Below, piece by piece: positions 1-64,000 of a stretch of 64,000 nucleotides of DNA. The notes under the pieces were generated by a model, which saw nothing but the letters and a program-made list of their open reading frames with translations, was not told the DNA's origin and searched no databases. Both the position numbers and the translations under genes were made by a program. Each line of letters opens with the position of its first letter. The stretch's first letter is position 1. This stretch comes from Cellulosimicrobium funkei (lineage in GTDB: Bacteria; Actinomycetota; Actinomycetes; Actinomycetales; Cellulomonadaceae): assembly GCF_004519295.1 (NCBI RefSeq), contig NZ_SOZH01000004.1, forward strand, positions 434,001-498,000, in the 5' to 3' direction.

Positions 1-1
1 C

Positions 2-715
2 GCGTGGCAGCTCGCCACGGCGCGGCACGACCTCGTCCTCGTGGCGCGCGACGAGGCGCGCCTCGAGGAGACCGCACGGCAGATCCGCGCCGCGGCCGGG
101 GTGCGCGTCCAGGTGCTGCGCGCCGACCTCTCCGTGCCCGACGACGTCGCGCGCGTCGCGGAGCGCCTCGCCACGACCGGCGGCCCGGACGAGCGCCCGG
201 TCGGCCTGCTCGTCAACAACGCGGGCTTCGCGACGCACCAGCACTTCGTCGGGGGCGACCTCGACGTCGAGCTCGAGGCGCTCGACGTCATGGTCCGCGC
301 CGTCATGGTGCTGTCGCACGCGGCGGCGGGCCAGATGACGGAGCGCGGGCGCGGCGCGATCCTCAACGTCGCGTCGGTCGCGGCCCTCACCGCGGGCGGC
401 ACGTACGCGGCGGCGAAGGCGTGGGTGCGGTCCTTCACGGAGGGGCTCGCCGTCGAGCTGCACGGCACGGGCGTCACGGCGACCGTGCTGTGCCCCGGCT
501 TCACGCACACCGAGTTCCACGACCGCGCGGGCATCGACAAGTCGGTGCTCCCCGACCTCGCGTGGCTCGACGCCGACCGGGTCGTCGCGGAGGCGCTCGC
601 GGACGTCCGGCGGGGCGTCGTCATCTCCACGCCGTCGGTGCGGTACCGGGTCGCGTCGGCGGCCCTGCGCGCGATGCCGCGCTCTGCCGTCCGCGCGATC
701 GGCAAGTACCGCTAG
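2..715 (+). CDS. SDR-family oxidoreductase, 5' end missing
   Basis: Short-chain dehydrogenase/reductase, truncated by the window edge. The reading frame is open from base 2, so the start and the N-terminal Gly-rich dinucleotide motif lie upstream. Visible are the strand after the first helix with basic residues (LVLVARDEARL, suggesting NADP preference), the NNAG motif, the conserved Ser region (NVASVAAL) and the YAAAK catalytic Tyr-Lys pair, followed by the PGF turn. The C-terminal tail (ALRAMPRSAVRAIGKYR) resembles SDRs of the DltE/YqjQ type. The substrate cannot be told. It ends 30 bases before pyrE, which seems to have its own promoter. Confidence 0.85.
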   Translation, partial: AWQLATARHDLVLVARDEARLEETARQIRAAAGVRVQVLRADLSVPDDVARVAERLATTGGPDERPVGLLVNNAGFATHQHFVGGDLDVELEALDVMVRAVMVLSHAAAGQMTERGRGAILNVASVAALTAGGTYAAAKAWVRSFTEGLAVELHGTGVTATVLCPGFTHTEFHDRAGIDKSVLPDLAWLDADRVVAEALADVRRGVVISTPSVRYRVASAALRAMPRSAVRAIGKYR

Positions 716-732
716 GCACCGGGCGGGCCCGA

Positions 733-738
733 TACCCT
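733..738 (+). promoter_or_regulatory. -10 element of a leaderless pyrE transcript
   Basis: TACCCT lies seven bases before the GTG of pyrE, and no ribosome-binding site is seen. This is the arrangement expected for leaderless transcription in actinobacteria. Confidence 0.5.
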
Positions 739-745
739 GGCGGTC

Positions 746-1333
746 GTGACTACCGACCCCGCCTCGACGCTCGCCTCGACCCCCCGCGAGCAGCTGCTCG
801 GCCTCATCCGTGAGCTCGCCGTCGTGCACGGCCGCGTAACGCTCTCCTCGGGCAAGGAGGCGGACTACTACGTGGACCTGCGCCGCGTGACGCTGCACCA
901 CCGCGCGGCGCCGCTCATCGGCCACCAGCTCCTCGACCTCCTCGAGGAGCAGGGGCTCGGCACGGCGGAGATCGACGCCGTCGGCGGCCTGACGCTGGGT
1001 GCCGACCCCATCGCGACCGCCCTCCTGCACGCCGCCGCGTCCCGTGGTCAGGACCTCGACGCGTTCGTGGTGCGCAAGGCGGCGAAGGCGCACGGGATGC
1101 AGCGCCAGATCGAGGGCCCCGACGTCGCGGGCCGGCGCGTCGTCGTGGTCGAGGACACCACGACGACGGGCGGCTCGCCGATCACGGCGATCGAGGCCGT
1201 GCGCGCGGCCGGGGGCGAGGTCGCGGGCGTCGCGACGATCGTCGACCGTGCCACGGGTGCGGGCGCGAAGATCGAGGCGCTCGGCGTGCCGTACCACTAC
1301 CTGTTCAGCCTGGAGGACCTCGGCCTCGCCTGA
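746..1333 (+). CDS. pyrE: Orotate phosphoribosyltransferase
   Basis: Converts orotate and PRPP to orotidine 5'-monophosphate in de novo pyrimidine synthesis; cytoplasmic. The 195-residue product has the type-I phosphoribosyltransferase PRPP loop VVVVEDTTTTGGS at residues 132-144 and the basic catalytic stretch RKAAKAHG near 110-117; the length is normal for the family. GTG at 746 is chosen because a -10 hexamer sits seven bases upstream and no Shine-Dalgarno is visible, so translation is probably leaderless. It stands alone, away from other pyr genes in this window, and is followed by a hairpin. Confidence 0.95.
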   Translation: MTTDPASTLASTPREQLLGLIRELAVVHGRVTLSSGKEADYYVDLRRVTLHHRAAPLIGHQLLDLLEEQGLGTAEIDAVGGLTLGADPIATALLHAAASRGQDLDAFVVRKAAKAHGMQRQIEGPDVAGRRVVVVEDTTTTGGSPITAIEAVRAAGGEVAGVATIVDRATGAGAKIEALGVPYHYLFSLEDLGLA

Positions 1334-1373
1334 GCCCCTCCCGCTCCGTCTCCCGCCGCTCGACGCGGCGCAC

Positions 1374-1402
1374 CGCCCCGCGGCCTCCTGGGTCGCGGGG
1401 CG
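1374..1402 (+). terminator. Hairpin after pyrE
   Basis: CGCCCCGCG (1374-1382) pairs with CGCGGGGCG (1394-1402) across an 11-base loop. A short T-containing tract follows but no real U-run; it is a plausible intrinsic terminator. Confidence 0.5.
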
Positions 1403-1437
1403 TCGTCGTGGCGGGAGGAGGCGCGCGTCACATGTCG

Positions 1438-1456
1438 ATAGGTCAGGCTTACCTTG
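1438..1456. promoter_or_regulatory. DtxR/IdeR-type iron box
   Basis: ATAGGTCAGGCTTACCTTG matches the DtxR/IdeR consensus TTAGGTTAGGCTAACCTAA at 14 of 19 positions, with the core AGG..AGGCT.ACCT intact. It overlaps the likely -35 region of the downstream surface-protein gene. The -10 region is TTATAT at 1474-1479, unusual for its low GC. Iron-bound DtxR/IdeR would repress the gene, so expression is expected under iron limitation. Confidence 0.8.
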
Positions 1457-1473
1457 CTTTGGTGAGGCGACCC

Positions 1474-1479
1474 TTATAT
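1474..1479 (+). promoter_or_regulatory. Probable -10 of the HtaA-protein gene
   Basis: TTATAT (or TATATG one base later) stands out in a GC-rich region just downstream of the iron box and about 86 bases before the GTG start. A small hairpin (GGAGCGTG / CACGCTCC, 1493-1510) lies in the leader. Confidence 0.5.
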
Positions 1480-1564
1480 GGTCCGTCTCGGCGGAGCGTG
1501 AGCACGCTCCCTTCTCGGTCCCGCTCCCCGCCGGGACCTCGCCCGGACCAGCACGGGAGACCTT

Positions 1565-4500
1565 GTGCGCACTTCATCGCCGAGACGCGTTCGACGCGCC
1601 CTCGCCTCGTTCCTCGCCGCGGCGCTCGCCGCCGGCCTCACCGTCGCCGGCACCGGCGCCCCGGCCCAGGCGGCCGCGGCCGACGTGACCGGCGGGTCGG
1701 CTACCTGGAACTTCGTCGACTCGTGGACGTCGTACGTCACGGGCGGCATCGCCCAGGGCACGATCACCCCGCCGCTCCAGGGCGGCCAGGCGTCCTACGG
1801 CCCCGCGTCCGGCAGCTACGACGCCGCGTCCGGGACGGGCTCCGTCCGTCTCGGCGGCTCGACCCGGTACGAGGGCCACCACGGCGCGCTCGACGTGACG
1901 ATCTCCGACGTGCGGCTCGACCTCACCGGCCCGACGACGGGCGCGGTCTACGCGGACTTCGCGGGCACGGTGAACCCCGGCGCGGGGGACGACGTGAAGG
2001 TCGCCGACGTCACGGTGTCCACGACGCGGGTCGGCGACGAGGTCACGTTCGTGGCCGACGGGACCGTCGTCGGGACGCTCGGGAACGTCTCGCCGTACTT
2101 CGCGTCGTACGCGGGCAAGCCCCTGTCGACCCTGACCGCCCGCGTCGTGTCGCCCGAGTCGGTGGCGCCCGCGCAGGCGACGACGACCACGCTCGCCGCA
2201 GCGCCCGCGGGCACGTCCGCGGCCGGGGCGAGCGTGACGCTCACCGCGACCGTCGCGCCCGCCGCCGCGGGCACGGTCGAGTTCCGCGACGGCGGCACCG
2301 CCCTCGGCACCGCTCCCGTGGCCGACGGCGTCGCGCGCCTCGAGACCGCGGCCCTCGCCCCGGGCAGCCACCAGCTGAGCGCCGCCTTCGCGCCCGCCGA
2401 CCCGGCCGCGTTCGTCGCCTCGGCCTCCGCGGCCGTCGCGCACACGGTGACCGTTCCGGAGCCCGAGCCCGAGCCGGAGCCCGAGCCGGAGCCCGCCGTC
2501 GACCCCGCGGTCACGGTGTCGCCGTCGGCGCCCGTCGACCCGGCGGTGGAGAACACGTTTACGATCCAGGGCACCGGGTTCGTCGGCGCGGGCGCCGCGA
2601 ACGGCGCGTACGTGCTCCTCGGCGACGCCTCGATCTGGGACGGCAGCGGCCCTCTCGTCGCGAGCGGCTGGCTCGCCCAGGGCTGGGTCATGCCGCAGCA
2701 GGTGCGCGACGGCGCGTTCACGACGACGCTGACCGTCCCGGCAGGAAAGCTCGACCCGGCGAAGCAGTACGTGGTGGCGACGTCCGCCGCGCACGGCCTC
2801 TCGGCGACCGACCGCAGCCTCGACACGTTCACGCCCGTCGCGGTCCAGGGCGGCACGACGCCCGAGCCGGTCTGGGAGCCGCGGATCACCCTCTACGCCG
2901 CCGACGGCACGACGCCGCTCGGGGACGCGCCCGTCCGCCCGGACGACAGGATCGTCGTCAAGGGCTCGGGCTTCGACCCGGCCGCGAACGTCGCGCCGGC
3001 GGGCAACCGCCCGCCGATCTCCGGCGGCATCCCCGCCGGCACCTACGTGGTCTTCGGCAGCTTCGCGGCCGACTGGCGCCCGTCGGAGGGTGCCCCGTCG
3101 AGCGCGCGCACGGCCGGCTCGCAGCGGTGGGCACTCTCGTCCGCGGCGCTCGACCAGGTGGACCCGCGCTACCAGTCCGCGATCCGCGGGCAGTGGGCCG
3201 AGCTCGCGCCGGACGGCACGTTCACCGCCGAGCTCGTCGCGAGCGAGCTCGAGCGTGAGGGCGGCCGCTACGGCGTCTACACGTACGCCGCGGGCGGCAC
3301 GGTCAACGCCGCGCAGGAGCTGTACGCGCCCGTCGCGTTCACGACGGAGCCCGAGGCGCCCGTGTGGGAGCCCGAGATCTCGGTGCTCGCCGCGGACGGC
3401 ACGACGCCCCTCGGCGACACCCCGGTCGCGGTGGGCGACACGATCGTCGTCCGGGGCACCGGCTTCGACCCGGCGGCGAACGTCGGCGGGCGCGGCGTCC
3501 CGATCCCGGCGACGCTCCCGCAGGGCACCTACGTCGTGTTCGGGAGCTTCGCCGAGCAGTGGCGGCCGTCCGAGGGCGCCGCGGCGTCGACCCGCAAGGT
3601 CGGCTCGCAGGTGTGGGCCCTCGCCGAGCCCGTGCTCGACCAGGTCCCCGCGCAGTACCAGTCGGTGGTCCGGGCGCAGTGGGCGGACATCACGCCGGAC
3701 GGCACGTTCGAGGCGCGTCTCGTCGTGAAGAACCCCGCCGCGCTCGAGGGCGGTCGCTACGGCGTCGCCACCTACGGCGCGGGCGGCGTGAGCAACGCCG
3801 CGCAGGAGCTCTTCGTCCCCGTCGCGTACGACGCGCCGGGCACGCTCACGGTCACGCCCGCGTCCACCACGGTGGAGGCCGGCTCGACGATCCGCCTCGC
3901 CGTGCGCGGCCTCGCTGCGGACGACGCGGTCAAGGCCGTGACGTTCGGCGGCGCCCCGGCGTCGTACTCCCGCGACGGCGCGACGCTCGTGCTCACGGTC
4001 CCCGCCGGCACCCCCGCCGGGCCCGTCCCCGTGGTCGTCACGTCGGAGCTCGGCCTGACCGGCAGCACCACGCTGACCGTGACCGCCCCGGTCCCCGGGG
4101 GCGAGGCGAAGTCGACCACGACGACGCTCGCGTCGTCGGCGACGTCGGTCGTCGAGGGCGCGGCGGTGACGCTCACCGCGACGGTCGCGCCGAAGGCGGC
4201 CGGCACGGTCCGGTTCGTCGCGGGCGGCACGACCCTGGGCACCGCGGCCGTCACGGACGGTGTCGCGACGTTCCGGACGGGCCCGCTCGCCGTCGGGTCG
4301 CACGCCCTGAGCGCGACGTTCGTCCCCACGGACGCCACCGCCTACCGCGGCTCGACGTCCGCGCCGGTGACCGTCGCGGTGACCGCCACGCCGGTGACCC
4401 CGGCGCCGACGACGGCCGGCAGCCTCACGTGGGGCGTCAAGGAGTCGTTCCGCAGCTACATCGTGGGCCCGGTCGCGAAGGGCGGCGCGACGGCGACGAG

Positions 4501-5959
4501 CGGCGCGAGCGTCGTCGACGGCGTCTTCCGCTTCGGCCAGGCCGACGGCGGCACGTGGACCGCGTCGAGCGGCCGGGGGACGGCCCGGTACGCCGGGACG
4601 GTCCGCTTCACCGGCCACGCGGGCGCGCTCGACCTCACCCTGTCGAACCCGGTGGTCGAGATCACCGGCCCGGGCACGGGTCGCCTGCTCGCGGACGCGC
4701 GCTCCACGGGGCTGGACGGCTCGACGTTCGACCGCACGGGCGTCGCCGTCGCGACCCTGGCGCTCGGTGCGCCGACGACGAGCGCGGACGGGGCCGTGAC
4801 GTTCCGCGACGCGGCCGCGACGCTCACCGCGGACGGCTCGCTCGCGTTCGTCGGCTTCTACCCGGCCGGGACCGCGCTCGACCCCGTGACGTTCACGGTC
4901 GGCGCGAAGGCGACCGCGCCCGGGGGCGGCGGCACCATCGGCGCCCCGGGCGACGGCTCGACCGGCGGGTCCGTGGACCCGGCGAAGGCGACGCTCTCGG
5001 TGGCGCAGGCTCGCCCGGGCGACGAGGTGACGATCAGCGGCGTCGGGTTCGGCGCGCGCGAGTCCGGCATCCGCACGGAGCTCCGCTCCACGCCGCGCAC
5101 GCTCGCGACGGGCACGACCGCGAACGCCGGTGGCGCCGCGAGCTCGACCGTGACGATCCCGAAGGACGTCGCCCCGGGCGAGCACACGCTCCTCCTCGTC
5201 GGTGCGGACCACACCGCGTCCGCGCCCATCACGATCGTGGGCGCCGGCACGACCGGCACCGGCTCCGGTTCCGGCAGCGCGACGGAGCAGTGCTTCGCGC
5301 AGGGCGTCAACGGCGCGACCCTCTCGTGGGGTGTGAGCGACCGGTTCCGGTCGTACGTCACCGGCCCGATCGCGAAGGGTTCGGTCTCGACGGACGGCGT
5401 GCGGGACGGCGGCTCGGCGTTCACGTGGAGCGGCGGCAAGGGCTCGTTCAACACGGACCTCGGCAAGGGCCGCGCGAGCTTCGGCGGGTCGGTGTCGTTC
5501 TCCGGGCACGAGGGCATCCTCGACCTGCGGATCAGCAACCCGCGGGTGGTCGTGGACGGGTCGTCGGGCACGCTCGTGGTCGACGTGCAGAGCAGCGACA
5601 TGGAGGGCAACAAGTCCTCGTCGACCGGCGTCGCGTTCGCGAGCCTGGACCTGTCGGGGAAGAAGGCGACGTCGGGCTCCACGATCACGTGGAGCGGCGT
5701 CCCCGCGACCCTCACGGCCGCCGGCGCGAAGGCGTTCGCCGGGTTCTACGAGGCCGGGACCGCGCTCTCGCCGGTGACGGTGAGCTTCCCCGTCGGCGGC
5801 GACGTCGAGTGCGACGCCTACTCGGGCGCGCTCGCCACCACCGGCTCCGACGCCGGGAGCCTCGCGCTCCTGGCCGGGACGCTGCTGCTCACCGGTGCGG
5901 CCCTCCTGGCGGTGCGCCGCCGTCGCGCGGGTCGCGTGGAGGTGGCCGCGGCCGGCTGA
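1565..5959 (+). CDS. Cell-wall-anchored HtaA-domain haem-binding protein
   Basis: A 1464-residue exported surface protein likely to bind haem. Signal peptide 1-37 (Arg-rich, then a hydrophobic run ending AQAAAA). Three HtaA domains: about 45-195 (ATWNFVDSWTSYVTG), 953-1120 (LTWGVKESFRSYIVGP) and 1250-1410 (LSWGVSDRFRSYVTGP), each with the F.GH.G.LD.. core. Between them are Ig-like domains near 205-295 and 855-950, a Pro-Glu spacer near 297-310, and two tandem repeats of about 160 residues (436-760) starting VWEP. The C-terminus has LATTG (1423-1427), a hydrophobic segment and an RRRRAGR tail, an LAxTG class-E sortase signal. GGGAG precedes the GTG. HtaA proteins of Corynebacterium capture haem for HmuTUV; no such transporter is visible here. 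Confidence 0.9.
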   Translation: MRTSSPRRVRRALASFLAAALAAGLTVAGTGAPAQAAAADVTGGSATWNFVDSWTSYVTGGIAQGTITPPLQGGQASYGPASGSYDAASGTGSVRLGGSTRYEGHHGALDVTISDVRLDLTGPTTGAVYADFAGTVNPGAGDDVKVADVTVSTTRVGDEVTFVADGTVVGTLGNVSPYFASYAGKPLSTLTARVVSPESVAPAQATTTTLAAAPAGTSAAGASVTLTATVAPAAAGTVEFRDGGTALGTAPVADGVARLETAALAPGSHQLSAAFAPADPAAFVASASAAVAHTVTVPEPEPEPEPEPEPAVDPAVTVSPSAPVDPAVENTFTIQGTGFVGAGAANGAYVLLGDASIWDGSGPLVASGWLAQGWVMPQQVRDGAFTTTLTVPAGKLDPAKQYVVATSAAHGLSATDRSLDTFTPVAVQGGTTPEPVWEPRITLYAADGTTPLGDAPVRPDDRIVVKGSGFDPAANVAPAGNRPPISGGIPAGTYVVFGSFAADWRPSEGAPSSARTAGSQRWALSSAALDQVDPRYQSAIRGQWAELAPDGTFTAELVASELEREGGRYGVYTYAAGGTVNAAQELYAPVAFTTEPEAPVWEPEISVLAADGTTPLGDTPVAVGDTIVVRGTGFDPAANVGGRGVPIPATLPQGTYVVFGSFAEQWRPSEGAAASTRKVGSQVWALAEPVLDQVPAQYQSVVRAQWADITPDGTFEARLVVKNPAALEGGRYGVATYGAGGVSNAAQELFVPVAYDAPGTLTVTPASTTVEAGSTIRLAVRGLAADDAVKAVTFGGAPASYSRDGATLVLTVPAGTPAGPVPVVVTSELGLTGSTTLTVTAPVPGGEAKSTTTTLASSATSVVEGAAVTLTATVAPKAAGTVRFVAGGTTLGTAAVTDGVATFRTGPLAVGSHALSATFVPTDATAYRGSTSAPVTVAVTATPVTPAPTTAGSLTWGVKESFRSYIVGPVAKGGATATSGASVVDGVFRFGQADGGTWTASSGRGTARYAGTVRFTGHAGALDLTLSNPVVEITGPGTGRLLADARSTGLDGSTFDRTGVAVATLALGAPTTSADGAVTFRDAAATLTADGSLAFVGFYPAGTALDPVTFTVGAKATAPGGGGTIGAPGDGSTGGSVDPAKATLSVAQARPGDEVTISGVGFGARESGIRTELRSTPRTLATGTTANAGGAASSTVTIPKDVAPGEHTLLLVGADHTASAPITIVGAGTTGTGSGSGSATEQCFAQGVNGATLSWGVSDRFRSYVTGPIAKGSVSTDGVRDGGSAFTWSGGKGSFNTDLGKGRASFGGSVSFSGHEGILDLRISNPRVVVDGSSGTLVVDVQSSDMEGNKSSSTGVAFASLDLSGKKATSGSTITWSGVPATLTAAGAKAFAGFYEAGTALSPVTVSFPVGGDVECDAYSGALATTGSDAGSLALLAGTLLLTGAALLAVRRRRAGRVEVAAAG

Positions 5960-5971
5960 CCCCGGTCCCCG

Positions 5972-6017
5972 GCACGACGACGCCCGGTCACCTCGCGGTG
6001 ACCGGGCGTCGTCGTGC
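5972..6017. terminator. Bidirectional terminator between the HtaA gene and the HAD gene
   Basis: A perfect 21-bp stem (5972-5992 with 5997-6017, outer bases GCACGACGACG) closes a TCGC tetraloop. It lies between two converging genes and can serve both strands. Confidence 0.85.
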
Positions 6018-6067
6018 GTGCGGGGTTCCCCGGGGAGCTGGAACGGCCGGACCGGCCCGGCGTGCCC

Positions 6068-6841
6068 TCAGACGAGGTCGACGAGGTCCGCGACGGAGTC
6101 GACGACCTTGCTCGGCCGGAACGGGTAGCGGTCGACGTCGGACATCGTCGTGGAGCCCGTCATGACGAGGTAGGTGTACAGGCCCGCCTCGATGCCCGCG
6201 ACGACGTCGGTGTCCATCCGGTCGCCGATCATCGCGGTCGTCTCGGAGTGGGCGTCGATGCGGTTGAGCGCGGAGCGGAACATCATCGGGTTGGGCTTGC
6301 CGACGAAGTACGGCTTGCGGCCCGTCGCCGAGGTGATCATCGCCGCGACGGCGCCCGTGGCGGGCAACGGTCCCTCCTGCGAGGGTCCGGTCGTGTCGGG
6401 GTTGGTGCAGATGAACCGCGACCCGCCCAGCACGAGGCGGATCGCCTTGGTGATCGCCTCGAACGAGTACGTCCGCGTCTCGCCCAGCACCACGTAGTCC
6501 GGGTCGGACTCGGTGAGCGTGTAGCCGGCCTCGTAGAGCGCCGTCGTCAGCCCGGCCTCGCCCACGGCGTACGCGCTGCCCTGGGGGATCTGGTCGGTGA
6601 GGAACTGCGCCGTCGCGAGCGCCGACGTCCAGATCGACTCCTCCGGCACGTCGATGCCTGACGTCGCGAGCCGCGCCCGCAGGTCGCGTGCCGTGAAGAT
6701 CGAGTTGTTCGTGAGGATGAGGAACGGCCGGCCCTTGTCGCGCAGCGCGCGCACGAACTCCGGTGCGCCGGGGATCGCGTGGCCCTCGTGGACGAGCACG
6801 CCGTCCATGTCGGTGAGCCAGCTCGTGATCTCTCGGGTCAT
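6068..6841 (-). CDS. HAD-IIA (NagD-like) phosphatase
   Basis: Haloacid-dehalogenase-fold sugar-phosphate or nucleotide phosphatase, 257 residues. Motif I is LTDMDGVL at residues 8-15 (nucleophile and acid Asp), motif II is LTNNS, the substrate-loop region carries GKPNPMMF, and motif III/IV is MIGDRMDTDVVAG. This is the order of the NagD/PNPase-like subclass IIA. Start ATG at 6841 lies one base after the TGA of the upstream DedA gene, so the two are almost certainly cotranslated. The true substrate is unknown; NagD acts on nucleoside monophosphates, others on 4-nitrophenylphosphate or phosphoglycolate. Confidence 0.88.
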   Translation of the reverse strand: MTREITSWLTDMDGVLVHEGHAIPGAPEFVRALRDKGRPFLILTNNSIFTARDLRARLATSGIDVPEESIWTSALATAQFLTDQIPQGSAYAVGEAGLTTALYEAGYTLTESDPDYVVLGETRTYSFEAITKAIRLVLGGSRFICTNPDTTGPSQEGPLPATGAVAAMITSATGRKPYFVGKPNPMMFRSALNRIDAHSETTAMIGDRMDTDVVAGIEAGLYTYLVMTGSTTMSDVDRYPFRPSKVVDSVADLVDLV

Positions 6842-6842
6842 G

Positions 6843-7649
6843 TCAGGCGTCCTTCCCGTCCGTGTCGGCCTGGCCGACGGCGGTCGCGTCCTCCGCGACC
6901 CCGGTCCTCTGCTGGGCGTCGGCCGCGATCTGCGCCTCGAGCGCCGCCGCCCGCTTCTCCGCCCGCCGCCCGCGCCAGACCTCGACGACCATGGGCAGCA
7001 CGGACAGGAAGACGATGAGGAGGACGAGCGCCTCGATGTTCTCCTTGACGAACGTGATGTTCCCCAGGAGGTAGCCGAGCCACGTGAGGCCGACGGCCCA
7101 GAGCAGCGCGCCGAGCGCGTTGAACCCGACGAAGTGCCGGTAGTGCATCTTGCCGACACCCGCGGCGACGGGGGCGTACGTGCGCACGATGGGCACGAAC
7201 CGCGCGATGACGATCGTCCGGCCGCCGTACTTCTCGAAGTAGGCGTTCGTCTGGTCGATGTACTTGCGCTTGAAGAACCGGGAGTCGGGCCGGTCGAACA
7301 CCTTGGGCCCGACGGTGCGTCCGATGAGGTACGCCGTCTGGTCGCCGAGGAACGCCGCGGCGAACAGCAGGACGAGCAGCACGGGCAGGCTGATCTGCAG
7401 CGACTCCTGCGCGACGAGCGCGCCCGCGGTGAACAGCAGCGAGTCGCCCGGCAGGATCGGGAAGAGCAGGCCCGTCTCGATGAAGATGACGACGACGATC
7501 CCGACGAGCGCGGCGTCGCCGAAGCGCTCGATGAGCGTCATCGGGTCCATCCAGTCGGGGCCCAGGGCGGCGACCGGTCCGGCGGCGCCGAGGCTCGCGG
7601 CGTGCGCGGCTCCCGGGAGGGCGGAGGCGAGCTCGGCGAGGGTGGTCAC
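6843..7649 (-). CDS. DedA-family membrane protein
   Basis: Polytopic inner-membrane protein of the DedA/SNARE-associated (PF09335) family, 268 residues; bacterial members are linked to lipid-carrier flipping and membrane homeostasis. Hydrophobic segments appear near residues 45-65, 75-105, 155-180 and 190-215. The family motifs are visible: E.GL.FPI.PGDSLLF, the FARFVPIVRT.AP..AG stretch with its conserved Arg residues, and G.LLW. The C-terminal 45 residues are charged and Ala/Gln-rich (cytoplasmic tail). The gene is paired with the HAD phosphatase with one base between them. GTG start; the N-terminal 30 residues are Ala-rich and the exact start is less certain. Confidence 0.9.
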   Translation of the reverse strand: MTTLAELASALPGAAHAASLGAAGPVAALGPDWMDPMTLIERFGDAALVGIVVVIFIETGLLFPILPGDSLLFTAGALVAQESLQISLPVLLVLLFAAAFLGDQTAYLIGRTVGPKVFDRPDSRFFKRKYIDQTNAYFEKYGGRTIVIARFVPIVRTYAPVAAGVGKMHYRHFVGFNALGALLWAVGLTWLGYLLGNITFVKENIEALVLLIVFLSVLPMVVEVWRGRRAEKRAAALEAQIAADAQQRTGVAEDATAVGQADTDGKDA

Positions 7650-7742
7650 GGGTCACCAGCGTAGCCGGGCGCGGCCGCGTGGCCCGGCGGTCGGTGTGGA
7701 CCCGCCGTGGAGGTCCGGCGACGACGGACCTGCGGGTCCCGG

Positions 7743-7748
7743 CAGAAT
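7743..7748 (+). promoter_or_regulatory. -10 element, leaderless TrmH gene
   Basis: CAGAAT lies seven bases before the ATG at 7756. The same CAGAAT-plus-6/7 arrangement precedes the DUF3151 gene on the other strand near 13400. Confidence 0.4.
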
Positions 7749-7755
7749 GTGCGCC

Positions 7756-8463
7756 ATGGCGAGCAGCGCGGGCGAGCGGGAGGCGGACGAGCGCGAGGTC
7801 GGCGTCGGCCCGTGGCCGGGCGGCCCGGAGGCGTGGCCCCGCGTCCCGGACCCCGCCGGACCGCCCGGAGCGACGCGGCTCGACCCTCGGTACGACCCCG
7901 AGCTGCTCGCGCACGGCGACCGCCGCAACGTCGTCGACGCCTACCGGTACTGGACGGTCGAGGCCGTCGTCGCCGACCTCGACGCGCGCCGCGACCCGGC
8001 CCGCCGGCTCCACGTCGCGATCGAGAACTGGGCGCACGACCTGAACATCGGCTCCGTCGTCCGCACCGCCAACGCGTTCAACGCGGCCGGGGTGCACGTC
8101 GTGGGGCGACGGCGGTGGAACCGCCGCGGCGCCATGGTCACCGACCGCTACCTGCACGTCCACCACCATGCGTCGGTGGCGGACCTCGCGGTCTGGGCGG
8201 CGGGGGAGGGGCTGCCGCTCCTCGGGGTCGACAACGTCCCGGGGTCGGTGCCGATCGAGGGCTACGCGCTGCCCGCGTCGTGCGTGCTGCTCCTCGGCCA
8301 GGAGTCGGCCGGGCTGACGCCCGAGGCGGTCGAGGCGTGCCGCGCGGTGCTCCACATCACGCAGCACGGGTCGACCCGGTCGATCAACGCCGGCGCCGCC
8401 GGCGCGATCGCCCTGCACGCGTGGGCGGCGCAGCACCTGGGGCCGACGGGGTCGCCGAGGTAG
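7756..8463 (+). CDS. TrmH/SpoU-family RNA 2'-O-methyltransferase
   Basis: SPOUT-fold methyltransferase, 235 residues, that uses SAM to 2'-O-methylate tRNA or rRNA. The three SpoU motifs are present: motif 1 ENWAHDLNIGSVVRTANAF (Asn and Arg for catalysis), motif 2 LLLGQESAGLTPE, and motif 3 ITQHGSTRSINAGAAGAIAL, which forms the knot. The N-terminal 55 residues are Pro/Gly-rich and non-conserved. ATG at 7756 is preferred over 7747 because of the -10 hexamer spacing. Actinobacterial homologues often sit near fba as here. The RNA substrate cannot be assigned from sequence. Confidence 0.88.
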   Translation: MASSAGEREADEREVGVGPWPGGPEAWPRVPDPAGPPGATRLDPRYDPELLAHGDRRNVVDAYRYWTVEAVVADLDARRDPARRLHVAIENWAHDLNIGSVVRTANAFNAAGVHVVGRRRWNRRGAMVTDRYLHVHHHASVADLAVWAAGEGLPLLGVDNVPGSVPIEGYALPASCVLLLGQESAGLTPEAVEACRAVLHITQHGSTRSINAGAAGAIALHAWAAQHLGPTGSPR

Positions 8464-8572
8464 AGGCGTGGTCATCCGGGGACCACAGGTCGAACGGCCC
8501 TGACCTCGCGCTGTCATCCATGCCAGACTTTGACCTGACAGTCCACCCCGCACGACTCCACAGGAGCTCCGC

Positions 8573-9595
<1,023 letters not shown>

Positions 9596-9635
9596 CGCCG
9601 CACGGCCCGGCGTCCGCTCCGGGCCCGCGTCGCAC

Positions 9636-9669
9636 GAAGGCCCCCGGTCCGTGAGGACCGGGGGCCTTC
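9636..9669 (+). terminator. Intrinsic terminator after fbaA
   Basis: A perfect 15-bp stem (9636-9650 with 9655-9669, base GAAGGCCCCC) closes a GTGA loop and is followed by TCGTCGT. It also faces the end of the minus-strand STAS gene. Confidence 0.85.
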
Positions 9670-9723
9670 GTCGTGCTGCGGCGGCGGGCGCGCCCGACGA
9701 CGGGCGTCAGGCGGCCACGGGAA

Positions 9724-10149
9724 TCAGTCGGTGGTGCCCGCGCCGCTGCCGGGAGGCTCGTCGAGGTCGAAGCCGGGGTCCACGTCGACGATGTCGAGCA
9801 GCTCGCCGATGCGGGTCACCTCGAGCAGGAACCGGACCGTGGGCGGGGCGCGGAGGACGCGCACGCGGTGCGGGCCGCGCGACGCGAGACGTGCGAGGAA
9901 CGCCACACCGGACGAGTCCATGAAGGTCACGTGGTGGGCGTCGATCTCGACGGGCAGGCCGGAGTCCTCCGCCGCGGCGGTCGCCTCCTGGAGGTCGGCG
10001 CCGAGGTCGGCGTCGATCTCGCCCGAGAGCACGATGCGGGCTCGCGTCGTACCCACGATGACGTGCACGCTCGCGGGGTCGCCCGCTCCTGCGGGGTCGC
10101 CGGCGACGCCGACCGGGCGGTCTGCGGCCGGGGGTGTACCTTCGCGCAC
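9724..10149 (-). CDS. STAS-domain anti-sigma factor antagonist
   Basis: A 141-residue RsbV/SpoIIAA-like protein. The STAS core runs from about residue 28 to 125 and holds the phosphorylation motif FMDSSGVAFL (DSSG at 78-81), whose Ser is normally phosphorylated by an anti-sigma kinase and dephosphorylated by a PP2C enzyme. Both activities appear in the divergent gene starting at 10289, so the pair probably works together. The N-terminal 25 residues are Pro/Gly-rich. GTG start at 10149 with GAGGAG eight bases upstream. Confidence 0.88.
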   Translation of the reverse strand: MREGTPPAADRPVGVAGDPAGAGDPASVHVIVGTTRARIVLSGEIDADLGADLQEATAAAEDSGLPVEIDAHHVTFMDSSGVAFLARLASRGPHRVRVLRAPPTVRFLLEVTRIGELLDIVDVDPGFDLDEPPGSGAGTTD

Positions 10150-10288
10150 CGGCGCTCCTCTCTGGCGTGGTCCGGACCGGTTCCGGTCTCGGGAAGCACC
10201 AATCTACGGTTGAATGTCCAGTCGGGACAGTAACGCGACCGTGGCGTCCGTTTCCAGACGATCGACGCTCGGACCGTCGGAGGTGACG
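10150..10288. promoter_or_regulatory. Divergent promoter region, STAS / phosphatase-kinase genes
   Basis: Candidate -10 hexamers face both ways: TACGGT (plus, about 10205) and TAGATT (minus, complement of 10200-10205). No clear SigB-type GTTT/GGGTAT promoter was found, so control by a stress sigma factor is not shown. Confidence 0.35.
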
Positions 10289-12508
10289 ATGGGCAGCTCG
10301 CCGGGGCTCGGCACCGACCTGCCCGCGCACGTCCAGGAACTGTGCACACGCGCGATGGACGCCACCGGGGTCGCGATGTTCGTCACGGGCCCGCGGTCGG
10401 CGGAGATGCCGATCGTCTGGGTCAACCGCGCGTTCGAGCGGCAGACCGGGTTCACCGCCGCCGAGGTGCTCGGCCGCAGCCCCCAGGTCCTCGAGTCGCT
10501 CCTCGCGAACCCCGTCGACGCCCAGCAGCTCCGCGCCGCCGTGGCCGACGAGCGCGAGCTCACCTACACCGTGCGCACCTTCCGGCGCGACGGGGTCGCG
10601 GTGTGGACGCAGCTCTCGCTCGCGCCCCTCACCGGCCCGGACGGCACGGTGACCCACTGGGTCGGTGCGCAGGTCGACGTCTCCGAGCACCTCGACCGGT
10701 ACGCGGCCCAGGTCGCGTCGCTCGCGCTCGAGCGGCGCGAGCGCGCGGTGCTCGACGTCGTCTCCCGAAGCTCCGACCTCCTCGCCGACCTCGACCAGCC
10801 GTACGCGTTGCGCGACATCACGGCGCTGCTCGCGGGGTACGTCGTCGACTGGGCGGGCTTCTACCTCAACGACGACGGGCTGCGGTACGCGGAGGGCGTC
10901 GACACGGCGGCGCCCCCGAGCGGGCGCGGCCAGCGGCACGGCCGCTACACGCCCGGCGTCCTGCCCCTGGCCCCGGGCGTGCACGCGACCGACGCGCTCG
11001 GCGACTCGGCCTCCGTCACCGGCTCGGTGCCGCGCGTCCGCGTGGACGTGCCCGACCGCGTCCAGGACGTGCTCGACGGGCGCATCGAGGGGCCGGTGAC
11101 GCTCGACCTCTCCGCCACGTACCCGCAGTGGTCCGCCTCGGGCTGGCTCCAGCGCGACCTCCACCACCGGCTCTCCGGGCTGCCCCGGCGACCGGGGTCC
11201 GTGACGGTGTCCGCCGTCCCGGGGCGCCGGCGCATCCTCGGCCTGCTCGTCACGGGAGACCTGCCCGACACGCCGCCGCAGGGGTTCGGCACCGACGCGG
11301 AGGCCCGCGAGGGCGTGCGCACGCTGCTGCAGGTCATCGCCCGCCGCGCCGGCACCGCGATCGACAACGTGCGCCTGTACGCGCGCGAGCACCGCCTCGC
11401 CGAGACGCTCCAGCGCGCGATGCTCCCCGAGCAGGCCGACGTCACGGGCCTCGACGTGTGGACGTACTACGCGCCGAACTCCGAGCACGCCCAGGTGGGC
11501 GGCGACTGGTACGACGTCCTGCAGATCGCGCCGGACGTCGTCGGCCTCGTCATCGGCGACGTCGTGGGGCACGACGTCGAGGCCGCGGCCGCGATGGGCC
11601 AGCTGCGCTCGGTGGTGCGCTCGTACGCGTACGAGCTCACGACGCCCGGCCCCGTGCTCGAGCGCGTCGACCAGCTCGTCCAGGGCATGCGCATCCCGCG
11701 CTCCGCGAGCCTCGTGTACGCGGCGCTCACGCAGCCGGACGCCGCGCAGCCCGAGGACACGTGGCGGATCGAGTACTCGCGCGCCGGTCACCTGCCGCCG
11801 CTCCTGCTGCGCGACGGCACCGTGACGCAGCTCGACGACGCCGGGGGAGCGCTCGTCGGCTTCGGCGGCCGCAGCCGCTCGACGGGCGTCGCGACGCTCC
11901 TGCCGGGCGACACGCTCGTCTTCTACACCGACGGCCTCATCGAGCGCCGCGACCGCGCCCTGCGGGTCGGGCTCGAGGCGCTCGTCGCGGCGTCCGAGGC
12001 GGTCACGGCCGTCGACGCCGCGGGCGTGGGCGAGGAGCTGCTGTCGCGCCTGGCCGACGCCCCCGAGGACGACGTCGCGCTCGTCGTCGTGCGCATCCCC
12101 GACCCGCAGCGGGACGCGTCCGCCGTCGTGCTCAGCCCGCGCAGCCGCCGCTGGCTCCTGCCGAGCGAGCCGGCGTCGATCGGGCGTGCGCGGCACGCCG
12201 TCGTGCGCACGTGCCAGGCGTGGGGCGTGCGGGAGAGCGCCAACGCGGAGCTCGTCGTCTCGGAGCTCGTCGCGAACGGCGTGCTGCACGGGTGGGGCCA
12301 CCTCGCGCTGCGCCTGTTCGACACGGGCGACGGCATCCGCGTCGAGGTCGAGGACTCCAACCCGGCGCCCCCCGTCCCCACGGACGGGCACCCGAACCGC
12401 ATGGGCGGCTTCGGCATGCAGATCGTCGAGCGGCTCGCCGACTGGGGGTGGCGCCCGACGGCGTCGGGCAAGCTCGTGTGGGCAACCCTGCGACCCTCGG
12501 GGCGCTAG
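10289..12508 (+). CDS. PAS-GAF-PP2C-HATPase partner-switching protein
   Basis: A 739-residue fusion of a sensor, a SpoIIE-type Ser phosphatase and an RsbW-like ATPase. Approximate layout: PAS 12-125 (WVNRAFERQTGF), GAF-like 140-345, PP2C 360-575 with VGGDWYDV and IGDVVGHDVEAA metal-binding Asp residues and FYTDGLIE, then HATPase_c 600-735 with the N-box ELVVSELVANGVLHG and G-box GGFGMQIVERLAD. It could both phosphorylate and dephosphorylate the STAS proteins encoded on either side. ATG at 10289 is chosen over 10214 because GGAGGTGA sits five bases before it. The signal sensed is unknown. Confidence 0.9.
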   Translation: MGSSPGLGTDLPAHVQELCTRAMDATGVAMFVTGPRSAEMPIVWVNRAFERQTGFTAAEVLGRSPQVLESLLANPVDAQQLRAAVADERELTYTVRTFRRDGVAVWTQLSLAPLTGPDGTVTHWVGAQVDVSEHLDRYAAQVASLALERRERAVLDVVSRSSDLLADLDQPYALRDITALLAGYVVDWAGFYLNDDGLRYAEGVDTAAPPSGRGQRHGRYTPGVLPLAPGVHATDALGDSASVTGSVPRVRVDVPDRVQDVLDGRIEGPVTLDLSATYPQWSASGWLQRDLHHRLSGLPRRPGSVTVSAVPGRRRILGLLVTGDLPDTPPQGFGTDAEAREGVRTLLQVIARRAGTAIDNVRLYAREHRLAETLQRAMLPEQADVTGLDVWTYYAPNSEHAQVGGDWYDVLQIAPDVVGLVIGDVVGHDVEAAAAMGQLRSVVRSYAYELTTPGPVLERVDQLVQGMRIPRSASLVYAALTQPDAAQPEDTWRIEYSRAGHLPPLLLRDGTVTQLDDAGGALVGFGGRSRSTGVATLLPGDTLVFYTDGLIERRDRALRVGLEALVAASEAVTAVDAAGVGEELLSRLADAPEDDVALVVVRIPDPQRDASAVVLSPRSRRWLLPSEPASIGRARHAVVRTCQAWGVRESANAELVVSELVANGVLHGWGHLALRLFDTGDGIRVEVEDSNPAPPVPTDGHPNRMGGFGMQIVERLADWGWRPTASGKLVWATLRPSGR

Positions 12509-12523
12509 GACGCCCCGCGGGCG

Positions 12524-12886
12524 TCAGGCCGGGGGCTCGACCTTGGCGAAGCCGGACGGGGGCGTCGCGGGCTCGCAGCGGTGGTCGTTGTCGATGCGGA
12601 ACAGCTCGAGCGCGCCGCACACCTCGAGCACGAACAGGTCCCGGTCGTCGCAGCCGCGCAGCACCGTCGCACCGCCGCGCTTGCGACCGGCGTCGGCGAG
12701 CGAGATGAGGAACGCCGCGCCGGTGGAGTCCATGAACGTCACGCGGCACATGTCGATGACGAGGAGCTGACGGCGCAGCCCGACGACGCGTGCAGCGATC
12801 TCCGGGAACTGGTCGCGCTCGGCGAGATCGAGGTCTCCGGCGATGACGAGGGTCGTCGTCGCGGGGGACGTGGCGATCTCGATCAT
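12524..12886 (-). CDS. STAS-domain anti-sigma factor antagonist
   Basis: A 120-residue single-domain RsbV-like protein with the phospho-acceptor motif FMDSTGAAFL (DSTG at 53-56). It converges on the PP2C-ATPase gene with a 15-base gap. It differs clearly from the other STAS protein at 9724 (different flanks, shorter N-terminus), so the module has two non-identical antagonists. ATG at 12886 is chosen rather than the longer frame because TAGAGT stands seven bases upstream, a leaderless arrangement. Confidence 0.88.
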   Translation of the reverse strand: MIEIATSPATTTLVIAGDLDLAERDQFPEIAARVVGLRRQLLVIDMCRVTFMDSTGAAFLISLADAGRKRGGATVLRGCDDRDLFVLEVCGALELFRIDNDHRCEPATPPSGFAKVEPPA

Positions 12887-12893
12887 GCCCACG

Positions 12894-12899
12894 ACTCTA
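12894..12899 (-). promoter_or_regulatory. -10 element of leaderless STAS transcript
   Basis: On the minus strand TAGAGT is followed by seven bases and the ATG at 12886. It is a full TANNNT match and no ribosome-binding site is seen. Confidence 0.55.
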
Positions 12900-12958
12900 G
12901 ACGCCGCCCGGGTGCGTCGCGCGCCCACCCGGTGGTCGCCGGGCGGACGCGCGGCCGG

Positions 12959-13393
12959 TCAGCGCAGCGCGCGCACCTCGTCGGCCGAGGTGCCGGAGTC
13001 GCGCAGGAACTGCTCGCAGCGCTCCGCCTCCTCGACCTCGCCGAGGTACGCGGCGCACTCGGCGAGGGCCAGGAGCGCGCGCAGGAAGCCCTGGTTCGGC
13101 ACGTGGTCGGCCGGGATCGGGCCCTGGCCGCGCCAGCCGGCGCGCCGCAGGGAGTCCAGCCCGCGGTGGTAGCCGGTGCGCGCGAACGCGTAGGCCGTCA
13201 CCGCGCCGCGCGAGCCGTTCTCGTGGAGGAAGTCCTCGGCGAGGTAGGCCCACGCGAGCGAGCTCGCGGGCGAGCGGCCGGCGATCTCGTACGGGTCGCC
13301 GTCGGCCGCGATGGCGTCGCGGACGTGCGCGTAGTCGTCGGGGAGGCGGACGGGTGCGGGGCCGTCGAGGAGGTTCGGGTGGGTGTCGCTCAT
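12959..13393 (-). CDS. DUF3151 family protein
   Basis: A 144-residue conserved actinobacterial protein of unknown function, recognised from its pattern: N-terminal NLLDGPAPVRLP, the long helical region PYEIAGRSPASSLAWAYLAEDFL, FARTGYHRGLDSLRRAGWRGQGPIPADHVPNQGFLRALLALAECAAYLGE. It is mostly helical, soluble, with no signal or membrane segment. Family members commonly sit between fba and purA, as here, but no activity is known to me. ATG at 13393 with CAGAAT six bases upstream suggests a leaderless mRNA divergent from purA. Confidence 0.85.
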   Translation of the reverse strand: MSDTHPNLLDGPAPVRLPDDYAHVRDAIAADGDPYEIAGRSPASSLAWAYLAEDFLHENGSRGAVTAYAFARTGYHRGLDSLRRAGWRGQGPIPADHVPNQGFLRALLALAECAAYLGEVEEAERCEQFLRDSGTSADEVRALR

Positions 13394-13467
13394 GAGGCCA
13401 TTCTGCCCATCCCGGGCGTGACGCGGTCGATAGCCGCCTCGAAGGTCAATTTCCGTCATCCGACCGG

Positions 13468-13473
13468 TAAACT
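13468..13473 (+). promoter_or_regulatory. -10 element for purA
   Basis: TAAACT matches TANNNT and leaves a leader of about 150 bases before purA, rich in short GC palindromes such as GGGCCCGCGGGCCC. No known riboswitch was recognised in it. Confidence 0.45.
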
Positions 13474-13628
13474 CGGCGCCGGTCCCCGGGTCTCTGCCGC
13501 CCGGGTGACGCCTCGGGCCCGCGGGCCCGGCGCCGTCGGGCACGCCGTGCCCGCTCCGCTCCGGACGCCGGTGCGCGCCCACGACCATGACCGGCCCGAG
13601 GAACAGGCAGCGCGAAAGTGGGGATTCC

Positions 13629-14915
13629 ATGCCAGGCGTGGTGCTCGTCGGTGCCCAGTGGGGCGATGAGGGCAAGGGCAAGGCGACCGACCTCCTCGGG
13701 TCCCGGGTCGACTACGTGGTCAAGTTCAACGGCGGCAACAACGCCGGCCACACGGTCGTCATCGGGGACGAGAAGTACGCGCTCCACCTGCTGCCGTCGG
13801 GCATCCTGTCCCCGGGGGTCACGCCGGTCATCGCGAACGGTGTCGTCGTCGACATCGAGGTGCTGTTCCAGGAGCTCGACGACCTGATCTCGCGCGGCGT
13901 CGACGTCTCGCGCCTGCTCGTCTCGGGCTCCGCGCACGTCATCGCCGGCTACCACCGCACGATCGACAAGGTGAGCGAGCGGTTCCTCGGCAAGCGTCGC
14001 ATCGGCACGACGGGCCGCGGCATCGGGCCGGCGTACGCGGACAAGATCAACCGCGTCGGCATCCGCATCTGGGACCTGTTCGACGAGAAGATCCTCGCGG
14101 AGAAGATCGAGGGCTCGCTCGACCAGAAGAACCACCTGCTGGTGAAGGTCTACAACCGCCGCGCCATCACGGTGGACGAGACCGTGGCCGAGCTGCTGCA
14201 GTACGCCGACCGGCTCAAGCCGATGGTCGCGGACACGGCGCTCGAGCTGAACAAGGCGCTCGACGCGGGCAAGAACGTCCTCTTCGAGGGCGGGCAGGCC
14301 ACGATGCTCGACGTCGACCACGGGACGTACCCGTTCGTCACGTCGTCCAACGCGACCGCGGGCGGCGCGCTCACGGGCTCGGGCGTCGGGCCGACGCGCA
14401 TCAGCTCCGTGATCGGCGTCATCAAGGCGTACACGACGCGCGTGGGCGAGGGCCCGTTCCCGACCGAGCTGTTCGACGCGAACGGCGAGTACCTGCTCAA
14501 GCAGGGCGGCGAGTACGGCGTCACGACGGGTCGCGCGCGCCGCTGCGGCTGGTACGACTCGGTCATCGCTCGCTACGCGACCCGCGTCAACGGCATCACC
14601 GACATGGTGCTCACCAAGCTCGACATCCTCACCGGCTTCGAGAAGGTGCCGGTCTGCGTCGCGTACGACGTCGACGGCGTCCGGTACGACGAGATGCCGC
14701 TCGACCAGACGGCGTTCCACCACGCGAAGCCGATCTACGAGGAGCTCGACGGCTGGTGGGAGGACATCTCCGGCGCCCGCACGTTCGACGACCTGCCGGT
14801 CAACGCGCAGCGCTACGTGCACGCGCTGGAGGAGATGTCGGGCACGCGGATCTCCGCGATCGGCGTCGGCCCGAGCCGCGACGCGATCATCCCGCGCCAC
14901 GACCTCATCCACTGA
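13629..14915 (+). CDS. purA: Adenylosuccinate synthetase
   Basis: Joins IMP and aspartate using GTP to give adenylosuccinate, the first committed AMP step. The 428-residue length is exact for the family. The N-terminal [11 protein letters not shown] (residues 8-18) is the GTP-binding and catalytic loop with Asp13; [42 protein letters not shown] and the C-terminal [10 protein letters not shown] are all present. ATG at 13629 aligns with the usual start; an in-frame ATG at 13587 would add 14 non-conserved residues. A weak GGGGA precedes it. A large palindrome follows the stop. Confidence 0.97.
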
Positions 14916-14936
14916 GCCGACGACGCCCGCCGACCA

Positions 14937-14968
14937 CGGCCCGGACGCCCCGCGGGGCGTCCGGGCCG
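14937..14968 (+). terminator. Perfect palindrome between purA and purD
   Basis: A 32-base perfect palindrome (16-base arms, centre CCCCGCGGGG) lies 22 bases after the purA stop and ends six bases before the purD -10. It may terminate purA or, as a symmetric site, bind a regulator of purD; termination seems likelier. Confidence 0.55.
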
Positions 14969-14974
14969 TCTCGG

Positions 14975-14980
14975 TAGACT
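14975..14980 (+). promoter_or_regulatory. -10 element of leaderless purD
   Basis: TAGACT sits eight bases before the purD GTG. The same hexamer precedes purS (22374) and purL (62516). Confidence 0.55.
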
Positions 14981-14988
14981 CGGCGCCC

Positions 14989-16311
14989 GTGAAGATCCTC
15001 GTCGTCGGGACCGGTGCCCGCGAGCACGCCATCGTCCACGCCCTCGCGCACGAGGCCGACCGCCCGGGCGCGGAGCGCCACGAGCTGCACGCCGCCCCGG
15101 GGAACCCGGGCATCGGGGACCTCGCGACGCTGCACGCGGTGGACCAGAACGACGGCGCCGCGGTGGCCGCGCTCGCGACGGACCTGGGCGTCGAACTCGT
15201 CGTCGTCGGCCCGGAGGCGCCGCTCGTCGCCGGCGTCGGGGACGCGGTGCGCGAGGCCGGCGTCCCCGTGTTCGGGCCGAGCGCCGAGGCCGCGCGGCTC
15301 GAGGGGTCCAAGGCGTTCGCGAAGGACGTCATGGCCGCCGCGTCGGTCCCCACGGCGCTCGCGCACGTGTGCACCGACGTCGACGAGGTCGCGGCCGCCG
15401 TCGACGCGTTCGGCGCGCCCTACGTCATCAAGGACGACGGCCTGGCCGCGGGCAAGGGCGTCGTCGTCACGGAGGACCGCCAGGCCGCGCTCGAGCACGC
15501 CGCCGCGTGCTTCGCGACGCCCCGCCGCGCGGCGGACGGCACGCCCGAGGACCCGTGCGTCGTCGTCGAGGAGTACCTCGACGGTCCCGAGGTCTCCCTC
15601 TTCTGCGTGAGCGACGGCGCGACGGTGGTGCCGCTCGCGCCCGCCCAGGACTTCAAGCGCGCGTTCGACGCCGACGCGGGCCCGAACACGGGCGGCATGG
15701 GCGCCTACAGCCCGCTGCCGTGGGCGCCCGAGGGCCTGGTGGAGGAGGTCGTCACGCGCGTCGCGCAGCCGACGATCGACGAGATGGCGCGCCGCGGCAC
15801 CCCGTTCGTCGGCGTGCTCTACGTGGGCCTCGCGCTGACGAGCCGCGGCACGCGCGTCGTCGAGTTCAACGCGCGCTTCGGCGACCCCGAGACGCAGTCC
15901 GTGCTCACGCGCCTCGCGACGCCGCTGTCCGCGGTCATGCTCGCGGCGGCCCAGGGGCGGCTCGCCGAGGTCGGCCCGCTGCGCTGGCACGACGACGCGT
16001 CGGTCACCGTCGTCGTCGCGGCGCACGGCTACCCGGGCGCCGACCGCGGCGGCGACCCCATCACGGGGATCGACGCGGCGGAGGGCGTGGAGGGCGTGCA
16101 CGTGCTGCACGCGGGCACGTCGCGCGCGGACGACGGCGGCCTGGTCGCCTCGGGCGGCCGCGTGCTGTCGGTCGTGGCGCGCGGCGCGGACCTGGCCGAG
16201 GCGCGCCGCCGTGCGTACGCGGCGGTCGACCGCATCGTGCTCCCGGGATCGCACCACCGCACCGACATCGCGGCGAGGGCCGCCGCGGGCGAGGTCACGC
16301 TCGCGCGCTGA
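14989..16311 (+). CDS. purD: Phosphoribosylamine-glycine ligase
   Basis: GAR synthetase, an ATP-grasp enzyme joining phosphoribosylamine and glycine in the second step of purine synthesis. The 440-residue product shows the N-terminal VVGTGAREHAI, the ATP-grasp region YVIKDDGLAAGKGVVV, the metal-binding/GAR-binding PNTGGMGAYSP and EFNARFGDPETQ, as expected for the family. GTG at 14989 is the conserved start, and with a -10 hexamer eight bases upstream the transcript is probably leaderless. It is not coupled to purA and converges on the protease gene. Confidence 0.96.
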   Translation: MKILVVGTGAREHAIVHALAHEADRPGAERHELHAAPGNPGIGDLATLHAVDQNDGAAVAALATDLGVELVVVGPEAPLVAGVGDAVREAGVPVFGPSAEAARLEGSKAFAKDVMAAASVPTALAHVCTDVDEVAAAVDAFGAPYVIKDDGLAAGKGVVVTEDRQAALEHAAACFATPRRAADGTPEDPCVVVEEYLDGPEVSLFCVSDGATVVPLAPAQDFKRAFDADAGPNTGGMGAYSPLPWAPEGLVEEVVTRVAQPTIDEMARRGTPFVGVLYVGLALTSRGTRVVEFNARFGDPETQSVLTRLATPLSAVMLAAAQGRLAEVGPLRWHDDASVTVVVAAHGYPGADRGGDPITGIDAAEGVEGVHVLHAGTSRADDGGLVASGGRVLSVVARGADLAEARRRAYAAVDRIVLPGSHHRTDIAARAAAGEVTLAR

Positions 16312-16320
16312 CACTCCGCC

Positions 16321-16373
16321 GTCGAGCACGGCACGGCGGTCGTTCTCCGCGGGGAGCGACCGCCGTGCCGTGC
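16321..16373. repeat. Divergent copy of the GAGCACG palindrome (copy D)
   Basis: GTCGAGCACGG opens the element; a perfect 17-bp stem (16326-16342 with 16357-16373, starting GCACGGCACGG) closes a 14-base loop. The left half matches the three clear copies near 27.5, 44.9 and 52.2 kb, but the right end (GTGCGCAGC) has drifted from GTGCTCGGC. It lies between the converging purD and protease genes and probably terminates both. Confidence 0.65.
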
Positions 16374-16395
16374 GCAGCACCTCAGGGGCGAGGCG

Positions 16396-18003
16396 TCAGG
16401 CGCGGCGCCACTTCTGGGCCGCGGTGCCGTTGCACGTCCAGATCTGCAGCTTGGTGCCGTCGGCGCTGTTGCTGCTCGGCACGTCGACGCACTTGTTCGC
16501 CAGCACCGACACGAGGTCGCCCGCGCCGCTGAGCACGAACTTCTGGGCCGCGTTGCCGCTGCAGTTCGCGAGCTGGAGCGCCGTGCCGTCGGCCGTGGCC
16601 GCCCACGCGACGTCCATGCACCTGCCGCCCGCGCGGACGGTGCCGTCGGCCTCGAACGTCCAGCGCTGCGCGCTCGACCCGTTGCACGTCCACAGCTGGA
16701 GGCGCTTGCCGTCGCTGAAGTCGGACCCGGGGACGTCGATGCACTTGCCCGCGAGCCCGACGAGCGCGCTGCCCGACCCGCCGCCCGTGGTCACGAGCGA
16801 TAGTCCGTAGGCCGACAGGATGGGGTTGACGGGCTGGTAGATGAACTTGCCGCCGTTCGAGCAGTCGTTGATGCGGCCCGACGTGACGCCCTGCGCCTGG
16901 TTGCCGGAGATCACCGACCCGCCCGAGTCGCCGCCCTCCGCGCACGCGCTGCCGCGCACGAGGCCGGGAATGTCGCCGTTGCCGTAGTTGACGGTGATGT
17001 TCTTCTGCTCGATGACGCCGCAGCGCCAGCCGGTCGTGGCGCCCGAGCGGCACACCGACGCACCCACGGGCGCCTCGGCCGAGCCGGCGACGTCGACGGT
17101 GCCGCCCGCGTAGTTGTTCACCCGGGGGACGGGGGAGAACCCGGCGTCGACGCGCACCCACGCGTAGTCGTGGCCGGGGAACGACGCCGCCTGGACCGTA
17201 CCCATGCGCGCCCAGCTCGCGGTGAGCACCTCCTTGCCCGCCGCGCCGCAGTGCCCCGCCGTGACGAAGCCGCCCTGCACGGCGAAGCCGATCGAGCAGG
17301 CCGAGCCCGACGACGCGCCCGGGTCCCGGGTGATGTAGCGGTCGCCGCCGCGCACGTCGGCCGTGAGCTCGTACGGCGCCGCGAGGACCTCGGTGCGCAC
17401 CGCGGCGGCGTCGACCCCGGACGCGGCGACGAACGCCTGCGCTGCCGCGGGGTCGAGCGACTCGACGACCACCTCGTTCGTGGTGACGTCGACGTACCAG
17501 GCCTGCACGGCGTCGGGGGTGGTGGTCGCGTCGAGCCGGGCGGCGACGTCGTCGAGCTCGGCCAGGCCGTGCTCCACGACGACGGCCGTGGCCCCGGCCG
17601 CCTCGACGTCGGCGACGGCCGCCGGGTCGGTCACGGCGACGACGGGGGCGCCCGCCGCGGCGTCGACCCACGTGCCGGCGTACGCCGTCCCGAGGCCGTC
17701 GCTCAGTGCGCGCTCGACGGTGGCCGTCGCTGCGTCGAGCGCGAGCCGGTCGGCGACGCCCGCGGCATCGAGCCCCAGGTCGCGCTCGAGAGCGCGGAGC
17801 TGCCCGTCAGACAGGTCGTCGGGGGCGGGGGCGGCGGGGCTCGCGGTCGTCGGTGACGGGCTCGGGCTCGGTGCGGACAGGGGCGCGCCCGCGGGACCGA
17901 GAGCGCCCGCGTGCGCGGTCGTCGCGAGGCCCACGCTCGCGACGACCACCCCCATTCCGGCCGCTAGCGCTGTCAGGCGATGGTGCATCGTGCGGTGGTG
18001 CAT
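16396..18003 (-). CDS. Secreted S1 serine protease with ricin-B lectin domain
   Basis: Exported chymotrypsin-fold protease, 535 residues. Signal peptide about 1-32 (ends AHA), Pro/Ser spacer, an alpha-lytic-type propeptide near 60-220, then the catalytic domain from about 222 with His251 (TAGHC), Asp279 (GHDYAWV) and Ser360 (GGDSGGS) and paired Cys residues. Residues 411-535 form a ricin-B/CBM13 beta-trefoil with three repeats (QLWTCNGSSAQRW, QLANCSGNAAQKF, QIWTCNGTAAQKW). Family knowledge: Rarobacter protease I has this architecture and attacks yeast cell walls through a mannose-binding lectin part. GGAGGAGG precedes ATG 18003. A LacI-type operator lies about 100 bases upstream. Confidence 0.92.
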   Translation of the reverse strand: MHHRTMHHRLTALAAGMGVVVASVGLATTAHAGALGPAGAPLSAPSPSPSPTTASPAAPAPDDLSDGQLRALERDLGLDAAGVADRLALDAATATVERALSDGLGTAYAGTWVDAAAGAPVVAVTDPAAVADVEAAGATAVVVEHGLAELDDVAARLDATTTPDAVQAWYVDVTTNEVVVESLDPAAAQAFVAASGVDAAAVRTEVLAAPYELTADVRGGDRYITRDPGASSGSACSIGFAVQGGFVTAGHCGAAGKEVLTASWARMGTVQAASFPGHDYAWVRVDAGFSPVPRVNNYAGGTVDVAGSAEAPVGASVCRSGATTGWRCGVIEQKNITVNYGNGDIPGLVRGSACAEGGDSGGSVISGNQAQGVTSGRINDCSNGGKFIYQPVNPILSAYGLSLVTTGGGSGSALVGLAGKCIDVPGSDFSDGKRLQLWTCNGSSAQRWTFEADGTVRAGGRCMDVAWAATADGTALQLANCSGNAAQKFVLSGAGDLVSVLANKCVDVPSSNSADGTKLQIWTCNGTAAQKWRRA

Positions 18004-18105
18004 CGTTGCCTCCTCCGTGCGGATGGGGCCCGCCGCCGTCGGCAGGCCCGGACAGCAGCGCACGCGCCCCCGCAGGAGTCGCGCCGGTGCGGCCCCCTGA
18101 CGGCG

Positions 18106-18119
18106 GGAGAGCGCTCCCA
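18106..18119. promoter_or_regulatory. CebR/CelR-like operator
   Basis: GGAGAGCGCTCCCA matches the actinobacterial cellulose-regulator site TGGGAGCGCTCCCA at 12 of 14 positions, with the GAGCGCTC core intact. It lies about 100 bases upstream of the protease start. LacI-family repressors bind such sites and release them with cello-oligosaccharides; which repressor acts here is unknown. Confidence 0.55.
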
Positions 18120-18228
18120 CGGCCGTCCTGGCCAGCAGACTAGCGGCACGCCGGTCGATCGGCACGCGCGGGAGTACTGGCGCGAGACCGACCTCCCCCG
18201 TGCGGCGAGCGCCCGGTGCGGCGCTCCG

Positions 18229-19737
18229 TCAGGGCTCGAGCGACCCGTCGTCGAGGAGGTCCGGCGACGAGCCGAGCAGCGAGCGCGTGATGCGCTCGGC
18301 GTCGGCGGTCATCTCGTGCACGGCCGACCGGAGATCCTCGTCGCCCACGTCGTGCCCGGCCTCGACCGCGCGCAGCACGGCTCGTCGGACGACCTCCTTG
18401 ACGAAGGAGGCGGTCACGCCGTCCGTGCGATCGGCGGCGTCGGCGAGCGCTCCGGAGGTGAACGGCAGGTCGCCGCGGTAGAGCTCGAACAGCCGTAGCC
18501 GCGCCGACGCGTCCGGCAGCGGGATCTCGACCGCGAGGTCGACCCGGCCGGGCCGCTGCGCGAGCGCCCGCTCCAGGAGGTCGGCCCGGTTCGTCGTCAG
18601 GACGAACGCGACGTCGGAGTCGCTGCCGAGGCCGTCCATCGCGTCCAGCACCTCGAACAGCAGTGGCTGCGGGCCGTCGTGGAACGAGCGGTCCTCGGCG
18701 ATGAGGTCGCAGTCCTCGAGCACGATGATCGCGGGCTGCAGCGCGCGAGCCGTCTCGGCGGCGAGCCGGACGAGCCGCAGCGCACCGCCCGCGAGGACGA
18801 TCACCGTCGTGCCCGGGCTCTCGCCGACCAGGTGGCGGACGGTGTGCGTCTTGCCGGTCCCGGGCGGGCCGTAGAGCAGGACGCCGCGCTTGAGGTGCTG
18901 GCCTGCCGCGAGGAGCTCCGTGCGGTGCCGCGCGACGCCGAGCACCTGACGCTCGATCCTGCTCAGCGTGCCGTCCGGGAGCACCACGTCGGTCGCCGGG
19001 ACCCGGTCCCGCCGCAGGAACGTCATGCCGCCGGCCTGCGCGCCGTAGTCCGACGCCGTGAACGTCACGACCTGGCCGCGCAGCACGCTGTGCTCGACCA
19101 TGGCCGCCCGGAGCTCGGCGAGGAGCGACAGGGCGGCGTCCTCCTGGGGGCACATGACCTCGACGCTGCCCTCGTCGCCGTGCCGCGGGTTCGCCGCGCG
19201 CTGCAGGAGCGCGACGGGCGTGCCCGCGTACGCGAAGAGGTGCAGACCGAAGGAGACGGTGCGGCGCTCGCTCTCGGGGCCCGTCGCCGCGCGCGCGTAG
19301 TCCACCGCGCCGACGGGAAACTGGCGCCACAGGGCGGAGTGCTCGACGATCTCGGAGAGGGACGTGTGCATCCGCTGCTCGCCGCCACCGACGCCGACGA
19401 CGCGGCCACCGCCGTGACAGGCGACGACGGCCTCGATCGCGACGTCCGCGTCGACGCTGCGCAGAGCGGACACCGTCTCAGTGACGACCGCGATCGAGCG
19501 CGGGTCGGTGCCGAGGTGCTCGCGCAGCACGTCCGCGACGGACGGCCCGGCGTCGGTCCGCTGCCGCTGGGCCTGCTCGTTGGCGGTCTCCATGAAGGCC
19601 GAGAAGGTCGCGAGGAAGTCGCGCACCGCCGGGTCGTGCGTCGCGCGCCCGGCGTCCTCGCCCTGGTCGGGCGTGCCGCCGAGCGCGCCGCCGGGGGCGG
19701 CTCCCGAGGTGGACGAGGGGCCGGGTTCGAATCGCAT
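18229..19737 (-). CDS. AAA+ ATPase (CDC48-type module)
   Basis: A 502-residue soluble ATPase. The N-terminal 270 residues are not recognised. The AAA domain has Walker A GPPGTGKT at 290-297, Walker B AIIVLEDCD, sensor-1 region FVLTTNRADLLERAL and the arginine finger context QRPGRVD, followed by a helical lid. The order is that of single-ring AAA unfoldase-like proteins. No zinc-protease or other effector domain is seen. ATG at 19737 has TAGTGT six bases upstream (leaderless). It is divergent from purC with only 18 bases between start codons. Function unknown; a protein-remodelling role is inference. Confidence 0.82.
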   Translation of the reverse strand: MRFEPGPSSTSGAAPGGALGGTPDQGEDAGRATHDPAVRDFLATFSAFMETANEQAQRQRTDAGPSVADVLREHLGTDPRSIAVVTETVSALRSVDADVAIEAVVACHGGGRVVGVGGGEQRMHTSLSEIVEHSALWRQFPVGAVDYARAATGPESERRTVSFGLHLFAYAGTPVALLQRAANPRHGDEGSVEVMCPQEDAALSLLAELRAAMVEHSVLRGQVVTFTASDYGAQAGGMTFLRRDRVPATDVVLPDGTLSRIERQVLGVARHRTELLAAGQHLKRGVLLYGPPGTGKTHTVRHLVGESPGTTVIVLAGGALRLVRLAAETARALQPAIIVLEDCDLIAEDRSFHDGPQPLLFEVLDAMDGLGSDSDVAFVLTTNRADLLERALAQRPGRVDLAVEIPLPDASARLRLFELYRGDLPFTSGALADAADRTDGVTASFVKEVVRRAVLRAVEAGHDVGDEDLRSAVHEMTADAERITRSLLGSSPDLLDDGSLEP

Positions 19738-19755
19738 GGTGCGACACTAGGGGCC
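19738..19755. promoter_or_regulatory. Overlapping divergent promoters, AAA ATPase / purC
   Basis: Only 18 bases separate the two start codons. The minus-strand -10 (TAGTGT, complement of 19744-19749) is clear. On the plus strand GACACT at 19743-19748 lies seven bases before the purC GTG. The two -10 elements share the same bases, so the promoters should compete. Confidence 0.45.
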
Positions 19756-20748
19756 GTGACCCACACCCCGCAGGACCCCGGCTCGGCTCTCTCGCTCGGC
19801 GAGGCCGACGCCCTCGACACGGCCGCGCTCGACCTGCCCGGCTGGACGCACGCGTACTCCGGCAAGGTGCGCGACCTGTACACGCCGGACCTGCCGGCCG
19901 TCGGAGGCGTGCACCCCCTGGGCGACGTCGTGCTCGTCGTCGCGAGCGACCGGGTGAGCGCCTACGACCACGTGCTGTCGCCCGGTATCCCCGACAAGGG
20001 TGTCGTGCTCACGCAGCTCAGCCTGTGGTGGTTCGAGCAGCTCGCCGACCTCGTGCCGAACCACGTCGTCTCGACCGCCGTCTCGGCGGTGCCGGGCGAC
20101 GGCCTCGTGCCGGACGTCGTCGCCGGGCGCGCGATGATCTGCCGCCGCCTCGACATGTTCCCGGTCGAGTGCGTGGCCCGCGGGTACCTGACGGGCTCCG
20201 GCCTCGTGGAGTACCGCGCGGGCGGCGAGGTGTGCGGCGTGCCGCTGCCCGACGGCCTCGTCGACGGGTCGCGCCTGCCCGAGCCGATCTTCACGCCGGC
20301 GACGAAGGCGGCCGTGGGCGAGCACGACGAGAACGTCTCCTTCGACGTCGTGGCCGAGCAGATCGGCCTCGACGACGCCACGCGCCTGCGCGACCTCACG
20401 CTCGCCGTCTACGCGCGCGCCGAGGAGATCGCGCGCGATCGCGGCGTGATCCTCGCGGACACCAAGCTCGAGTTCGGCGTGGACCCGGCGACGGGGGAGA
20501 CGGTGCTCGGCGACGAGGTGCTCACGCCCGACTCGTCGCGCTTCTGGCCCGCGGACCAGTGGGAGCCGGGCCGCGCGCAGCCGAGCTTCGACAAGCAGTT
20601 CGTGCGCGACTGGCTCGCGTCGCCCGCGTCGGGCTGGGACCGCGCCGCGGACACCCCGCCGCCGTCGATCCCGGCCGACGTCGTCGCACGTACCCGCGCG
20701 CGCTACCTCGAGGCGTACGAGCGGCTCACCGGGTCGACGCTCGCCTGA
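19756..20748 (+). CDS. purC: Phosphoribosylaminoimidazole-succinocarboxamide synthase
   Basis: SAICAR synthetase, which adds aspartate to CAIR with ATP in purine synthesis. The 330-residue protein (the longer actinobacterial/yeast-like form) shows YSGKVRDLY, VVASDRVSAYDHVL, the GIPDKG and RRLDMFPVECVARGYLTGSG stretches, ILADTKLEFG and DEVLTPDSSRFWP with the metal-binding Asp residues. GTG at 19756 is the only plausible start and is leaderless or nearly so. It ends in a heptamer repeat tract whose first unit overlaps the stop codon. Confidence 0.96.
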   Translation: MTHTPQDPGSALSLGEADALDTAALDLPGWTHAYSGKVRDLYTPDLPAVGGVHPLGDVVLVVASDRVSAYDHVLSPGIPDKGVVLTQLSLWWFEQLADLVPNHVVSTAVSAVPGDGLVPDVVAGRAMICRRLDMFPVECVARGYLTGSGLVEYRAGGEVCGVPLPDGLVDGSRLPEPIFTPATKAAVGEHDENVSFDVVAEQIGLDDATRLRDLTLAVYARAEEIARDRGVILADTKLEFGVDPATGETVLGDEVLTPDSSRFWPADQWEPGRAQPSFDKQFVRDWLASPASGWDRAADTPPPSIPADVVARTRARYLEAYERLTGSTLA

Positions 20749-20771
20749 CGCCTGACGCCTGACGCCTGACG
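20744..20771. repeat. Heptanucleotide tandem repeat
   Basis: Four exact copies of CCTGACG run head to tail, the first covering the purC stop codon, with a further CCTGACGCC 20 bases later (around 20779). In-frame TGA codons recur in the repeat. It is a simple-sequence tract with no visible function, perhaps unstable in copy number. Confidence 0.85.
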
Positions 20772-20798
20772 CTTCTCTCCTGACGCCTCTCCCCACCC

Positions 20799-21158
20799 TC
20801 ACGCGGTCCGGAGGGTGCCGGGCCGGAGGTAGGTGTGCCCGCTCGGCGCGGTCCACCGGACCGACCCGTCGGCGAGCAGCGCCGGGCGCCAGCCGTCGCG
20901 TGCGCGGACGACCCGGTGGTGGCGGCACAGTGCGACGAGGTTGTCGGCCCCGTGCGTGGACTCCGCGTCGTCGTCCGTGCCTGTGCTCGTGCCCGGCCGC
21001 GGGGCGACCAGGTGGTCGAGGTCGCAGCGGAACGCCGGTACGCGGCAGCCCGGGAAGACGCACGTCCCGTCGCGCGCGAGGACGCGGGCCACGGTGGCCG
21101 GCGCGGGTCGTGAACGGCCGCGGTCGATCGTCGGGACGGGTGCTGCCGGTGCGTCCAT
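20799..21158 (-). CDS. Stand-alone HNH nuclease domain protein (DUF222/13E12-type remnant)
   Basis: A 119-residue protein that matches only the C-terminal HNH part of the actinobacterial DUF222-HNH (13E12 repeat) family: ARDGTCVFPGC, RCDLDHLVAPRPG, NLVALCRHHR and the terminal DGSVRWTAPSGHTYLRPG. Zinc Cys pairs and the HNH His residues are kept, so the fold may be intact, but the roughly 300-residue DUF222 region usual upstream is absent. ATG at 21158 has GGAGG six bases before it, and a perfect SOS box lies about 90 bases upstream. Either an in-frame deletion product or a genuine small SOS-induced HNH protein. Confidence 0.75.
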   Translation of the reverse strand: MDAPAAPVPTIDRGRSRPAPATVARVLARDGTCVFPGCRVPAFRCDLDHLVAPRPGTSTGTDDDAESTHGADNLVALCRHHRVVRARDGWRPALLADGSVRWTAPSGHTYLRPGTLRTA

Positions 21159-21245
21159 GGGGAGCCTCCGTGCGTCGTCGGGCGAGGTGTCGTGCGAGGG
21201 CGGGGAAGGGGCAGGACCCCGCCCTCGCACCGTGCTCGAGCGTGC

Positions 21246-21267
21246 GTCTCGAACACGTGTTCGAGAC
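21246..21267. promoter_or_regulatory. LexA (SOS) box
   Basis: A 22-bp perfect palindrome contains TCGAAC-ACGT-GTTCGA (21249-21264), an exact match to the mycobacterial/actinobacterial LexA consensus TCGAACnnnnGTTCGA. On the minus strand a -10 TAGTCT (complement of 21264-21269) overlaps its edge, so LexA should block the HNH gene. The PadR gene on the other strand starts 67 bases away and could also be affected. Confidence 0.8.
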
Positions 21268-21318
21268 TAGCCCCACCCTCCGACACGCGCCGAGCACTTG
21301 CGCACATAGGTCGCCGGG

Positions 21319-21330
21319 CGATATATATCG
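21319..21330. promoter_or_regulatory. Palindromic AT-rich operator/-10 of the padR gene
   Basis: CGATATATATCG is a perfect 12-bp palindrome three bases before the padR ATG and supplies the only AT-rich -10 in the region. PadR-type regulators often bind ATAT-rich inverted repeats at their own promoters, so autoregulation is likely. Confidence 0.55.
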
Positions 21331-21333
21331 ACC

Positions 21334-21705
21334 ATGGTCACCTCAGCCCCGTTCCGCATGACGGAGCAGGCGTACCTCGTGCTCCTCGCGCTCAGCGGGG
21401 AGCCGCTCCACGGCTACGCCGTCATCCGGTCGGTGAGCGATCTCTCCGACGGCCGTACCCGCCTCGGCGCGGGCACCCTCTACGGGAACCTCGACCGTCT
21501 CGTCGCGGCCGGTCTCGTGGAGCCGACGGGCGAGGAGGTCGTCGACGGCCGGCTGCGTCGCTACTACCGCGCGACCGACGACGGGCGCCGCGCAGCGCGC
21601 GCCGAGACCCTGCGCCTCGCCGAGCTCGCGGAGCGCGCGCGCCGGTCGCTCTCCCGCGGTGCCGGTCGGGGTGCCGCCGACGGTCTCGCCGGGAGCGGCG
21701 CGTGA
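21334..21705 (+). CDS. PadR-family transcriptional regulator
   Basis: A 123-residue winged-helix repressor. MTEQAYLVLLALSGEPLHGYAVIRSV is the PadR N-terminal helix and recognition region, GAGTLYGNLDRLVAAGLVE the second half of the DNA-binding domain, and GRLRRYYRATDDGRRAA the wing and dimer helix. The C-terminal tail is short and Gly/Ala-rich. It overlaps the next gene by four bases (GTGA), the usual arrangement of PadR with a membrane-protein partner. A palindrome covering its -10 suggests autoregulation. The inducer is unknown. Confidence 0.9.
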   Translation: MVTSAPFRMTEQAYLVLLALSGEPLHGYAVIRSVSDLSDGRTRLGAGTLYGNLDRLVAAGLVEPTGEEVVDGRLRRYYRATDDGRRAARAETLRLAELAERARRSLSRGAGRGAADGLAGSGA

Positions 21706-22322
21706 CCGGGCGACGGGCCGCCGCCGACGGCGCGCAGCCCGGCCGCCCTGCCCGCGGGGCGCGCGGCGCAGACCGGTACGAGCGGTCCGCGCGGTTCTGG
21801 CTGCGCGCCTACCCCCGGCGCTGGCGCGACCTGCACGGGGACGAGGCGCTCGCCGTCCTGCTCGACCTGGCGCCCGAGCCGGACGCCGGCGCCGCTCCGC
21901 GCGGCATCGGCGCCCGCGAGGCGTGGGGCCTCGTGCGCGCGGGGTGGGCGCTGCGGTGGCGCGAGCACCCGCCGCTCGGGCGCTGGCTGCTCTACCGGTC
22001 GCTCGACCTGCGGCTCCCCGCGCGGTACTGGTGGTGGGTCGCCGACGACATCCACGGGGCGCTCTATCCGTGGCGCGTCACCCTGGGCAGCCTGGGGACC
22101 GCGCTGGCGGTGTTCTACGGGTGGCCCGTCCTGGGCCATGCGCTGTTCTCGTACGACGTCACTCGGCCGGACCTGTGGATGGGTGCGCTGTGGTGCGCGG
22201 CTGCACTCGTGAGCGGGTTCCTGTTCCGGCGGTCCCACGTCGACCGGGCCTGGCGCAAGCACGTGCTCGACGGCAACATCCCGGTCGACACCCCGGACCA
22301 GCGCCGCACCGCGGGCGGCTGA
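21702..22322 (+). CDS. Hypothetical membrane protein paired with PadR
   Basis: A 206-residue protein not assigned to a family with certainty. The N-terminal 110 residues are charged and contain FWLRAYPRRWRDLHGDEALAVLLDLA, a motif found in PadR-linked membrane proteins (permease-like DUF families). Two hydrophobic segments follow near residues 128-150 and 160-180, then a basic tail. GTG at 21702 overlaps the padR stop codon, implying translational coupling and that PadR controls it. It may act in envelope stress or drug response; that is inference from the pairing. Confidence 0.7.
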   Translation: MTGRRAAADGAQPGRPARGARGADRYERSARFWLRAYPRRWRDLHGDEALAVLLDLAPEPDAGAAPRGIGAREAWGLVRAGWALRWREHPPLGRWLLYRSLDLRLPARYWWWVADDIHGALYPWRVTLGSLGTALAVFYGWPVLGHALFSYDVTRPDLWMGALWCAAALVSGFLFRRSHVDRAWRKHVLDGNIPVDTPDQRRTAGG

Positions 22323-22373
22323 GCACGCCCGCTCACCGTGCGGACGCCCGACCGGGCGGGTGCGCGCGCCCGC

Positions 22374-22379
22374 TAGACT
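22374..22379 (+). promoter_or_regulatory. -10 element for purS-purQ
   Basis: TAGACT, identical to the elements before purD and purL, about 120 bases upstream of the purS start codon. No clear -35 was seen. Confidence 0.45.
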
Positions 22380-22499
22380 GAGCGCGGAATCCCGCCGTCG
22401 GCTCCCGCTCGTCCCGTCCTCCCGGGCGTCCTCGACGCCCGTGACGTGGCCGGGATCCCGGAGCCCCGGCCCTCCCAACACTCTCGCCAAGGAGCCCCC

Positions 22500-22787
22500 G
22501 TGGGACGCGTCGTCGTCGAGGTCATGCCCAAGCCCGAGATCCTGGACCCGCAGGGCAAGGCCGTCGTCGGGGCGCTGCCGCGCCTCGGCTTCACCCAGTT
22601 CACCTCCGTCCGCCAGGGCAAGCGGTTCGAGCTCGAGGTCGAGGGCCCGGTGACGCCGGAGGTCCTTGCCGCCGCCGAGGAGGCCGCGGTGAAGCTCCTG
22701 TCGAACCCCGTCATCGAGGACGTCGTGCGCGTCGCCGACATCGAGACGGACGCCGCCGCGACGATCACGTCGCAGGGTCTCGCCTGA
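22500..22787 (+). CDS. purS: Phosphoribosylformylglycinamidine synthase subunit PurS
   Basis: Small third subunit of the PurS-PurQ-PurL complex that converts FGAR to FGAM; it bridges the other two subunits and helps channel ammonia. The 95-residue product starts [21 protein letters not shown], holds [19 protein letters not shown] and ends after [11 protein letters not shown], as in the family. GTG at 22500 is preceded by AAGGAG at five bases. Its stop overlaps purQ by one base (TGATG). purL, its obligate partner, lies about 40 kb away in this window rather than next door. Confidence 0.94.
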
Positions 22788-23506
22788 TGACCGCCTCGGC
22801 TCTCGCGACGGCCACGGTCGGCGTCGTCACCTTCCCCGGCACGCTCGACGACCGCGACGCCGCGCGCGCGGTGCGTCTCGCGGGCGGCGAGGCGGTGTCG
22901 CTCTGGCACGCCGACGCCGACCTCCACGGCGTGGACGCGGTCGTCCTGCCCGGCGGCTTCTCCTACGGCGACTACCTGCGCGCGGGCGCGATCAGCCGCT
23001 TCGCGCCGGTCATGGAGTCGATCGTGGACGCCGCGAAGGGCGGCATGCCCGTGCTCGGCATCTGCAACGGCTTCCAGATCCTCACCGAGGCCCACCTGCT
23101 CCCGGGGTCGATGGTCAAGAACGACCACCTGCACTTCGTGTGCCGCGAGCAGGTCCTCGTGGTCGAGAACGCCGACACCGCCTGGACGCGCGACTACACG
23201 GCCGGCCAGCGCATCACGATCCCGCTGAAGAACCAGGACGGGCAGTTCGTCGCCGACGAGCGGACGCTCGACGAGCTCGAGGCCGAGGGGCGCGTCGTCT
23301 TCCGCTACGACGGGTGGAACCCGAACGGGTCGCGCCGCGGCATCGCGGGCATCTCGAACGCGGCGGGCAACGTCGTCGGCCTCATGCCCCACCCGGAGCA
23401 CGCCGTCGAGCCCGGCTTCGGCCCGGCGGCCGAGGCCGGCCCGCGCGCCGGCACCGACGGTCTCGGGTTCTTCACGTCCGTCCTGGGCGCGCTCGTCCGC
23501 GCGTGA
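22787..23506 (+). CDS. purQ: Phosphoribosylformylglycinamidine synthase subunit PurQ
   Basis: Glutamine amidotransferase subunit of FGAM synthase, 239 residues, class I triad type. It shows [17 protein letters not shown], the nucleophile in GICNGFQ (Cys93), the internal KNQDGQF region and the C-terminal His-Glu pair in [13 protein letters not shown] overlaps the purS stop. Its own stop overlaps the GTG of the following double-GNAT gene (GTGA), so the three genes probably form one operon from the promoter near 22374. Confidence 0.95.
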
Positions 23507-24660
23507 CGCTCCCGCGCGTCCTGCCCGACGCCGTCGGGCGCCCCGGGACCGGGGTCGTCACCGTGGCGACGGTCCCGGCGGACGACGCCGCGGCCGAGCG
23601 GCTGCGGTCGCGGCAGCAGGCGGAGCTCGCGGTGCGCTACGGCGAGCCCGACGCCGGCACGTTCGCCCCCGAGGCGGCGCTCGCGAACGTCGTGGTCCGG
23701 GAGGACGGCGAGCCGGTCGCGTTCGTCGCGCTGCGCGACGTCTCCGGCACGCCGGACGGACGCGGCGGCACGCACCCCGCGCGGACCGGCGAGGTGAAGC
23801 GCCTGTACGTCGAGCCCGCCCACCGGGGTCGCGGGCACGCACGCACCGCGATGCGCGCGCTGCACGAGCGCGCGGTCGCCGCGGGCCTCGACCGGCTCGT
23901 GCTCGAGACGGGCACGCTCCAGCCGGAGTCCATCGACCTCTACCTCTCGCTCGGGTACGTGCCGATCGAGTCGTACGGCCACTACGCCGGGCAGCCGCTC
24001 TCGCGCTGCTTCGCGCTCGACCTGCGCGTGTCGCCCGCCGCTGCGTCGGATGCCGCCGGAGCGCGGACCGCCGCGCCGGATGCCACCGGACCACGGGGCG
24101 CTGCGCTGGACGGCACGAGGTCGGGGTCCGGCGCCGCGGCGGGCGGCCTGGTCGTCGGGGGTGCGGCGGTCGAGCTCCGAGCCGTCCCGTGGGACGACCC
24201 CGACGCGGCAGCGCTGCGCCGCGAGATGCACGAGACGTCGTCGGCCGTCCTGTACCCCGAGCTCTTCAGCGGCCTCGACTCCGCCGGGGGCTTCGAGGCC
24301 GTGGACGCGCGCCTGGGAGCGGACGTCGTGGTCACCCTCGTCGCGTACCGGGACGGCGAGGCGCTCGGGTGCGCGTCGCTGCGACGGCCCGAGCCCGGCG
24401 CGCCGCAGGACGCGCTCGAGGTGAAGAAGGTGTTCGTGCGCGAAAGCGCGCGCCGCACGGGGACCGCGCGCCGGCTCCTCGACGGGCTGGAGACGGCGGC
24501 GCGTGAGCGCGGGGTCTCCACGCTCCTGCTCGAGACGGGCATCCGCCAGCCCGGCGCCATCGCGCTCTACCGCTCGCTCGGCTTCCGTGCCGTCGCGCAC
24601 TTCCCGCCCTACGACGGCGACAACCACGTCGCGCTGTGCTTCGCCAAGCCGCTGACCTGA
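23503..24660 (+). CDS. Tandem GNAT acetyltransferase (two domains)
   Basis: A 385-residue protein with two GNAT folds. Domain 1, about residues 15-170, has the acetyl-CoA loop [15 protein letters not shown] and ends [16 protein letters not shown]. Domain 2, about 220-385, has [17 protein letters not shown] (the second Gly of the usual R/QxxGxG/A loop is replaced) and [17 protein letters not shown] linker of about 50 residues is Ala/Gly-rich with a near-repeat (AAxDAxGARxAA). Domain 2's altered acetyl-CoA loop may reduce activity. Its start overlaps the purQ stop by four bases; the reason for coupling to purine synthesis is unclear. Substrate unknown. Confidence 0.85.
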
Positions 24661-24706
24661 GGCGATACCCCGCCGTGCCGCATATGACCGCGCTGTCCGG
24701 TTCCGC

Positions 24707-24712
24707 TAGGGT
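24707..24712 (+). promoter_or_regulatory. -10 element, leaderless small gene
   Basis: TAGGGT lies six bases before the GTG at 24719. Confidence 0.45.
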
Positions 24713-24718
24713 GGACCG

Positions 24719-25033
24719 GTGATCCCCCTCGCGTCCGGCGCCCACTCCGTGGCCTCCGTCGTCCTCGAGCTGCTCGGGTGGGTCTCCGCAGCCGTGACGC
24801 GGGTGCCCGGACGGATCGGTGCGCTCGCGGCGGAAGTGCGCGAGACCGCGGCGGGCTCGGGCCTCCCGGTCGGCGAGGTGACCGACCTCTATGCCGACTT
24901 CCCCGTCCGCCTCGCGCTCGCCGTCGGCGCCGTCGCGCTGGTGTGCGCGGTGGTCGCCCTCGTCCACGGCCTGCGGCAGCGGCCCGGCGCCGCGGGCACC
25001 GAGGGCGACACCGGGCGCGTCACCGGGAGCTGA
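24719..25033 (+). CDS. Small hypothetical membrane protein
   Basis: A 104-residue protein of unknown function. A weakly hydrophobic N-terminus (residues 8-28) precedes an amphipathic stretch, and a clear membrane helix lies near 66-88 (RLALAVGAVALVCAVVALVHG) followed by a polar, Gly/Arg-rich tail. GTG start with TAGGGT six bases upstream. Its 3' end overlaps the end of the converging oxidoreductase gene by 14 bases. The placement of the -10 and good codon bias argue that it is real; I do not recognise a family. Confidence 0.6.
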   Translation: MIPLASGAHSVASVVLELLGWVSAAVTRVPGRIGALAAEVRETAAGSGLPVGEVTDLYADFPVRLALAVGAVALVCAVVALVHGLRQRPGAAGTEGDTGRVTGS

Positions 25034-25892
25034 GCAGCGGCGCGACCTCTCGCCCGAGGAAGCGCACGAACGCCTCGACGTCGGGCTCGTCCGCGGTCGG
25101 CTGGACCGCCACGGCCGTCGCGCCCGCCTCCGCGAGAGCCAGGACGCCCGCCGCGACCGCCTGCGCGTCGCCCGCGGCGCCGATGCCCCGACCGGGCTCC
25201 GCGCCCCACACCGGCAGCTCGCGGTCGACCCGCGCCTGCGCGTCCGGGCCCGTCGCGGCGATGAGCGTCGCGTGGACGTCGAACCCGGGGCCCGCACCGC
25301 CCTCGCGCGCGACGGCCGCCGCGCCCCGCACGTCCTCGGGGGTCAGCGCGTTCGTGAGGATGAGACCGTCGCCGAGCTCGCCGGCCAGCGCGAGCGTCCG
25401 CGGCCCCGACCCGCCCAGCCACAGCGGGACGGGACCCGTGGGCGGCCAGTCGAGCCGGACGGCGTCGAGCGTGACGTACCGGCCGTCCGTCGTGACCTCC
25501 TCGCCCGCGAGCAGGCTGCGCAGCGCCGTCGCGTGCTCGCGCAGGAGCGTCAGGGGAGACGCGACGCGCACCCCCGCCTGCCCCATCCACTCCTGGACGC
25601 CGTGCCCGAACCCCGCGACGAGGCGACCGGGGAACATCCGCGCGAGCGTCGCCACCTCCATCGCCGTGATCGCCGTGCTGCGCAGCGGGGCGGGCATGAG
25701 CCCGATGCCGACGCGCACGCGCTCGGTCCACGCCAGGGCAGCGGCCGCCGAGGCGAGTCCGGACTGCTTGAAGCAGTCCTCCCACACCCAGAGGTCGTCG
25801 AGGCCGGCGTCCTCCGCCGTCGTCGCGAGCCGCCGCAGGCTCTCGGGTGCGTGGGTGGGCACGAACGCGATACCGAGCCGTGGTGTCGTCAT
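25020..25892 (-). CDS. LLM-class (F420-type) oxidoreductase
   Basis: Luciferase-like monooxygenase-fold enzyme, 290 residues, of the group that often uses coenzyme F420 in actinobacteria. It shows the N-terminal LGIAFVPTHAPESL, LDDLWVWEDCFKQSGLASAAAAL, IGLMPAPLRSTAITAMEVATLARMFPGRLVAGFGHGVQEWM and WLGGSGPRTLALAGELGDGLIL, all typical of TIM-barrel LLM proteins. ATG at 25892 is chosen; an upstream in-frame ATG would add five residues. The substrate and the exact flavin cannot be read from the sequence. Confidence 0.85.
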   Translation of the reverse strand: MTTPRLGIAFVPTHAPESLRRLATTAEDAGLDDLWVWEDCFKQSGLASAAAALAWTERVRVGIGLMPAPLRSTAITAMEVATLARMFPGRLVAGFGHGVQEWMGQAGVRVASPLTLLREHATALRSLLAGEEVTTDGRYVTLDAVRLDWPPTGPVPLWLGGSGPRTLALAGELGDGLILTNALTPEDVRGAAAVAREGGAGPGFDVHATLIAATGPDAQARVDRELPVWGAEPGRGIGAAGDAQAVAAGVLALAEAGATAVAVQPTADEPDVEAFVRFLGREVAPLLSSR

Positions 25893-25921
25893 CCCGTCAT
25901 CGTGCACCGTGGCACCGACAG

Positions 25922-26959
25922 TCAGCCGTCGCGGCTCGGGGCGCCGGGGGTGTCGTCGGCCGCGTCAGCTCCGATGTCGGCGATCGTTCTGGTTCTGGTT
26001 CTGGTGCTGGTGCTGGTGCTGGTGCCGGTGCCCGCGTCGGTGTCTGGGCCGGCGAGGAACGCGAGCTGCGCGGCGACGGACTGCCGGGCGGCTCCTCGCA
26101 CCGCGGGGTCGACGTCGGCGTAGACCCGCGCGACCACCTCGTCGACCGCGCCCGGCGCGTCCGGGGCAAGGCCGAGCGCGACCAGCGCGGCCCGCACCTG
26201 GGCGAGGCGCTCGTGACGGTGCTCCCGGTACGCGCGCACGCGCGCCGCGAGGTCGTCGACGACCGGTCCGTGGCCCGGGAGGCCGGCCACCGGTCCCAGG
26301 CCGCCCGAGACGGCCTCGATCGCGTCGAGGCTCGCGAGGTAGGCGCCGAGGGACCCGTCGGGCGCCGCGATCACCGTCGTCCCCGCCCCGAGCACCGTGT
26401 CGCCCGTGAGGATCGTCGTGCCCGACGGCGCCCGCGCGCCCTCGTCCGCCGCGGTCCCGGAGCCCGCGGCGACGGGGCCCGCGGTGCCGGAGCCCGCCGG
26501 GCCCGGGTCCGCCGTGCGGCGGGCGCGGTCGTCGGTCGAGGCGACCGGGCCGTCGTCGGGCAGGACGAGGCAGATCGAGTCGGCGGTGTGGCCGGGCGTG
26601 GCGAGGACCGCGACCCGCAGGCCTGCGGCCTCGATCACCTCGCCGTCGCGCAGCGGCGCGCCGCCGTGGCAGTGGTCCGGGTCGGCGGCCCGCACGGGTG
26701 CGCCGGTGCGCGCGCGCAGCCCGGGGGACCCGGCCGTGTGGTCGGCGTGCCGGTGGGTCACGAGCACGAGCTCGACCGGCCCGGCGGCGGCGAGCGCGTC
26801 GAGGTGGGTCGCGTCGTCGGGCCCCGGGTCCACGACGACGCACGACGCCGAGCCCGGCGCGCGCAGCGCGTACGAGCGCGTGCCGTCGAGCGTCATGGGG
26901 CCGGGGTTGTCGGCGCGGAGGACGGCGGCGAGGCGCGTGACGGGCGTCGGGGCGCTCAT
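25922..26959 (-). CDS. Metallo-beta-lactamase-fold hydrolase (LACTB2-like)
   Basis: A 345-residue MBL-fold enzyme. Metal ligands: THRHADH (His69, His71, Asp73, His74), TPGHT, LTGDT and the later PGHGP. The winged C-terminal region (AYREHRHERLAQV...) resembles LACTB2/RNase-type or hydroxyacylglutathione-hydrolase-like proteins. Two low-complexity inserts are odd: an Ala/Gly/Pro-rich stretch between PDDGPVAS and ILTGDT, and a Thr-Ser/Arg alternating run near the C-terminus encoded by a hexanucleotide repeat. The start lies one base after the stop of the upstream gene, so they are coupled. Substrate unknown. Confidence 0.87.
   Translation of the reverse strand: MSAPTPVTRLAAVLRADNPGPMTLDGTRSYALRAPGSASCVVVDPGPDDATHLDALAAAGPVELVLVTHRHADHTAGSPGLRARTGAPVRAADPDHCHGGAPLRDGEVIEAAGLRVAVLATPGHTADSICLVLPDDGPVASTDDRARRTADPGPAGSGTAGPVAAGSGTAADEGARAPSGTTILTGDTVLGAGTTVIAAPDGSLGAYLASLDAIEAVSGGLGPVAGLPGHGPVVDDLAARVRAYREHRHERLAQVRAALVALGLAPDAPGAVDEVVARVYADVDPAVRGAARQSVAAQLAFLAGPDTDAGTGTSTSTSTRTRTRTIADIGADAADDTPGAPSRDG
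25986..26030. repeat. Hexanucleotide repeat inside the MBL-fold gene
   Basis: About seven imperfect copies of CTGGTG/CTGGTT run head to tail. On the coding strand they specify a Thr-Ser then Thr-Arg alternation (GTSTSTSTRTRTRT) near the protein's C-terminus. Copy number could vary by slippage without shifting the frame. Confidence 0.8.
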
Positions 26960-26960
26960 G

Positions 26961-27449
26961 TCACGCGCGGTGCCGCAGGACCGCCGGGCGGCCCTCGTCG
27001 TCCCACTGGGCGAACCGCGCGTCGATCAGCGGCGCGACGAGCTCGTACGTCTCCCACGTGTCCGGGACGCGGTACACGTCCTCGGGCTCCCCGTCGCCGG
27101 GGCTCACGGCGTCCACGTAGTCCTCGAGGTAGAGGCCGGCGTCGCCCTCGTCCTCGTCGTCGCCCGCGTAGTAGGCGCTCGCGAACGCGGTGCCGACGTC
27201 GTCGAGGTCGTGGTCGACGAGCTTGCCGTCGCACGAGTCGTGCACGAACGCGCCCGGCGTGACGGTGCGCTCGCGCAGCGCCGCGAGCTCGTCCTCGGAG
27301 TCCTCCTCGAGCTCCGGGGACGCGTGCCCCGCGAGCACCGCCCACGCGAGGAACATGCCGATGTGCGTCGCCCCCGCCTCGGGACCGGCCTCGGGCGGGT
27401 AGCCCTCGCCGCCCGAGTGCCAGGACGCGTCGTCGTACTTCGTGGTCAT
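26961..27449 (-). CDS. Conserved hypothetical acidic protein
   Basis: A 162-residue cytoplasmic protein, strongly acidic (DDEDEGDAG, DSEDELAAL). The opening TKYDDASWHSGGEGYP....GATHIGMFLAWAVLAGH and the ending DTWETYELVAPLIDARFAQW match a conserved hypothetical family (DUF7832-like) known to me only by pattern. No enzyme motif is visible. ATG at 27449 precedes the MBL gene by one base after its own stop, so the two are probably cotranslated. The role is unknown. Confidence 0.75.
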   Translation of the reverse strand: MTTKYDDASWHSGGEGYPPEAGPEAGATHIGMFLAWAVLAGHASPELEEDSEDELAALRERTVTPGAFVHDSCDGKLVDHDLDDVGTAFASAYYAGDDEDEGDAGLYLEDYVDAVSPGDGEPEDVYRVPDTWETYELVAPLIDARFAQWDDEGRPAVLRHRA

Positions 27450-27521
27450 GCGCGCGACGCTACCGCCTCCCACCGACGCCGCCGCGCCCCCGCCACGACG
27501 CCGCCGCCGACCACGACGCCG

Positions 27522-27592
27522 CTCCCCGTCGAGCACGACCTTGCTGTCGTGACGGGCGCTATGGCGACAGCAACGTCGTGCTCGGCGGGGAG
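27522..27592. repeat. 66-base GAGCACG palindrome (copy A)
   Basis: A 28-bp stem with two imperfections (27522-27549 with 27565-27592) closes a 15-base loop. The outer part reads CCCCGTCGAGCACGAC on the left and GTCGTGCTCGGCGGGG on the right. It lies two bases beyond the stop codon of the minus-strand oxidoreductase, where it should terminate transcription. Shares length and bases with copies at 44.9 and 52.2 kb. Confidence 0.85.
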
Positions 27593-27594
27593 GG

Positions 27595-28647
27595 TCAGAC
27601 GGCGAGCTCTCCCGCGAGGAGCTCGAGCGTGCGCGCGCGGCCCGGCGTCGCGTCGAGCGCCTCGTCCGCACGGGACGCGGCGACGGGCACGACCATGACC
27701 TCGTCCACGCCGTGGCGCTCGGCGAGCCGACGGACCTCGGCCGCCGCAGCGTCGGGCGTCCCGACGGCCCAGCGGCGCAGGCTGTCCTCGACCATCTGCC
27801 CGGCCGCGCCGTCGAGCGGCGCGGCCTGCGCCTCCTCGACGGTCTCGAGCGCGGTGAGCGCCTGCCCGGTGCGCAGGCGCGCCATCATGCGGGCCTGGGG
27901 GAGGGCCCGGGCGCGCGCCTCGTCGTCGGTCTCCGCGACGACGGCGTTGAGGGTGAGGAACGTGCGGGGCTCGGGGAACGCCTCGCTCGGGCGGTAGCCC
28001 TCGCGGTACAGGGCGAGGATCTCGTCGATGCCCTGGCCCGAAAAGTGGTTCGCGAACACGTACGGCAGGCCGAGCTCGGCCGCGAGGCGCGCGGAGTAGT
28101 CGCTCGACCCGAGCAGCCAGACCGTCGGGGTGCCGTCCGCGGCGGGCGTCGCGTGCACGTCGTAGACCTGCCCGCTCGTGAGGCGCAGCGTCGCGCCCTG
28201 CGGGCTCATGAGCGCGAGGATGTCCGTCACGTGCTGGGGGAAGCGGTCGACGTCGGCCGTGGGGCCGGTGATGCGCAGCAGCTGGGTGACCACCGGGTCC
28301 GAGCCGGGCGCACGGCCCAGGCCGAGGTCGACCCGTCCGGGGGCGATCGCCTCGAGCGCGGCGAACTGCTCGGCCACGACGAGCGGCGCGTGGTTGGGCA
28401 GCATGACGCCGCCCGAGCCGACGCGGATCCGGTCCGTCACCGACGCCGCCGCGGCGATCATGACGGGCGGGGTCGAGGCCGCGACCGCGGGCATGTTGTG
28501 GTGCTCGGCGAACCAGTAGCGCTCGAAGCCGAGCCGGTCGGCGAGGCGGACCAGGTCGAGCGACGCTCGCACCGCCTGGGTGCTGGACTGGCCCGAGCGG
28601 ACGGGCACGAGGTCGAGGACGGACAGGCGGGGGGTCTGGGTGCTCAC
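27595..28647 (-). CDS. LLM-class flavin-dependent oxidoreductase
   Basis: A 350-residue protein of the luciferase-like, MsnO8 type (LLM oxidoreductase of the YvbT/YhbW kind). It starts LSVLDLVPVRSGQSSTQAVRASLDLVRLADRLGFERYWFAEHHNMP, typical of the group, and holds VGSGGVMLPNHAPLVVAEQF, GRVDLGLGRAPGSDP and VWLLGSSDYSARLAAELGLPYVFANHF. FMN-dependent; the substrate is unknown. GTG start at 28647. It differs from the 25020 enzyme, which belongs to another LLM branch. A strong palindrome follows immediately. Confidence 0.9.
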   Translation of the reverse strand: MSTQTPRLSVLDLVPVRSGQSSTQAVRASLDLVRLADRLGFERYWFAEHHNMPAVAASTPPVMIAAAASVTDRIRVGSGGVMLPNHAPLVVAEQFAALEAIAPGRVDLGLGRAPGSDPVVTQLLRITGPTADVDRFPQHVTDILALMSPQGATLRLTSGQVYDVHATPAADGTPTVWLLGSSDYSARLAAELGLPYVFANHFSGQGIDEILALYREGYRPSEAFPEPRTFLTLNAVVAETDDEARARALPQARMMARLRTGQALTALETVEEAQAAPLDGAAGQMVEDSLRRWAVGTPDAAAAEVRRLAERHGVDEVMVVPVAASRADEALDATPGRARTLELLAGELAV

Positions 28648-28718
28648 CCTGGTGCCAACCGGCCACCCCCGTGCCTCATTCCCCGGGGCGACTGCGCACG
28701 CCTGCCAGGATGGTCGTC

Positions 28719-28841
28719 ATGGACGTCCCCTCGCTGATCATGGGCGCCGCCGTCGCGTCCGTCGCCTGGATCGTGCTCGTGCCCTGGGGCCGACTCAAGG
28801 AGCTGCGCGAGCGCGATCAGGCGGAGCGCACCGAGGACTGA
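28719..28841 (+). CDS. Small single-pass membrane protein (40 residues)
   Basis: A 40-residue frame (MDVPSLIMGAAVASVAWIVL...) with one membrane helix at about 5-22 and a charged tail (GRLKELRERDQAERTED). CAGGAT stands seven bases before the ATG, the leaderless arrangement seen elsewhere here. It overlaps the end of recD tail to tail by 25 bases. No family is recognised; the promoter, the start and the helix-plus-tail design make it likely to be real. Confidence 0.55.
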   Translation: MDVPSLIMGAAVASVAWIVLVPWGRLKELRERDQAERTED

Positions 28842-30880
28842 CCGCCGGGCAGCGGAGTCCGCAGCCCGCTCGCCCGGTGGACCGGGCTCGTCACCGCGGT
28901 GCGCACGGCGTCCTCGGAGCCGACGACGCGCACGAACGACTGCGCGCGCGTCACCGCCGTGTACAGCAGCTCGCGCGTGAGCAGCGGCGAGGTCGCGGGC
29001 GGCAGGACGAGCGTGACGCGGTCGAACTGGCTGCCCTGCGCGCGGTGGACCGTCATGGCGTGCACGGTCTCCACGGGCGGCAGCCGGTGCGTGCGCACGC
29101 GCAGCGGCGCGCGCGGGTCCCCGAACACGGCGACGACCCCGCCCGAGGGCTCCGCGACGAGCACGCCGGTGTCGCCGTTGTAGAGGCCGACCTCGGCGTC
29201 GTTCGTCGTGACGAGCAGGGGCCGCCCGGCGACCCACGGGGAGTCGGTCGTGTGGTGGCCGGTCGCCTCCTCGACCCACGCCTCGACCTGCGCCGCCCAC
29301 CGGCCGCGCCCCGCGGGCCCGCGCCGGTGCGCCACCATGACGCGGTGCCGCGCGAGCGCGTCGAGCGCGGCGGCGGCGTCCCCGGCGCGCGCGGCCTCGA
29401 CGAGCAGGGTCCCCGCCGCGACGGCGTCCGCGCGGACCGCAGCCAGCACCGCGTCGTCCGGCTCGTCGTCGGGCGTCTCGAGGAACTCCACGGACCCGTG
29501 CCCCGCGCGCAGCAGGGCGAGCGTCGCCTCTGCGTCCTCGGCCCGGATCGCGGCAGCGAGCGGCAGGATCTCCGAGTCGCGGTCCTGACGGTGGACGGTG
29601 CGCAGCCGGACGACGCCGTTGCCGAGCACCGCCCGGTCGTCGACCTCGCCGTCGGCGGGCGGCGGCGCGTCGGCCAGCGCGGTCTCGGCCGCCGCGAGCA
29701 CGACCGGTGCGGTGGCCGGGGGCGTGACGGGCTCGCGGTGCACGAGGTCGCCGAGCACGGCACCGGCCTCCACCGAGGCGAGCTGGTCCGGGTCCCCGAC
29801 GAGCACGAGCCGCGCGTCGGGCCGCAGCGCCTCGAGCAGCCGCGCCATGAGCGGCAGCGCGACCATCGACGTCTCGTCGACGACGACGACGTCGTGCGGC
29901 AGGTGGTGGTGCGCGTCGTGGCGGAACCGCGTGCTGCTGCCCGGCCGGTACCCGAGCAGGCGGTGCAGCGTCGTCGCGACGGGCGTCCCGACGCGCGCGC
30001 GGTCGGCGGCGTCGCCGAACCCGGCGACGACCTCGCGCACCGCCTCCTGGAGCCGTGCGGCCGCCTTCCCGGTCGGGGCGGCGAGCGCGACGCGCAGCGC
30101 CGTGCCCTGGTCGGCCGGGACGTTCGCCCCCGCGCGCGACGGAGCGGGCGCCGCCGCGGTCGCGGGGCGGGCAGCGTCGTGCGGGACGGCGTCGTGCAGG
30201 ACGGCGAGCAGCCGCGCGACCGTCGTCGTCTTGCCCGTGCCGGGGCCACCCGTGAGGACGGTGAGCCGGCGCGTGGCGGCGTGCGCGGCGGCGAGCCGCT
30301 GCCGCGTGTCCTCCGCCGCGGGGAAGAGGCGGGCCAGCGCGACGTCGAGGCGGTCGGCGTCGACCGGCAGGTCGGGCGCCGCGAGCCGACCGTCGACGTC
30401 GTGCCGGACCGCGAGCTCGTCGCGCCAGTAGCGGTCGAGGTACAGCGCGCCCCCGACCCAGCGCGCGGGCCTGTCGGGCGCGCCGTCGACCCCGACGGCG
30501 ACCAGCGGGCTGCGCGCGACCGCGCCGGCCCACGCGGCGCGGTCCGGCCACGGCAGGTCCGCGGCGTCGGTCCGGGCGGCCTCCTCGTCCTCGGGCAGCG
30601 CCAGGGAGCCGAGGTCGTCGAGGCGCACGCACACGGAGCCGCTGCGCACGGCACGGACGGCGAGCGCGACGGCGAGCAGCACCTGGTCGTCGTGCTCGCC
30701 CGTGAGCCGGCCGAGCCGCAGCGCGACGCGCACGTCGGCGGCCGAGACCACGCGCGCGACGTTGAACGGCGCCAGGCCCGCCGGCACGCCGACGGCGAGC
30801 CGCGGGTCGCCCTCGTCGACCACGTCGCCCGCAGGAGGAGCGGTGGGCCGGAGCGCCGACCCGGGAGTGGTCGTGGTCAT
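28817..30880 (-). CDS. recD: Exodeoxyribonuclease V alpha subunit
   Basis: RecD, the 5'-3' helicase of the RecBCD complex that processes double-strand breaks. The 687-residue product has Walker A GGPGTGKTTT at 211-220, ALAAPTGKAAARLQEAV (motif Ia), VVVDETSMV (Walker B), LVGDPDQLASVEAG (motif III) and the C-terminal VHRAQGSQFDRV and ELLYTAVTRAQ (motifs V and VI). ATG overlaps the recB stop (ATGA). It is the last gene of a recC-recB-recD operon on the minus strand. A Pro/Ala-rich insert interrupts the domain near 235-265. Confidence 0.94.
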   Translation of the reverse strand: MTTTTPGSALRPTAPPAGDVVDEGDPRLAVGVPAGLAPFNVARVVSAADVRVALRLGRLTGEHDDQVLLAVALAVRAVRSGSVCVRLDDLGSLALPEDEEAARTDAADLPWPDRAAWAGAVARSPLVAVGVDGAPDRPARWVGGALYLDRYWRDELAVRHDVDGRLAAPDLPVDADRLDVALARLFPAAEDTRQRLAAAHAATRRLTVLTGGPGTGKTTTVARLLAVLHDAVPHDAARPATAAAPAPSRAGANVPADQGTALRVALAAPTGKAAARLQEAVREVVAGFGDAADRARVGTPVATTLHRLLGYRPGSSTRFRHDAHHHLPHDVVVVDETSMVALPLMARLLEALRPDARLVLVGDPDQLASVEAGAVLGDLVHREPVTPPATAPVVLAAAETALADAPPPADGEVDDRAVLGNGVVRLRTVHRQDRDSEILPLAAAIRAEDAEATLALLRAGHGSVEFLETPDDEPDDAVLAAVRADAVAAGTLLVEAARAGDAAAALDALARHRVMVAHRRGPAGRGRWAAQVEAWVEEATGHHTTDSPWVAGRPLLVTTNDAEVGLYNGDTGVLVAEPSGGVVAVFGDPRAPLRVRTHRLPPVETVHAMTVHRAQGSQFDRVTLVLPPATSPLLTRELLYTAVTRAQSFVRVVGSEDAVRTAVTSPVHRASGLRTPLPGGQSSVRSA

Positions 30881-33800
30881 GCGCGACCTCCGTCGAGCAG
30901 GGCGGACAGGGCGACGACGAGCCCGGGCGGCGGGCTCCAGGCGACGACGCCGTACGGGGTGCCGTCGGGGCCGCGGGGCGTGTCCGGGCCGGCCATGCCG
31001 CGCACGAAGAGGTACGCCCCACCGGCGAGGTCGCGGTCCGGGTCGTAGTCGCGCACGCGCCACCGCAGGTAGCGGTGGAGCGCGACGAGGTAGAGCACGA
31101 GCTGCAGCGGGTAGTGCGAGGCGAGCATCGCGTCGCGCATGGCGTCGGGGTGGTAGTCGCCCACGGCGAGCGGGACCCCGGGCGGCCCGACGCGGTTCGT
31201 CTTGTAGTCGACGACCAGGTACCGGTGGCGGCCGCCCGGATCCCCGTCCGGAGCGCCGTCGGGACCCGGGGCGGGCACGCGCAGCACGGCGTCGATCGAG
31301 CCCGTGAGGTAGCCGCGCAGCGGGACGCCGCCGGTGCTCGTGCCCGTCTCGGACTCGTCGGCCAGCGCCGCCAGGAGGTCGGGGTATCGGGCGAACGCGT
31401 CGTCGGCGGGCAGGTGCGCCCGCAGGACGTCCGCGAGGTCGCGCAGCGTCGCGGGACGCACGCCCTCCGTCTCGTCGCCCCCGGCGAGCGGGAGCTCGAA
31501 CTCGAGCTCGGGCAGCCGGTCCCGCGGGTCGACGTCGGCGAGCGTGAGCCCGCCCGCGATCGGGCCGAGCGGCGTGCGCAGCGACAGGCCGAGCGCCGTC
31601 GCGAGCGCGACGGGCTCGACGCCCGGCACGCGGACCGTCGCCGCCTGCGCACAGCGGGCGCGCACCTCGGCGTCGAGGTCGTCGGCCGCGGTGTCGACGT
31701 ACTCGAGGATCTCGTGCACGAGCGTGCCGAACGCGGTGCCGCCCGGCTGCCCCTCGTACGGGGACGGCACGTCCGCGCCGGGGCGTGGGGTCGAGGCCGG
31801 GGCCGAGGGCGCGGCGGTGTCGTCGTCGGTGGTCTCCTCCGGCTCGTCCTGCACGCCCGGGTCCTCGGGCTCGCTCTCGATCCCGCCGACCGGGCCGTGG
31901 TGCGCGGCCGCGGTCAGGGCCGAGTACGACGCCCGCCGCCAGTCGCGGTCCGGGAGGTGGACCGCGGTCGCGAGCGCGAGGTCCGTGCCCGACCGGGTGC
32001 CGGGCGACCAGGGCTCGCCCTTCGGCCGGGCGTCGACCTGCTCGACGACGACCGTCCCGCCCGACCGCGCCGCGACCGCCTCGAACGCGGACCGGACGGC
32101 GTCGTCGCGCATCGCGTCGGGCCGTGCGTGGCGCCCGGGCTCGCCGCCGAGCATCCGGTCGGCGAGCAGGAGGCGGGTGAGCGGTCCCGATCCCGTGCTG
32201 CGCTTCGTGGGGGTCCAGTGCACGACGACCTGGTGCCGAGCCCGGGTGAGCGCCACGTACAGCAGGCGCAGGTCCTCGCCGAGCTCTTCGTCGCGCCAGC
32301 GCGCCTTGGCGTCCACGAACCCGGGGGAGCCGACCCCGCCGAGGTGCAGCACGCGCTGCCCGTGGTCGTCGTGGAACGCGAACAGCTCCTGGTCGTCGGG
32401 CTCGAACCGCTCCCACCCGAACGGGACGTAGACGACGCCGAACTCCAGACCCTTCGCGGCGTGCACGGTGACGACCTGCACGGCGGCGGCGTCGGTCTCG
32501 AGACGGCGGGTGCGCTCGTCGGTGAAGACCGTCCCGACCTCGGCGATCCGGGTCCGGAGCCAGGCCGTGAGCGCGGCCGTGCCGAGCCCCTCGGTCGTCG
32601 CGGCCTCGTGCAGCGCATGCGTGACGTGGCGCAGGTCGGTGAGGTAGCGCTCGCCGTCGGCGCGCGCCATGACACGGGCCGTCGCCCCGCGCCGTGCGGC
32701 GACCTCCGCGACCGCGGCCACGCCCCGGTCGGCGAGCAGGTGCGCCCAGGCCCGGACCGTGTCGCCGAGCTCGTCGTGGTCCGCGTCGTCCGCCGTCGCG
32801 AGGCGCTGCGCGTCCCAGCCGACGAACGGGGTGAGGGCGAGCGCCGTCGCGCGCCGGTGGAGGCCCGGCTGCTCCAGCGCCGCGAGGAGCGTGAGCCAGT
32901 CCTGCGCCGCGGCCGACCCGAACACGCTCGACGGCCCGGAGACGACCGCGGGCACGCCCAGCGCGACGAGCGCCGAGCGCACCGCCTCGGCCTGCGCGTT
33001 CGTGCGCGTCAGCACGGCGACGTCGCGCGGCTCGAGCGGGCGCCAGCGCGCCGCGTCGCTCGCCGCCCCGCCGGCGTCGTCGCGCACGCGGTCGCCCCCG
33101 CCGGACGCGGTGCCGAGACGGCTCGCGACGTCGGCCGCGACGTCCTTCGCGAGCAGGCCGCGCGCGTCCGGGGCCGACGGCGCCGACGAGGCGCCCAGCC
33201 GGTAGGCGCGGCGCGTCACCTGCCGCAGCCGCACCGGCGCGCCGCCGGAGAACCGTGCCTCGGGGTGCGCCGCGTCGACCGGACGCACGACGATGCGCGG
33301 GTCGCCGAGCGCCGTCTCGCCGAGCAGCGCGTGCAGGCCCGCGAGGAGCGGGCCGTCGCTGCGCCAGCTCGTGCTGAGCGTCGCGGTGTCCGTCGCGTCC
33401 TCGACGGCCTGCAGGTACGTCACGACGTCCGCGCCGCGGAACGCGTAGATCGCCTGCTTGGGGTCCCCGATGAGGACGAGCGCGCTGCTCTCGTCGGGCC
33501 GCCCGTGGAACGCGGTGCGCAGGATCGCCCACTGCTCGGGGTCCGTGTCCTGGAACTCGTCCACCATGACGACGCGGAACCTCGACCGGACGCGCTGCGT
33601 CGCCGTCGCACCGTGCTCCGGGTCGGTGAGGGCGCGTCGCAGCAGGACGAGGAGGTCGTCGTAGTCGAGCAGGTGCATCGCCCGCTTGCGCGCCTCCACC
33701 TCGCGGCGGGCGGCGACGGCGACCTCGTACCGCGCCGCGGCCACCGAGCCCTCGGCCGCGTCCGACGGCGCGACCACCGCCCCGTGGTCGCTCACCGCCG

Positions 33801-34425
33801 CGCGGGCGACCGCGCGCACGTCGCGCGGCGAGAGGATCGGCTCGCTCTGGTCGGCGAACCGCCGCACGTACAGGTCGTCCGTGACCTCCTCGACGAGGTC
33901 GGCCACGTCGGGCAGGAAGCTCGTCGCGAGGTCGACGTCGGCCGCCGTCCCGAGCGCGGTGAGCATCTGCTGGCAGAACCCGTGCGTCGTCGTGATCGTC
34001 GCGGCGTCGAGCTGGGACAGCGCGACGCGCAGGCGCTCGCGACGGCGGGCGAGCTCGTCGGCGTCGACCGCGGCGAGGAACGTGACGAGCTCGTCGGCGC
34101 TGTGCGCCGGGTCGTGGCCGCGCAGCGCGCGCTCGGTCGCGACGAGGCGCTCGCGCACGCGGTCGCGCAGCTCCGACGTCGCGGCCCGGCCGAACGTCAC
34201 GAGCATGATCTCGGGCAGCGCCGCCACGCCCTCGGCGACGTAGCGCGTGGTGAGGGTCGCGATGGTGTGCGTCTTGCCCGTGCCGGCGCTCGCCTCGAGC
34301 ACGACCGTCCCGCGCGGCAGGTCGCCGAACGGGTCGAAGCGCCGCGGGCTCCCCGCGACGGGTCCGGGCACCGCGGGTCCGGACGCCGCGGCGGGCGTGG
34401 CGGGTGCGGACGTCGGGCCGCTCAT
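30877..34425 (-). CDS. recB: Exodeoxyribonuclease V beta subunit
   Basis: RecB, the 3'-5' helicase-nuclease of RecBCD, 1182 residues. Walker A ASAGTGKT at 45-52, THGFCQQML, VVMVDEFQDTDPEQW (Walker B), LIGDPKQAIYAFRGAD, VVTVHAAKGLEFGVVYVP and LLYVALTRARHQVVV give the UvrD/Rep-type helicase motifs in order. The C-terminal nuclease is intact: GTLVHEILE, GYLTGSIDAVLRV and YLVVDYKTNR provide the catalytic acids and Lys. A Thr/Pro/Glu-rich linker lies near 790-840. ATGA overlaps join it to recC upstream and recD downstream. Confidence 0.95.
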   Translation of the reverse strand: MSGPTSAPATPAAASGPAVPGPVAGSPRRFDPFGDLPRGTVVLEASAGTGKTHTIATLTTRYVAEGVAALPEIMLVTFGRAATSELRDRVRERLVATERALRGHDPAHSADELVTFLAAVDADELARRRERLRVALSQLDAATITTTHGFCQQMLTALGTAADVDLATSFLPDVADLVEEVTDDLYVRRFADQSEPILSPRDVRAVARAAVSDHGAVVAPSDAAEGSVAAARYEVAVAARREVEARKRAMHLLDYDDLLVLLRRALTDPEHGATATQRVRSRFRVVMVDEFQDTDPEQWAILRTAFHGRPDESSALVLIGDPKQAIYAFRGADVVTYLQAVEDATDTATLSTSWRSDGPLLAGLHALLGETALGDPRIVVRPVDAAHPEARFSGGAPVRLRQVTRRAYRLGASSAPSAPDARGLLAKDVAADVASRLGTASGGGDRVRDDAGGAASDAARWRPLEPRDVAVLTRTNAQAEAVRSALVALGVPAVVSGPSSVFGSAAAQDWLTLLAALEQPGLHRRATALALTPFVGWDAQRLATADDADHDELGDTVRAWAHLLADRGVAAVAEVAARRGATARVMARADGERYLTDLRHVTHALHEAATTEGLGTAALTAWLRTRIAEVGTVFTDERTRRLETDAAAVQVVTVHAAKGLEFGVVYVPFGWERFEPDDQELFAFHDDHGQRVLHLGGVGSPGFVDAKARWRDEELGEDLRLLYVALTRARHQVVVHWTPTKRSTGSGPLTRLLLADRMLGGEPGRHARPDAMRDDAVRSAFEAVAARSGGTVVVEQVDARPKGEPWSPGTRSGTDLALATAVHLPDRDWRRASYSALTAAAHHGPVGGIESEPEDPGVQDEPEETTDDDTAAPSAPASTPRPGADVPSPYEGQPGGTAFGTLVHEILEYVDTAADDLDAEVRARCAQAATVRVPGVEPVALATALGLSLRTPLGPIAGGLTLADVDPRDRLPELEFELPLAGGDETEGVRPATLRDLADVLRAHLPADDAFARYPDLLAALADESETGTSTGGVPLRGYLTGSIDAVLRVPAPGPDGAPDGDPGGRHRYLVVDYKTNRVGPPGVPLAVGDYHPDAMRDAMLASHYPLQLVLYLVALHRYLRWRVRDYDPDRDLAGGAYLFVRGMAGPDTPRGPDGTPYGVVAWSPPPGLVVALSALLDGGRA

Positions 34426-37400
34426 CGCGCACCTCGCAGCTCGTGCTCCAGCAGGGGGTCCCACACGCGGCGCGCGAGCGCGCCGAGGCGGGTCGGGTCG
34501 TCGGGGAAGCGGCCCAGGTCGGCGGTCGTCGCGTGGCCCGCGAGGTCGGGGAGCGCCGGGTCCTGGCCCCACGCGAGCACGACGTACGGGTCCTTGCGCT
34601 CGAAGCCCTTGTTCCACGCCCACCCGGCGCGCATCAGGGCGTCGCGCGCGTCGGTGGTGCGCCGCTCCTCGGCGTAGCGGAGCGCGACCTCGGGCAGCAG
34701 CGGCAGGGGCTCGCGGGCGGCCTCGTCGCGCAGGGCCACGAGGTCGGCCAGCACGGCGGCCGCCGTGTCGCGGTCGGGCGGCGTGAGCGTCGACCACGCG
34801 ACCCCCGGGCCGCGGGGCGATCGGCCGATCGCGACGGCGTCCCACGGGCGGTCCGGGTCGCTCACGCGCAGCGCGAGCGCCTGCACCCAGGCGCGCAGCC
34901 GGTGCTTCGGCCCGAGCCGCGAGTACTCCGTACGCACCACGCGCGCGCCGTGCACGCCCGGCACGCTGCCGACGAGCGTGCCGCCGTCCGGGAGGGTCGC
35001 TCGCACGTCGACCGTCTCGGCGGAGCTCAGCACGTCCTGGCTCACGGGACGACCGGCCGCGACGTCGGCCTCGCGCGCGGCCTCGACGGACGCGACCCGG
35101 AGCGGCCCCACGGCCCGGACGACCTCCTGGAGCGCCGACCGGCCGAGCTCGCGCGGCGGGACCTGGCCGCGGCGCCACTCGGCCTGCATCGCGCGGTTCG
35201 GGTCGACGCCCGCGAGCGCGGCCCGCAGCACGCGGTCGCCCACGCCCCAGCCCGCGAGCCCCGTGAGGGAGAGGGGCAGCCGGTCCTCGACGTCCTCCTC
35301 CTCCAGCACGAGACCCACGTCGAGCGTGTGCTGCGCGAACCAGCGGGGCGCGTTCTCGAGCAGGCGGACCAGGTCGTCGAGCTCGACGTCCACGCGGCCC
35401 CCGGTCGCCGTGGGCGACCCCGGTCCTTCGATGGAGCCGACGGCGGCACCGGTCGGCAGCGAGAGCGGTGCGCCGACGAGGGCCCCGACCGGCTCACGCT
35501 TCTGGCGCGCCTGGCGGGCCCCGGCGAACGCGGCGTCGTCGTGGCTGAACGGTCCGGGGACGCCGAGCGCGCCCGGCGTGAAGTTCCGCTCGTCGACCGT
35601 CTGGAGCGGGTGCTGCACGACGACCTGCTCCCGCGCGGGGCGCCCGTCGGCCGTGGTGGCCACCCGGTCCAGCGCGTCGAGCAGCTCCGCCACGGGCACC
35701 GCGGGCGGGCGCGGCGCCCCGGTGCGCTCGTCGGCCCCCGTGTGCACGACGACGAGGTGGTCGCCCGCCGCGGCGACGGCGTCGAGGAAGATCTGCCGGT
35801 CCTCGCTGCGCGCGTCGCGCTCGCCGATCTCGGGGTGCCGGGCGAGCAGGTCGTCACCCGCGGGCGCGGCGGTGCGGGGGAACACGCCGTCGTCGAGCCC
35901 GAGGAGGCAGACCACCCGGTGCGGCACGGAGCGCATCGGCTCGAGCGAGCACACGGTGAGCGCGCCCGTGCGGAACCCGGCGCGCGTGGGGCGCCCGGCG
36001 AGGCGGTCGTCGAGCAGCGCCCGCACGTCCGCGAGCCGCAGCGCGACGCCGCCGTGCGCGGCACCCGCCGCCCGGACGTCGCCCAGCACGCGGCGCGCGG
36101 AGCCGATCTGCCACGCCTCCGTCGGCGGCGCCTCCGCCAGGAGCGTGAGCGCGCGGTCGAGGGTGTCGAGCCAGTGCGCGAGCGGGTGCACGCCGTCGAG
36201 GCCGCGCAGGATCTCCGTGAGCCGCGCAACGAGCTCCGCGAGCCGGCCCGCGAGGTCCACGTCCGTCGAGCCGATGTCGTCCAGCGGGAGCGCAGGCCCG
36301 ACGAACCGGGCGTCCTCGTCGGCCATCGCGGCGCCGAGCAGGATGCGGTCGAGCGCCGCGTCCCACGTGCCCTGCCGCACGTGCTCGTCGATCCCGAAGC
36401 GGGCACGCCGCTCGCCGTCCTCGCCCCAGTGGACCCCCGCCTCGACGGCCCACTGCCGCAGGCGGTCGACGTCGTCGTCGGAGAAGCGGAACCGGCGGCG
36501 GACCGGGCCGCTCGCCGCGAGGTCGAGCACCTCGGACGCCGTGACGCGGCCGTCCGCGAGGCGCAGCAGCGTGGCGAGCAGCGCGAGCACGGGGTTGGTG
36601 GTCCCGGCGCCGCGGTCCGCGAGGCTGACCCGCAGCCGCTGGCCGGGGTGCGCGTCGTCGCCCAGCTCAGGGACGGCGCCGAAGGTCGCGGTGACGAGCG
36701 GCGCGAACGTCTCGACGTCGGGGCACAGCACGATGACGTCGCGCGCCTGGAGCGTCGGGTCGGCGGAGAACAGGCCGACGAGCGTCTCGCGCAGCACCTC
36801 GACCTGCCGGGCGCGGCCGTGGCACGCGAGCACCTGCACGGAGCGGTCCGTCGGGTCCAGCGCGTGGGTGCCGTCCGGTGCGTCGGCCCGCAGCGCGGAC
36901 TGCAGCGCGCCGAGCAGGGTCGGTGGCGGGGGCGCCGCCTCGTGGTGGGTCTCGCGCGCCTCGCCCGCGGCGAGCCGCAGCTGCAGCTCGACCGTGTCCC
37001 GGCCGGTGGACGCGAGGAACGGGTGGCGCGCGAACGTCGGCAGGTCCGCGCGACGCCGGACGGGCGCGCCCGCGCGGTCCGAGCCCGGGTCCGCGTCGCC
37101 CTTGGAGGGGTCGCCGGCGGACGCGGCGACCGTCGCCCACAGCGCCGGCGAGGGGTGCACGAGCCACAGGTGGACGTCGCGGTGCGCGGCGAGCGCGCGC
37201 AGGACCCGGAGCTCGTCCTCGGGGAGCCGCGTCGGTCCGAACACGGACAGCCGCGGCGGCAGGTCGACGGCCGCTGGGTCCGCGCGCAGCGCCGCGACCG
37301 CCTCCGTCACGCGCCGCGCCGGGTCCGTCGCCGGGACGCGCTCCACCAGGCGGCGCCACAGCTCGGGCTGCCACGCGAGGTCGTCCGGCGCGACGGCGGT

Positions 37401-37922
37401 CCCCGCGACCGGGGCCGACCACGCGAGCACGACCTCGGGCCGCTGGCGGGCGTAGTCGACCAGGAGGTCCGCGAGCCGTCGCGCGAGCGTGAGCCGCCGG
37501 CCCCGCCGCACCTCGTCGCTCGGGTCGCCGACGTAGCGCGCGAGCGGCGCCGCCCAGGGCTCGGCGAGGTGCGCGTCGAGCACCTCGAGCACCGACCACG
37601 CGAGCCGCTCGGGCCGCCACGGGTCGTCGTCGGGGTCGAGGTCCGTGAGGTCGGCCACGACCTGCTCGACGAGCCGCCGCGGGCCCCGGAAATCCACGTT
37701 CGCGCAGATCCCCGCCGTCTCGCCCGCGCCCAGGTGGTGCGAGAGCCGCTGCGCGAGCCACCGCTCCACCCCGCGCGTCGGGACCGCCACGACGTCCGGC
37801 GTGAACGGGTCCGCCGGGACCTCCGCGAGCACGGCGGCGAGCGGCGCCACGAGCGCCTCGGCACGCTCGGAGCGGTGCACGTGCAGCAAGAGGACCCCTG
37901 TCGATGGTGGTGGCGTGATCAT
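34422..37922 (-). CDS. recC: Exodeoxyribonuclease V gamma subunit
   Basis: RecC, the Chi-scanning scaffold of RecBCD, 1166 residues, first gene of the operon. It starts LLLHVHRSERAEALVAPLAAVLAE, with VVAVPTRGVERWLAQRLSHHLGA and GICANVDFRGP, and holds the decayed-helicase stretches VQVLACHGRARQVEVLRETLVGLF, VIVLCPDVETFAPLV and RVVCLLGLDDGVFPR typical of RecC. The C-terminal region carries the nuclease-like fold without catalytic residues. ATG at 37922 lacks a clear ribosome-binding site; a -10 (TAGATT) lies about 30 bases upstream. Whether it reads a Chi sequence, and which, is unknown. Confidence 0.94.
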   Translation of the reverse strand: MITPPPSTGVLLLHVHRSERAEALVAPLAAVLAEVPADPFTPDVVAVPTRGVERWLAQRLSHHLGAGETAGICANVDFRGPRRLVEQVVADLTDLDPDDDPWRPERLAWSVLEVLDAHLAEPWAAPLARYVGDPSDEVRRGRRLTLARRLADLLVDYARQRPEVVLAWSAPVAGTAVAPDDLAWQPELWRRLVERVPATDPARRVTEAVAALRADPAAVDLPPRLSVFGPTRLPEDELRVLRALAAHRDVHLWLVHPSPALWATVAASAGDPSKGDADPGSDRAGAPVRRRADLPTFARHPFLASTGRDTVELQLRLAAGEARETHHEAAPPPPTLLGALQSALRADAPDGTHALDPTDRSVQVLACHGRARQVEVLRETLVGLFSADPTLQARDVIVLCPDVETFAPLVTATFGAVPELGDDAHPGQRLRVSLADRGAGTTNPVLALLATLLRLADGRVTASEVLDLAASGPVRRRFRFSDDDVDRLRQWAVEAGVHWGEDGERRARFGIDEHVRQGTWDAALDRILLGAAMADEDARFVGPALPLDDIGSTDVDLAGRLAELVARLTEILRGLDGVHPLAHWLDTLDRALTLLAEAPPTEAWQIGSARRVLGDVRAAGAAHGGVALRLADVRALLDDRLAGRPTRAGFRTGALTVCSLEPMRSVPHRVVCLLGLDDGVFPRTAAPAGDDLLARHPEIGERDARSEDRQIFLDAVAAAGDHLVVVHTGADERTGAPRPPAVPVAELLDALDRVATTADGRPAREQVVVQHPLQTVDERNFTPGALGVPGPFSHDDAAFAGARQARQKREPVGALVGAPLSLPTGAAVGSIEGPGSPTATGGRVDVELDDLVRLLENAPRWFAQHTLDVGLVLEEEDVEDRLPLSLTGLAGWGVGDRVLRAALAGVDPNRAMQAEWRRGQVPPRELGRSALQEVVRAVGPLRVASVEAAREADVAAGRPVSQDVLSSAETVDVRATLPDGGTLVGSVPGVHGARVVRTEYSRLGPKHRLRAWVQALALRVSDPDRPWDAVAIGRSPRGPGVAWSTLTPPDRDTAAAVLADLVALRDEAAREPLPLLPEVALRYAEERRTTDARDALMRAGWAWNKGFERKDPYVVLAWGQDPALPDLAGHATTADLGRFPDDPTRLGALARRVWDPLLEHELRGAR

Positions 37923-37952
37923 GTGCCCGGCCCGTGGCCGTGCGCTACGAGG

Positions 37953-37958
37953 AATCTA
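37953..37958 (-). promoter_or_regulatory. -10 element for recCBD
   Basis: TAGATT on the minus strand, about 30 bases before the recC ATG. No LexA box was found in this interval, so SOS control of recBCD is not supported. Confidence 0.4.
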
Positions 37959-38053
37959 CGAGGTGCGACCCACACCGTCGAACCGCCCTCCACAGGTTGA
38001 TCGTGCCCGTGACCGAGCACCCAGCGCCCGCGTCGGAACCGGTCGGCGTTCTC

Positions 38054-38776
38054 TCAGCCGCGCCGTGCGACGAACACCCACTCGCGACCCGGGCGGTCGG
38101 GCGCGTCCCGGACGTCCACGACCTCGAACCCGCACGCCACGAGCGACGTCTCGACCTCCTCGCGCTCCCGGAAGCGCAGCGTCGAGTCGGAGTGGAGCGT
38201 GGTGCCGTCGGGCAGCACGGTCGTGTCGTGGAAGGACACGAAGGGGAGCGACACGTCGGTGAGGTCGGTCCACGACTCGACCGGGCCGACGTCGGGCACG
38301 TCCACGCGCGTGGTCGTCGCCTCGCGGACCCACCCCTCCCAGGCCCGACGGGCGGGCACGCGCGTCTCGAGCACCAGCCACCCGCCCGGCGCGAGCGCGT
38401 CGTGGACGCCCCGCAGCGTCGCGGCCCACGCGTCGTCGGTGAGGAACACCTGCGCGACGTTCGCCGTCATCGTCGCGAGGTCGACCTGGAGCGGGGGGAG
38501 GGCCGTCGCGTCGCCGTGCAGCCAGCGCACGCGCTCGGCGCCCGGCTTCGTGCGGGCGACGTCGAGCGACGCACCCGCCGGGTCGAGGCCGACCACCTCG
38601 ACGCCGCGCTGCGCGAGCAGGCACGCGAACGTCCCGGTGCCGCACCCGACGTCGAGCACTCGGCGCGCGCCCAGCTCGTCGACGATCGCGACGTAGGCGT
38701 CGAGGTCGGACCGGTCCGGGTCGAGCGGGTCGTAGAGGGCGGCGAGGCGGGGGTCGTCGAAGAGGGCGTCGGGCAC
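38054..38776 (-). CDS. Class I SAM-dependent methyltransferase
   Basis: A 240-residue Rossmann methyltransferase. Motif I VLDVGCGTGTFACLLA at about 40-55, the acidic strand-2 end VVGLDPAGASLDVAR, motif II around WLHGDATALPPLQVDLATM and GGWLVLETR (motif III) are clear. It resembles small-molecule methyltransferases of the UbiE/COQ5-like superfamily; the substrate is unknown. GTG at 38776 has TAGCGT six bases upstream, a leaderless start. It lies downstream of metZ but a palindrome and its own promoter separate the two. Confidence 0.87.
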   Translation of the reverse strand: MPDALFDDPRLAALYDPLDPDRSDLDAYVAIVDELGARRVLDVGCGTGTFACLLAQRGVEVVGLDPAGASLDVARTKPGAERVRWLHGDATALPPLQVDLATMTANVAQVFLTDDAWAATLRGVHDALAPGGWLVLETRVPARRAWEGWVREATTTRVDVPDVGPVESWTDLTDVSLPFVSFHDTTVLPDGTTLHSDSTLRFREREEVETSLVACGFEVVDVRDAPDRPGREWVFVARRG

Positions 38777-38782
38777 CCGACG

Positions 38783-38788
38783 ACGCTA
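38783..38788 (-). promoter_or_regulatory. -10 element, leaderless methyltransferase gene
   Basis: TAGCGT on the minus strand, six bases before the GTG at 38776. Confidence 0.5.
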
Positions 38789-38853
38789 CGAAAGCTCACG
38801 TGACCGGTCCACCCGATCCGGGGAAGCCCCCGGTGCCGACCAGGCCCCTGCTG

Positions 38854-38919
38854 CCCGCTGAACAGGTGGTTGTGGCCCGTCCCGACGTCGGGACGGGCCA
38901 CAACCGCCTGCTCGGCGGG
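38854..38919. repeat. 66-base palindrome (divergent copy E)
   Basis: A 33-bp stem with only three mismatches and no unpaired loop (38854-38886 with 38887-38919). Its right end CTGCTCGGCGGGAGG matches the right ends of copies A-C (GTGCTCGGCGGGGAGG), but the stem interior (GTTGTGGCCCGTCCCGAC) is unrelated. It follows the metZ stop on the minus strand by about 11 bases and should terminate that operon. Confidence 0.7.
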
Positions 38920-38930
38920 AGGCGGGGGGG

Positions 38931-40169
38931 TCAGGAGTTCAGGGCTTGCTCGACGTCCTCGATGATGTCTTGCGGGTCTTCCAGGCCCACCGACAGGCGC
39001 ACGGTCGTCTCCGCGATCCCGACGGCGGCGCGGCCCTCGGGGCCGAGCTTGCGGTGGGTCGTGGTGGCCGGGTGCGTGACGAGGGACTTCGCGTCGCCGA
39101 GGTTGTTCGAGATGTCGACGACCTGGAGCGCGTCGAGGAACGTGAACGCGCGCTTCTTCGCCGTCTCGGGGTCGGTGCCCTCGGGCACGGCGAGGTCGAA
39201 CGTCACGACGGTCCCGCCGCCGCTCTGCTGCGACCGCGCGAGCTCGCGCTGCGGGTGCGACGCGAGGAACGGGTAGCGCACGCGGCCGATCCCGGGGAGC
39301 TGCTCCAGCGCCTCCGCGACCTGCGCCGCCGCGGCGTTCTGAGCGGCGACGCGCACGGGCAGCGTCTCGAGGCCCTTGAGCAGCACCCACGCGTTGAACG
39401 CCGAGAGCGACGGCCCGGTGTTGCGGATGAAGGTCTGCACCGGGCCGGTGACGTACTCCTCCGTCCCGAGGATCGCGCCGCCGAGCACGCGGCCCTGCCC
39501 GTCGATGTGCTTGGTCGCCGAGTAGACGACGACGTCGGCCCCGAGCTCGAGCGGCCGCTGCAGCAACGGCGTCGCGAACACGTTGTCGAGCACGACGACC
39601 GCGCCGGCGGCGTGCGCGAGCTCGCTCACGCGCCGCGCGTCGACGATGTCCTGCATGGGGTTGGACGGCGTCTCGAAGAACACGACGTCCGCGGGGGTGG
39701 ACAGCGCCTCCTCCCACTGCGACAGCACGTGGCCGTCGACGTAGTCCGTCCGCACGCCCCACTTCGCGAAGATCTCGTCGAAGATGACGAGGCTCGACCC
39801 GAACAGCGCGCGCGCCGCGACGATGCGCGACCCGGACCGCACCAGCGCGGCGAGCGCAGTGAACACGGCGGACATGCCGGACGCCGTCGCGTAGCACGCC
39901 TCCGCACCCTCCAGGAGGCGCAGGCGCTCCTCGAACGTGTGCACGGTCGGGTTGCCGTAGCGTGAGTAGACGAACCGGTCGAGCTCTCCCTTGAACGCCG
40001 CCTCGGCGTCCGCCGCACGGTCGTACGTGTAGCCCTGCGTGAGGAACAGTGCCTCGGAGGTCTCCTGGAACTCGGTGCGCGCGTGGCCGCCGCGCACGGC
40101 GAGCGTCGCGGGACGGGCGCTCACGGGCAGGGGCTTGCGGCCGGAGCCGCCGGGCGCGACCGCGCTCAC
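38931..40169 (-). CDS. metZ: O-succinylhomoserine (or O-acetylhomoserine) sulfhydrylase
   Basis: PLP-dependent Cys/Met-metabolism enzyme, 412 residues, making homocysteine from an acylated homoserine and sulfide. YSRYGNPTVHTFEERLRLLEGAEACYATASGMSA, FETPSNP, VVLDNVFATPLLQRPLELGADVVVYSATKHIDGQGR (PLP Lys220) and RLSVGLEDPQDIIEDVEQAL are present; the GQGR after the Lys fits the MetZ branch better than MetB or MetC. GTG at 40169 overlaps the rhodanese stop (GTGA), so the two are cotranslated and the rhodanese may deliver or sense sulfur. A leader upstream may respond to SAM. Confidence 0.92.
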   Translation of the reverse strand: MSAVAPGGSGRKPLPVSARPATLAVRGGHARTEFQETSEALFLTQGYTYDRAADAEAAFKGELDRFVYSRYGNPTVHTFEERLRLLEGAEACYATASGMSAVFTALAALVRSGSRIVAARALFGSSLVIFDEIFAKWGVRTDYVDGHVLSQWEEALSTPADVVFFETPSNPMQDIVDARRVSELAHAAGAVVVLDNVFATPLLQRPLELGADVVVYSATKHIDGQGRVLGGAILGTEEYVTGPVQTFIRNTGPSLSAFNAWVLLKGLETLPVRVAAQNAAAAQVAEALEQLPGIGRVRYPFLASHPQRELARSQQSGGGTVVTFDLAVPEGTDPETAKKRAFTFLDALQVVDISNNLGDAKSLVTHPATTTHRKLGPEGRAAVGIAETTVRLSVGLEDPQDIIEDVEQALNS

Positions 40170-40657
40170 CGGGCGGCCTCGTCGAACGTCGTGGTGGGCA
40201 GCCCGCGGACCTTCCAGCCCTCGACGTCCCGCAGGCCCGAGAACCCCTGGGCGCCCTCGAAGCCCTCGAGCACGTTGTACGACGGCCCGAGCCCGGCAGC
40301 CGTGGCCGCGCGCGCCGCGCCGATCGACCGCTGGCCCGAGCGGCACAGGAACACGACGGGACGCTCGTCGCCGGGCGTCAGACCTGCCTCGACGAGCCGG
40401 TCGAGGAACCGCGGGTTGGGGCCCGCCGGGGTCACCCACTCGTCGAACAGGACGTCGCGGCCGAGCTCCGTGGCGTCGGGCACGCCGATGGTGCGCCACT
40501 CGCCCTCGGTACGGACGTCCACGAGCACGGCGCGCTCGTCGCGCGCGAGCAGGTCCCACGCCTGCTGCGGGGTGAGGTCGCCGGCGTAGCCGACGGCGGG
40601 ACGCGCCTCGGGGGGTGCCGGCCGGGGTGCCGACGCCTGCTGGGACTGGTCGCTCAT
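40166..40657 (-). CDS. Rhodanese-domain sulfurtransferase
   Basis: A 163-residue single rhodanese domain. The active-site loop is FLCRSGQRSI with the persulfide Cys105, preceded by VLVDVRTEGEWRTIGVPDA. The N-terminal 25 residues are Pro/Gln-rich. It is translationally coupled to metZ, an arrangement also found in other actinobacteria, which suggests a role in sulfide or persulfide supply for homocysteine synthesis (inference). GGAGGA precedes the ATG at 40657. The 100-base leader upstream can fold and resembles SAM-binding RNAs. Confidence 0.9.
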   Translation of the reverse strand: MSDQSQQASAPRPAPPEARPAVGYAGDLTPQQAWDLLARDERAVLVDVRTEGEWRTIGVPDATELGRDVLFDEWVTPAGPNPRFLDRLVEAGLTPGDERPVVFLCRSGQRSIGAARAATAAGLGPSYNVLEGFEGAQGFSGLRDVEGWKVRGLPTTTFDEAAR

Positions 40658-40671
40658 GAGAGTCCTCCTCC

Positions 40672-40755
40672 ATCGATCGTGGCAGTAGCACCCTGCGCCC
40701 GGCCGCCGAGGCGGTCCGGGGGGTTGCTGCGGCGTCGACGTGCCACGTCACTCGG
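40672..40755 (-). promoter_or_regulatory. Candidate SAM-responsive leader RNA of rhodanese-metZ
   Basis: On the minus strand a closing helix CGTGGCA/TGCCACG encloses GCAGCAACCC, a GC hairpin (CCGG...CCGG with CCGCCTCGGCGG inside) and GGGTGCTAC. The GCAACCC...GGGTGC pair is the P3 core shared by SAM-I and SAM-IV riboswitches, and GAGTG precedes the helix as in SAM-IV. The 5' half is shorter than in either class, so this is a variant or a look-alike. It ends next to the ribosome-binding site of the rhodanese gene. Confidence 0.4.
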
Positions 40756-40859
40756 CCGCTCCGGATGGTTGGCTCGGATCGTACGCCACGCGTCCGACGT
40801 GCGGAACGCCCGTCTCGGGGAGCGGCCCGTGAGGGGTGCCCGACGCCGCGCGGCTCCGC

Positions 40860-40865
40860 TAGCGT
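40860..40865 (+). promoter_or_regulatory. -10 element of hypothetical gene
   Basis: TAGCGT about 44 bases before the ATG at 40909, which has its own GGGGGAG ribosome-binding site. Confidence 0.4.
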
Positions 40866-40908
40866 GGCCGCGCGGCCGGGCGGGGGTCCCGGCGGGCGGG
40901 GGGAGTCG

Positions 40909-41520
40909 ATGCAGACGGGACGAGCACGCGCTGCGGGCGCGGGCGTGGCGGCGGTCGTCGTCGCGGCGGGCGCTTGGTGGTGGGCCGCGTCCGGCGGGGA
41001 GGAGCCCCCGCAGGGTGTCGTGAGCGTGGGGCCCGTCGGGGACGATGCCGCGCGGACGCCCGGGGAGCGGCCGTCCGTCCACCCGGTTCGCCCCGAGGGC
41101 GAGCGACCCGACGACGAGCGGCCCGACGGCGAGCGGCTCGACCCGCCCCCGCCGTCGTCGGACGGGGCCGCGGCGCACCGGGGCGAGCCGGTCGACCTGG
41201 CCGATCACACGGTCGGCGGGTACGAGGGCTGGTGGAGCTCCGACGGGAACGGCGCGGCGTGCGACGCCTACGCCGACGCGCACCCGGAGGTCGTGCTCGC
41301 GAGCACCCGCACGGGCGCGGTGATCGAGGCCCACACGCGCGGTGTGCGCCTCCAGCGCCCGCCGGCGACACCGCCGGGCGACCCGGCGCGGTGGCCGGCC
41401 GACTCGGTCGTCGTGCTCGACGCCGGCACGGGGGAGGTGCTCGAGTCGTTCGCGGTCGACGAGTCGGGGTGGCGCCTTGAGACGCCCGTGGGCTGCGTCC
41501 CGCCATCCGAGACGCCTTGA
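40909..41520 (+). CDS. Hypothetical membrane-anchored protein
   Basis: A 203-residue protein with an N-terminal hydrophobic helix (residues 11-28, GVAAVVVAAGAWWWAA) that may anchor or export it, a long acidic/Pro-rich spacer (about 45-100, PEGERPDDERPDGERLDPPPPSSDG) and a C-terminal region with two Cys (GNGAACDAY and PVGCVPP) that could form a disulfide outside the cell. I do not recognise the C-terminal domain. ATG at 40909 is supported by a ribosome-binding site. It sits between two leaders of sulfur genes but has no visible link to them. Confidence 0.6.
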   Translation: MQTGRARAAGAGVAAVVVAAGAWWWAASGGEEPPQGVVSVGPVGDDAARTPGERPSVHPVRPEGERPDDERPDGERLDPPPPSSDGAAAHRGEPVDLADHTVGGYEGWWSSDGNGAACDAYADAHPEVVLASTRTGAVIEAHTRGVRLQRPPATPPGDPARWPADSVVVLDAGTGEVLESFAVDESGWRLETPVGCVPPSETP

Positions 41521-41527
41521 CCACCGG

Positions 41528-41557
41528 TTGACACGCCGCCGTCCGCGCGGACATCCT
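41528..41557 (+). promoter_or_regulatory. Promoter of the SAM-IV leader
   Basis: A perfect -35 TTGACA (41528-41533) and CATCCT (41552-41557) with an 18-base spacer; transcription would start just before the riboswitch. Confidence 0.6.
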
Positions 41558-41563
41558 GGTCCG

Positions 41564-41665
41564 CAGGTCATGAGTGCCAGCGCGAAACCCCGGTTTGCTG
41601 GCCGGCAACCCTCCTCTCGCGGCGGGGTGCCCCGGGTGACGACCAGGCCGCACGCCGACCGGCGG
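41564..41665 (+). promoter_or_regulatory. SAM-IV riboswitch
   Basis: Closing helix GGTC/GACC (41566-41569 with 41641-41644). Conserved ATGAGTGCCAGCG, the CCCCGG...TTGCTGGCCGG stretch, GGCAACCCTCC and GGGGTGCCCCGGGTGA all appear in SAM-IV order. A GC hairpin and a GGGGAGGTTCTCCCC hairpin (about 41676-41690) follow and may act as the off-switch before the start codon. SAM binding would lower expression of the downstream PLP enzyme. Confidence 0.9.
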
Positions 41666-41714
41666 GCGGCAAGCGCGGGGAGGTTCTCCCCGGACGACCC
41701 TGGAGGACTGTGCC

Positions 41715-43148
41715 ATGACTGCTCTCGCGGACGTCTCGTGTCCCACCGACGCCCCGGCCCCTGACCTCGCGGCGCTCGCCGACGCGCCCGCGCTCCTGCC
41801 CGTCGTCGGCGGGGACACGCTCGTCCCGCTCGTCGACGGCCGCAGCGTGCCGTACGCGAACCTCGACGTCGCGGCCTCGGCCCCGGCGCTGCGCTCGGTC
41901 GCGGACCGCGTGACCGAGGTGCTGCCGCTCTACGCGAGCGTGCACCGCGGCGCGGGCTACCTCTCGCAGGTCTCCACGGCGCTCTACGAGGCGTCGCGCC
42001 GCACGATCGGTGCGTTCGTCGGCGCACGCGAGGACGACGTCACGGTCGTCACGCGCAACACGACCGACTCGCTCAACCTGCTCGCGGGCTGCGTCCCGGC
42101 GAACGCGGACGGCACGCCCGGGCGCGTGCTCGTCCTCGACGTCGAGCACCACGCGAACCTGCTGCCGTGGCAGCGCGCCGGCGGCGCGACGGTCCTCGCG
42201 GGCGGCGCGTCCGTCGCGGAGACGCTCTCGGGCCTGCGCACCGAGCTCGCGCGCTTCCCGTACGCGCTCGTCGCCGCGACCGGCGCCTCCAACGTCACGG
42301 GCGAGTCCCTGCCCGTCGCCGAGGTCGTCCGCGCCGCGCACGACGCCGGGGCGCGCGTCGTGCTCGACGGCGCGCAGCTCGTCCCGCACCGCGGGTTCTC
42401 GCTCGCCGCGTCGGGCGTCGACTACGTCGCGTTCTCGGGGCACAAGACCTACGCGCCGTTCGGCGCGGGGGCGCTCGTCGGGCGGCGCGACTGGCTCGAC
42501 GCGGGCACCCCCTACCTCGCGGGCGGCGGCGCCGTGCGCCAGGTCGCGGTGACCGGGACCCAGTGGCAGACGGCGCCCGCACGCCACGAGGCCGGCTCGC
42601 CGAACGTGGTGGGCGCCGCGGCGCTCGCGGCGGCGTGCGACGCGCTCGCCGCGCTCGACCCGACCGACCTGCACGCGCACGAGGCGGCGCTCCGCGCGGC
42701 CCTCGTCGCGGGCCTGGAGGCGGTCCCGGGTGTCCGGGTCGTGCGCGTGTGGGACGACGCCGTCGACCCGGTCGGCGTCGTGACGTTCGCCGTCGAGGGC
42801 CACGACCCGGGCCTCGTCGCCGCCTACCTCTCGGCCGAGCACGGCATCGGCGTGCGCGACGGCCGGTTCTGCGCGCACCCGCTGCTCGCGCGCCTCGGCT
42901 ACGACGCGGGCGCGATCCGCGCCTCGGTGGGCGTCGGGACGACCGGTGCGGACGTCGTGCGTCTCGTCGAGGCCGTGCGCGCGTACGTCGAGCAGGGCCC
43001 GACGACCCGGTACGAGGTCGTCGACGGCTGCTGGGCCGTCGTGGACGACCCCCGCCCGGTCCCCGTGGGGTCCGGCCTGGAGGGGCTCTTCGCGACCGCG
43101 GCGGCGGGCTTCCTCGCCGACGCGGCGGGCTGCGGGCCGGCCGTCTGA
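41715..43148 (+). CDS. Class V aminotransferase-fold PLP enzyme (cysteine desulfurase-like)
   Basis: A 477-residue fold-type I PLP enzyme. PLP Lys244 lies in SGHKTYAPFG, the Asp in VLDGAQLVPH, and RNTTDSLNLLA and EHHANLLPWQ mark the class V group that includes cysteine desulfurases and selenocysteine lyases. It lies under a SAM-IV riboswitch, so it is probably tied to methionine or cysteine metabolism; the substrate remains open. The last 60 residues (after YVEQGP) extend beyond a standard SufS. GGAGG precedes the ATG by eight bases. A Cys in RFCAHPLL may be the sulfur acceptor, which is inference. Confidence 0.85.
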   Translation: MTALADVSCPTDAPAPDLAALADAPALLPVVGGDTLVPLVDGRSVPYANLDVAASAPALRSVADRVTEVLPLYASVHRGAGYLSQVSTALYEASRRTIGAFVGAREDDVTVVTRNTTDSLNLLAGCVPANADGTPGRVLVLDVEHHANLLPWQRAGGATVLAGGASVAETLSGLRTELARFPYALVAATGASNVTGESLPVAEVVRAAHDAGARVVLDGAQLVPHRGFSLAASGVDYVAFSGHKTYAPFGAGALVGRRDWLDAGTPYLAGGGAVRQVAVTGTQWQTAPARHEAGSPNVVGAAALAAACDALAALDPTDLHAHEAALRAALVAGLEAVPGVRVVRVWDDAVDPVGVVTFAVEGHDPGLVAAYLSAEHGIGVRDGRFCAHPLLARLGYDAGAIRASVGVGTTGADVVRLVEAVRAYVEQGPTTRYEVVDGCWAVVDDPRPVPVGSGLEGLFATAAAGFLADAAGCGPAV

Positions 43149-43260
43149 CCGGCGTCGGCGGCCGACGGCGGAGCCCGTTCACCGGACCGTCGCCGAGCGT
43201 TGTCCACCGCGTCGCCGGACCCTCTTGGCGCGGTGTTCCGCGTGTGCTCTGATATGCGCT

Positions 43261-43908
43261 GTGCTGCACGACGTCGTCCTCTCGGGGCACGGTTTCCGGC
43301 TGGAACCGCTGGCCCTGGAGCACGCTGAGACGCTGGCCGGCCTCGTCGACGAGGCGATGTGGTCAGGGATGAGCATCCCCCTGCCCTACGGGGTCGCGGG
43401 GATGGCCGATCTCGTGGCCGCGACCCGTGCGGCCCCGGACCTCACGGGCTTCGTCGTGCGCGCCGTCGGCCCCGACGGCGCGCCCGGCGCCGTGCTCGGC
43501 AGCACCGCGTTCCGCGACCTGTCGCTCGTCGACCGCCGCGTCGAGGTGGGCCGCACGTTCTACGCGCGCTCCACGTGGGGGAGCCTCGTCAACCCTGTGG
43601 CGAAGTGGCTGCTGCTGCGCCACGCGTTCGAGACGTGGGACGTGCACCGGGTCGGCTTCCGCGTCGACACGCGCAACGCGCGCTCGCTCGGGGCCATGCG
43701 CCGTCTCGGCGCCCACGAGGAGGGCGTCATGCGCGGCCACCGCACCGCGCCCGACGGGACGCGCGCCGACTCCGTGCTGTTCTCGATCCTCGCGCCCGAG
43801 TGGCCCGGGGTCGAGGTGGGTCTCCTCGCGCGGATCACGGCCCCGCGCGTCGTGCCGGTGCTCGCCCCGGCGCCGTCGGCCGACGTCCGGCCGCTCGCCG
43901 CGTCCTGA
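43261..43908 (+). CDS. GNAT-family acetyltransferase (RimJ/RimL-like)
   Basis: A 215-residue GNAT of the RimJ/RimL or ribosomal-alanine acetyltransferase type. It begins VLHDVVLSGHGFRLEPLALEHAETLAGLVDEAMW and holds the VEVGRTFYARSTWG strand, KWLLLRHAFETWDVHRVGFRVDTRNARSLGAMRRLGAHEEGVMRGH, the usual C-terminal core. It is a clear paralogue of the GNAT at 44298, with csbD between. GTG at 43261 matches the start of that paralogue. The target residue is unknown. Confidence 0.87.
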   Translation: MLHDVVLSGHGFRLEPLALEHAETLAGLVDEAMWSGMSIPLPYGVAGMADLVAATRAAPDLTGFVVRAVGPDGAPGAVLGSTAFRDLSLVDRRVEVGRTFYARSTWGSLVNPVAKWLLLRHAFETWDVHRVGFRVDTRNARSLGAMRRLGAHEEGVMRGHRTAPDGTRADSVLFSILAPEWPGVEVGLLARITAPRVVPVLAPAPSADVRPLAAS

Positions 43909-43981
43909 CCGTCGCGGCTCCCAGTCGTCGCGTCCGTCGCGTCCCGGGCGTCGCATCCCGGGCGAACGGCCCCGGAGACGC

Positions 43982-44013
43982 CACGAGGGCCCCGCCGGAG
44001 CGGAGCCCTCGTG
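43982..44013. terminator. Hairpin between GNAT and csbD genes
   Basis: CACGAGGGC (43982-43990) pairs with GCCCTCGTG (44005-44013) across a 14-base loop, between two converging genes. Confidence 0.5.
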
Positions 44014-44032
44014 AGCAGAACGGTGGAGCACG

Positions 44033-44206
44033 TCAGCGGTCGAACGCGTCCTTGACGTCGTCGCCCGCCTGCTTGACGTTGGCCTTGGCCTGGTCGCCCT
44101 GGCCCTCGGCCTCGAGCCGCTCGTTGTCCGTGAGCTTGCCCGCGCCTTCCTTGAGCTTGCCACCCGCCTCTTCGGCGGCGTGCTTGGCCTTGTCTCCGAG
44201 TCCCAT
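44033..44206 (-). CDS. CsbD-family general stress protein
   Basis: A 57-residue hydrophilic CsbD-like protein (MGLGDKAKHAAEEAGGKLKEGAGKLTDNERLEAEGQGDQAKANVKQ...). The short, Lys/Glu/Ala/Gly-rich helical pattern with GK.KE..G..T.....EG..Q matches the family. CsbD proteins are induced by general stress in other bacteria; their function is not known. GAGGAG lies six bases before the ATG. It sits between two GNAT paralogues on the opposite strand, and no stress promoter was recognised. Confidence 0.85.
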   Translation of the reverse strand: MGLGDKAKHAAEEAGGKLKEGAGKLTDNERLEAEGQGDQAKANVKQAGDDVKDAFDR

Positions 44207-44297
44207 GGGTGCTCCTCTCGTCGGTACCTCTCGACCGTAACCACGGTCGGCCGGGTTCGCACGCGGTCGAGCCACCGGGGTGTGGTGGGATGTGCGG

Positions 44298-44897
44298 GTG
44301 CAGCACGACACCGTCCTCGAAGGCTTCGGCGTCCGTCTCGAACCGCTCGCCGCGACCCACGCGCCGGCGCTCGGCGCCCTCGTCGACGACGGCATCTGGG
44401 CGGGCATGTCCAGCGCCGTCCCGCGCGGCACGGAGGCGATGGAGGGCTACGTGCGCGACGCGGTCGCCGCGCCGGGCCGGCTCGCGTTCGCGGTCCTGGG
44501 CGCCTCCAGCGCTCCCGGTGCGGACGGCGCGACCGCCGACGCCGTGGTCCGCGGCTCGACGTCGCTCTACGAGTGGGTGCCGTCGCAGGGCCGGGTCGAG
44601 CTCGGGTCCACGTTCTACGCGCGCGAGTGGTGGGGTGGGACGACGAACCCGGCCTGCAAGTACCTCCTGCTGCGGCACGCGTTCGAGGACCTCGGGGTCG
44701 CGCGTGTCGCGCTCCGCGCCGACGCCCGCAACAGCCGGTCCATCGGGGCGATCCGGCGCCTGGGCGCGGTGCCGGAGGGCGTCCTGCGCAGCCACCGCGT
44801 GGCGCCCGACGGCTCCCGCCAGGACACCGCCTACTTCTCGGTCCTCCGCGACGAGTGGCCGACCGTCCGCGCCGGCCTGCTCGCCCGCCTCCCCTGA
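44298..44897 (+). CDS. GNAT-family acetyltransferase (RimJ/RimL-like)
   Basis: A 199-residue GNAT. It begins VQHDTVLEGFGVRLEPLAATHAPALGALVDDGIW and continues RVELGSTFYAREWWGGTTNPACKYLLLRHAFEDLGVARVALRADARNSRSIGAIRRLGAVPEGVLRSH, aligning end to end with the GNAT at 43261. GTG at 44298 is chosen over 44280 because it lines up with the paralogue's start. The pair looks like an old local duplication. A palindromic repeat element follows. Confidence 0.86.
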   Translation: MQHDTVLEGFGVRLEPLAATHAPALGALVDDGIWAGMSSAVPRGTEAMEGYVRDAVAAPGRLAFAVLGASSAPGADGATADAVVRGSTSLYEWVPSQGRVELGSTFYAREWWGGTTNPACKYLLLRHAFEDLGVARVALRADARNSRSIGAIRRLGAVPEGVLRSHRVAPDGSRQDTAYFSVLRDEWPTVRAGLLARLP

Positions 44898-44909
44898 CGG
44901 GGCTGTCCC

Positions 44910-44997
44910 GCCGAGCACGAGCCTGCGCGGCGTCGAGCACGGGGTAGGTGTCGTCATGCGCTCGAGAACGACAAGAACCCCGTGCTCGGCGGCGAGG
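44910..44997. repeat. 66-base GAGCACG palindrome (copy B)
   Basis: CGTCGAGCACGGGGT...TGTCGT (44931-44954) pairs with ACGACA...ACCCCGTGCTCGGCG (44968-44991); one wobble and three mismatches in 24 bp, 13-base loop. An extra GCCGAGCACGAG (44911-44922) lies just before it, like a second left arm. The element ends directly at the stop codon of the minus-strand MaoC gene. Aligned to A and C it has the same 66-base length. Confidence 0.85.
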
Positions 44998-46065
44998 TCA
45001 GGGGCGCGGCGTGACGCGGCCCGCGAGGTGGAGTCGGCCCTTGCCGTCCCACGCCTGGTAGGCGACGCCCGTGCCCGGGTCGCCCGCGCCGTCGGGCACG
45101 GCCGCCGCGACCTGCCCGACGGCGTCCCGCACCTCGGCGCGCACGTCGCCCGCCGGGCGCAGCGCGACGTCGACCGTGCCGGGCAGCAGCACCGGCTTGG
45201 CGAACGTGACGGTCCAGTCGTAGGCGTCGCCGCGACCGGGGCCCGCCTCGGCGAGCGCCCGCGCCGCGGTGTACATGCCGTGCGCGATGGCCCGCGGGAA
45301 CCCGAACGCCTTGGCGCCCAGCGCCGAGGTGTGGATCGGGTTGCGGTCGCCCGACACCGCCGCGTACGCGCGGCCCGTCCCCGCCCCGAGCGTCCACCGC
45401 GCGGTGGGCAGGGGCGGGACGAACGCGGCGGGGCCGTCGGCGTCGGCCGGGGCGGGGCCGCCCGGGAGGGACGCGCCCTTCGCGAGGTACGTCGAGACGC
45501 CCCGGTAGGCGAGCGTCGTCGCGGCCAGCCCGCTCCCCGCGGCGCGCTCGTCGTCCGTGCGCAGCACCGAGACCTCGGTGACGAGGTCCACCTGGACCCC
45601 GCGACGGTGCGGGCGCAGGTCCTGCGCCCACGCGCGGACCTCGAGCGCGTCCCCGAGCCGCACCGGGCGCAGCACGGACACCGAGTTCGCGAGGTGCACC
45701 ATGCCGAGCAGCGGGAGCGGGAAGTCGGCCCGCACCATGACGGCCGTCGCGAGCGGGAACCCCAGCACGTGCAGGTACCCGGCGGGCAGGACGTCCGACG
45801 GCGCCTCGCCCACGAGCCGCGCGTACCGCGCGAGGTGCGCGGCGCTGCCGACGTGGCCCGGCGCCGCGTCGTCGCCCGTCGGGACGGCCGCGACCCGGTA
45901 GGTGACGTCCGGGAGCGTGAGCTCCGTCCGGTCGCCCCGGACGGGCAGCCGGTGCGCCGCCGCGATCCGGCCCGACGCCGCGAGCCCGCGCACGTACAGG
46001 CCGCCCAGACCCGGGACGGCGGGCAGCGTCTCGACGCGCGCCGCGGCGCCCGCGGGCGCCGTCAC
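44998..46065 (-). CDS. MaoC-like dehydratase (HtdX-type)
   Basis: A 355-residue double-hotdog hydratase/dehydratase. The C-terminal hotdog carries the hydratase-2 motif YAAVSGDRNPIHTSALGAKAFGFPRAIAHGMYTAA (Asp and His catalytic). The N-terminal hotdog lacks it and is structural. It likely dehydrates 3-hydroxyacyl-CoA or -ACP made by the adjacent FabG-like reductase. GTG at 46065 overlaps that gene's stop (GTGA), showing coupling. The order MaoC-FabG4-thiolase and divergent acyl-CoA dehydrogenase matches Mycobacterium htdX-fabG4-fadA2/fadE5 (family knowledge). Confidence 0.88.
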   Translation of the reverse strand: MTAPAGAAARVETLPAVPGLGGLYVRGLAASGRIAAAHRLPVRGDRTELTLPDVTYRVAAVPTGDDAAPGHVGSAAHLARYARLVGEAPSDVLPAGYLHVLGFPLATAVMVRADFPLPLLGMVHLANSVSVLRPVRLGDALEVRAWAQDLRPHRRGVQVDLVTEVSVLRTDDERAAGSGLAATTLAYRGVSTYLAKGASLPGGPAPADADGPAAFVPPLPTARWTLGAGTGRAYAAVSGDRNPIHTSALGAKAFGFPRAIAHGMYTAARALAEAGPGRGDAYDWTVTFAKPVLLPGTVDVALRPAGDVRAEVRDAVGQVAAAVPDGAGDPGTGVAYQAWDGKGRLHLAGRVTPRP

Positions 46066-47435
46066 CGGCCCACCACGTTCTGCCCGCACACGCGCAGCAC
46101 CTGCCCGTTGACGCCCCCGGCCGCGGGCGACGCGAGGAACGCGATCGCCTCGGCCACGTCCACGGGCTGGCCGCCCTGCTGGAGCGACGCGACGCGGCGC
46201 GCGACCTCGCGCTGCACGAACGGGATCGACGCCGTCATGTCCGTCTCGATGAAGCCCGGCGCGACGGCGTTCGCCGTCCCGCCCGGACCGCCCGGCGCCG
46301 CGAGCAGGCGGGCGAACGCGCGCGTGTGCCCGATGACGCCCGCCTTCGAGAACGCGTAGTTCGCCTGGCCGCGGTTGCCCGCGATCCCGCTCGTCGAGGC
46401 GAGCGAGACGACGCGCGGCGCGGAGGAGAACCCGTTCGCGCCGAGCAGGTACTCCGTGATCCGCAGCTGCGCGGCGAGGTTCACCGCGACCACCGCGTCC
46501 CACTTGTCGGGCGACATGTTGGCGAGCAGCTTGTCGCGCAGGATGCCGGCGTTGTGCACGAGGACGTCGAGCCCGCCGTGCCGCGCGCGGGCGTGCTCGA
46601 GGATCCGGGCACCCGCGTCGTCGGCGGTCACGTCGAGCTGCAGCGCCGTGCCCTTGATCTCGTTCGCGACCCGGGCGAGCGCCTCGCCCGCCGCGGGCAC
46701 GTCGACCACGACGACCTTCGCGCCGTCGCGCGCGAGCGTCCGGGCGACCTGCGCCCCGATGCCGCGGGCCGCGCCCGTGACGACGGCGACCTTGCCGGCG
46801 AGCGGCTGGTCGAGGTCGGCGGAGGTGCCCGCCGCGCCGTCGGTCGCGCTCGGGCCCACCCGGAGGAGCTGGCCGTCGACGAACGCGGACTTGGCGGACA
46901 GGAAGAAGCGGAGGGTCGCGAGGACGCTCGGGCTGTCGACAGGGGCGTCGTCGGTCACCTGGATGCCGTTGGCGGTCGCGCCGTAGCGCAGCTCCTTGGC
47001 GACGGACCGCAGGAACCCGTCGACGCCCTCGCGGGCGGCGGCGAGCTCGGGGGAGTCGGTGTCGGCGGGGGCCCGGGAGATCGTCACGACGCGGCCGTTC
47101 GGCGCGAGACGTCGGAGCGTCGCCGAGAGCGCCATGACGGGCGCGGACGCGTCCTGCGGCCGCTCGATCCCGCTGAGCACGACGACGACCGCGCCCCAGC
47201 GGGTCGTGTCGTCCGGGGTCTGGCGGACGTCGAGGTCCCAGCCGAGCAGGGCCTCGGCGACGAGGTCGGCGTCGTCGCGCACGCCGGGCGTGCCGCCGAG
47301 CACGAGCACGGGCCCGACGGTGAGCGGGTCGCCCGCGCGGAAGCGGCGCAGGACCGCGGGGCGCGGGAGGCCGAGCTTCTTGGCGAGCGTCTTCGTGAAG
47401 CCGGAGTTGACGGCCTGGACGTAGGAGTCGGTCAC
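46062..47435 (-). CDS. 3-oxoacyl-ACP/CoA reductase, FabG4-type
   Basis: A 457-residue high-molecular-weight FabG. Residues 1-205 form an atypical flavodoxin-like N-terminal domain (VGPVLVLGGTPGVRDDADLV...). The C-terminal SDR domain has the NAD(P) motif VVTGAARGIGAQVA, HNAG, the Ser in SLASTSGIAGNRGQANYAFSK with the Tyr-Lys pair, and PGFIETDMT. It reduces 3-oxoacyl chains; the mycobacterial FabG4 prefers NADH. ATG at 47435 lies 25 bases after the thiolase stop, so it is within the same operon. Confidence 0.9.
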   Translation of the reverse strand: MTDSYVQAVNSGFTKTLAKKLGLPRPAVLRRFRAGDPLTVGPVLVLGGTPGVRDDADLVAEALLGWDLDVRQTPDDTTRWGAVVVVLSGIERPQDASAPVMALSATLRRLAPNGRVVTISRAPADTDSPELAAAREGVDGFLRSVAKELRYGATANGIQVTDDAPVDSPSVLATLRFFLSAKSAFVDGQLLRVGPSATDGAAGTSADLDQPLAGKVAVVTGAARGIGAQVARTLARDGAKVVVVDVPAAGEALARVANEIKGTALQLDVTADDAGARILEHARARHGGLDVLVHNAGILRDKLLANMSPDKWDAVVAVNLAAQLRITEYLLGANGFSSAPRVVSLASTSGIAGNRGQANYAFSKAGVIGHTRAFARLLAAPGGPGGTANAVAPGFIETDMTASIPFVQREVARRVASLQQGGQPVDVAEAIAFLASPAAGGVNGQVLRVCGQNVVGR

Positions 47436-47460
47436 GGTGTTCCTCTCGGTCGTCGGGGCG

Positions 47461-48843
47461 TCAGGCGGCGTCGGTCGCGGGGACGGACTCGAGGATCGCG
47501 GCGACGCCGAGGCCCCCCGCGGCGCACACGGAGATCAGCGCACGCGCGGGCGCCCCGGTCTCGGCGGTGCGCTGCGCGAGGAGCTTGGCCGCCGTCGCGA
47601 CGATGCGCCCGCCGGTCGCGGCGAACGGGTGGCCCGCGGCGAGCGAGGAGCCGTTGACGTTGAGCCGCGAGCGGTCGATCGAGCCGAGCGCGCCGTCGAG
47701 CCCGAGCTCGGTGCGGCAGTACTCGTCGTCCTCCCAGGCCTTGAGCGTCGTGAGCACGGTCGACGCGAACGCCTCGTGGATCTCGTAGAGGTCGAAGTCG
47801 CCGAGCGTGAGCCCGTTGCGGGCGAGCAGGCGGGGGACCGCGTGCGCGGGGGCCATGAGCAGGCCCTCGTGGCCGTGCACGAAGTCGACGGCGGCGGTCT
47901 CCGCGTCGACGACGCGCGCGAGGAGCGGCAGGTCGCGCTCGCGCGCCCACTCGGCCGAGGCGAGGAGGACGGTCGACGCGCCGTCGGTGAGCGGGGTCGA
48001 GTTGCCCGCCGTCATGGTCGGGGTGACGCCTTCCAGGCGCTTGCCGTACACCGGCTTGAGCGCGGCGAGCTTCTCGAGCGACGAGTCGGCGCGCAGGTTG
48101 TCGTCGCGCACGAGCCCGCGGAACGGGGTGACGAGGTCGTCGAAGAACCCGGCGTCCCACGCGGCCGCGAGGTGCTCGTGGCTCGCGAGCGCGAGCTCGT
48201 CCTGCGCCTCGCGCGAGATGTCCCAGCGGGCCGTCGTGATCGCCTGGTGCTCGCCCATCGACAGGCCGGTGCGCGGCTCGTCGGTCGCGGGCGTGAGGGG
48301 CGCGAGGTCGGCGGGGCGGACCTTCGCGAACGCCTTGACGCGCTGGCCGAACGTCTTGGCGTGGCTCGCCTCGAGCAGCGCCCGACGCAGGCCCTCGCTC
48401 ACGGCGATGGGGGCGTCGGACACGGTGTCGGAGCCGCCCGCGACGCCCGACTCGACCTGGCCGAGACGGATCTTGTTCGCGACGGCGATGGTCGCCTCCA
48501 GGCCGGTCGCGCACGCCTGCTGGAGGTCGTAGGCCGGGGTCTGCGGGGAGAGCGACGACCCGAGCACCGACTCGCGCACGAGGTTGAAGTCGCGGGAGTG
48601 CTTGAGCACGGCGCCGCCGACGACCTCCCCGAGCCGCTCGCCCTGGAGGCCGAAGCGCGCGACGAGCCCCTCGAGCGCGGCGGTGAACATCTCCTGGTTG
48701 CTCGCGGACGCGTACTTCTTGCCGGCGCGGGCGAACGGGATGCGGTTCCCGCCCACGACCCACGCGTCGCGGGGAGCGCCCGCAGGGGCGTCTTCCCGGG
48801 GGGACTGCTCGGGGGTCGGGCGGGGGCTGGTGCTGGTGGCCAC
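47461..48843 (-). CDS. Acetyl-CoA C-acyltransferase (thiolase, FadI/FadA2-like)
   Basis: A 460-residue type I thiolase. The nucleophile Cys lies in LQQACATGLEA, the His in EIHEAFAS, and the C-terminal Cys in ISVCAAGGLGVA; GHPFAATGGRIV is the substrate-binding loop. Length and the GGSDTVSDAP region favour the FadI/FadA2 branch of fatty-acid degradation rather than biosynthetic acetoacetyl-CoA thiolase. First gene of the minus-strand thiolase-fabG-maoC operon, divergent from the TetR gene. A 30-residue Pro/Ser-rich N-terminus precedes DAWVVGGNRIPFARAG. Confidence 0.92.
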   Translation of the reverse strand: MATSTSPRPTPEQSPREDAPAGAPRDAWVVGGNRIPFARAGKKYASASNQEMFTAALEGLVARFGLQGERLGEVVGGAVLKHSRDFNLVRESVLGSSLSPQTPAYDLQQACATGLEATIAVANKIRLGQVESGVAGGSDTVSDAPIAVSEGLRRALLEASHAKTFGQRVKAFAKVRPADLAPLTPATDEPRTGLSMGEHQAITTARWDISREAQDELALASHEHLAAAWDAGFFDDLVTPFRGLVRDDNLRADSSLEKLAALKPVYGKRLEGVTPTMTAGNSTPLTDGASTVLLASAEWARERDLPLLARVVDAETAAVDFVHGHEGLLMAPAHAVPRLLARNGLTLGDFDLYEIHEAFASTVLTTLKAWEDDEYCRTELGLDGALGSIDRSRLNVNGSSLAAGHPFAATGGRIVATAAKLLAQRTAETGAPARALISVCAAGGLGVAAILESVPATDAA

Positions 48844-48937
48844 TGTGCCTCACTTCCTGTCCGTGCTCGCTGCGCTGCGTTCGGTGCCGGCCCGGGAGAG
48901 CGCCTCGGCACGGCGTGCGCGAGGCGGGGGAGAGGAC

Positions 48938-48974
48938 CGGTTGGTGTCCAATACCAAGAGTACCTGATACTCTC
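48938..48974. promoter_or_regulatory. Divergent operator region, thiolase operon / TetR operon
   Basis: Two inverted repeats lie side by side: TTGGTnnnnnnnACCAA (48941-48957) and GAGTAnnnnnTACTC (48958-48972), in a stretch of lower GC with -10 candidates on both strands (TACTCT, CTGATA). Likely binding site of the adjacent TetR repressor. Confidence 0.55.
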
Positions 48975-49071
48975 GGTTTCGTGAGTCGGGTCACAGGGCT
49001 GTGCCCTGCCCCGGCGCGGCACCCGTGACGAGGTGCCGACGACATCGAGGTCGGGCGCAACGGAGGACGAC

Positions 49072-49872
49072 GTGAACGCAGGTGCCGACGCGCGACCGGT
49101 CACCCGAGGGCGGGTGCAGCCGGCCGCGGTGGTCGACGGTCGGTCGACCCGCTGGGACGAGCACCGGGCGGCGCGCCGCGCGGAGCTCATCCGGGCGGCG
49201 AGCAAGGCGGTGCACCGGGGAGGCCCCGGGGTCTCCATGGACGAGATCGCGGCGGCGTCGGGCACGTCGAAGTCGATCATCTACCGCTACTTCGACGACA
49301 AGACCGGGCTCCAGGTCGCCCTGGGCTCCGCCGTCGTGGGGCAGATGCACGACGCCCTGACCCAGGCGGCCGAGGCCGCCGAGACGCCCAAGCGCGCGCT
49401 GCGCGCGATGGTCGGCGTGTACCTCGAGATGATCGAGAGCTCGCCCAACGTGTACTACTTCGTCACCCGGACGAGCGCCGTCGCGGGGACGGAGGAGCCC
49501 GCCGCCCAGCTCGCGGCGAGCGGCCTCACCCAGGGCGCGGGCGGCGCCGACCGCGCCCCGCTCGCCGCCTTCCTCGACTCGGTGATCGAGCTCGTCGCCG
49601 AGCCGTTCGCCCGGGTCACCGACGTCTCCCCGGCCGACGCCGCGGCGTGGGCCGCGGGCGCCGTCGGCTTCGTCCGGGGCGCCGGCGAGTGGTGGCTCGC
49701 CCACCGCGAGCGCGCCGACGTCCCCGACCGCGAGCAGCTCACCGAGCGCGTCGCCGCGTGGCTGTGGGCCGGCCCCGTCGGCGTCCTCTCCCACAACCCG
49801 GGCACGACCCGCTCGGACGCCGTCCGCCCTCCGCACCCGGCGACCGCCTCAGACCCCAAGGAGAAGCCATGA
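49072..49872 (+). CDS. TetR-family regulator of fatty-acid genes
   Basis: A 266-residue TetR repressor. HTH at about 45-85 (RRAELIRAASKAVHRGGPGVSMDEIAAASGTSKSIIYRYFDDKTGLQVALG). The C-terminal effector domain has long helices and SSPNVYYFVTRTSA, typical of acyl-CoA-responding TetR proteins. GTG at 49072 with GGAGG five bases upstream is preferred over GTG 49033. ATGA overlap with the acyl-CoA dehydrogenase gene implies a two-gene operon. It probably represses both its own operon and the divergent thiolase operon, relieved by a fatty acyl-CoA; that is inference. Confidence 0.88.
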   Translation: MNAGADARPVTRGRVQPAAVVDGRSTRWDEHRAARRAELIRAASKAVHRGGPGVSMDEIAAASGTSKSIIYRYFDDKTGLQVALGSAVVGQMHDALTQAAEAAETPKRALRAMVGVYLEMIESSPNVYYFVTRTSAVAGTEEPAAQLAASGLTQGAGGADRAPLAAFLDSVIELVAEPFARVTDVSPADAAAWAAGAVGFVRGAGEWWLAHRERADVPDREQLTERVAAWLWAGPVGVLSHNPGTTRSDAVRPPHPATASDPKEKP

Positions 49873-52001
49873 CCGCCACGTCCGACCGTCCCGCGCTCGC
49901 ACCGCGCACGACGAGCGCCGGCGACGCGGGCCCGACGTCGCAGGGCGACGCCCGCGTCGACGTCGCCGCGCTCGAGAAGATCCTGCTCGGCCGCTGGGCC
50001 GACCTGCGCGCGACGGCGCGCGCGACCGCGGGCGAGGAGGCGTTCCAGCGCATCGAGGGCCTGAGCCTGCGTGAGCACCGCGAGCGCGTGCTGGAGCAGA
50101 TGCACCTGCTCGTGGGCAAGGGCCAGGTGTGGCGCGGGTACCCGGAGCGCCTCGGCGGCGCGGACGACGCGGGCGGCAACCTCGCCGGGTTCGAGGAGCT
50201 CGTCGCGGCCGACCCGTCGCTGCAGATCAAGGCGGGCGTGCAGTGGGGGCTGTTCGGCTCGGCCATCCTGCACCTGGGCACGCCCGAGCAGCAGGACCGC
50301 CTCCTGCCGGGCGCCATGGACCTCTCGGTGCCGGGTGCGTTCGCGATGACGGAGATCGGCCACGGGTCCGACGTCGCGAGCATCGCCACCACGGCGACGT
50401 ACGACCCGGAGACCGAGGAGTTCGTCATCCACACCCCGTTCCGCGGGGCGTGGAAGGACTACCTCGGCAACGCGGGCGTGCACGGCGTGGCCGCCGTCGT
50501 GTTCGCGCAGCTGATCACGAAGAACGTCAACCACGGCGTGCACGCGTTCTACGTGCCCATCCGCGACACCGCGGGCGAGCGCGACGAGCTCGGCCGGCTG
50601 CCCTTCCTGCCCGGCGTGGGCGGCGAGGACGACGGCCAGAAGGGCGGGCTCAACGGCATCGACAACGGGCGCCTGCACTTCGACCACGTGCGGGTCCCGC
50701 GCACCGACCTGCTCGCCCGCTACGGCTCGGTGGACGCCGACGGCACGTACTCCAGCCCCATCGACAGCCCCGGGCGCCGCTTCTTCACGATGCTCGGCTC
50801 GCTCGTCCAGGGTCGCGTGTCGCTCGACGGCGCCGCGGTGACCGCGGCGAAGCTCGGCCTCGCGATCGCGGTGCGGTACGCGAACGAGCGCCGCCAGTTC
50901 ACGGGCGCGACGCCGACGGAGGAGGTCGTGCTCCTCGACTACGGCACGCACAAGCGTCGCCTGATCGTCCCCATCGCGGAGACCTACGCGGCGCACTTCG
51001 CGCACGACCGCCTGCTCGACCTGTTCCACTCGGTGTTCTCCGGTGAGGAGGACACCCCGGAGCAGCGCGAGGACCTCGAGACGACGGCGGCCGCGCTCAA
51101 GGCCACGAGCACGCGGTTCGCGCTCGACGTGCTCCAGGAGACGCGCGAGGCGTGCGGCGGGGCCGGGTTCCTCACGACCAACCGCATCACGAGCCTGCGC
51201 GCCGACCTCGACGTGTACGCGACGTTCGAGGGCGACAACACCGTGCTGCTCCAGCTCGTCGCGAAGCGCCTGCTCGCCGACTACGGCAAGCAGTTCAAGG
51301 GCATCACCCCCGGCCAGATGGCGCGCGTCGTCGTCGAGCGTGCGGGCGACATGGCGCTGCACCGCACGCCGCTCAAGCGGGCCGCCCAGGCGCTCGCGGA
51401 CGTCGGCGACCCGCGCCGCGCGGCCGGCCACCTGCGCGACCCCGAGACGCAGCGCGCGCTGCTCACCGACCGGGTCGAGACGATGGTCGCGGACGTCGCG
51501 CAGGCGCTGCGCCCCGCGCAGAAGGCCGACCCGGAGACGGCGACGAACCTGTTCAACGCCCACCAGGTCGAGCTCGTCGAGGCGGCCCGCGCCCACGCGG
51601 AGCTGCTGCGCTGGGAGGCGTTCACGCAGGCGCTCGACACGATCGAGGACGCGGGCACGCGCGAGGTCCTCACCACGGTGCGCGACCTGTTCGGCCTGAG
51701 CCTCGTCGAGCGGCACCTCGCCTGGTACCTGCTCAACGGGCGCCTCTCGACGCAGCGCGCGCGCACGGTGACGAGCTACCTGGACCGCCTCATCGACCGG
51801 CTGCGTCCGCACGCGCAGGACCTCGTGGACGCCTGGGGCTACGGCCCCGAGCACCTGCGCGCGACGATCGCGACGGGCATCGAGAAGGAGCGCCAGGACG
51901 AGGCGCGCGACTACTACCGGCGCCTGCGCGCGAGCGGCGACGAGCCGCGGAGCGAGAAGTCGCTGCGCAAGGCCGCGAAGGGCGGCCCGCAGGCCCGCTG
52001 A
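49869..52001 (+). CDS. Acyl-CoA dehydrogenase/oxidase (FadE5-like)
   Basis: A 710-residue flavoprotein, longer than the usual 380-residue enzymes and closer to acyl-CoA oxidases or the mycobacterial FadE5 type. FAMTEIGHGSDVASIATTATYDP and GAWKDYLGNAG belong to the FAD/substrate domain, GRVSLDGAAVTAAKLGLAIAVRYANERRQF to the C-terminal helical domain, and TFEGDNTVLLQLVAKRLL holds the expected catalytic Glu. The last 150 residues form a helical extension. It catalyses the first oxidation of a fatty acyl-CoA; chain-length preference is unknown. Start overlaps the tetR stop. Confidence 0.9.
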   Translation: MTATSDRPALAPRTTSAGDAGPTSQGDARVDVAALEKILLGRWADLRATARATAGEEAFQRIEGLSLREHRERVLEQMHLLVGKGQVWRGYPERLGGADDAGGNLAGFEELVAADPSLQIKAGVQWGLFGSAILHLGTPEQQDRLLPGAMDLSVPGAFAMTEIGHGSDVASIATTATYDPETEEFVIHTPFRGAWKDYLGNAGVHGVAAVVFAQLITKNVNHGVHAFYVPIRDTAGERDELGRLPFLPGVGGEDDGQKGGLNGIDNGRLHFDHVRVPRTDLLARYGSVDADGTYSSPIDSPGRRFFTMLGSLVQGRVSLDGAAVTAAKLGLAIAVRYANERRQFTGATPTEEVVLLDYGTHKRRLIVPIAETYAAHFAHDRLLDLFHSVFSGEEDTPEQREDLETTAAALKATSTRFALDVLQETREACGGAGFLTTNRITSLRADLDVYATFEGDNTVLLQLVAKRLLADYGKQFKGITPGQMARVVVERAGDMALHRTPLKRAAQALADVGDPRRAAGHLRDPETQRALLTDRVETMVADVAQALRPAQKADPETATNLFNAHQVELVEAARAHAELLRWEAFTQALDTIEDAGTREVLTTVRDLFGLSLVERHLAWYLLNGRLSTQRARTVTSYLDRLIDRLRPHAQDLVDAWGYGPEHLRATIATGIEKERQDEARDYYRRLRASGDEPRSEKSLRKAAKGGPQAR

Positions 52002-52156
52002 CCACCCCGGCGCCGTCCTCGGCGCCACCCCGGAACGTCCTCGGCGTCGCAGGCGGAGCGGTACCGCTGCCGAGGGTCAGGCCCGGGCGGCACGACGTCC
52101 ACCAGCCGTCGTGCCGCCCGGGCCGTTGCCGTCTCGGTCTCGTTCTCCGTCTCGGT

Positions 52157-52238
52157 CGCCGAGCACGAGGTTCCTCTCGTTCCGAGGCACATGCCGACAG
52201 GAACCTCGTGCTCGACGGGGAGGGACGTCGTGCTCGGC
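52157..52238. repeat. 66-base GAGCACG palindrome (copy C)
   Basis: GCCGAGCACGAGGTTCCT (52157-52175) pairs with AGGAACCTCGTGCTCGACG (52199-52217), one mismatch in 19 bp, 23-base loop. GGGGAGG follows as in copy A, then a further GTCGTGCTCGGCGG right arm at 52225-52238. Lies between the converging acyl-CoA dehydrogenase gene and the DUF2599 lipoprotein gene. The remaining bases of this 280-base interval show no gene. Confidence 0.85.
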
Positions 52239-52281
52239 GGCCGAGCCGGTGCGCGGGCCGCAGTCGGGACGACGGCGGCGG

Positions 52282-53355
52282 TCAGGCGGGGTTGCAGCGC
52301 GCGGACATCGTGGCGAGGAGCCCGACGTCGGGCCGCCAGGGCTCGAGGTTCCACGTCGCCTTGTCCAGGGCGCCGACGGCGTGGCACACGAGCTGGTCGT
52401 GCATCGTCGGGGTGTCGGCCTCCGGCTCGGCGGCGACGACCTGCGCCCACACGAGCTCCTGGCCCGCCTGCCCCGCGGCGCGGGCCCACGCGGTCGGGTC
52501 GACGGCGAGCGAAAGGCCGCCCTCGCGCTCGCCCCAGTCGGTGCTCCGCACCGCGCGCGTGCCGAGCGGGACGACGACCTCCCACGCCCCGGCGTCGTCG
52601 GTCGTCGCGGTCCCGTCCGGGTCCCCGTCGGGAGCGCCCGCCGCGTCGCCCCCGCCCGGCGCCGTCCCCGCCGTCCCCACGAGCGTCACCTCCGCGCGGT
52701 GGGCGTCGACGAGCGCGACCCGGACGCGCGGGGTCCCGGGTGCGGGGGTGCCCGCCGCGGGGCCGGCGTCCGTGCCGTCGGCCGTCCCGCCCTCTGCCCC
52801 GCTCGCCCCGTTCGCACCGTCGGCGCCGTCCGCGCCGGGCGTGCCCGGCGCGCCGTGCCGGCCCACGACGCGCGGGGCGCCGAGCCCGCCGACGGGTGTG
52901 CCGCCGTCGTCCAGGACGGTGAGCGTGCCGTCCGGGTGGCGCACGAGCGAGCCGCCCTCCACCGAGACCACGGCTGGGGCACCCGCAAGGGCGAGCGTGA
53001 CGTCGGACGCGCCCTCGGCGTCGGCCGTGACCCGGGGGGGTGCCGCCCCGCCCGACGCCGGCGGGGGCACGGCGATCTCGACCGTCGCCGTCCCGACGGG
53101 GAACCGCAGGGACGCGAGCTCGGCGTCGCCGCTCCGGTCGCCGTCCGGGTCGTCCGCGGCGCGGCCGTCCTCCGTGGTGGCGCCAGGGCCGGGGGACGGG
53201 ACCCGCGCCGGTGCGGACGTCACCACGTCCGGGTCCGGCGGCGGGGTGCCGGGCGTGCACGCGGCGAGCGCGACCGGGACCAGGACGCCGACGGCGAGCG
53301 CGCCCAGCACCGTCGTCCCGGGCCGCCCGTCGGCGACCCGGCGCGGGCGGGTCAC
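52282..53355 (-). CDS. DUF2599-type lipoprotein with a collagen-like segment
   Basis: A 357-residue exported protein. N-terminal signal with lipobox VALAAC (Cys33) predicts a lipid anchor. The C-terminal 110 residues, WGEREGGLSLAVDPTAWARAAG...TPTMHDQLVCHAVGALDKATWNLEPWRPDV, match the DUF2599 family of secreted actinobacterial proteins with unknown role. Between them, near 168-190, is a Gly-X-Y run (GAPGTPGADGADGANGASGAEGG) like bacterial collagen, then a Gly/Asp/Ala-rich linker. GTG start overlaps the NUDIX stop (GTGA). Confidence 0.8.
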   Translation of the reverse strand: MTRPRRVADGRPGTTVLGALAVGVLVPVALAACTPGTPPPDPDVVTSAPARVPSPGPGATTEDGRAADDPDGDRSGDAELASLRFPVGTATVEIAVPPPASGGAAPPRVTADAEGASDVTLALAGAPAVVSVEGGSLVRHPDGTLTVLDDGGTPVGGLGAPRVVGRHGAPGTPGADGADGANGASGAEGGTADGTDAGPAAGTPAPGTPRVRVALVDAHRAEVTLVGTAGTAPGGGDAAGAPDGDPDGTATTDDAGAWEVVVPLGTRAVRSTDWGEREGGLSLAVDPTAWARAAGQAGQELVWAQVVAAEPEADTPTMHDQLVCHAVGALDKATWNLEPWRPDVGLLATMSARCNPA

Positions 53356-53792
53356 GACGGCACGGGGAGCAGGCCGGCCCAGCGGCGGGCCACGTCGACC
53401 AGGCCGACGCGGTCCAGCGCGTCGACCTCGTCGGGCGTGAACCAGCCGACGTCGTCGGTCGACTCGTCCTCCTCGACGCGCAGCTCTCCGCCTACCACGT
53501 GGGCCCGGTAGACGATGCGGATCGCGTGCAGCGACCGGTCGCGGTCCTCGGGCCGGATCCGGTCGGCGGCGTCGATCACGAGGCTGTCGACGCCGAGCAG
53601 GCCGTCGAGCTCGACGTCGTAGCCGGTCTCCTCGCGCACCTCGCGGACGGCCGCGGCGGCGGGGTCCTCGCCCGGGTCGATGCCGCCGCCGGGCAGCGTC
53701 CAGCCGCCGCGGTCCCCCTCGCTCCAGTGGGGGAGGAGCATCCGGCCGTCCTCGCGGACGACCACGGCGTAGGCGGCGACGCGGATCTGCAT
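53352..53792 (-). CDS. NUDIX hydrolase
   Basis: A 146-residue NUDIX pyrophosphohydrolase with the complete box GGGIDPGEDPAAAAVREVREETGYDV (metal ligands in REVREETG). It hydrolyses a nucleoside diphosphate linked to another group; the exact substrate is unknown. It lacks signals or extra domains. ATG at 53792. It is coupled to the downstream lipoprotein gene by a four-base overlap and is divergent from the small secreted protein gene. Confidence 0.9.
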   Translation of the reverse strand: MQIRVAAYAVVVREDGRMLLPHWSEGDRGGWTLPGGGIDPGEDPAAAAVREVREETGYDVELDGLLGVDSLVIDAADRIRPEDRDRSLHAIRIVYRAHVVGGELRVEEDESTDDVGWFTPDEVDALDRVGLVDVARRWAGLLPVPS

Positions 53793-54023
53793 GGACCCAT
53801 CATGCGCGACGGGTTCCCTCCGTCCGGCGCGGTGCGTCGGTCCCTCGGCTCCCCGGGGGCCAGCTCGGGGCGCTGGTCGGTGACGGAGCCCGCCGCTCGC
53901 CCCGGGAGGCGACGTCGTCGACGGACGTCCGTGTCAGCATGTGGAAGGTCCCCCCGAGCACGCGGGCGGGAGAGGACGATCCTCCCGTTCGTCCCAGGGG
54001 GGCGTCAGGAAGGGGACATCGCG

Positions 54024-54335
54024 ATGAGGCGAAAGATCATGGCTACCGTGACCGCGGCGGCACTGGCCCTCGGAGGGGCCGTGCTCGTCCAGGGGTCGGC
54101 GGAGGCCGCGCTGTGGGCGAACTGCTCGGGGCAGATCCTGAGGAACGGCGCCGGTCAGAGCGCACCGCGGATCTCGTGCACGACCGTCGGTCCTCGGACC
54201 GAGGCGCGCGGGAAGCTGGACTGCACGGCTGCGCCCGACACGGCCACCGCCTGGGTTCGCGCGTACCAGAGCTCGACCGGGGGCTTCTGCCTGTTCGGCG
54301 CCCGCGGCTACTCCTACGAGGTCCGCGGGTACTAG
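54024..54335 (+). CDS. Small secreted four-cysteine protein
   Basis: A 103-residue precursor with a standard signal peptide (MRRKIMATVTAAALALGGAVL, cleavage near residue 28 after AEA) and a mature part of about 75 residues with four Cys (34, 52, 67, 89) that can form two disulfides; it ends in an aromatic run YSYEVRGY. GGAAGGGG precedes the ATG. I recognise no family; it does not fit lactococcin 972. It leads a three-gene operon with an ABC ATPase and an FtsX-type permease, as in some exported peptide/bacteriocin or envelope-sensing loci. The role is unknown. Confidence 0.7.
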   Translation: MRRKIMATVTAAALALGGAVLVQGSAEAALWANCSGQILRNGAGQSAPRISCTTVGPRTEARGKLDCTAAPDTATAWVRAYQSSTGGFCLFGARGYSYEVRGY

Positions 54336-54362
54336 CGACCACGGCGTCGTAGGGAGCAGAGC

Positions 54363-55016
54363 ATGACCACGGTCGAGTTCCGGGATGCGACGCTCGTGGT
54401 GGGGAGGGGGCGCGTGGCGCGCCCCCTCTTCCGCGGGTTCTCACGGGTGTTCCGCGCAGGGTGCGTGACGGCCGTCGTCGGCCCGTCGGGGAGCGGCAAG
54501 ACCAGTCTCCTGCGGGCCGTCCTCGGAGAGGTGCCGCTGTCGGCCGGGTCGGTGCACGTGGCGGGGCGAGACGTCGGTCGGCTCCGGGACAAGTCTGCGC
54601 TTCGACGGACCTCGGTCACGACGATCGCGCAGGACCTCAACCTCGTCGACACCCTCACGGCCGAGGAGAACGTCCTGTTCGGGCTCAGGGTGGCAGGGGT
54701 CCGCGGTGCCGAGGCCCAGGTCGAGGGCTGGTTCGAGCGGCTCGGCATCGCCGACGTCCGTACCATGCTGCCGACGACGCTCTCGGGCGGCGAGCGGCAG
54801 CGGGTCGCGATCGCGCGTTCCCTGGCGTCACCACATCCCGTCGTGCTCGCCGACGAGCCGACGGGAGCGCTCGACGAGGAGAACACCCGCATCGTCGTCG
54901 AACAGCTCAAGTACTTCTCGTCCGAGGGAAAGTGCTGCATCGTCGTCACGCACGACCCCGTCGTGGCCGCGGGTGCCGACGAGGTCGTGGCGTTCCACGA
55001 GGGCTTCGTGGGATGA
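54363..55016 (+). CDS. ABC transporter ATPase (LolD/MacB type)
   Basis: A 217-residue ABC ATPase. Walker A GPSGSGKT at 40-47, Q-loop AQDLN near 90, signature LSGGE 140-144, Walker B VLADEPTG 161-168 and the His in VVTHDP. The sequence is closest to ATPases that work with FtsX/MacB-type permeases, which move lipids or peptides or transmit mechanical force. Its stop overlaps the permease start (ATGA). It uses codons that neighbours avoid (TCT, CTT, CGA, TCA, AGG), suggesting transfer. Confidence 0.9.
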   Translation: MTTVEFRDATLVVGRGRVARPLFRGFSRVFRAGCVTAVVGPSGSGKTSLLRAVLGEVPLSAGSVHVAGRDVGRLRDKSALRRTSVTTIAQDLNLVDTLTAEENVLFGLRVAGVRGAEAQVEGWFERLGIADVRTMLPTTLSGGERQRVAIARSLASPHPVVLADEPTGALDEENTRIVVEQLKYFSSEGKCCIVVTHDPVVAAGADEVVAFHEGFVG

Positions 55017-57331
55017 GAGCCGTCACCCCCGCGGGCCTGGGCGTGCGCAACCTGCGGGGGCTGTGGCGGCACTCCGCGTTGCTGGCGGTCGTCGTCGCGG
55101 TCGTCGTCGCGGGGACGTTCGCGGTGTTCTCGGTGCGCGGCAGCGCCCAGTACTCCGGTGAGGAGCTCGCGCGCATCGCCATGGGCGAGGCGGACCTCCA
55201 GGCACGCTTCGCGGGGGGCGACGTCGCGTCCGTGCCCGAGGTCGAGCCCGGGCCCGGGACCGGAATCGCTCGCGTGCTCACCGACACCGACCTGCGCACG
55301 ACGCTCGTCGCGGGCACCGCGTCGCAGATGCTCGACGGGCGGGTCGTCGCCTACGAGGACCCGATGACGACGGGGATCGTCACCTTCGCCCGCGACGTCT
55401 CCGGCTCTCCCGAGCTCGCGCTGTCCCCGGCAGCGGCCGACCGCCTCGGGGTCGTCCTCGGAGACACGGTCGGCGTCCGGACTGCCGGGTCGACCGTGAC
55501 GCTGACCTTCACCGACGAGGTGCGGTACGCCGGCGCCACCGACGCCGCGTTCTTCCTGATCTCCCCGGCCGGGGCCGACGCAGCGCAGCTCGAGCAGATC
55601 GTGGACGGCGCGTCGAGCTCCTTGACTCCCCGATGGCTGGTCGAGAGCACGGACCCGCTCGTGACAGGCCAGCGTCTGCGCGACCTGGGGCTCACGGTGG
55701 CGACACGAGGCGGCTTCACGGCTCAGCCACCGACGGACCTGGTCGACGTCGATCTCGTGCTGGGCGGTGTCGGGCTGGTAGCCGCCGGCGTCCTCGGCGC
55801 CACGACGGCCTCGCTGGCGCAGGCGCGCGGGCGCCAGGACGCGATCCTGCGCGCGCTGGGTGCGACGAGGCGCGAGCGGCGGACGGTGTGGTCGGTCCAC
55901 GCGGGCGCGGCAGCGGGAGGTGGTGCGGCGGTCGGCCTCGTGCTCGGGGCAGTCGTGACGCACGTGGGCGTCGCGCTGCTCTCGGGCGTCGTCCACCAGG
56001 ACTGGGGCGGCATCGACTACGCGTGGCTCCCGGGGATCCTCGCCGCTGCGCTCGCGAGCGCTGCCGTGCTCGTGGTCGTCGTCGGCGGTGTCCGTGAGCC
56101 TGCCGCGGCAGGGGAGCCGGCTCGTGGGAGGGGACCCGCGTGGACGCGCCGCGGTGGCTACACGGTGCGCGTGGCCGCACGCCTCGCGACCCGATCCCGG
56201 GGACTTCGGAGGGTCGGGGTGGTCGTCGTCGGCTCGGCGGTCGCCGTGAGCTGCGCGGGTCTGGCGACGGTGGAGGCCGCCCGGGAGAGGGCGGTCACGG
56301 CCTACGTCGCGGCGGTGCCCGTCGGCGATGCGGAGCTCCGGACGGGCCGAGCGCTGACCGACGCCGAGCGGTCGGCGATCGAGGTGAGCGGCAACCTCCG
56401 GGTGATCGACGACGCACGGGCGTCGTTCACGGTCGACTCGGCGGGCACGGACGTCCCGGTCGTCCTCGAGAGCGACTTCACCCGGTGCGCGCGCGCCGGG
56501 GCCGTCGACGACTGCCTCGACCGAGCAACCCTGCAGGACGACCGGTCGGTGCTCCTGGTGGACGGCGCCGACGAGGCTGCGGCGCTCCTCGGTCGAGACG
56601 TCACGGCCGAGGAGAGGAGCGCGCTCGACGAGGGGGACGGGCTCCTCCTGGTCGAGCCGGACGACGACGTGGTGCTCGTGCCGCCACCCGGCTACAGCGA
56701 GTCCGAGACGGACTTCCGCCGGGCGCTCGATCCGGTCGCCGTCGACGGGTACGCGACGTTCGGCAGGCTTCCGGCTCTGATCGTCTCCGCGGAGCGCGGG
56801 GTGGAGCTGGGGCTCTTCGAGGAGAGGAGCGGGCTGGGGTTCTCCTTCCTCGTCCCTCAGACCGGGGCGATCGACGAGAGCGTCGTCCGGACCGCGCTGC
56901 CGGCAGACGTCTCCGGCACCGCCGAGCTCGTCGTCGAGGCCGGGCCGCCTCTCGTCGGGATCCTCGACACGATCGCCCGCACCACGCTCCTCGTCGGCAG
57001 CGGGCTCGTCGTCCTCGTCGTCCTCCTCCTGGTCGCGGCCTGGGCAGAGGACAGCGCGCCTCAGCTGCGCGCCCTGGCCGCCGTGGGAGCACGTCCGCGG
57101 ATGCTGCGCGGGGTCCTCGTGCTGCGCAGCCTGGTGTCGGTCCTCCCCGCGGTGCTGCTGGGCCTCGGGACCGCCGCGGTCCTCGCGGGCGCGTTCGCGC
57201 TGGTCGCCGGAGCCCGTCCCTCCGGGGCGGGAGACGCGTGGTGGCTACCGGTGCTCGTCGCGGTGCTGGGGTCGGGCGCCGCCGCGTGGCTCCTGGCTCC
57301 CGTGCCGCGGCAGTCTCTCGCGCGGCGCTGA
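55013..57331 (+). CDS. FtsX/MacB-like ABC permease
   Basis: A 772-residue membrane protein with two FtsX-like halves. An N-terminal helix (about 22-43) leads to an extracytoplasmic domain of 190 residues; three helices follow near 245-360, with ASLAQARGRQDAILRALGATRRERRTVW as the FtsX cytoplasmic loop; then a second anchor helix near 390-410, a larger outside domain, and three C-terminal helices with QLRALAAVGARPRMLRGVLVLRSLVSVLP. This fits a 4+4-helix permease. It probably acts with the preceding ATPase and the small secreted protein. Codon use is atypical as in the ATPase. Confidence 0.85.
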   Translation: MRAVTPAGLGVRNLRGLWRHSALLAVVVAVVVAGTFAVFSVRGSAQYSGEELARIAMGEADLQARFAGGDVASVPEVEPGPGTGIARVLTDTDLRTTLVAGTASQMLDGRVVAYEDPMTTGIVTFARDVSGSPELALSPAAADRLGVVLGDTVGVRTAGSTVTLTFTDEVRYAGATDAAFFLISPAGADAAQLEQIVDGASSSLTPRWLVESTDPLVTGQRLRDLGLTVATRGGFTAQPPTDLVDVDLVLGGVGLVAAGVLGATTASLAQARGRQDAILRALGATRRERRTVWSVHAGAAAGGGAAVGLVLGAVVTHVGVALLSGVVHQDWGGIDYAWLPGILAAALASAAVLVVVVGGVREPAAAGEPARGRGPAWTRRGGYTVRVAARLATRSRGLRRVGVVVVGSAVAVSCAGLATVEAARERAVTAYVAAVPVGDAELRTGRALTDAERSAIEVSGNLRVIDDARASFTVDSAGTDVPVVLESDFTRCARAGAVDDCLDRATLQDDRSVLLVDGADEAAALLGRDVTAEERSALDEGDGLLLVEPDDDVVLVPPPGYSESETDFRRALDPVAVDGYATFGRLPALIVSAERGVELGLFEERSGLGFSFLVPQTGAIDESVVRTALPADVSGTAELVVEAGPPLVGILDTIARTTLLVGSGLVVLVVLLLVAAWAEDSAPQLRALAAVGARPRMLRGVLVLRSLVSVLPAVLLGLGTAAVLAGAFALVAGARPSGAGDAWWLPVLVAVLGSGAAAWLLAPVPRQSLARR

Positions 57332-57400
57332 GGCGGGTGGCGCGGCCGATCGTCGGTCCCGCGGTGCCCACGCGCCTCCCGCCGAACGGCGGGTCGTCGG

Positions 57401-58864
57401 TCACTCGTCGTCGATGCCGTCCTCCAGGCGGGACACGTCGGAGAACGCGATCCGGCGGTGGCGCACCGAGCGGTTGTAGAGCCACGTGACGAACGAGAGC
57501 ACGACCCCGAGGGCCACGAGCGCGCCCGCGATGACGTACTGCTCCTGCTGCTCGGCGCTGCGGGCCCACGGCCCGGCGAGGTACGCGCACGTGAGGGCGC
57601 CGAGCACCGCGAGCCAGGTGCGGGTGCGGAAGTGCTCGTGGTCGACGCGGTCGCGGCGCAGCACGAGGAGCGCGATGTTGACGATCGTGAAGACGACGAG
57701 CAGGAGCAGCGACGTCGTCCCGCCCAGCAGGGCGACCGCGTTGGTGCCCTCCGCGGTCCCGGACTGCCGCACGACGTACACGATGAGCGCGAACGCGATG
57801 GCCGTCGTCACGAGGATCGCGACCCACGGCGTGCGGCGGAACGGGTGCACCTGGCCGAACGCACGCGGCAGCACGCCCTGGTTCGCCATCCCGTAGAGCA
57901 GGCGGGACGCCATGAGCATGTTGATGAGCGCCGAGTTCGCGACGGCGAACATCCCGATGAACGGGAAGATCGTGTCGAAGGGCAGGTTCGGCGCGCCCGC
58001 CGCGACGACCTGCGTGAGCGCCGACCCCTTGGCGTCGTCCGTGAGGTCGCCCACGGGGACGAGCGCGACGGCGGTGATCGCGACGAGCACGTAGATCGCG
58101 CCCGTGATCGAGAGCCCCGTGAGCATCATGCGCGGGAAGTCCCGCACGGGGTTCTTGCACTCCTCCGCCATGTTCACGGAGTCCTCGAACCCGACCATGG
58201 CGAAGAACGCGAGCGTCGTCGCGGCGGTGACGGCGAGGAACACGCTCTTGTCGTCGGCGCTCTCGAACACGACGACGCGCGAGAAGTCGGCGCGACCCTG
58301 CGTCGTCGCCCACAGCCCCACGAAGACGACGAGCAGGAGGCCGGACAGCTCGACGAGCGACAGCACGACGTTCGCCTTGACGCTCTCACCGACCCCGCGC
58401 AGGTTGACGAGCGCGACGAGGGCCATGAAGGCGAGGGCGATGAGCAGGCGGCCGTCGCCGCCCGTCGGCAGCCCGAGCCCGAACCCGTCGGAGACGAACC
58501 CCGCGAACGCGTTGGACGCCGTGGAGGCCGAGGTGATCCCGGAGCTCATGACCATGAACGCGACGACGAACGTCAGCAGGTGGATGCCGAACGCCTTGTG
58601 CGTGTAGAGCGCGGCGCCGGCGGCGCTCGGGTACTTCGTGACGAGCTCGAGGTAGGAGAACGCGGTGATCGTCGCGACGACGAACGCGAGCAGGAACGGC
58701 AGCCACGCCGCCCCGCCGACCTCGCCCGCGACCTGGCCGGTGAGCGCGTACACGCCCGTGCCCAGGATGTCCCCGACGATGAACAGCAGGAGCAGCTTGG
58801 GCCCCATGACGCGCTTGAGCTCCGGTTGCTGCCGTTCCTGCGTGCGGCCCGCGGTCTCGCTCAT
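57401..58864 (-). CDS. APC-family amino acid permease
   Basis: A 487-residue transporter of the amino acid-polyamine-organocation family with about 12 membrane helices. The N-terminal signature GPKLLLLFIVGDILGTGVYALTGQVAGEVGGAAWLPFLLAFVVA is typical of helix 1 with its unwound GxG. FFAMVGFEDSVNMAEECKNPVRDFPR is the helix 6-7 substrate/cation region. It probably imports amino acids; the specificity is unknown. ATG at 58864 has AAGGAG six bases upstream. Confidence 0.9.
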   Translation of the reverse strand: MSETAGRTQERQQPELKRVMGPKLLLLFIVGDILGTGVYALTGQVAGEVGGAAWLPFLLAFVVATITAFSYLELVTKYPSAAGAALYTHKAFGIHLLTFVVAFMVMSSGITSASTASNAFAGFVSDGFGLGLPTGGDGRLLIALAFMALVALVNLRGVGESVKANVVLSLVELSGLLLVVFVGLWATTQGRADFSRVVVFESADDKSVFLAVTAATTLAFFAMVGFEDSVNMAEECKNPVRDFPRMMLTGLSITGAIYVLVAITAVALVPVGDLTDDAKGSALTQVVAAGAPNLPFDTIFPFIGMFAVANSALINMLMASRLLYGMANQGVLPRAFGQVHPFRRTPWVAILVTTAIAFALIVYVVRQSGTAEGTNAVALLGGTTSLLLLVVFTIVNIALLVLRRDRVDHEHFRTRTWLAVLGALTCAYLAGPWARSAEQQEQYVIAGALVALGVVLSFVTWLYNRSVRHRRIAFSDVSRLEDGIDDE

Positions 58865-58926
58865 GAGAGGCTCCTTCGCGTCTCGGACGTCCCGGACTCC
58901 CATGGAACCCCCGCGCGGGCGTCCTG

Positions 58927-60036
58927 TCAGCGCGAACGCGCGCGTGTCGCGGTCGGACCGTCGGTCGCGGTCGCGTCGGGGCGCCCGGGAGCGGGCGCAG
59001 AGGGCGGGCCTGCCGCGAGGGAGGACGGCACCGCGACGGAGGGCGCCCCCGCGCCAGGCACGACCGCCGTGCCGGGCGGGCGCCGTCGCCCCAGGACGCC
59101 CGTCGTCGTCGCGACGCCCAGCAGGAGCACGGCACCGCCCACCACCTCGGCCGCGTTCGGCACCTCGTCGAGCACGAGCCACGCGGCGAGCATCCCGACC
59201 GGCGGCACGAGCATCGTGAACGGCACGACCGCCGACGCCGGGTACCGCGCGAGGAGCGTGTTCCAGATCCCGTACCCCACGAGGCTCGCGAGCCAGGCGG
59301 TGTAGAGGGTCGACAGGACCGGCGCGAGCGTGAGGTGGGTGAGCGCGTGCCCGACGGCGTCCGGCCCGTCGAGCGCGAGCGACAGCCCGAGCATGGGGAC
59401 CGGCACCACGAGCGCCGACCACACCGTCATCGACAGCCCCTCCAGCCCCGGCCGCGGGGAAGAGCCCCGCCCCGCCGAGGCAGACCCCTGGTCGCCCGAG
59501 GTAGAGCCCTGGGTGCGCGAGGTAGAGCCGTGGTCACGGCGGCTCCCGGCGCGTCGGGCGACGACGTTCCCGACCGCCCACGACGCCGCGGCGGCGAGCG
59601 TCACGACGAACGCGAGGGCCGGCGTCGAGGCGCTGCGGCCCACGCCGACGACGACCAGCCCGGCGGCGCCGACCAGCACGCCCACGAGCTGCACGCGCGT
59701 CGGGACCTCGCGCAGCGCCGGGGCGGCGAACAGCACGGTGAGCCCGACCTGGGCCTGCAGCACGAGCGACGCCAGCCCGGCGGGCATGCCGAGCGCGAGC
59801 GCGGTGTACAGCAGGCCGAACTGGCCGAGGCTCATGAACGCGCCGACGAGCAGCACGTCCCGCCACCGCGCGCGGGGCCGCGGCACGAGGAACACCGCCG
59901 GGACCAGGACGACGAGGAAGCGCAGGGCGACGAACAGCGTCGGCGGCACGTCGCCGAGCCCGAGGTCGATGACGACGAAGTTCACACCCCAGACGACGGC
60001 GACGAGGACGGCGAGGAGGGACGGGCGCAGCGGCAT
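58927..60036 (-). CDS. EamA-family (DMT) exporter
   Basis: A 369-residue transporter with ten membrane helices in two EamA halves (about 5-135 and 195-315), of the RhaT/YdcZ drug/metabolite group that often exports amino acids. Between the halves is a hydrophilic stretch with three near-identical seven-residue units (DHGSTSR, TQGSTSG, DQGSASA). The C-terminal 55 residues are Pro/Ala-rich and likely unfolded. ATG at 60036. It is divergent from the LysR gene, which probably controls it in answer to an amino acid (inference). Confidence 0.88.
   Translation of the reverse strand: MPLRPSLLAVLVAVVWGVNFVVIDLGLGDVPPTLFVALRFLVVLVPAVFLVPRPRARWRDVLLVGAFMSLGQFGLLYTALALGMPAGLASLVLQAQVGLTVLFAAPALREVPTRVQLVGVLVGAAGLVVVGVGRSASTPALAFVVTLAAAASWAVGNVVARRAGSRRDHGSTSRTQGSTSGDQGSASAGRGSSPRPGLEGLSMTVWSALVVPVPMLGLSLALDGPDAVGHALTHLTLAPVLSTLYTAWLASLVGYGIWNTLLARYPASAVVPFTMLVPPVGMLAAWLVLDEVPNAAEVVGGAVLLLGVATTTGVLGRRRPPGTAVVPGAGAPSVAVPSSLAAGPPSAPAPGRPDATATDGPTATRARSR
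59475..59537. repeat. 21-bp tandem repeat inside the exporter gene
   Basis: Three imperfect copies with the core GAGGTAGAGCCCTGG, in frame with the coding strand, giving three seven-residue units in the loop between the two EamA halves. Copy-number change would keep the frame. Confidence 0.8.
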
Positions 60037-60060
60037 GGCATCGAGGGTGCGCCCGCGGCA

Positions 60061-60120
60061 TCGTGCACGTCCAGCGCACAGTCGTGCACAGTTCCCGGTA
60101 GCCAGGCTTCCGGATAGCAT
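60061..60120. promoter_or_regulatory. LysR-type operator and leaderless promoter
   Basis: TCGTGCAC occurs at 60061-60068 and again at 60082-60089, 21 bases apart (two helical turns), between the divergent exporter and LysR genes; each contains the palindrome GTGCAC. TAGCAT (60115-60120) lies seven bases before the LysR ATG, so that mRNA is leaderless. Confidence 0.5.
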
Positions 60121-60127
60121 CGGCTGC

Positions 60128-61081
60128 ATGATCGACCTCGCCGCCGTGGACGCCCTGCTCGCCGTCGAGCGCACCGGCACCGTGCACGCGGCGGCACGCG
60201 ACCTCGGGTACACGCCGTCCGCCGTCTCGCAGCAGGTGAAGCGCCTGGAGCGCGACCTCGGCGCGCGCCTGCTCGACCGCGAGGGCCGCGGCGTCGTGCT
60301 CACGGCCGCGGGGCGGCGCGTCGTCGAGGAGGGTCGCGCGCTGCGCGAGCAGGTCGAGTCGCTGCGGGCCCGCCTGCACGACGCCGGCGCCCGCCCCACG
60401 GGGACCGTGCGCCTCGGGTCGTTCTCGACGGCCGTGCGCGGCGTCGTCGCACCGCTCCTCGCGCAGGTGCGGGACGACGTGCCGGACCTGCGCCTCGTCG
60501 TCGAGGAGACCGAGCCGTGGGACGCCGTCGCGGCCGTCGCGGCGGGCACCCTGGACCTCGCGCTCGTGCACCACTGGGAGGGCGTCGGCCTCGCGCTGCC
60601 CCCGAGCCTGCGCGCCGAGGAGCTGTTCCGCGACGAGGCCGACGTGCTCGTGCACGCGTCGAGCGCGCTCGCGGGGCGGGAGGCGCTCACGCCGTCGGAC
60701 CTGCTCGACGAGACGTGGGTCTGCACGCCCGACGGCACCATCTGCTACGAGTGGTTCTGCCACATGTTCGCGCGCGAGCCGCGCGTCCCGCGCATCGACT
60801 TCCGGTGCCTCGAGTTCGCGTCGCAGGTCGAGGTCGTGGCCCAGGGCCTCGCCGTCGCGCTCGTGCCGCGCCTCGGGCGCGGCCCGCTGCCGGCCGACGT
60901 CGTCGCCGTGCCCGTGCGCGAGCCCGTCCCGACCCGCCCGGTCACGGTCGTGTGGCGCGCGACCATGACCGACGCGCCCGCGGTGCGCTACCTGCGCGAA
61001 CGCCTGCGCGCCGCAGGAACCCGGCACGGTCGCGGGCCGTTAGGAACCCCGAGCACACCTGCCGACGAAGGGGCACGATGA
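60128..61081 (+). CDS. LysR-family regulator (ArgP-like)
   Basis: A 317-residue LysR transcriptional regulator. N-terminal HTH: LAAVDALLAVERTGTVHAAARDLGYTPSAVSQQVKRLERDLGARLLDREGRGVVLTAAG. The effector-binding domain begins at about 90 with GTVRLGSFSTAVRGVVAPLL, two Rossmann-like lobes, and ends near 300. It is probably the regulator of the divergent EamA exporter. ATG at 60128 with TAGCAT seven bases upstream; the stop overlaps the next gene's ATG (ATGA). The co-effector is unknown. Confidence 0.9.
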   Translation: MIDLAAVDALLAVERTGTVHAAARDLGYTPSAVSQQVKRLERDLGARLLDREGRGVVLTAAGRRVVEEGRALREQVESLRARLHDAGARPTGTVRLGSFSTAVRGVVAPLLAQVRDDVPDLRLVVEETEPWDAVAAVAAGTLDLALVHHWEGVGLALPPSLRAEELFRDEADVLVHASSALAGREALTPSDLLDETWVCTPDGTICYEWFCHMFAREPRVPRIDFRCLEFASQVEVVAQGLAVALVPRLGRGPLPADVVAVPVREPVPTRPVTVVWRATMTDAPAVRYLRERLRAAGTRHGRGPLGTPSTPADEGAR

Positions 61082-61623
61082 CCGAGCACGCGCCGACCCG
61101 ACGGGTCGCCGACCCGCGCACCGTGGCGATCGCAGGGCTGTCCACCGTGGCGTGGTACGCCGTGCCCGACGTCGTCCGCCCGCGCTGGGCGCGCGCGCTC
61201 GTCAAGACCGCCGTCGCGACGGCCGCCGTCGTGCTGACGTTCACCTCGACGACCGAGGGGACCGAGGCGCGCGAGGGCCTGCGCTCCCTGCGCGACGCGG
61301 CCCGCGAGGCGGACGCGGACGAGACCGACGCGGAACCCGAGATCGCGACGGCCGACGGCGCCCCGCGCGAGGACAACACCTGGGCGACCGACGACGACGC
61401 CACGCCGGTGCCGGCGGGCGTCGCCGTCGCGGGCGCGACGGCCGGGCTCGCGCTCGCGACGACCCTCGTCGTCGCGGGCGAGAAGTGGGTCTACCGGCGC
61501 GGGGAGCGGCTGCGCGAGCGCGGCGTGCGGCTGCCGCACACGCGCGTCGGGCTCGTGGTCGGCGCGCTGGCCGTGGCGCTCGCGGCGGCCGAGCCGCTCC
61601 TGTGGAACGCTGAGGAGCGCTGA
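61078..61623 (+). CDS. Hypothetical membrane protein after LysR
   Basis: A 181-residue protein with membrane helices near 16-30, 40-58, 110-128 and 155-172 by hydrophobicity, and an acidic loop (residues 59-105, DADETDAEPEIATADG...) between the second and third. No family motif is recognised. Its ATG overlaps the LysR stop, so it is probably in the same transcript. It may be a cofactor of the regulator or an unrelated small membrane protein; the sequence does not say. Confidence 0.65.
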   Translation: MTEHAPTRRVADPRTVAIAGLSTVAWYAVPDVVRPRWARALVKTAVATAAVVLTFTSTTEGTEAREGLRSLRDAAREADADETDAEPEIATADGAPREDNTWATDDDATPVPAGVAVAGATAGLALATTLVVAGEKWVYRRGERLRERGVRLPHTRVGLVVGALAVALAAAEPLLWNAEER

Positions 61624-61693
61624 GGCAGCGACACCCGGTCGGTACGCCGGGGTCTGCGCACCGTGCGGCCTCGCGGACCGGGAGGGACCGACG

Positions 61694-62080
61694 ATGATCG
61701 GGTTCGGGCTGGCGCTCGCGGGGGTCGCCGCGGCGATCCACGTGTACATCTTCGTCATGGAGTCGCTCACGTGGACGAGCGACCGCACGCGCGCCACGTT
61801 CGGCACGTCGCCGCAGGAGGCGGCGGCCACGCGCGAGATGGCCTTCAACCAGGGGTTCTACAACCTGTTCCTCGCGGTGCTCGTCGTGCTCGGCATCGTC
61901 CTGTACGCGGCGGACCGGCAGGACGTCGGCCTGACGCTCGTGGTCGCGGGGGCCGGTTCCATGGTCGCGGCGGGGCTCGTGCTCCTCGTCTCGTCGCCGT
62001 CGAAGGCGCGGGCGGCGCTCGTCCAGCTCGTCCCGCCCGCGCTCGGCGTACTGGGGGTCGTGCTGGGGCTGACGCTCTGA
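61694..62080 (+). CDS. DUF1304 family membrane protein
   Basis: A 128-residue four-helix membrane protein of the DUF1304 family: [47 protein letters not shown] and the terminal GVVLGLTL helix are characteristic. Function unknown; the family is widespread in actinobacteria and firmicutes as small integral membrane proteins. GGGAGGG lies about nine bases before the ATG. Confidence 0.85.
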
Positions 62081-62132
62081 GCCGTCCCGCGTGCCGCGGT
62101 GGCCGCGCTCGGAGTCGCGGCCGGGAGCCTGG

Positions 62133-62408
62133 TCAGCAGGACGCGGCGACGCGCATGGCGCTGAGCATCTCGAGGCGCGACAGGATGCGCTCGCGCTCGG
62201 TCTCGAGCTCGTCCCGGTAGCGGCCCTCCGCCGGTTCGACGGTCTCGACGGCCCCGTGGCCCACGTAGGAGCCCGTGCGCCGGGAGTAGCCGTTGAGCTG
62301 GCGCTCGACGAGCGTGAGCTCGTGGCCGAGCCGCTCCAGGTGCGGGTCGAGGAGGTCGCTGGTCCTGCTGCGGTCGGTGCCGGACGTCGGTTCGAGAAGG
62401 GTGGTCAC
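62133..62408 (-). CDS. Conserved hypothetical small helical protein
   Basis: A 91-residue soluble protein, largely helical and charged ([25 protein letters not shown] and [32 protein letters not shown]), likely coiled-coil in its C-terminal half. No enzyme motif. GTG start at 62408. It is divergent from purL with a 160-base gap that holds the purL promoter and a small inverted repeat (CGGAAACCGGGTTTCCG) at 62424-62440, which could be an operator of either gene. Not recognised as a family with certainty. Confidence 0.65.
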
Positions 62409-62515
62409 CCTTCCATCGGAACCCGGAAACCGGGTTTCCGCACGGCGAGACGCTCGTCTCACTTCTCGGCCGCCCGCGACGCGAGACGCGAGGACGGCCT
62501 CTCCGCGGGCGCCGG

Positions 62516-62521
62516 TAGACT
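62516..62521 (+). promoter_or_regulatory. -10 element for purL
   Basis: TAGACT, the same hexamer as before purD and purS, about 50 bases upstream of the purL ATG. Confidence 0.5.
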
Positions 62522-62570
62522 GGCCGCGCGCCGTCGTGCGCTCCCGCTCAGCGCCCACCCGAGGGAAACG

Positions 62571-64000
62571 ATGACCGCCCCCGCACCCCAGGCTTCCGCA
62601 CGCTCCGAGGCTCGTCCCGCCGCGTCGACGCTCGACACCGTCGAGCACGCCGCCGCCACGCCCGACGAGGTCCAGCCGTTCGCCGAGCTCGGCCTCAAGC
62701 CGGACGAGTACCAGCGCATCCGCGACATCCTGGGGCGCCGCCCCACGGCCGCGGAGCTCGCGATGTACTCCGTCATGTGGTCCGAGCACTGCTCGTACAA
62801 GTCCTCCAAGGTCCACCTGTCGAAGTTCGGCGCCGCCACCACGGACGAGATGAAGAAGCACCTGCTCGTCGGCATCGGCGAGAACGCGGGCGTCGTCGAC
62901 ATCGGTGACGGCTGGGCCGTGACGTTCAAGGTCGAGTCGCACAACCACCCGTCGTTCGTCGAGCCCTACCAGGGCGCCGCGACGGGTGTCGGCGGCATCG
63001 TGCGCGACATCATCTCCATGGGCGCGCGCCCCGTCGCCGTCATGGACCAGCTCCGCTTCGGCGCCGTCGACCACCCGGACACGGCGCGCGTCGTGCACGG
63101 CGTCGTGAGCGGCGTCGGCGGGTACGGCAACAGCCTCGGCCTGCCGAACATCGGCGGCGAGCTCGTCTTCGACTCGTCGTACCAGGGCAACCCGCTCGTC
63201 AACGCGCTGTGCCTCGGCGTGCTGCGCCACGAGGACATCCACCTCGCCAACGCCTCGGGCGTCGGCAACAAGGTCGTGCTGTTCGGCGCCCGCACGGGCG
63301 GCGACGGCATCGGCGGCGCCTCGATCCTCGCGTCGGAGACGTTCGAGGACGGCGTGCCCGCCAAGCGTCCGAGCGTCCAGGTGGGCGACCCCTTCATGGA
63401 GAAGGTCCTCATCGAGTGCTGCCTCGAGCTCTACGCGGCGCAGGTCGTGGAGGGCATCCAGGACCTCGGTGCCGCCGGCATCTCGTGCGCGACGTCGGAG
63501 CTCGCCTCCAACGGCGACGGCGGCATGCACGTGTGGCTCGACGACGTCCTGCTGCGCGACCCGACGCTCAACGCGGGCGAGATCCTCATGTCGGAGTCGC
63601 AGGAGCGCATGATGGCGGTCGTCGCGCCGGAGAAGCTCGACGAGTTCCTCGCCATCACCGCCAAGTGGGACGTCGAGACCGCCGTCATCGGCGAGGTCAA
63701 CGACTCCGGCCGCCTGACGATCGACCACCACGGCGAGCGCATCGTCGACGTCGACCCGCGGACCGTCGCGCACGAGGGCCCGGTGTACCACCGCCCGTAC
63801 GCGCGCCCGTCGTGGCAGGACGGGCTCAACGCCCGCACCGTGGCCGCCGACGCTCTCGCCCGACCCGAGAGCGGCGACGAGCTCCGCGCGACGGCGCTGC
63901 GCCTCCTCGCGTCGCCGAACCTCGCGTCCAAGGAGTGGGTGACGAACCAGTACGACCGGTTCGTCCAGGGCAACACCGCGCTCGCGCAGCCCGACGACTC
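62571..64000 (+). CDS. purL: Phosphoribosylformylglycinamidine synthase subunit PurL, 3' end missing
   Basis: Small-type PurL, the ATP-dependent synthetase of the PurS-PurQ-PurL complex; 476 codons are inside the window and the rest lies beyond its edge. It shows [15 protein letters not shown] (ATP-binding/catalytic His), [72 protein letters not shown] and [19 protein letters not shown]. The reading frame has no stop to base 64000. ATG at 62571 has GAGGGA just upstream. The short N-terminus fits a separate PurS subunit, encoded at 22500. Confidence 0.96.

Follow-up and report, generated by a model that had tools for sequence, protein, structure and literature searches.

What is the role of a small secreted protein whose gene is followed directly by genes for an ABC ATPase and an FtsX-type permease, within a stretch of DNA that sister genomes lack? 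We examined this question for a locus in the window, the 64,000-nucleotide stretch of the Cellulosimicrobium funkei contig NZ_SOZH01000004.1 that was analysed here. With slightly better than even confidence, we read the locus as a bacteriocin-like cassette that was acquired horizontally and brings its own ABC transporter to protect the producer.

The three genes lie on the forward strand. The first (54024..54335) encodes a 103-residue protein with cysteines at positions 34, 52, 67 and 89. By inspection, its Sec-type signal (54024-54107) ends in SAEA, directly before ALWAN, so that 75 residues remain (54108-54332); in these, again by inspection, there is neither a lipobox nor an anchor nor a transmembrane segment. 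The Tat model gave 12.9 bits on this protein, below its 16.7-bit cut-off. The second gene (54363..55016) encodes a LolD/MacB/FtsE-type ABC ATPase of 217 residues (PF00005, ABC_tran, 102 bits) with a Walker A motif (GPSGSGKT), a signature (LSGGERQR), a Walker B motif (VVLADEP) and an H-loop. The third (55013..57331) encodes an FtsX-type permease of 772 residues with two repeats, matched by PF02687 in two stretches (37.2 bits for the whole protein, cut-off 25.5). ATPase and permease exceeded the Pfam cut-offs for ABC_tran and FtsX, respectively. Simple hydropathy gave about eight hydrophobic segments in the permease, in the layout 1 - large loop - 3 - 1 - large loop - 3. A 27-base gap separates the small gene from the ATPase gene, which overlaps the permease gene by four bases (ATGA), and the trio is a tight operon. 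The coordinates, the four cysteines in a mature part of 75 residues, the ATPase type, the approximate helix number and both junctions were thus as the earlier note, written from the letters of the window, had described them. The operon is flanked on the reverse strand by what we take, from the sequence, to be a NUDIX-type hydrolase gene (53352..53792), where the surrounding DNA is kept in several sister genomes, and an APC-type amino-acid permease gene (57401..58864), which is kept in sister genomes as well.

We searched the family libraries with the small protein and found no model above cut-off in Pfam, NCBIfam, PHROGs or PADLOC, in agreement with the earlier suggestion that it fits no known family. 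PHROGs gave no match at the limits used, PADLOC returned generic ATPase matches only, and a sequence search of the PDB was empty for the small protein. DUF7504 was rejected as an assignment, since its 21.8 bits fell below the cut-off of 27 and the match was absent in the protein of Oerskovia douganii described below. A single-sequence structure model reached a mean pLDDT of 67 and was all beta and weak; a second model with the Oerskovia row added reached 47. With the single-sequence model, Foldseek returned nothing at E <=0.001 and VIA-align nothing at Z >=5; lactococcin 972 was not among the fold matches listed, which for so poor a model excludes nothing. None of the literature titles listed dealt with this small protein and its transporter. 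Judged by the libraries searched and by these titles, the small protein would belong to a family not yet named.

Close relatives of the trio are rare. A scan of one genome per species over 84,980 species, in which only close relatives are detectable, gave one match, in O. douganii, and among 200 genomes of the family the same record (G085) was the only one besides the window's genome with close relatives of the small protein and the permease. In the genus, none of the other 16 genomes had a close relative of the trio; four of them gave weak small-protein matches, with E no better than 0.002, that did not extend beyond residues 3-57. The stretch missing from the sister genomes comprises the cassette and its leader (53812..57404, ends uncertain by some 15 bases). 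One sister genome, G106, joins position 53811 to 57405 with 20 bases between these flanks, and another, G088, has a similar empty site with 28 bases between them. By eye, no target-site repeat was seen at the ends, and by reading, the cassette's open reading frames are the three genes, with no transposase or integrase among them.

In O. douganii the trio occupies an unrelated chromosomal site, at identities of 68% (small protein), 65% (ATPase) and 51% (permease). When the window was compared with 20 kb of the Oerskovia contig by blastn, matches were found inside the cassette only, and tblastn detected neither of the two flanking genes, NUDIX and APC, in these 20 kb. Since no flank is common to the two, each copy of the cassette lies at a different place. 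The empty site together with the foreign context supports horizontal acquisition of the trio, and the transfer that the earlier note had suspected is upheld on these grounds.

The suspicion had originally been raised by codon use, with five codons (TCT, CTT, CGA, GGA and AGG) said to be used by the ATPase and permease genes and avoided by the neighbouring genes. The avoidance was real (1 of 146 codons in the NUDIX gene, 0 of 487 in the APC gene), and the block contained 39 of these codons, whereas the usage in 242 genes called in 400 kb of the same genome would predict 14.9. Compared with the genome in general, however, the bias of the block was mild: its GC3 of 0.90-0.91 lies at the 7th-10th percentile and the codon adaptation of its genes at the 9th-12th. 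Among length-matched genes, 2 of 43 were less adapted than the permease gene, 9 of 83 less than the ATPase gene and 7 of 39 less than the small gene. Because the gene picker discards genes with GC3 <0.80, even these figures make the block appear somewhat more unusual than it is, and the sharp contrast to the neighbours arises partly because the neighbours are strongly biased. Overall, the codon use of the block is mildly atypical.

The linkage of the small gene with ABC genes recurs elsewhere. The same order, on the same strand and with short gaps, was found at nine loci in eight genomes (the window, L009, L044, L062, L063, L065, L112, L146 and L148; at L112 the permease was seen only in part, at the end of the DNA examined). 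Normal codon statistics with no conserved linkage had been named in advance as the outcome that would speak against the earlier note; what we found was conserved linkage and a mild codon signal.

Profile searches with the small protein gave remote relatives across Actinomycetota, at 21 distinct places that include the window. At six of the 20 other places (two in G648 and one each in G801, G967, G214 and G233) the small gene is followed directly by genes for a MacB/LolD-type ATPase and a large permease on the same strand; 238 residues of the G967 permease were covered, up to the end of the DNA examined. At two more (G720 and G317) it is followed by an ABC-2-type ATPase at the contig end. The candidate L067 was rejected as a MacB-type cassette, its ATPase being ABC-2-like. 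The remaining 12 places have no ABC pair adjoining the small gene (G231, G384, G304, G420, G846, G841, G597, two in G645, two in G614, and G668, which is a doubtful relative). For G597, both G614 places and one G645 place, 1.5 kb on each side was covered, and in G420 the domain lies inside a 403-residue reading frame. Four of the 12 have more distant ABC ATPase matches: an ABC-2-like one 3.5 kb downstream on the same strand in G304, one 2.1 kb upstream in G841, one 1.2 kb away on the other strand at one G645 place, and one about 5 kb away on the other strand in G384. Seven of the 12 form a group with four cysteines in genomes of 6 to 10 Mb. L114 is a four-cysteine relative with no ABC motifs nearby.

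The place of the small gene before the ATPase gene at nine loci would suit a small protein that stays with the permease as an accessory or substrate-binding subunit and helps lipids, peptides or drugs to cross the envelope. We consider such a subunit unlikely, as the window protein shows on inspection none of the features that would tether it after the signal, and as related domains stand without an adjoining ABC pair at 12 of 20 places.

A search with the small protein in the family sample gave matches, mostly weak, in 51 of 200 genomes, with 53 places listed, 36 of which fall within residues 2-66, mostly the signal part. Six weak places were checked and G116 alone held up, being a cassette. 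The matches in G042 and G130 run opposite to other likely genes and were rejected, and those in G035, G145 and G026 did not hold up; the remaining weak places may include further remote relatives.

The small protein was the query throughout, yet the alignments were not neutral with respect to linkage, as they included cassette rows. Alignment A1 held three cassette rows of five (the window, Oerskovia and G116, beside G231 and G384, which have no ABC pair), and in its search three of the nine places other than the window were cassettes. Alignment A2 added both G648 places, G801, G720, G846, G841 and G645 to A1, and one of five new places was a cassette. Alignment A8 consisted mainly of cassette rows, the streptomycete-like rows having been dropped, and two of its five new non-row places (G214, G304, G233, G420 and G317) were cassettes. 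Open reading frames with strict ABC motifs numbered three in 400 kb of the window's genome, against 242 called genes, in a crude control that covers one genome and uses a motif that undercounts. Because ATPases with the strict motifs are rare, chance linkage is unlikely.

This recurrence, in genomes of several families, also bears on the proposal that the cell secretes the small protein to inhibit or bind a target, such as a protease or a glycosidase, and that its gene adjoins a general efflux pump only by chance. Secreted beta-rich inhibitors with four cysteines are known from Streptomyces, and the stand-alone four-cysteine relatives would agree with such a role, but it is rather improbable given the repeated ABC linkage, and no inhibitor family exceeded its cut-off for the window protein.

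We compared the cassette genes with each other to determine whether the cassettes share ancestry. In pairwise searches the window permease matched only that of Oerskovia, and each of five other permeases matched at least one of the others. Profile-to-profile comparison (hhalign) of the permeases gave 98.4% with E 6.5e-15 over 224 aligned columns in matching order, and that of the small proteins gave 97.1% with E 6e-11 over 78 columns, part of the signal region included. By both profile links, homology among the cassettes extends to at least two genes. The permeases of L063, L065 and L044 had no Pfam FtsX match. In a tree of ATPases, those of seven cassettes and of four lactococcin 972 loci fell on opposite sides of a branch with support of 94/99; other host ATPases were unresolved among both sets, and the tree does not establish the cassette ATPases as a clade. 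Four cysteines are present in the small proteins of the window, Oerskovia, G231 and G384, and two in those of G116, G801, G967 and G233 and in one of G648; the other G648 protein and the G214 protein have four, at positions that are not the same. As several cassette proteins have two cysteines only, disulfides are not essential to the whole family.

Selection was estimated between the window and Oerskovia. The mature small protein has 60 of 75 residues identical, the ATPase 140 of 216 and the permease 391 of 770. By a simple counting method, dN was lowest for the mature small protein (0.156), higher for the ATPase (0.260) and highest for the permease (0.458), and dS ranged from 0.91 (the mature small protein) to 1.43, which is near saturation. 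All three genes are under purifying selection, and the small protein is the most constrained of the trio. Toxins in arms races are often the fastest to change.

The strong conservation of the mature small protein would also agree with a signal or sensing module, in which the small protein carries a message out of the cell or senses damage to the envelope, and in which the FtsX-type pump reports or clears it. FtsX-type transporters serve in envelope sensing, and BceAB-like and Vex-Pep27-like systems are said to work as such modules. Against this, the acquired stretch carries no regulator gene and is bounded by the NUDIX and APC genes, and a cassette that travels alone would be without an output of its own, which makes a sensing module quite unlikely here.

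Under the bacteriocin-like reading that we prefer, we infer an antimicrobial action, its target, the disulfides and protection by the transporter as follows. The small protein would be secreted through Sec, lose its signal and fold outside the cell into a compact domain that is rich in beta structure and probably has two disulfides. It would then act on close competitors, and its target would most likely lie at their surface or be a precursor of the cell wall. Together, ATPase and permease would form a MacB/LolCDE-like pump through which no substrate passes the membrane; its ATP use may instead work the extracytoplasmic loops, so that the protein is removed from the producer's envelope, or its target freed, and the producer is protected. 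Several results count against this reading: small protein and permease show no sequence relation to lactococcin 972, the ATPase groups apart from the lactococcin 972 ATPases, the fold searches with poor models gave no match, several cassette proteins have two cysteines only, the small protein is the most conserved of the trio, unlike many arms-race toxins, and the 12 of 20 places with no adjoining ABC pair indicate that the domain can work without this transporter. Export by this transporter is probably the least likely of export, protection and sensing, because the Sec signal looks ordinary.

A broader proposal, which we put forward tentatively and with slightly less than even confidence, is that these loci represent an undescribed class of secreted Actinomycetota bacteriocins with the core C...C...(A/V)(R/K/Q)...PD-x2-(S/T)-x-W and an immunity pump of its own, of the two-repeat FtsX type, carried on a 3.3-kb mobile cassette, with an ABC-2-tied variant and stand-alone relatives in streptomycete-like genomes. 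If the bacteriocin-like reading is right, lactococcin 972 would no longer be the only kind of bacteriocin that leaves through Sec and is paired with an FtsX-type pump, since the cassette would add a second one of unrelated sequence, and the profile with the linkage rule would be a handle for finding such loci, unnamed in the libraries searched, in Actinomycetota.

Several known systems resemble the locus in part. The window pair has in common with MacB, LolCDE and FtsEX (type VII) the ATPase motifs and FtsX domains (over cut-off); unlike them, it has two FtsX repeats per chain, no fused ATPase and a secreted protein as partner. The BceAB-type permease has ten helices and one large loop; for the window permease, simple hydropathy gave about eight hydrophobic segments, with large loops at two points. 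BceAB-type systems adjoin a two-component system, and in the window no such system adjoins, the neighbours being the NUDIX and APC genes. The stand-alone four-cysteine secreted proteins (G614, G645, G597, G841, G846 and P0005, on a Streptomyces plasmid) have a similar cysteine spacing, and five of eight carry the motif APD-x(4)-W, but unlike the window protein they have no directly adjoining ABC pair. A plasmid search with the window small protein or permease gave no match, and one with four relatives gave none apart from a chance-level match and one stand-alone Streptomyces protein.

The closest comparison is with lactococcin 972. Lactococcin 972-like bacteriocins are described as probably secreted through Sec, as beta-sandwich proteins that bind lipid II, and as encoded with two genes for presumed immunity and transport (PMC11796350, PMC4055356); they are also described as blocking septum formation (PMC11796350). 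PMC4055356 names the two genes immunity genes and reports that cells bearing the cluster withstand 800-1600 AU/ml, while the host withstands 12.5. According to PMC11796350, what the two accessory genes do has been verified in no lactococcin 972 locus. The cassette, present in one genome of the genus and with a sister that has the empty site, would be a clean system for testing a pump of this kind.

At the level of sequence, direct homology with lactococcin 972 was not found for the small protein or for the permease. The small protein had no match to PF09683 or TIGR01653 at E up to 1, and against lactococcin 972 profiles it gave 20% (with alignment A4, which includes the L067 row), 35% and 6% over 9, 12 and 5 columns; one further profile comparison was weak, at 29%. 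A whole-genome scan found one genuine lactococcin 972 locus over cut-off in the window's genome (G000:C14, about 210400-213500; 40.4 bits with TIGR01653, cut-off 32.1). The window permease had no match to TIGR01654 and gave 0.2% in a profile comparison; the TIGR01654 model is also weak on the genuine locus (21.3 bits, cut-off 189.35). The window ATPase scored 136.4 bits with TIGR03608, which ranked second to FtsE, and the ATPase of the genuine locus 228.5 bits, with TIGR03608 ranking first; both lie below the cut-off of 254.85. The gene order in the window, ATPase then permease, is the reverse of that in the four lactococcin loci read; the window small protein has four cysteines, against none to two in nine aligned lactococcin sequences, and lacks their invariant GG-x-W-x2-G.

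The operons are nevertheless alike in plan. Those of lactococcin 972 and streptococcin B likewise encode a protein with a signal peptide and a mature part of about 70 residues, a permease and a MacB/LolD-like ATPase, and the locus in the window's own genome has a permease with a similar 1+3/1+3 topology. An operon of a secreted protein, an integral membrane protein and an ABC ATPase, which is one mark of the lactococcin 972 family, is present in the window. The beta-sandwich fold of lactococcin 972, as described in PMC11796350, has a possible counterpart in the weak all-beta model of the small protein. The cassette fits the lactococcin 972 pattern in its layout and size, in secretion, and in being patchily distributed and mobile, though not in its sequences, and from the layout we infer an antimicrobial action. 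Our best reading is that the cassette, although not a member of the family on the tests made, would work like a lactococcin 972 operon.

The insertion spot that holds the cassette, between window positions 53811 and 57405, was compared across sister genomes of the host (stretches L085-L091 and L102). Seven of these genomes (G129, G049, G065, G112, G098, G118, and G138) carried a different cassette there. In G129 its genes look, by sequence, like those for a regulator of the PadR type, an ATPase resembling DrrA, and a permease of the ABC-2 type, and DNA matching this G129 cassette occupied the same spot in the other six genomes. G146 carried part of a G129-type cassette, at a contig end, and G106 and G088 had next to nothing between the two flanks. 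The spot looks like a site of recurrent gain and loss.

Among the remote relatives of the small four-Cys protein, an ABC-2 (DrrA-like) ATPase followed in place of the MacB-type one at two loci, L067:440-727 in genome G720 and about L150:3738-4055 in genome G317. Both loci are truncated by a contig end. The ABC-2 ATPase is perhaps a second partner type for these relatives.

Eight four-Cys secreted proteins from Actinomycetota with large genomes stood alone, with no ABC pair adjoining (at the centres of L110, L111, L113, and L114, and at L064:6033-6359, L066:6038-6385, L068:5954-6289, and L138:4893-5195). Genomes G614 and G645 had two stand-alone proteins each. The three of the eight that were scanned (those of L064 and L066, and P0005 of L138) showed nothing over the Pfam cut-off.

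In L043:6152-7591 (G384), a four-Cys relative was surrounded by transposase-like ORFs, and the secreted protein adjoining it looks, by a motif, like a bacterial phospholipase A2. On the reverse strand of L149 (G420), the small-protein domain lay within a 403-residue ORF, with more sequence beyond the domain.

As for known systems, a Streptomyces plasmid (NZ_CP108417.1; L135:3913-5297) carried a pair of near-alike, divergently oriented lactococcin 972 genes, with transporter genes behind only one of the two copies. The host genome also has a genuine lactococcin 972 locus outside the window (contig C14 of G000, about 210400-213500; L095:4400-7502), comprising the precursor (PF09683, 53.4 bits; TIGR01653 above cut-off), a 681-aa membrane protein, and a 238-aa ATPase.
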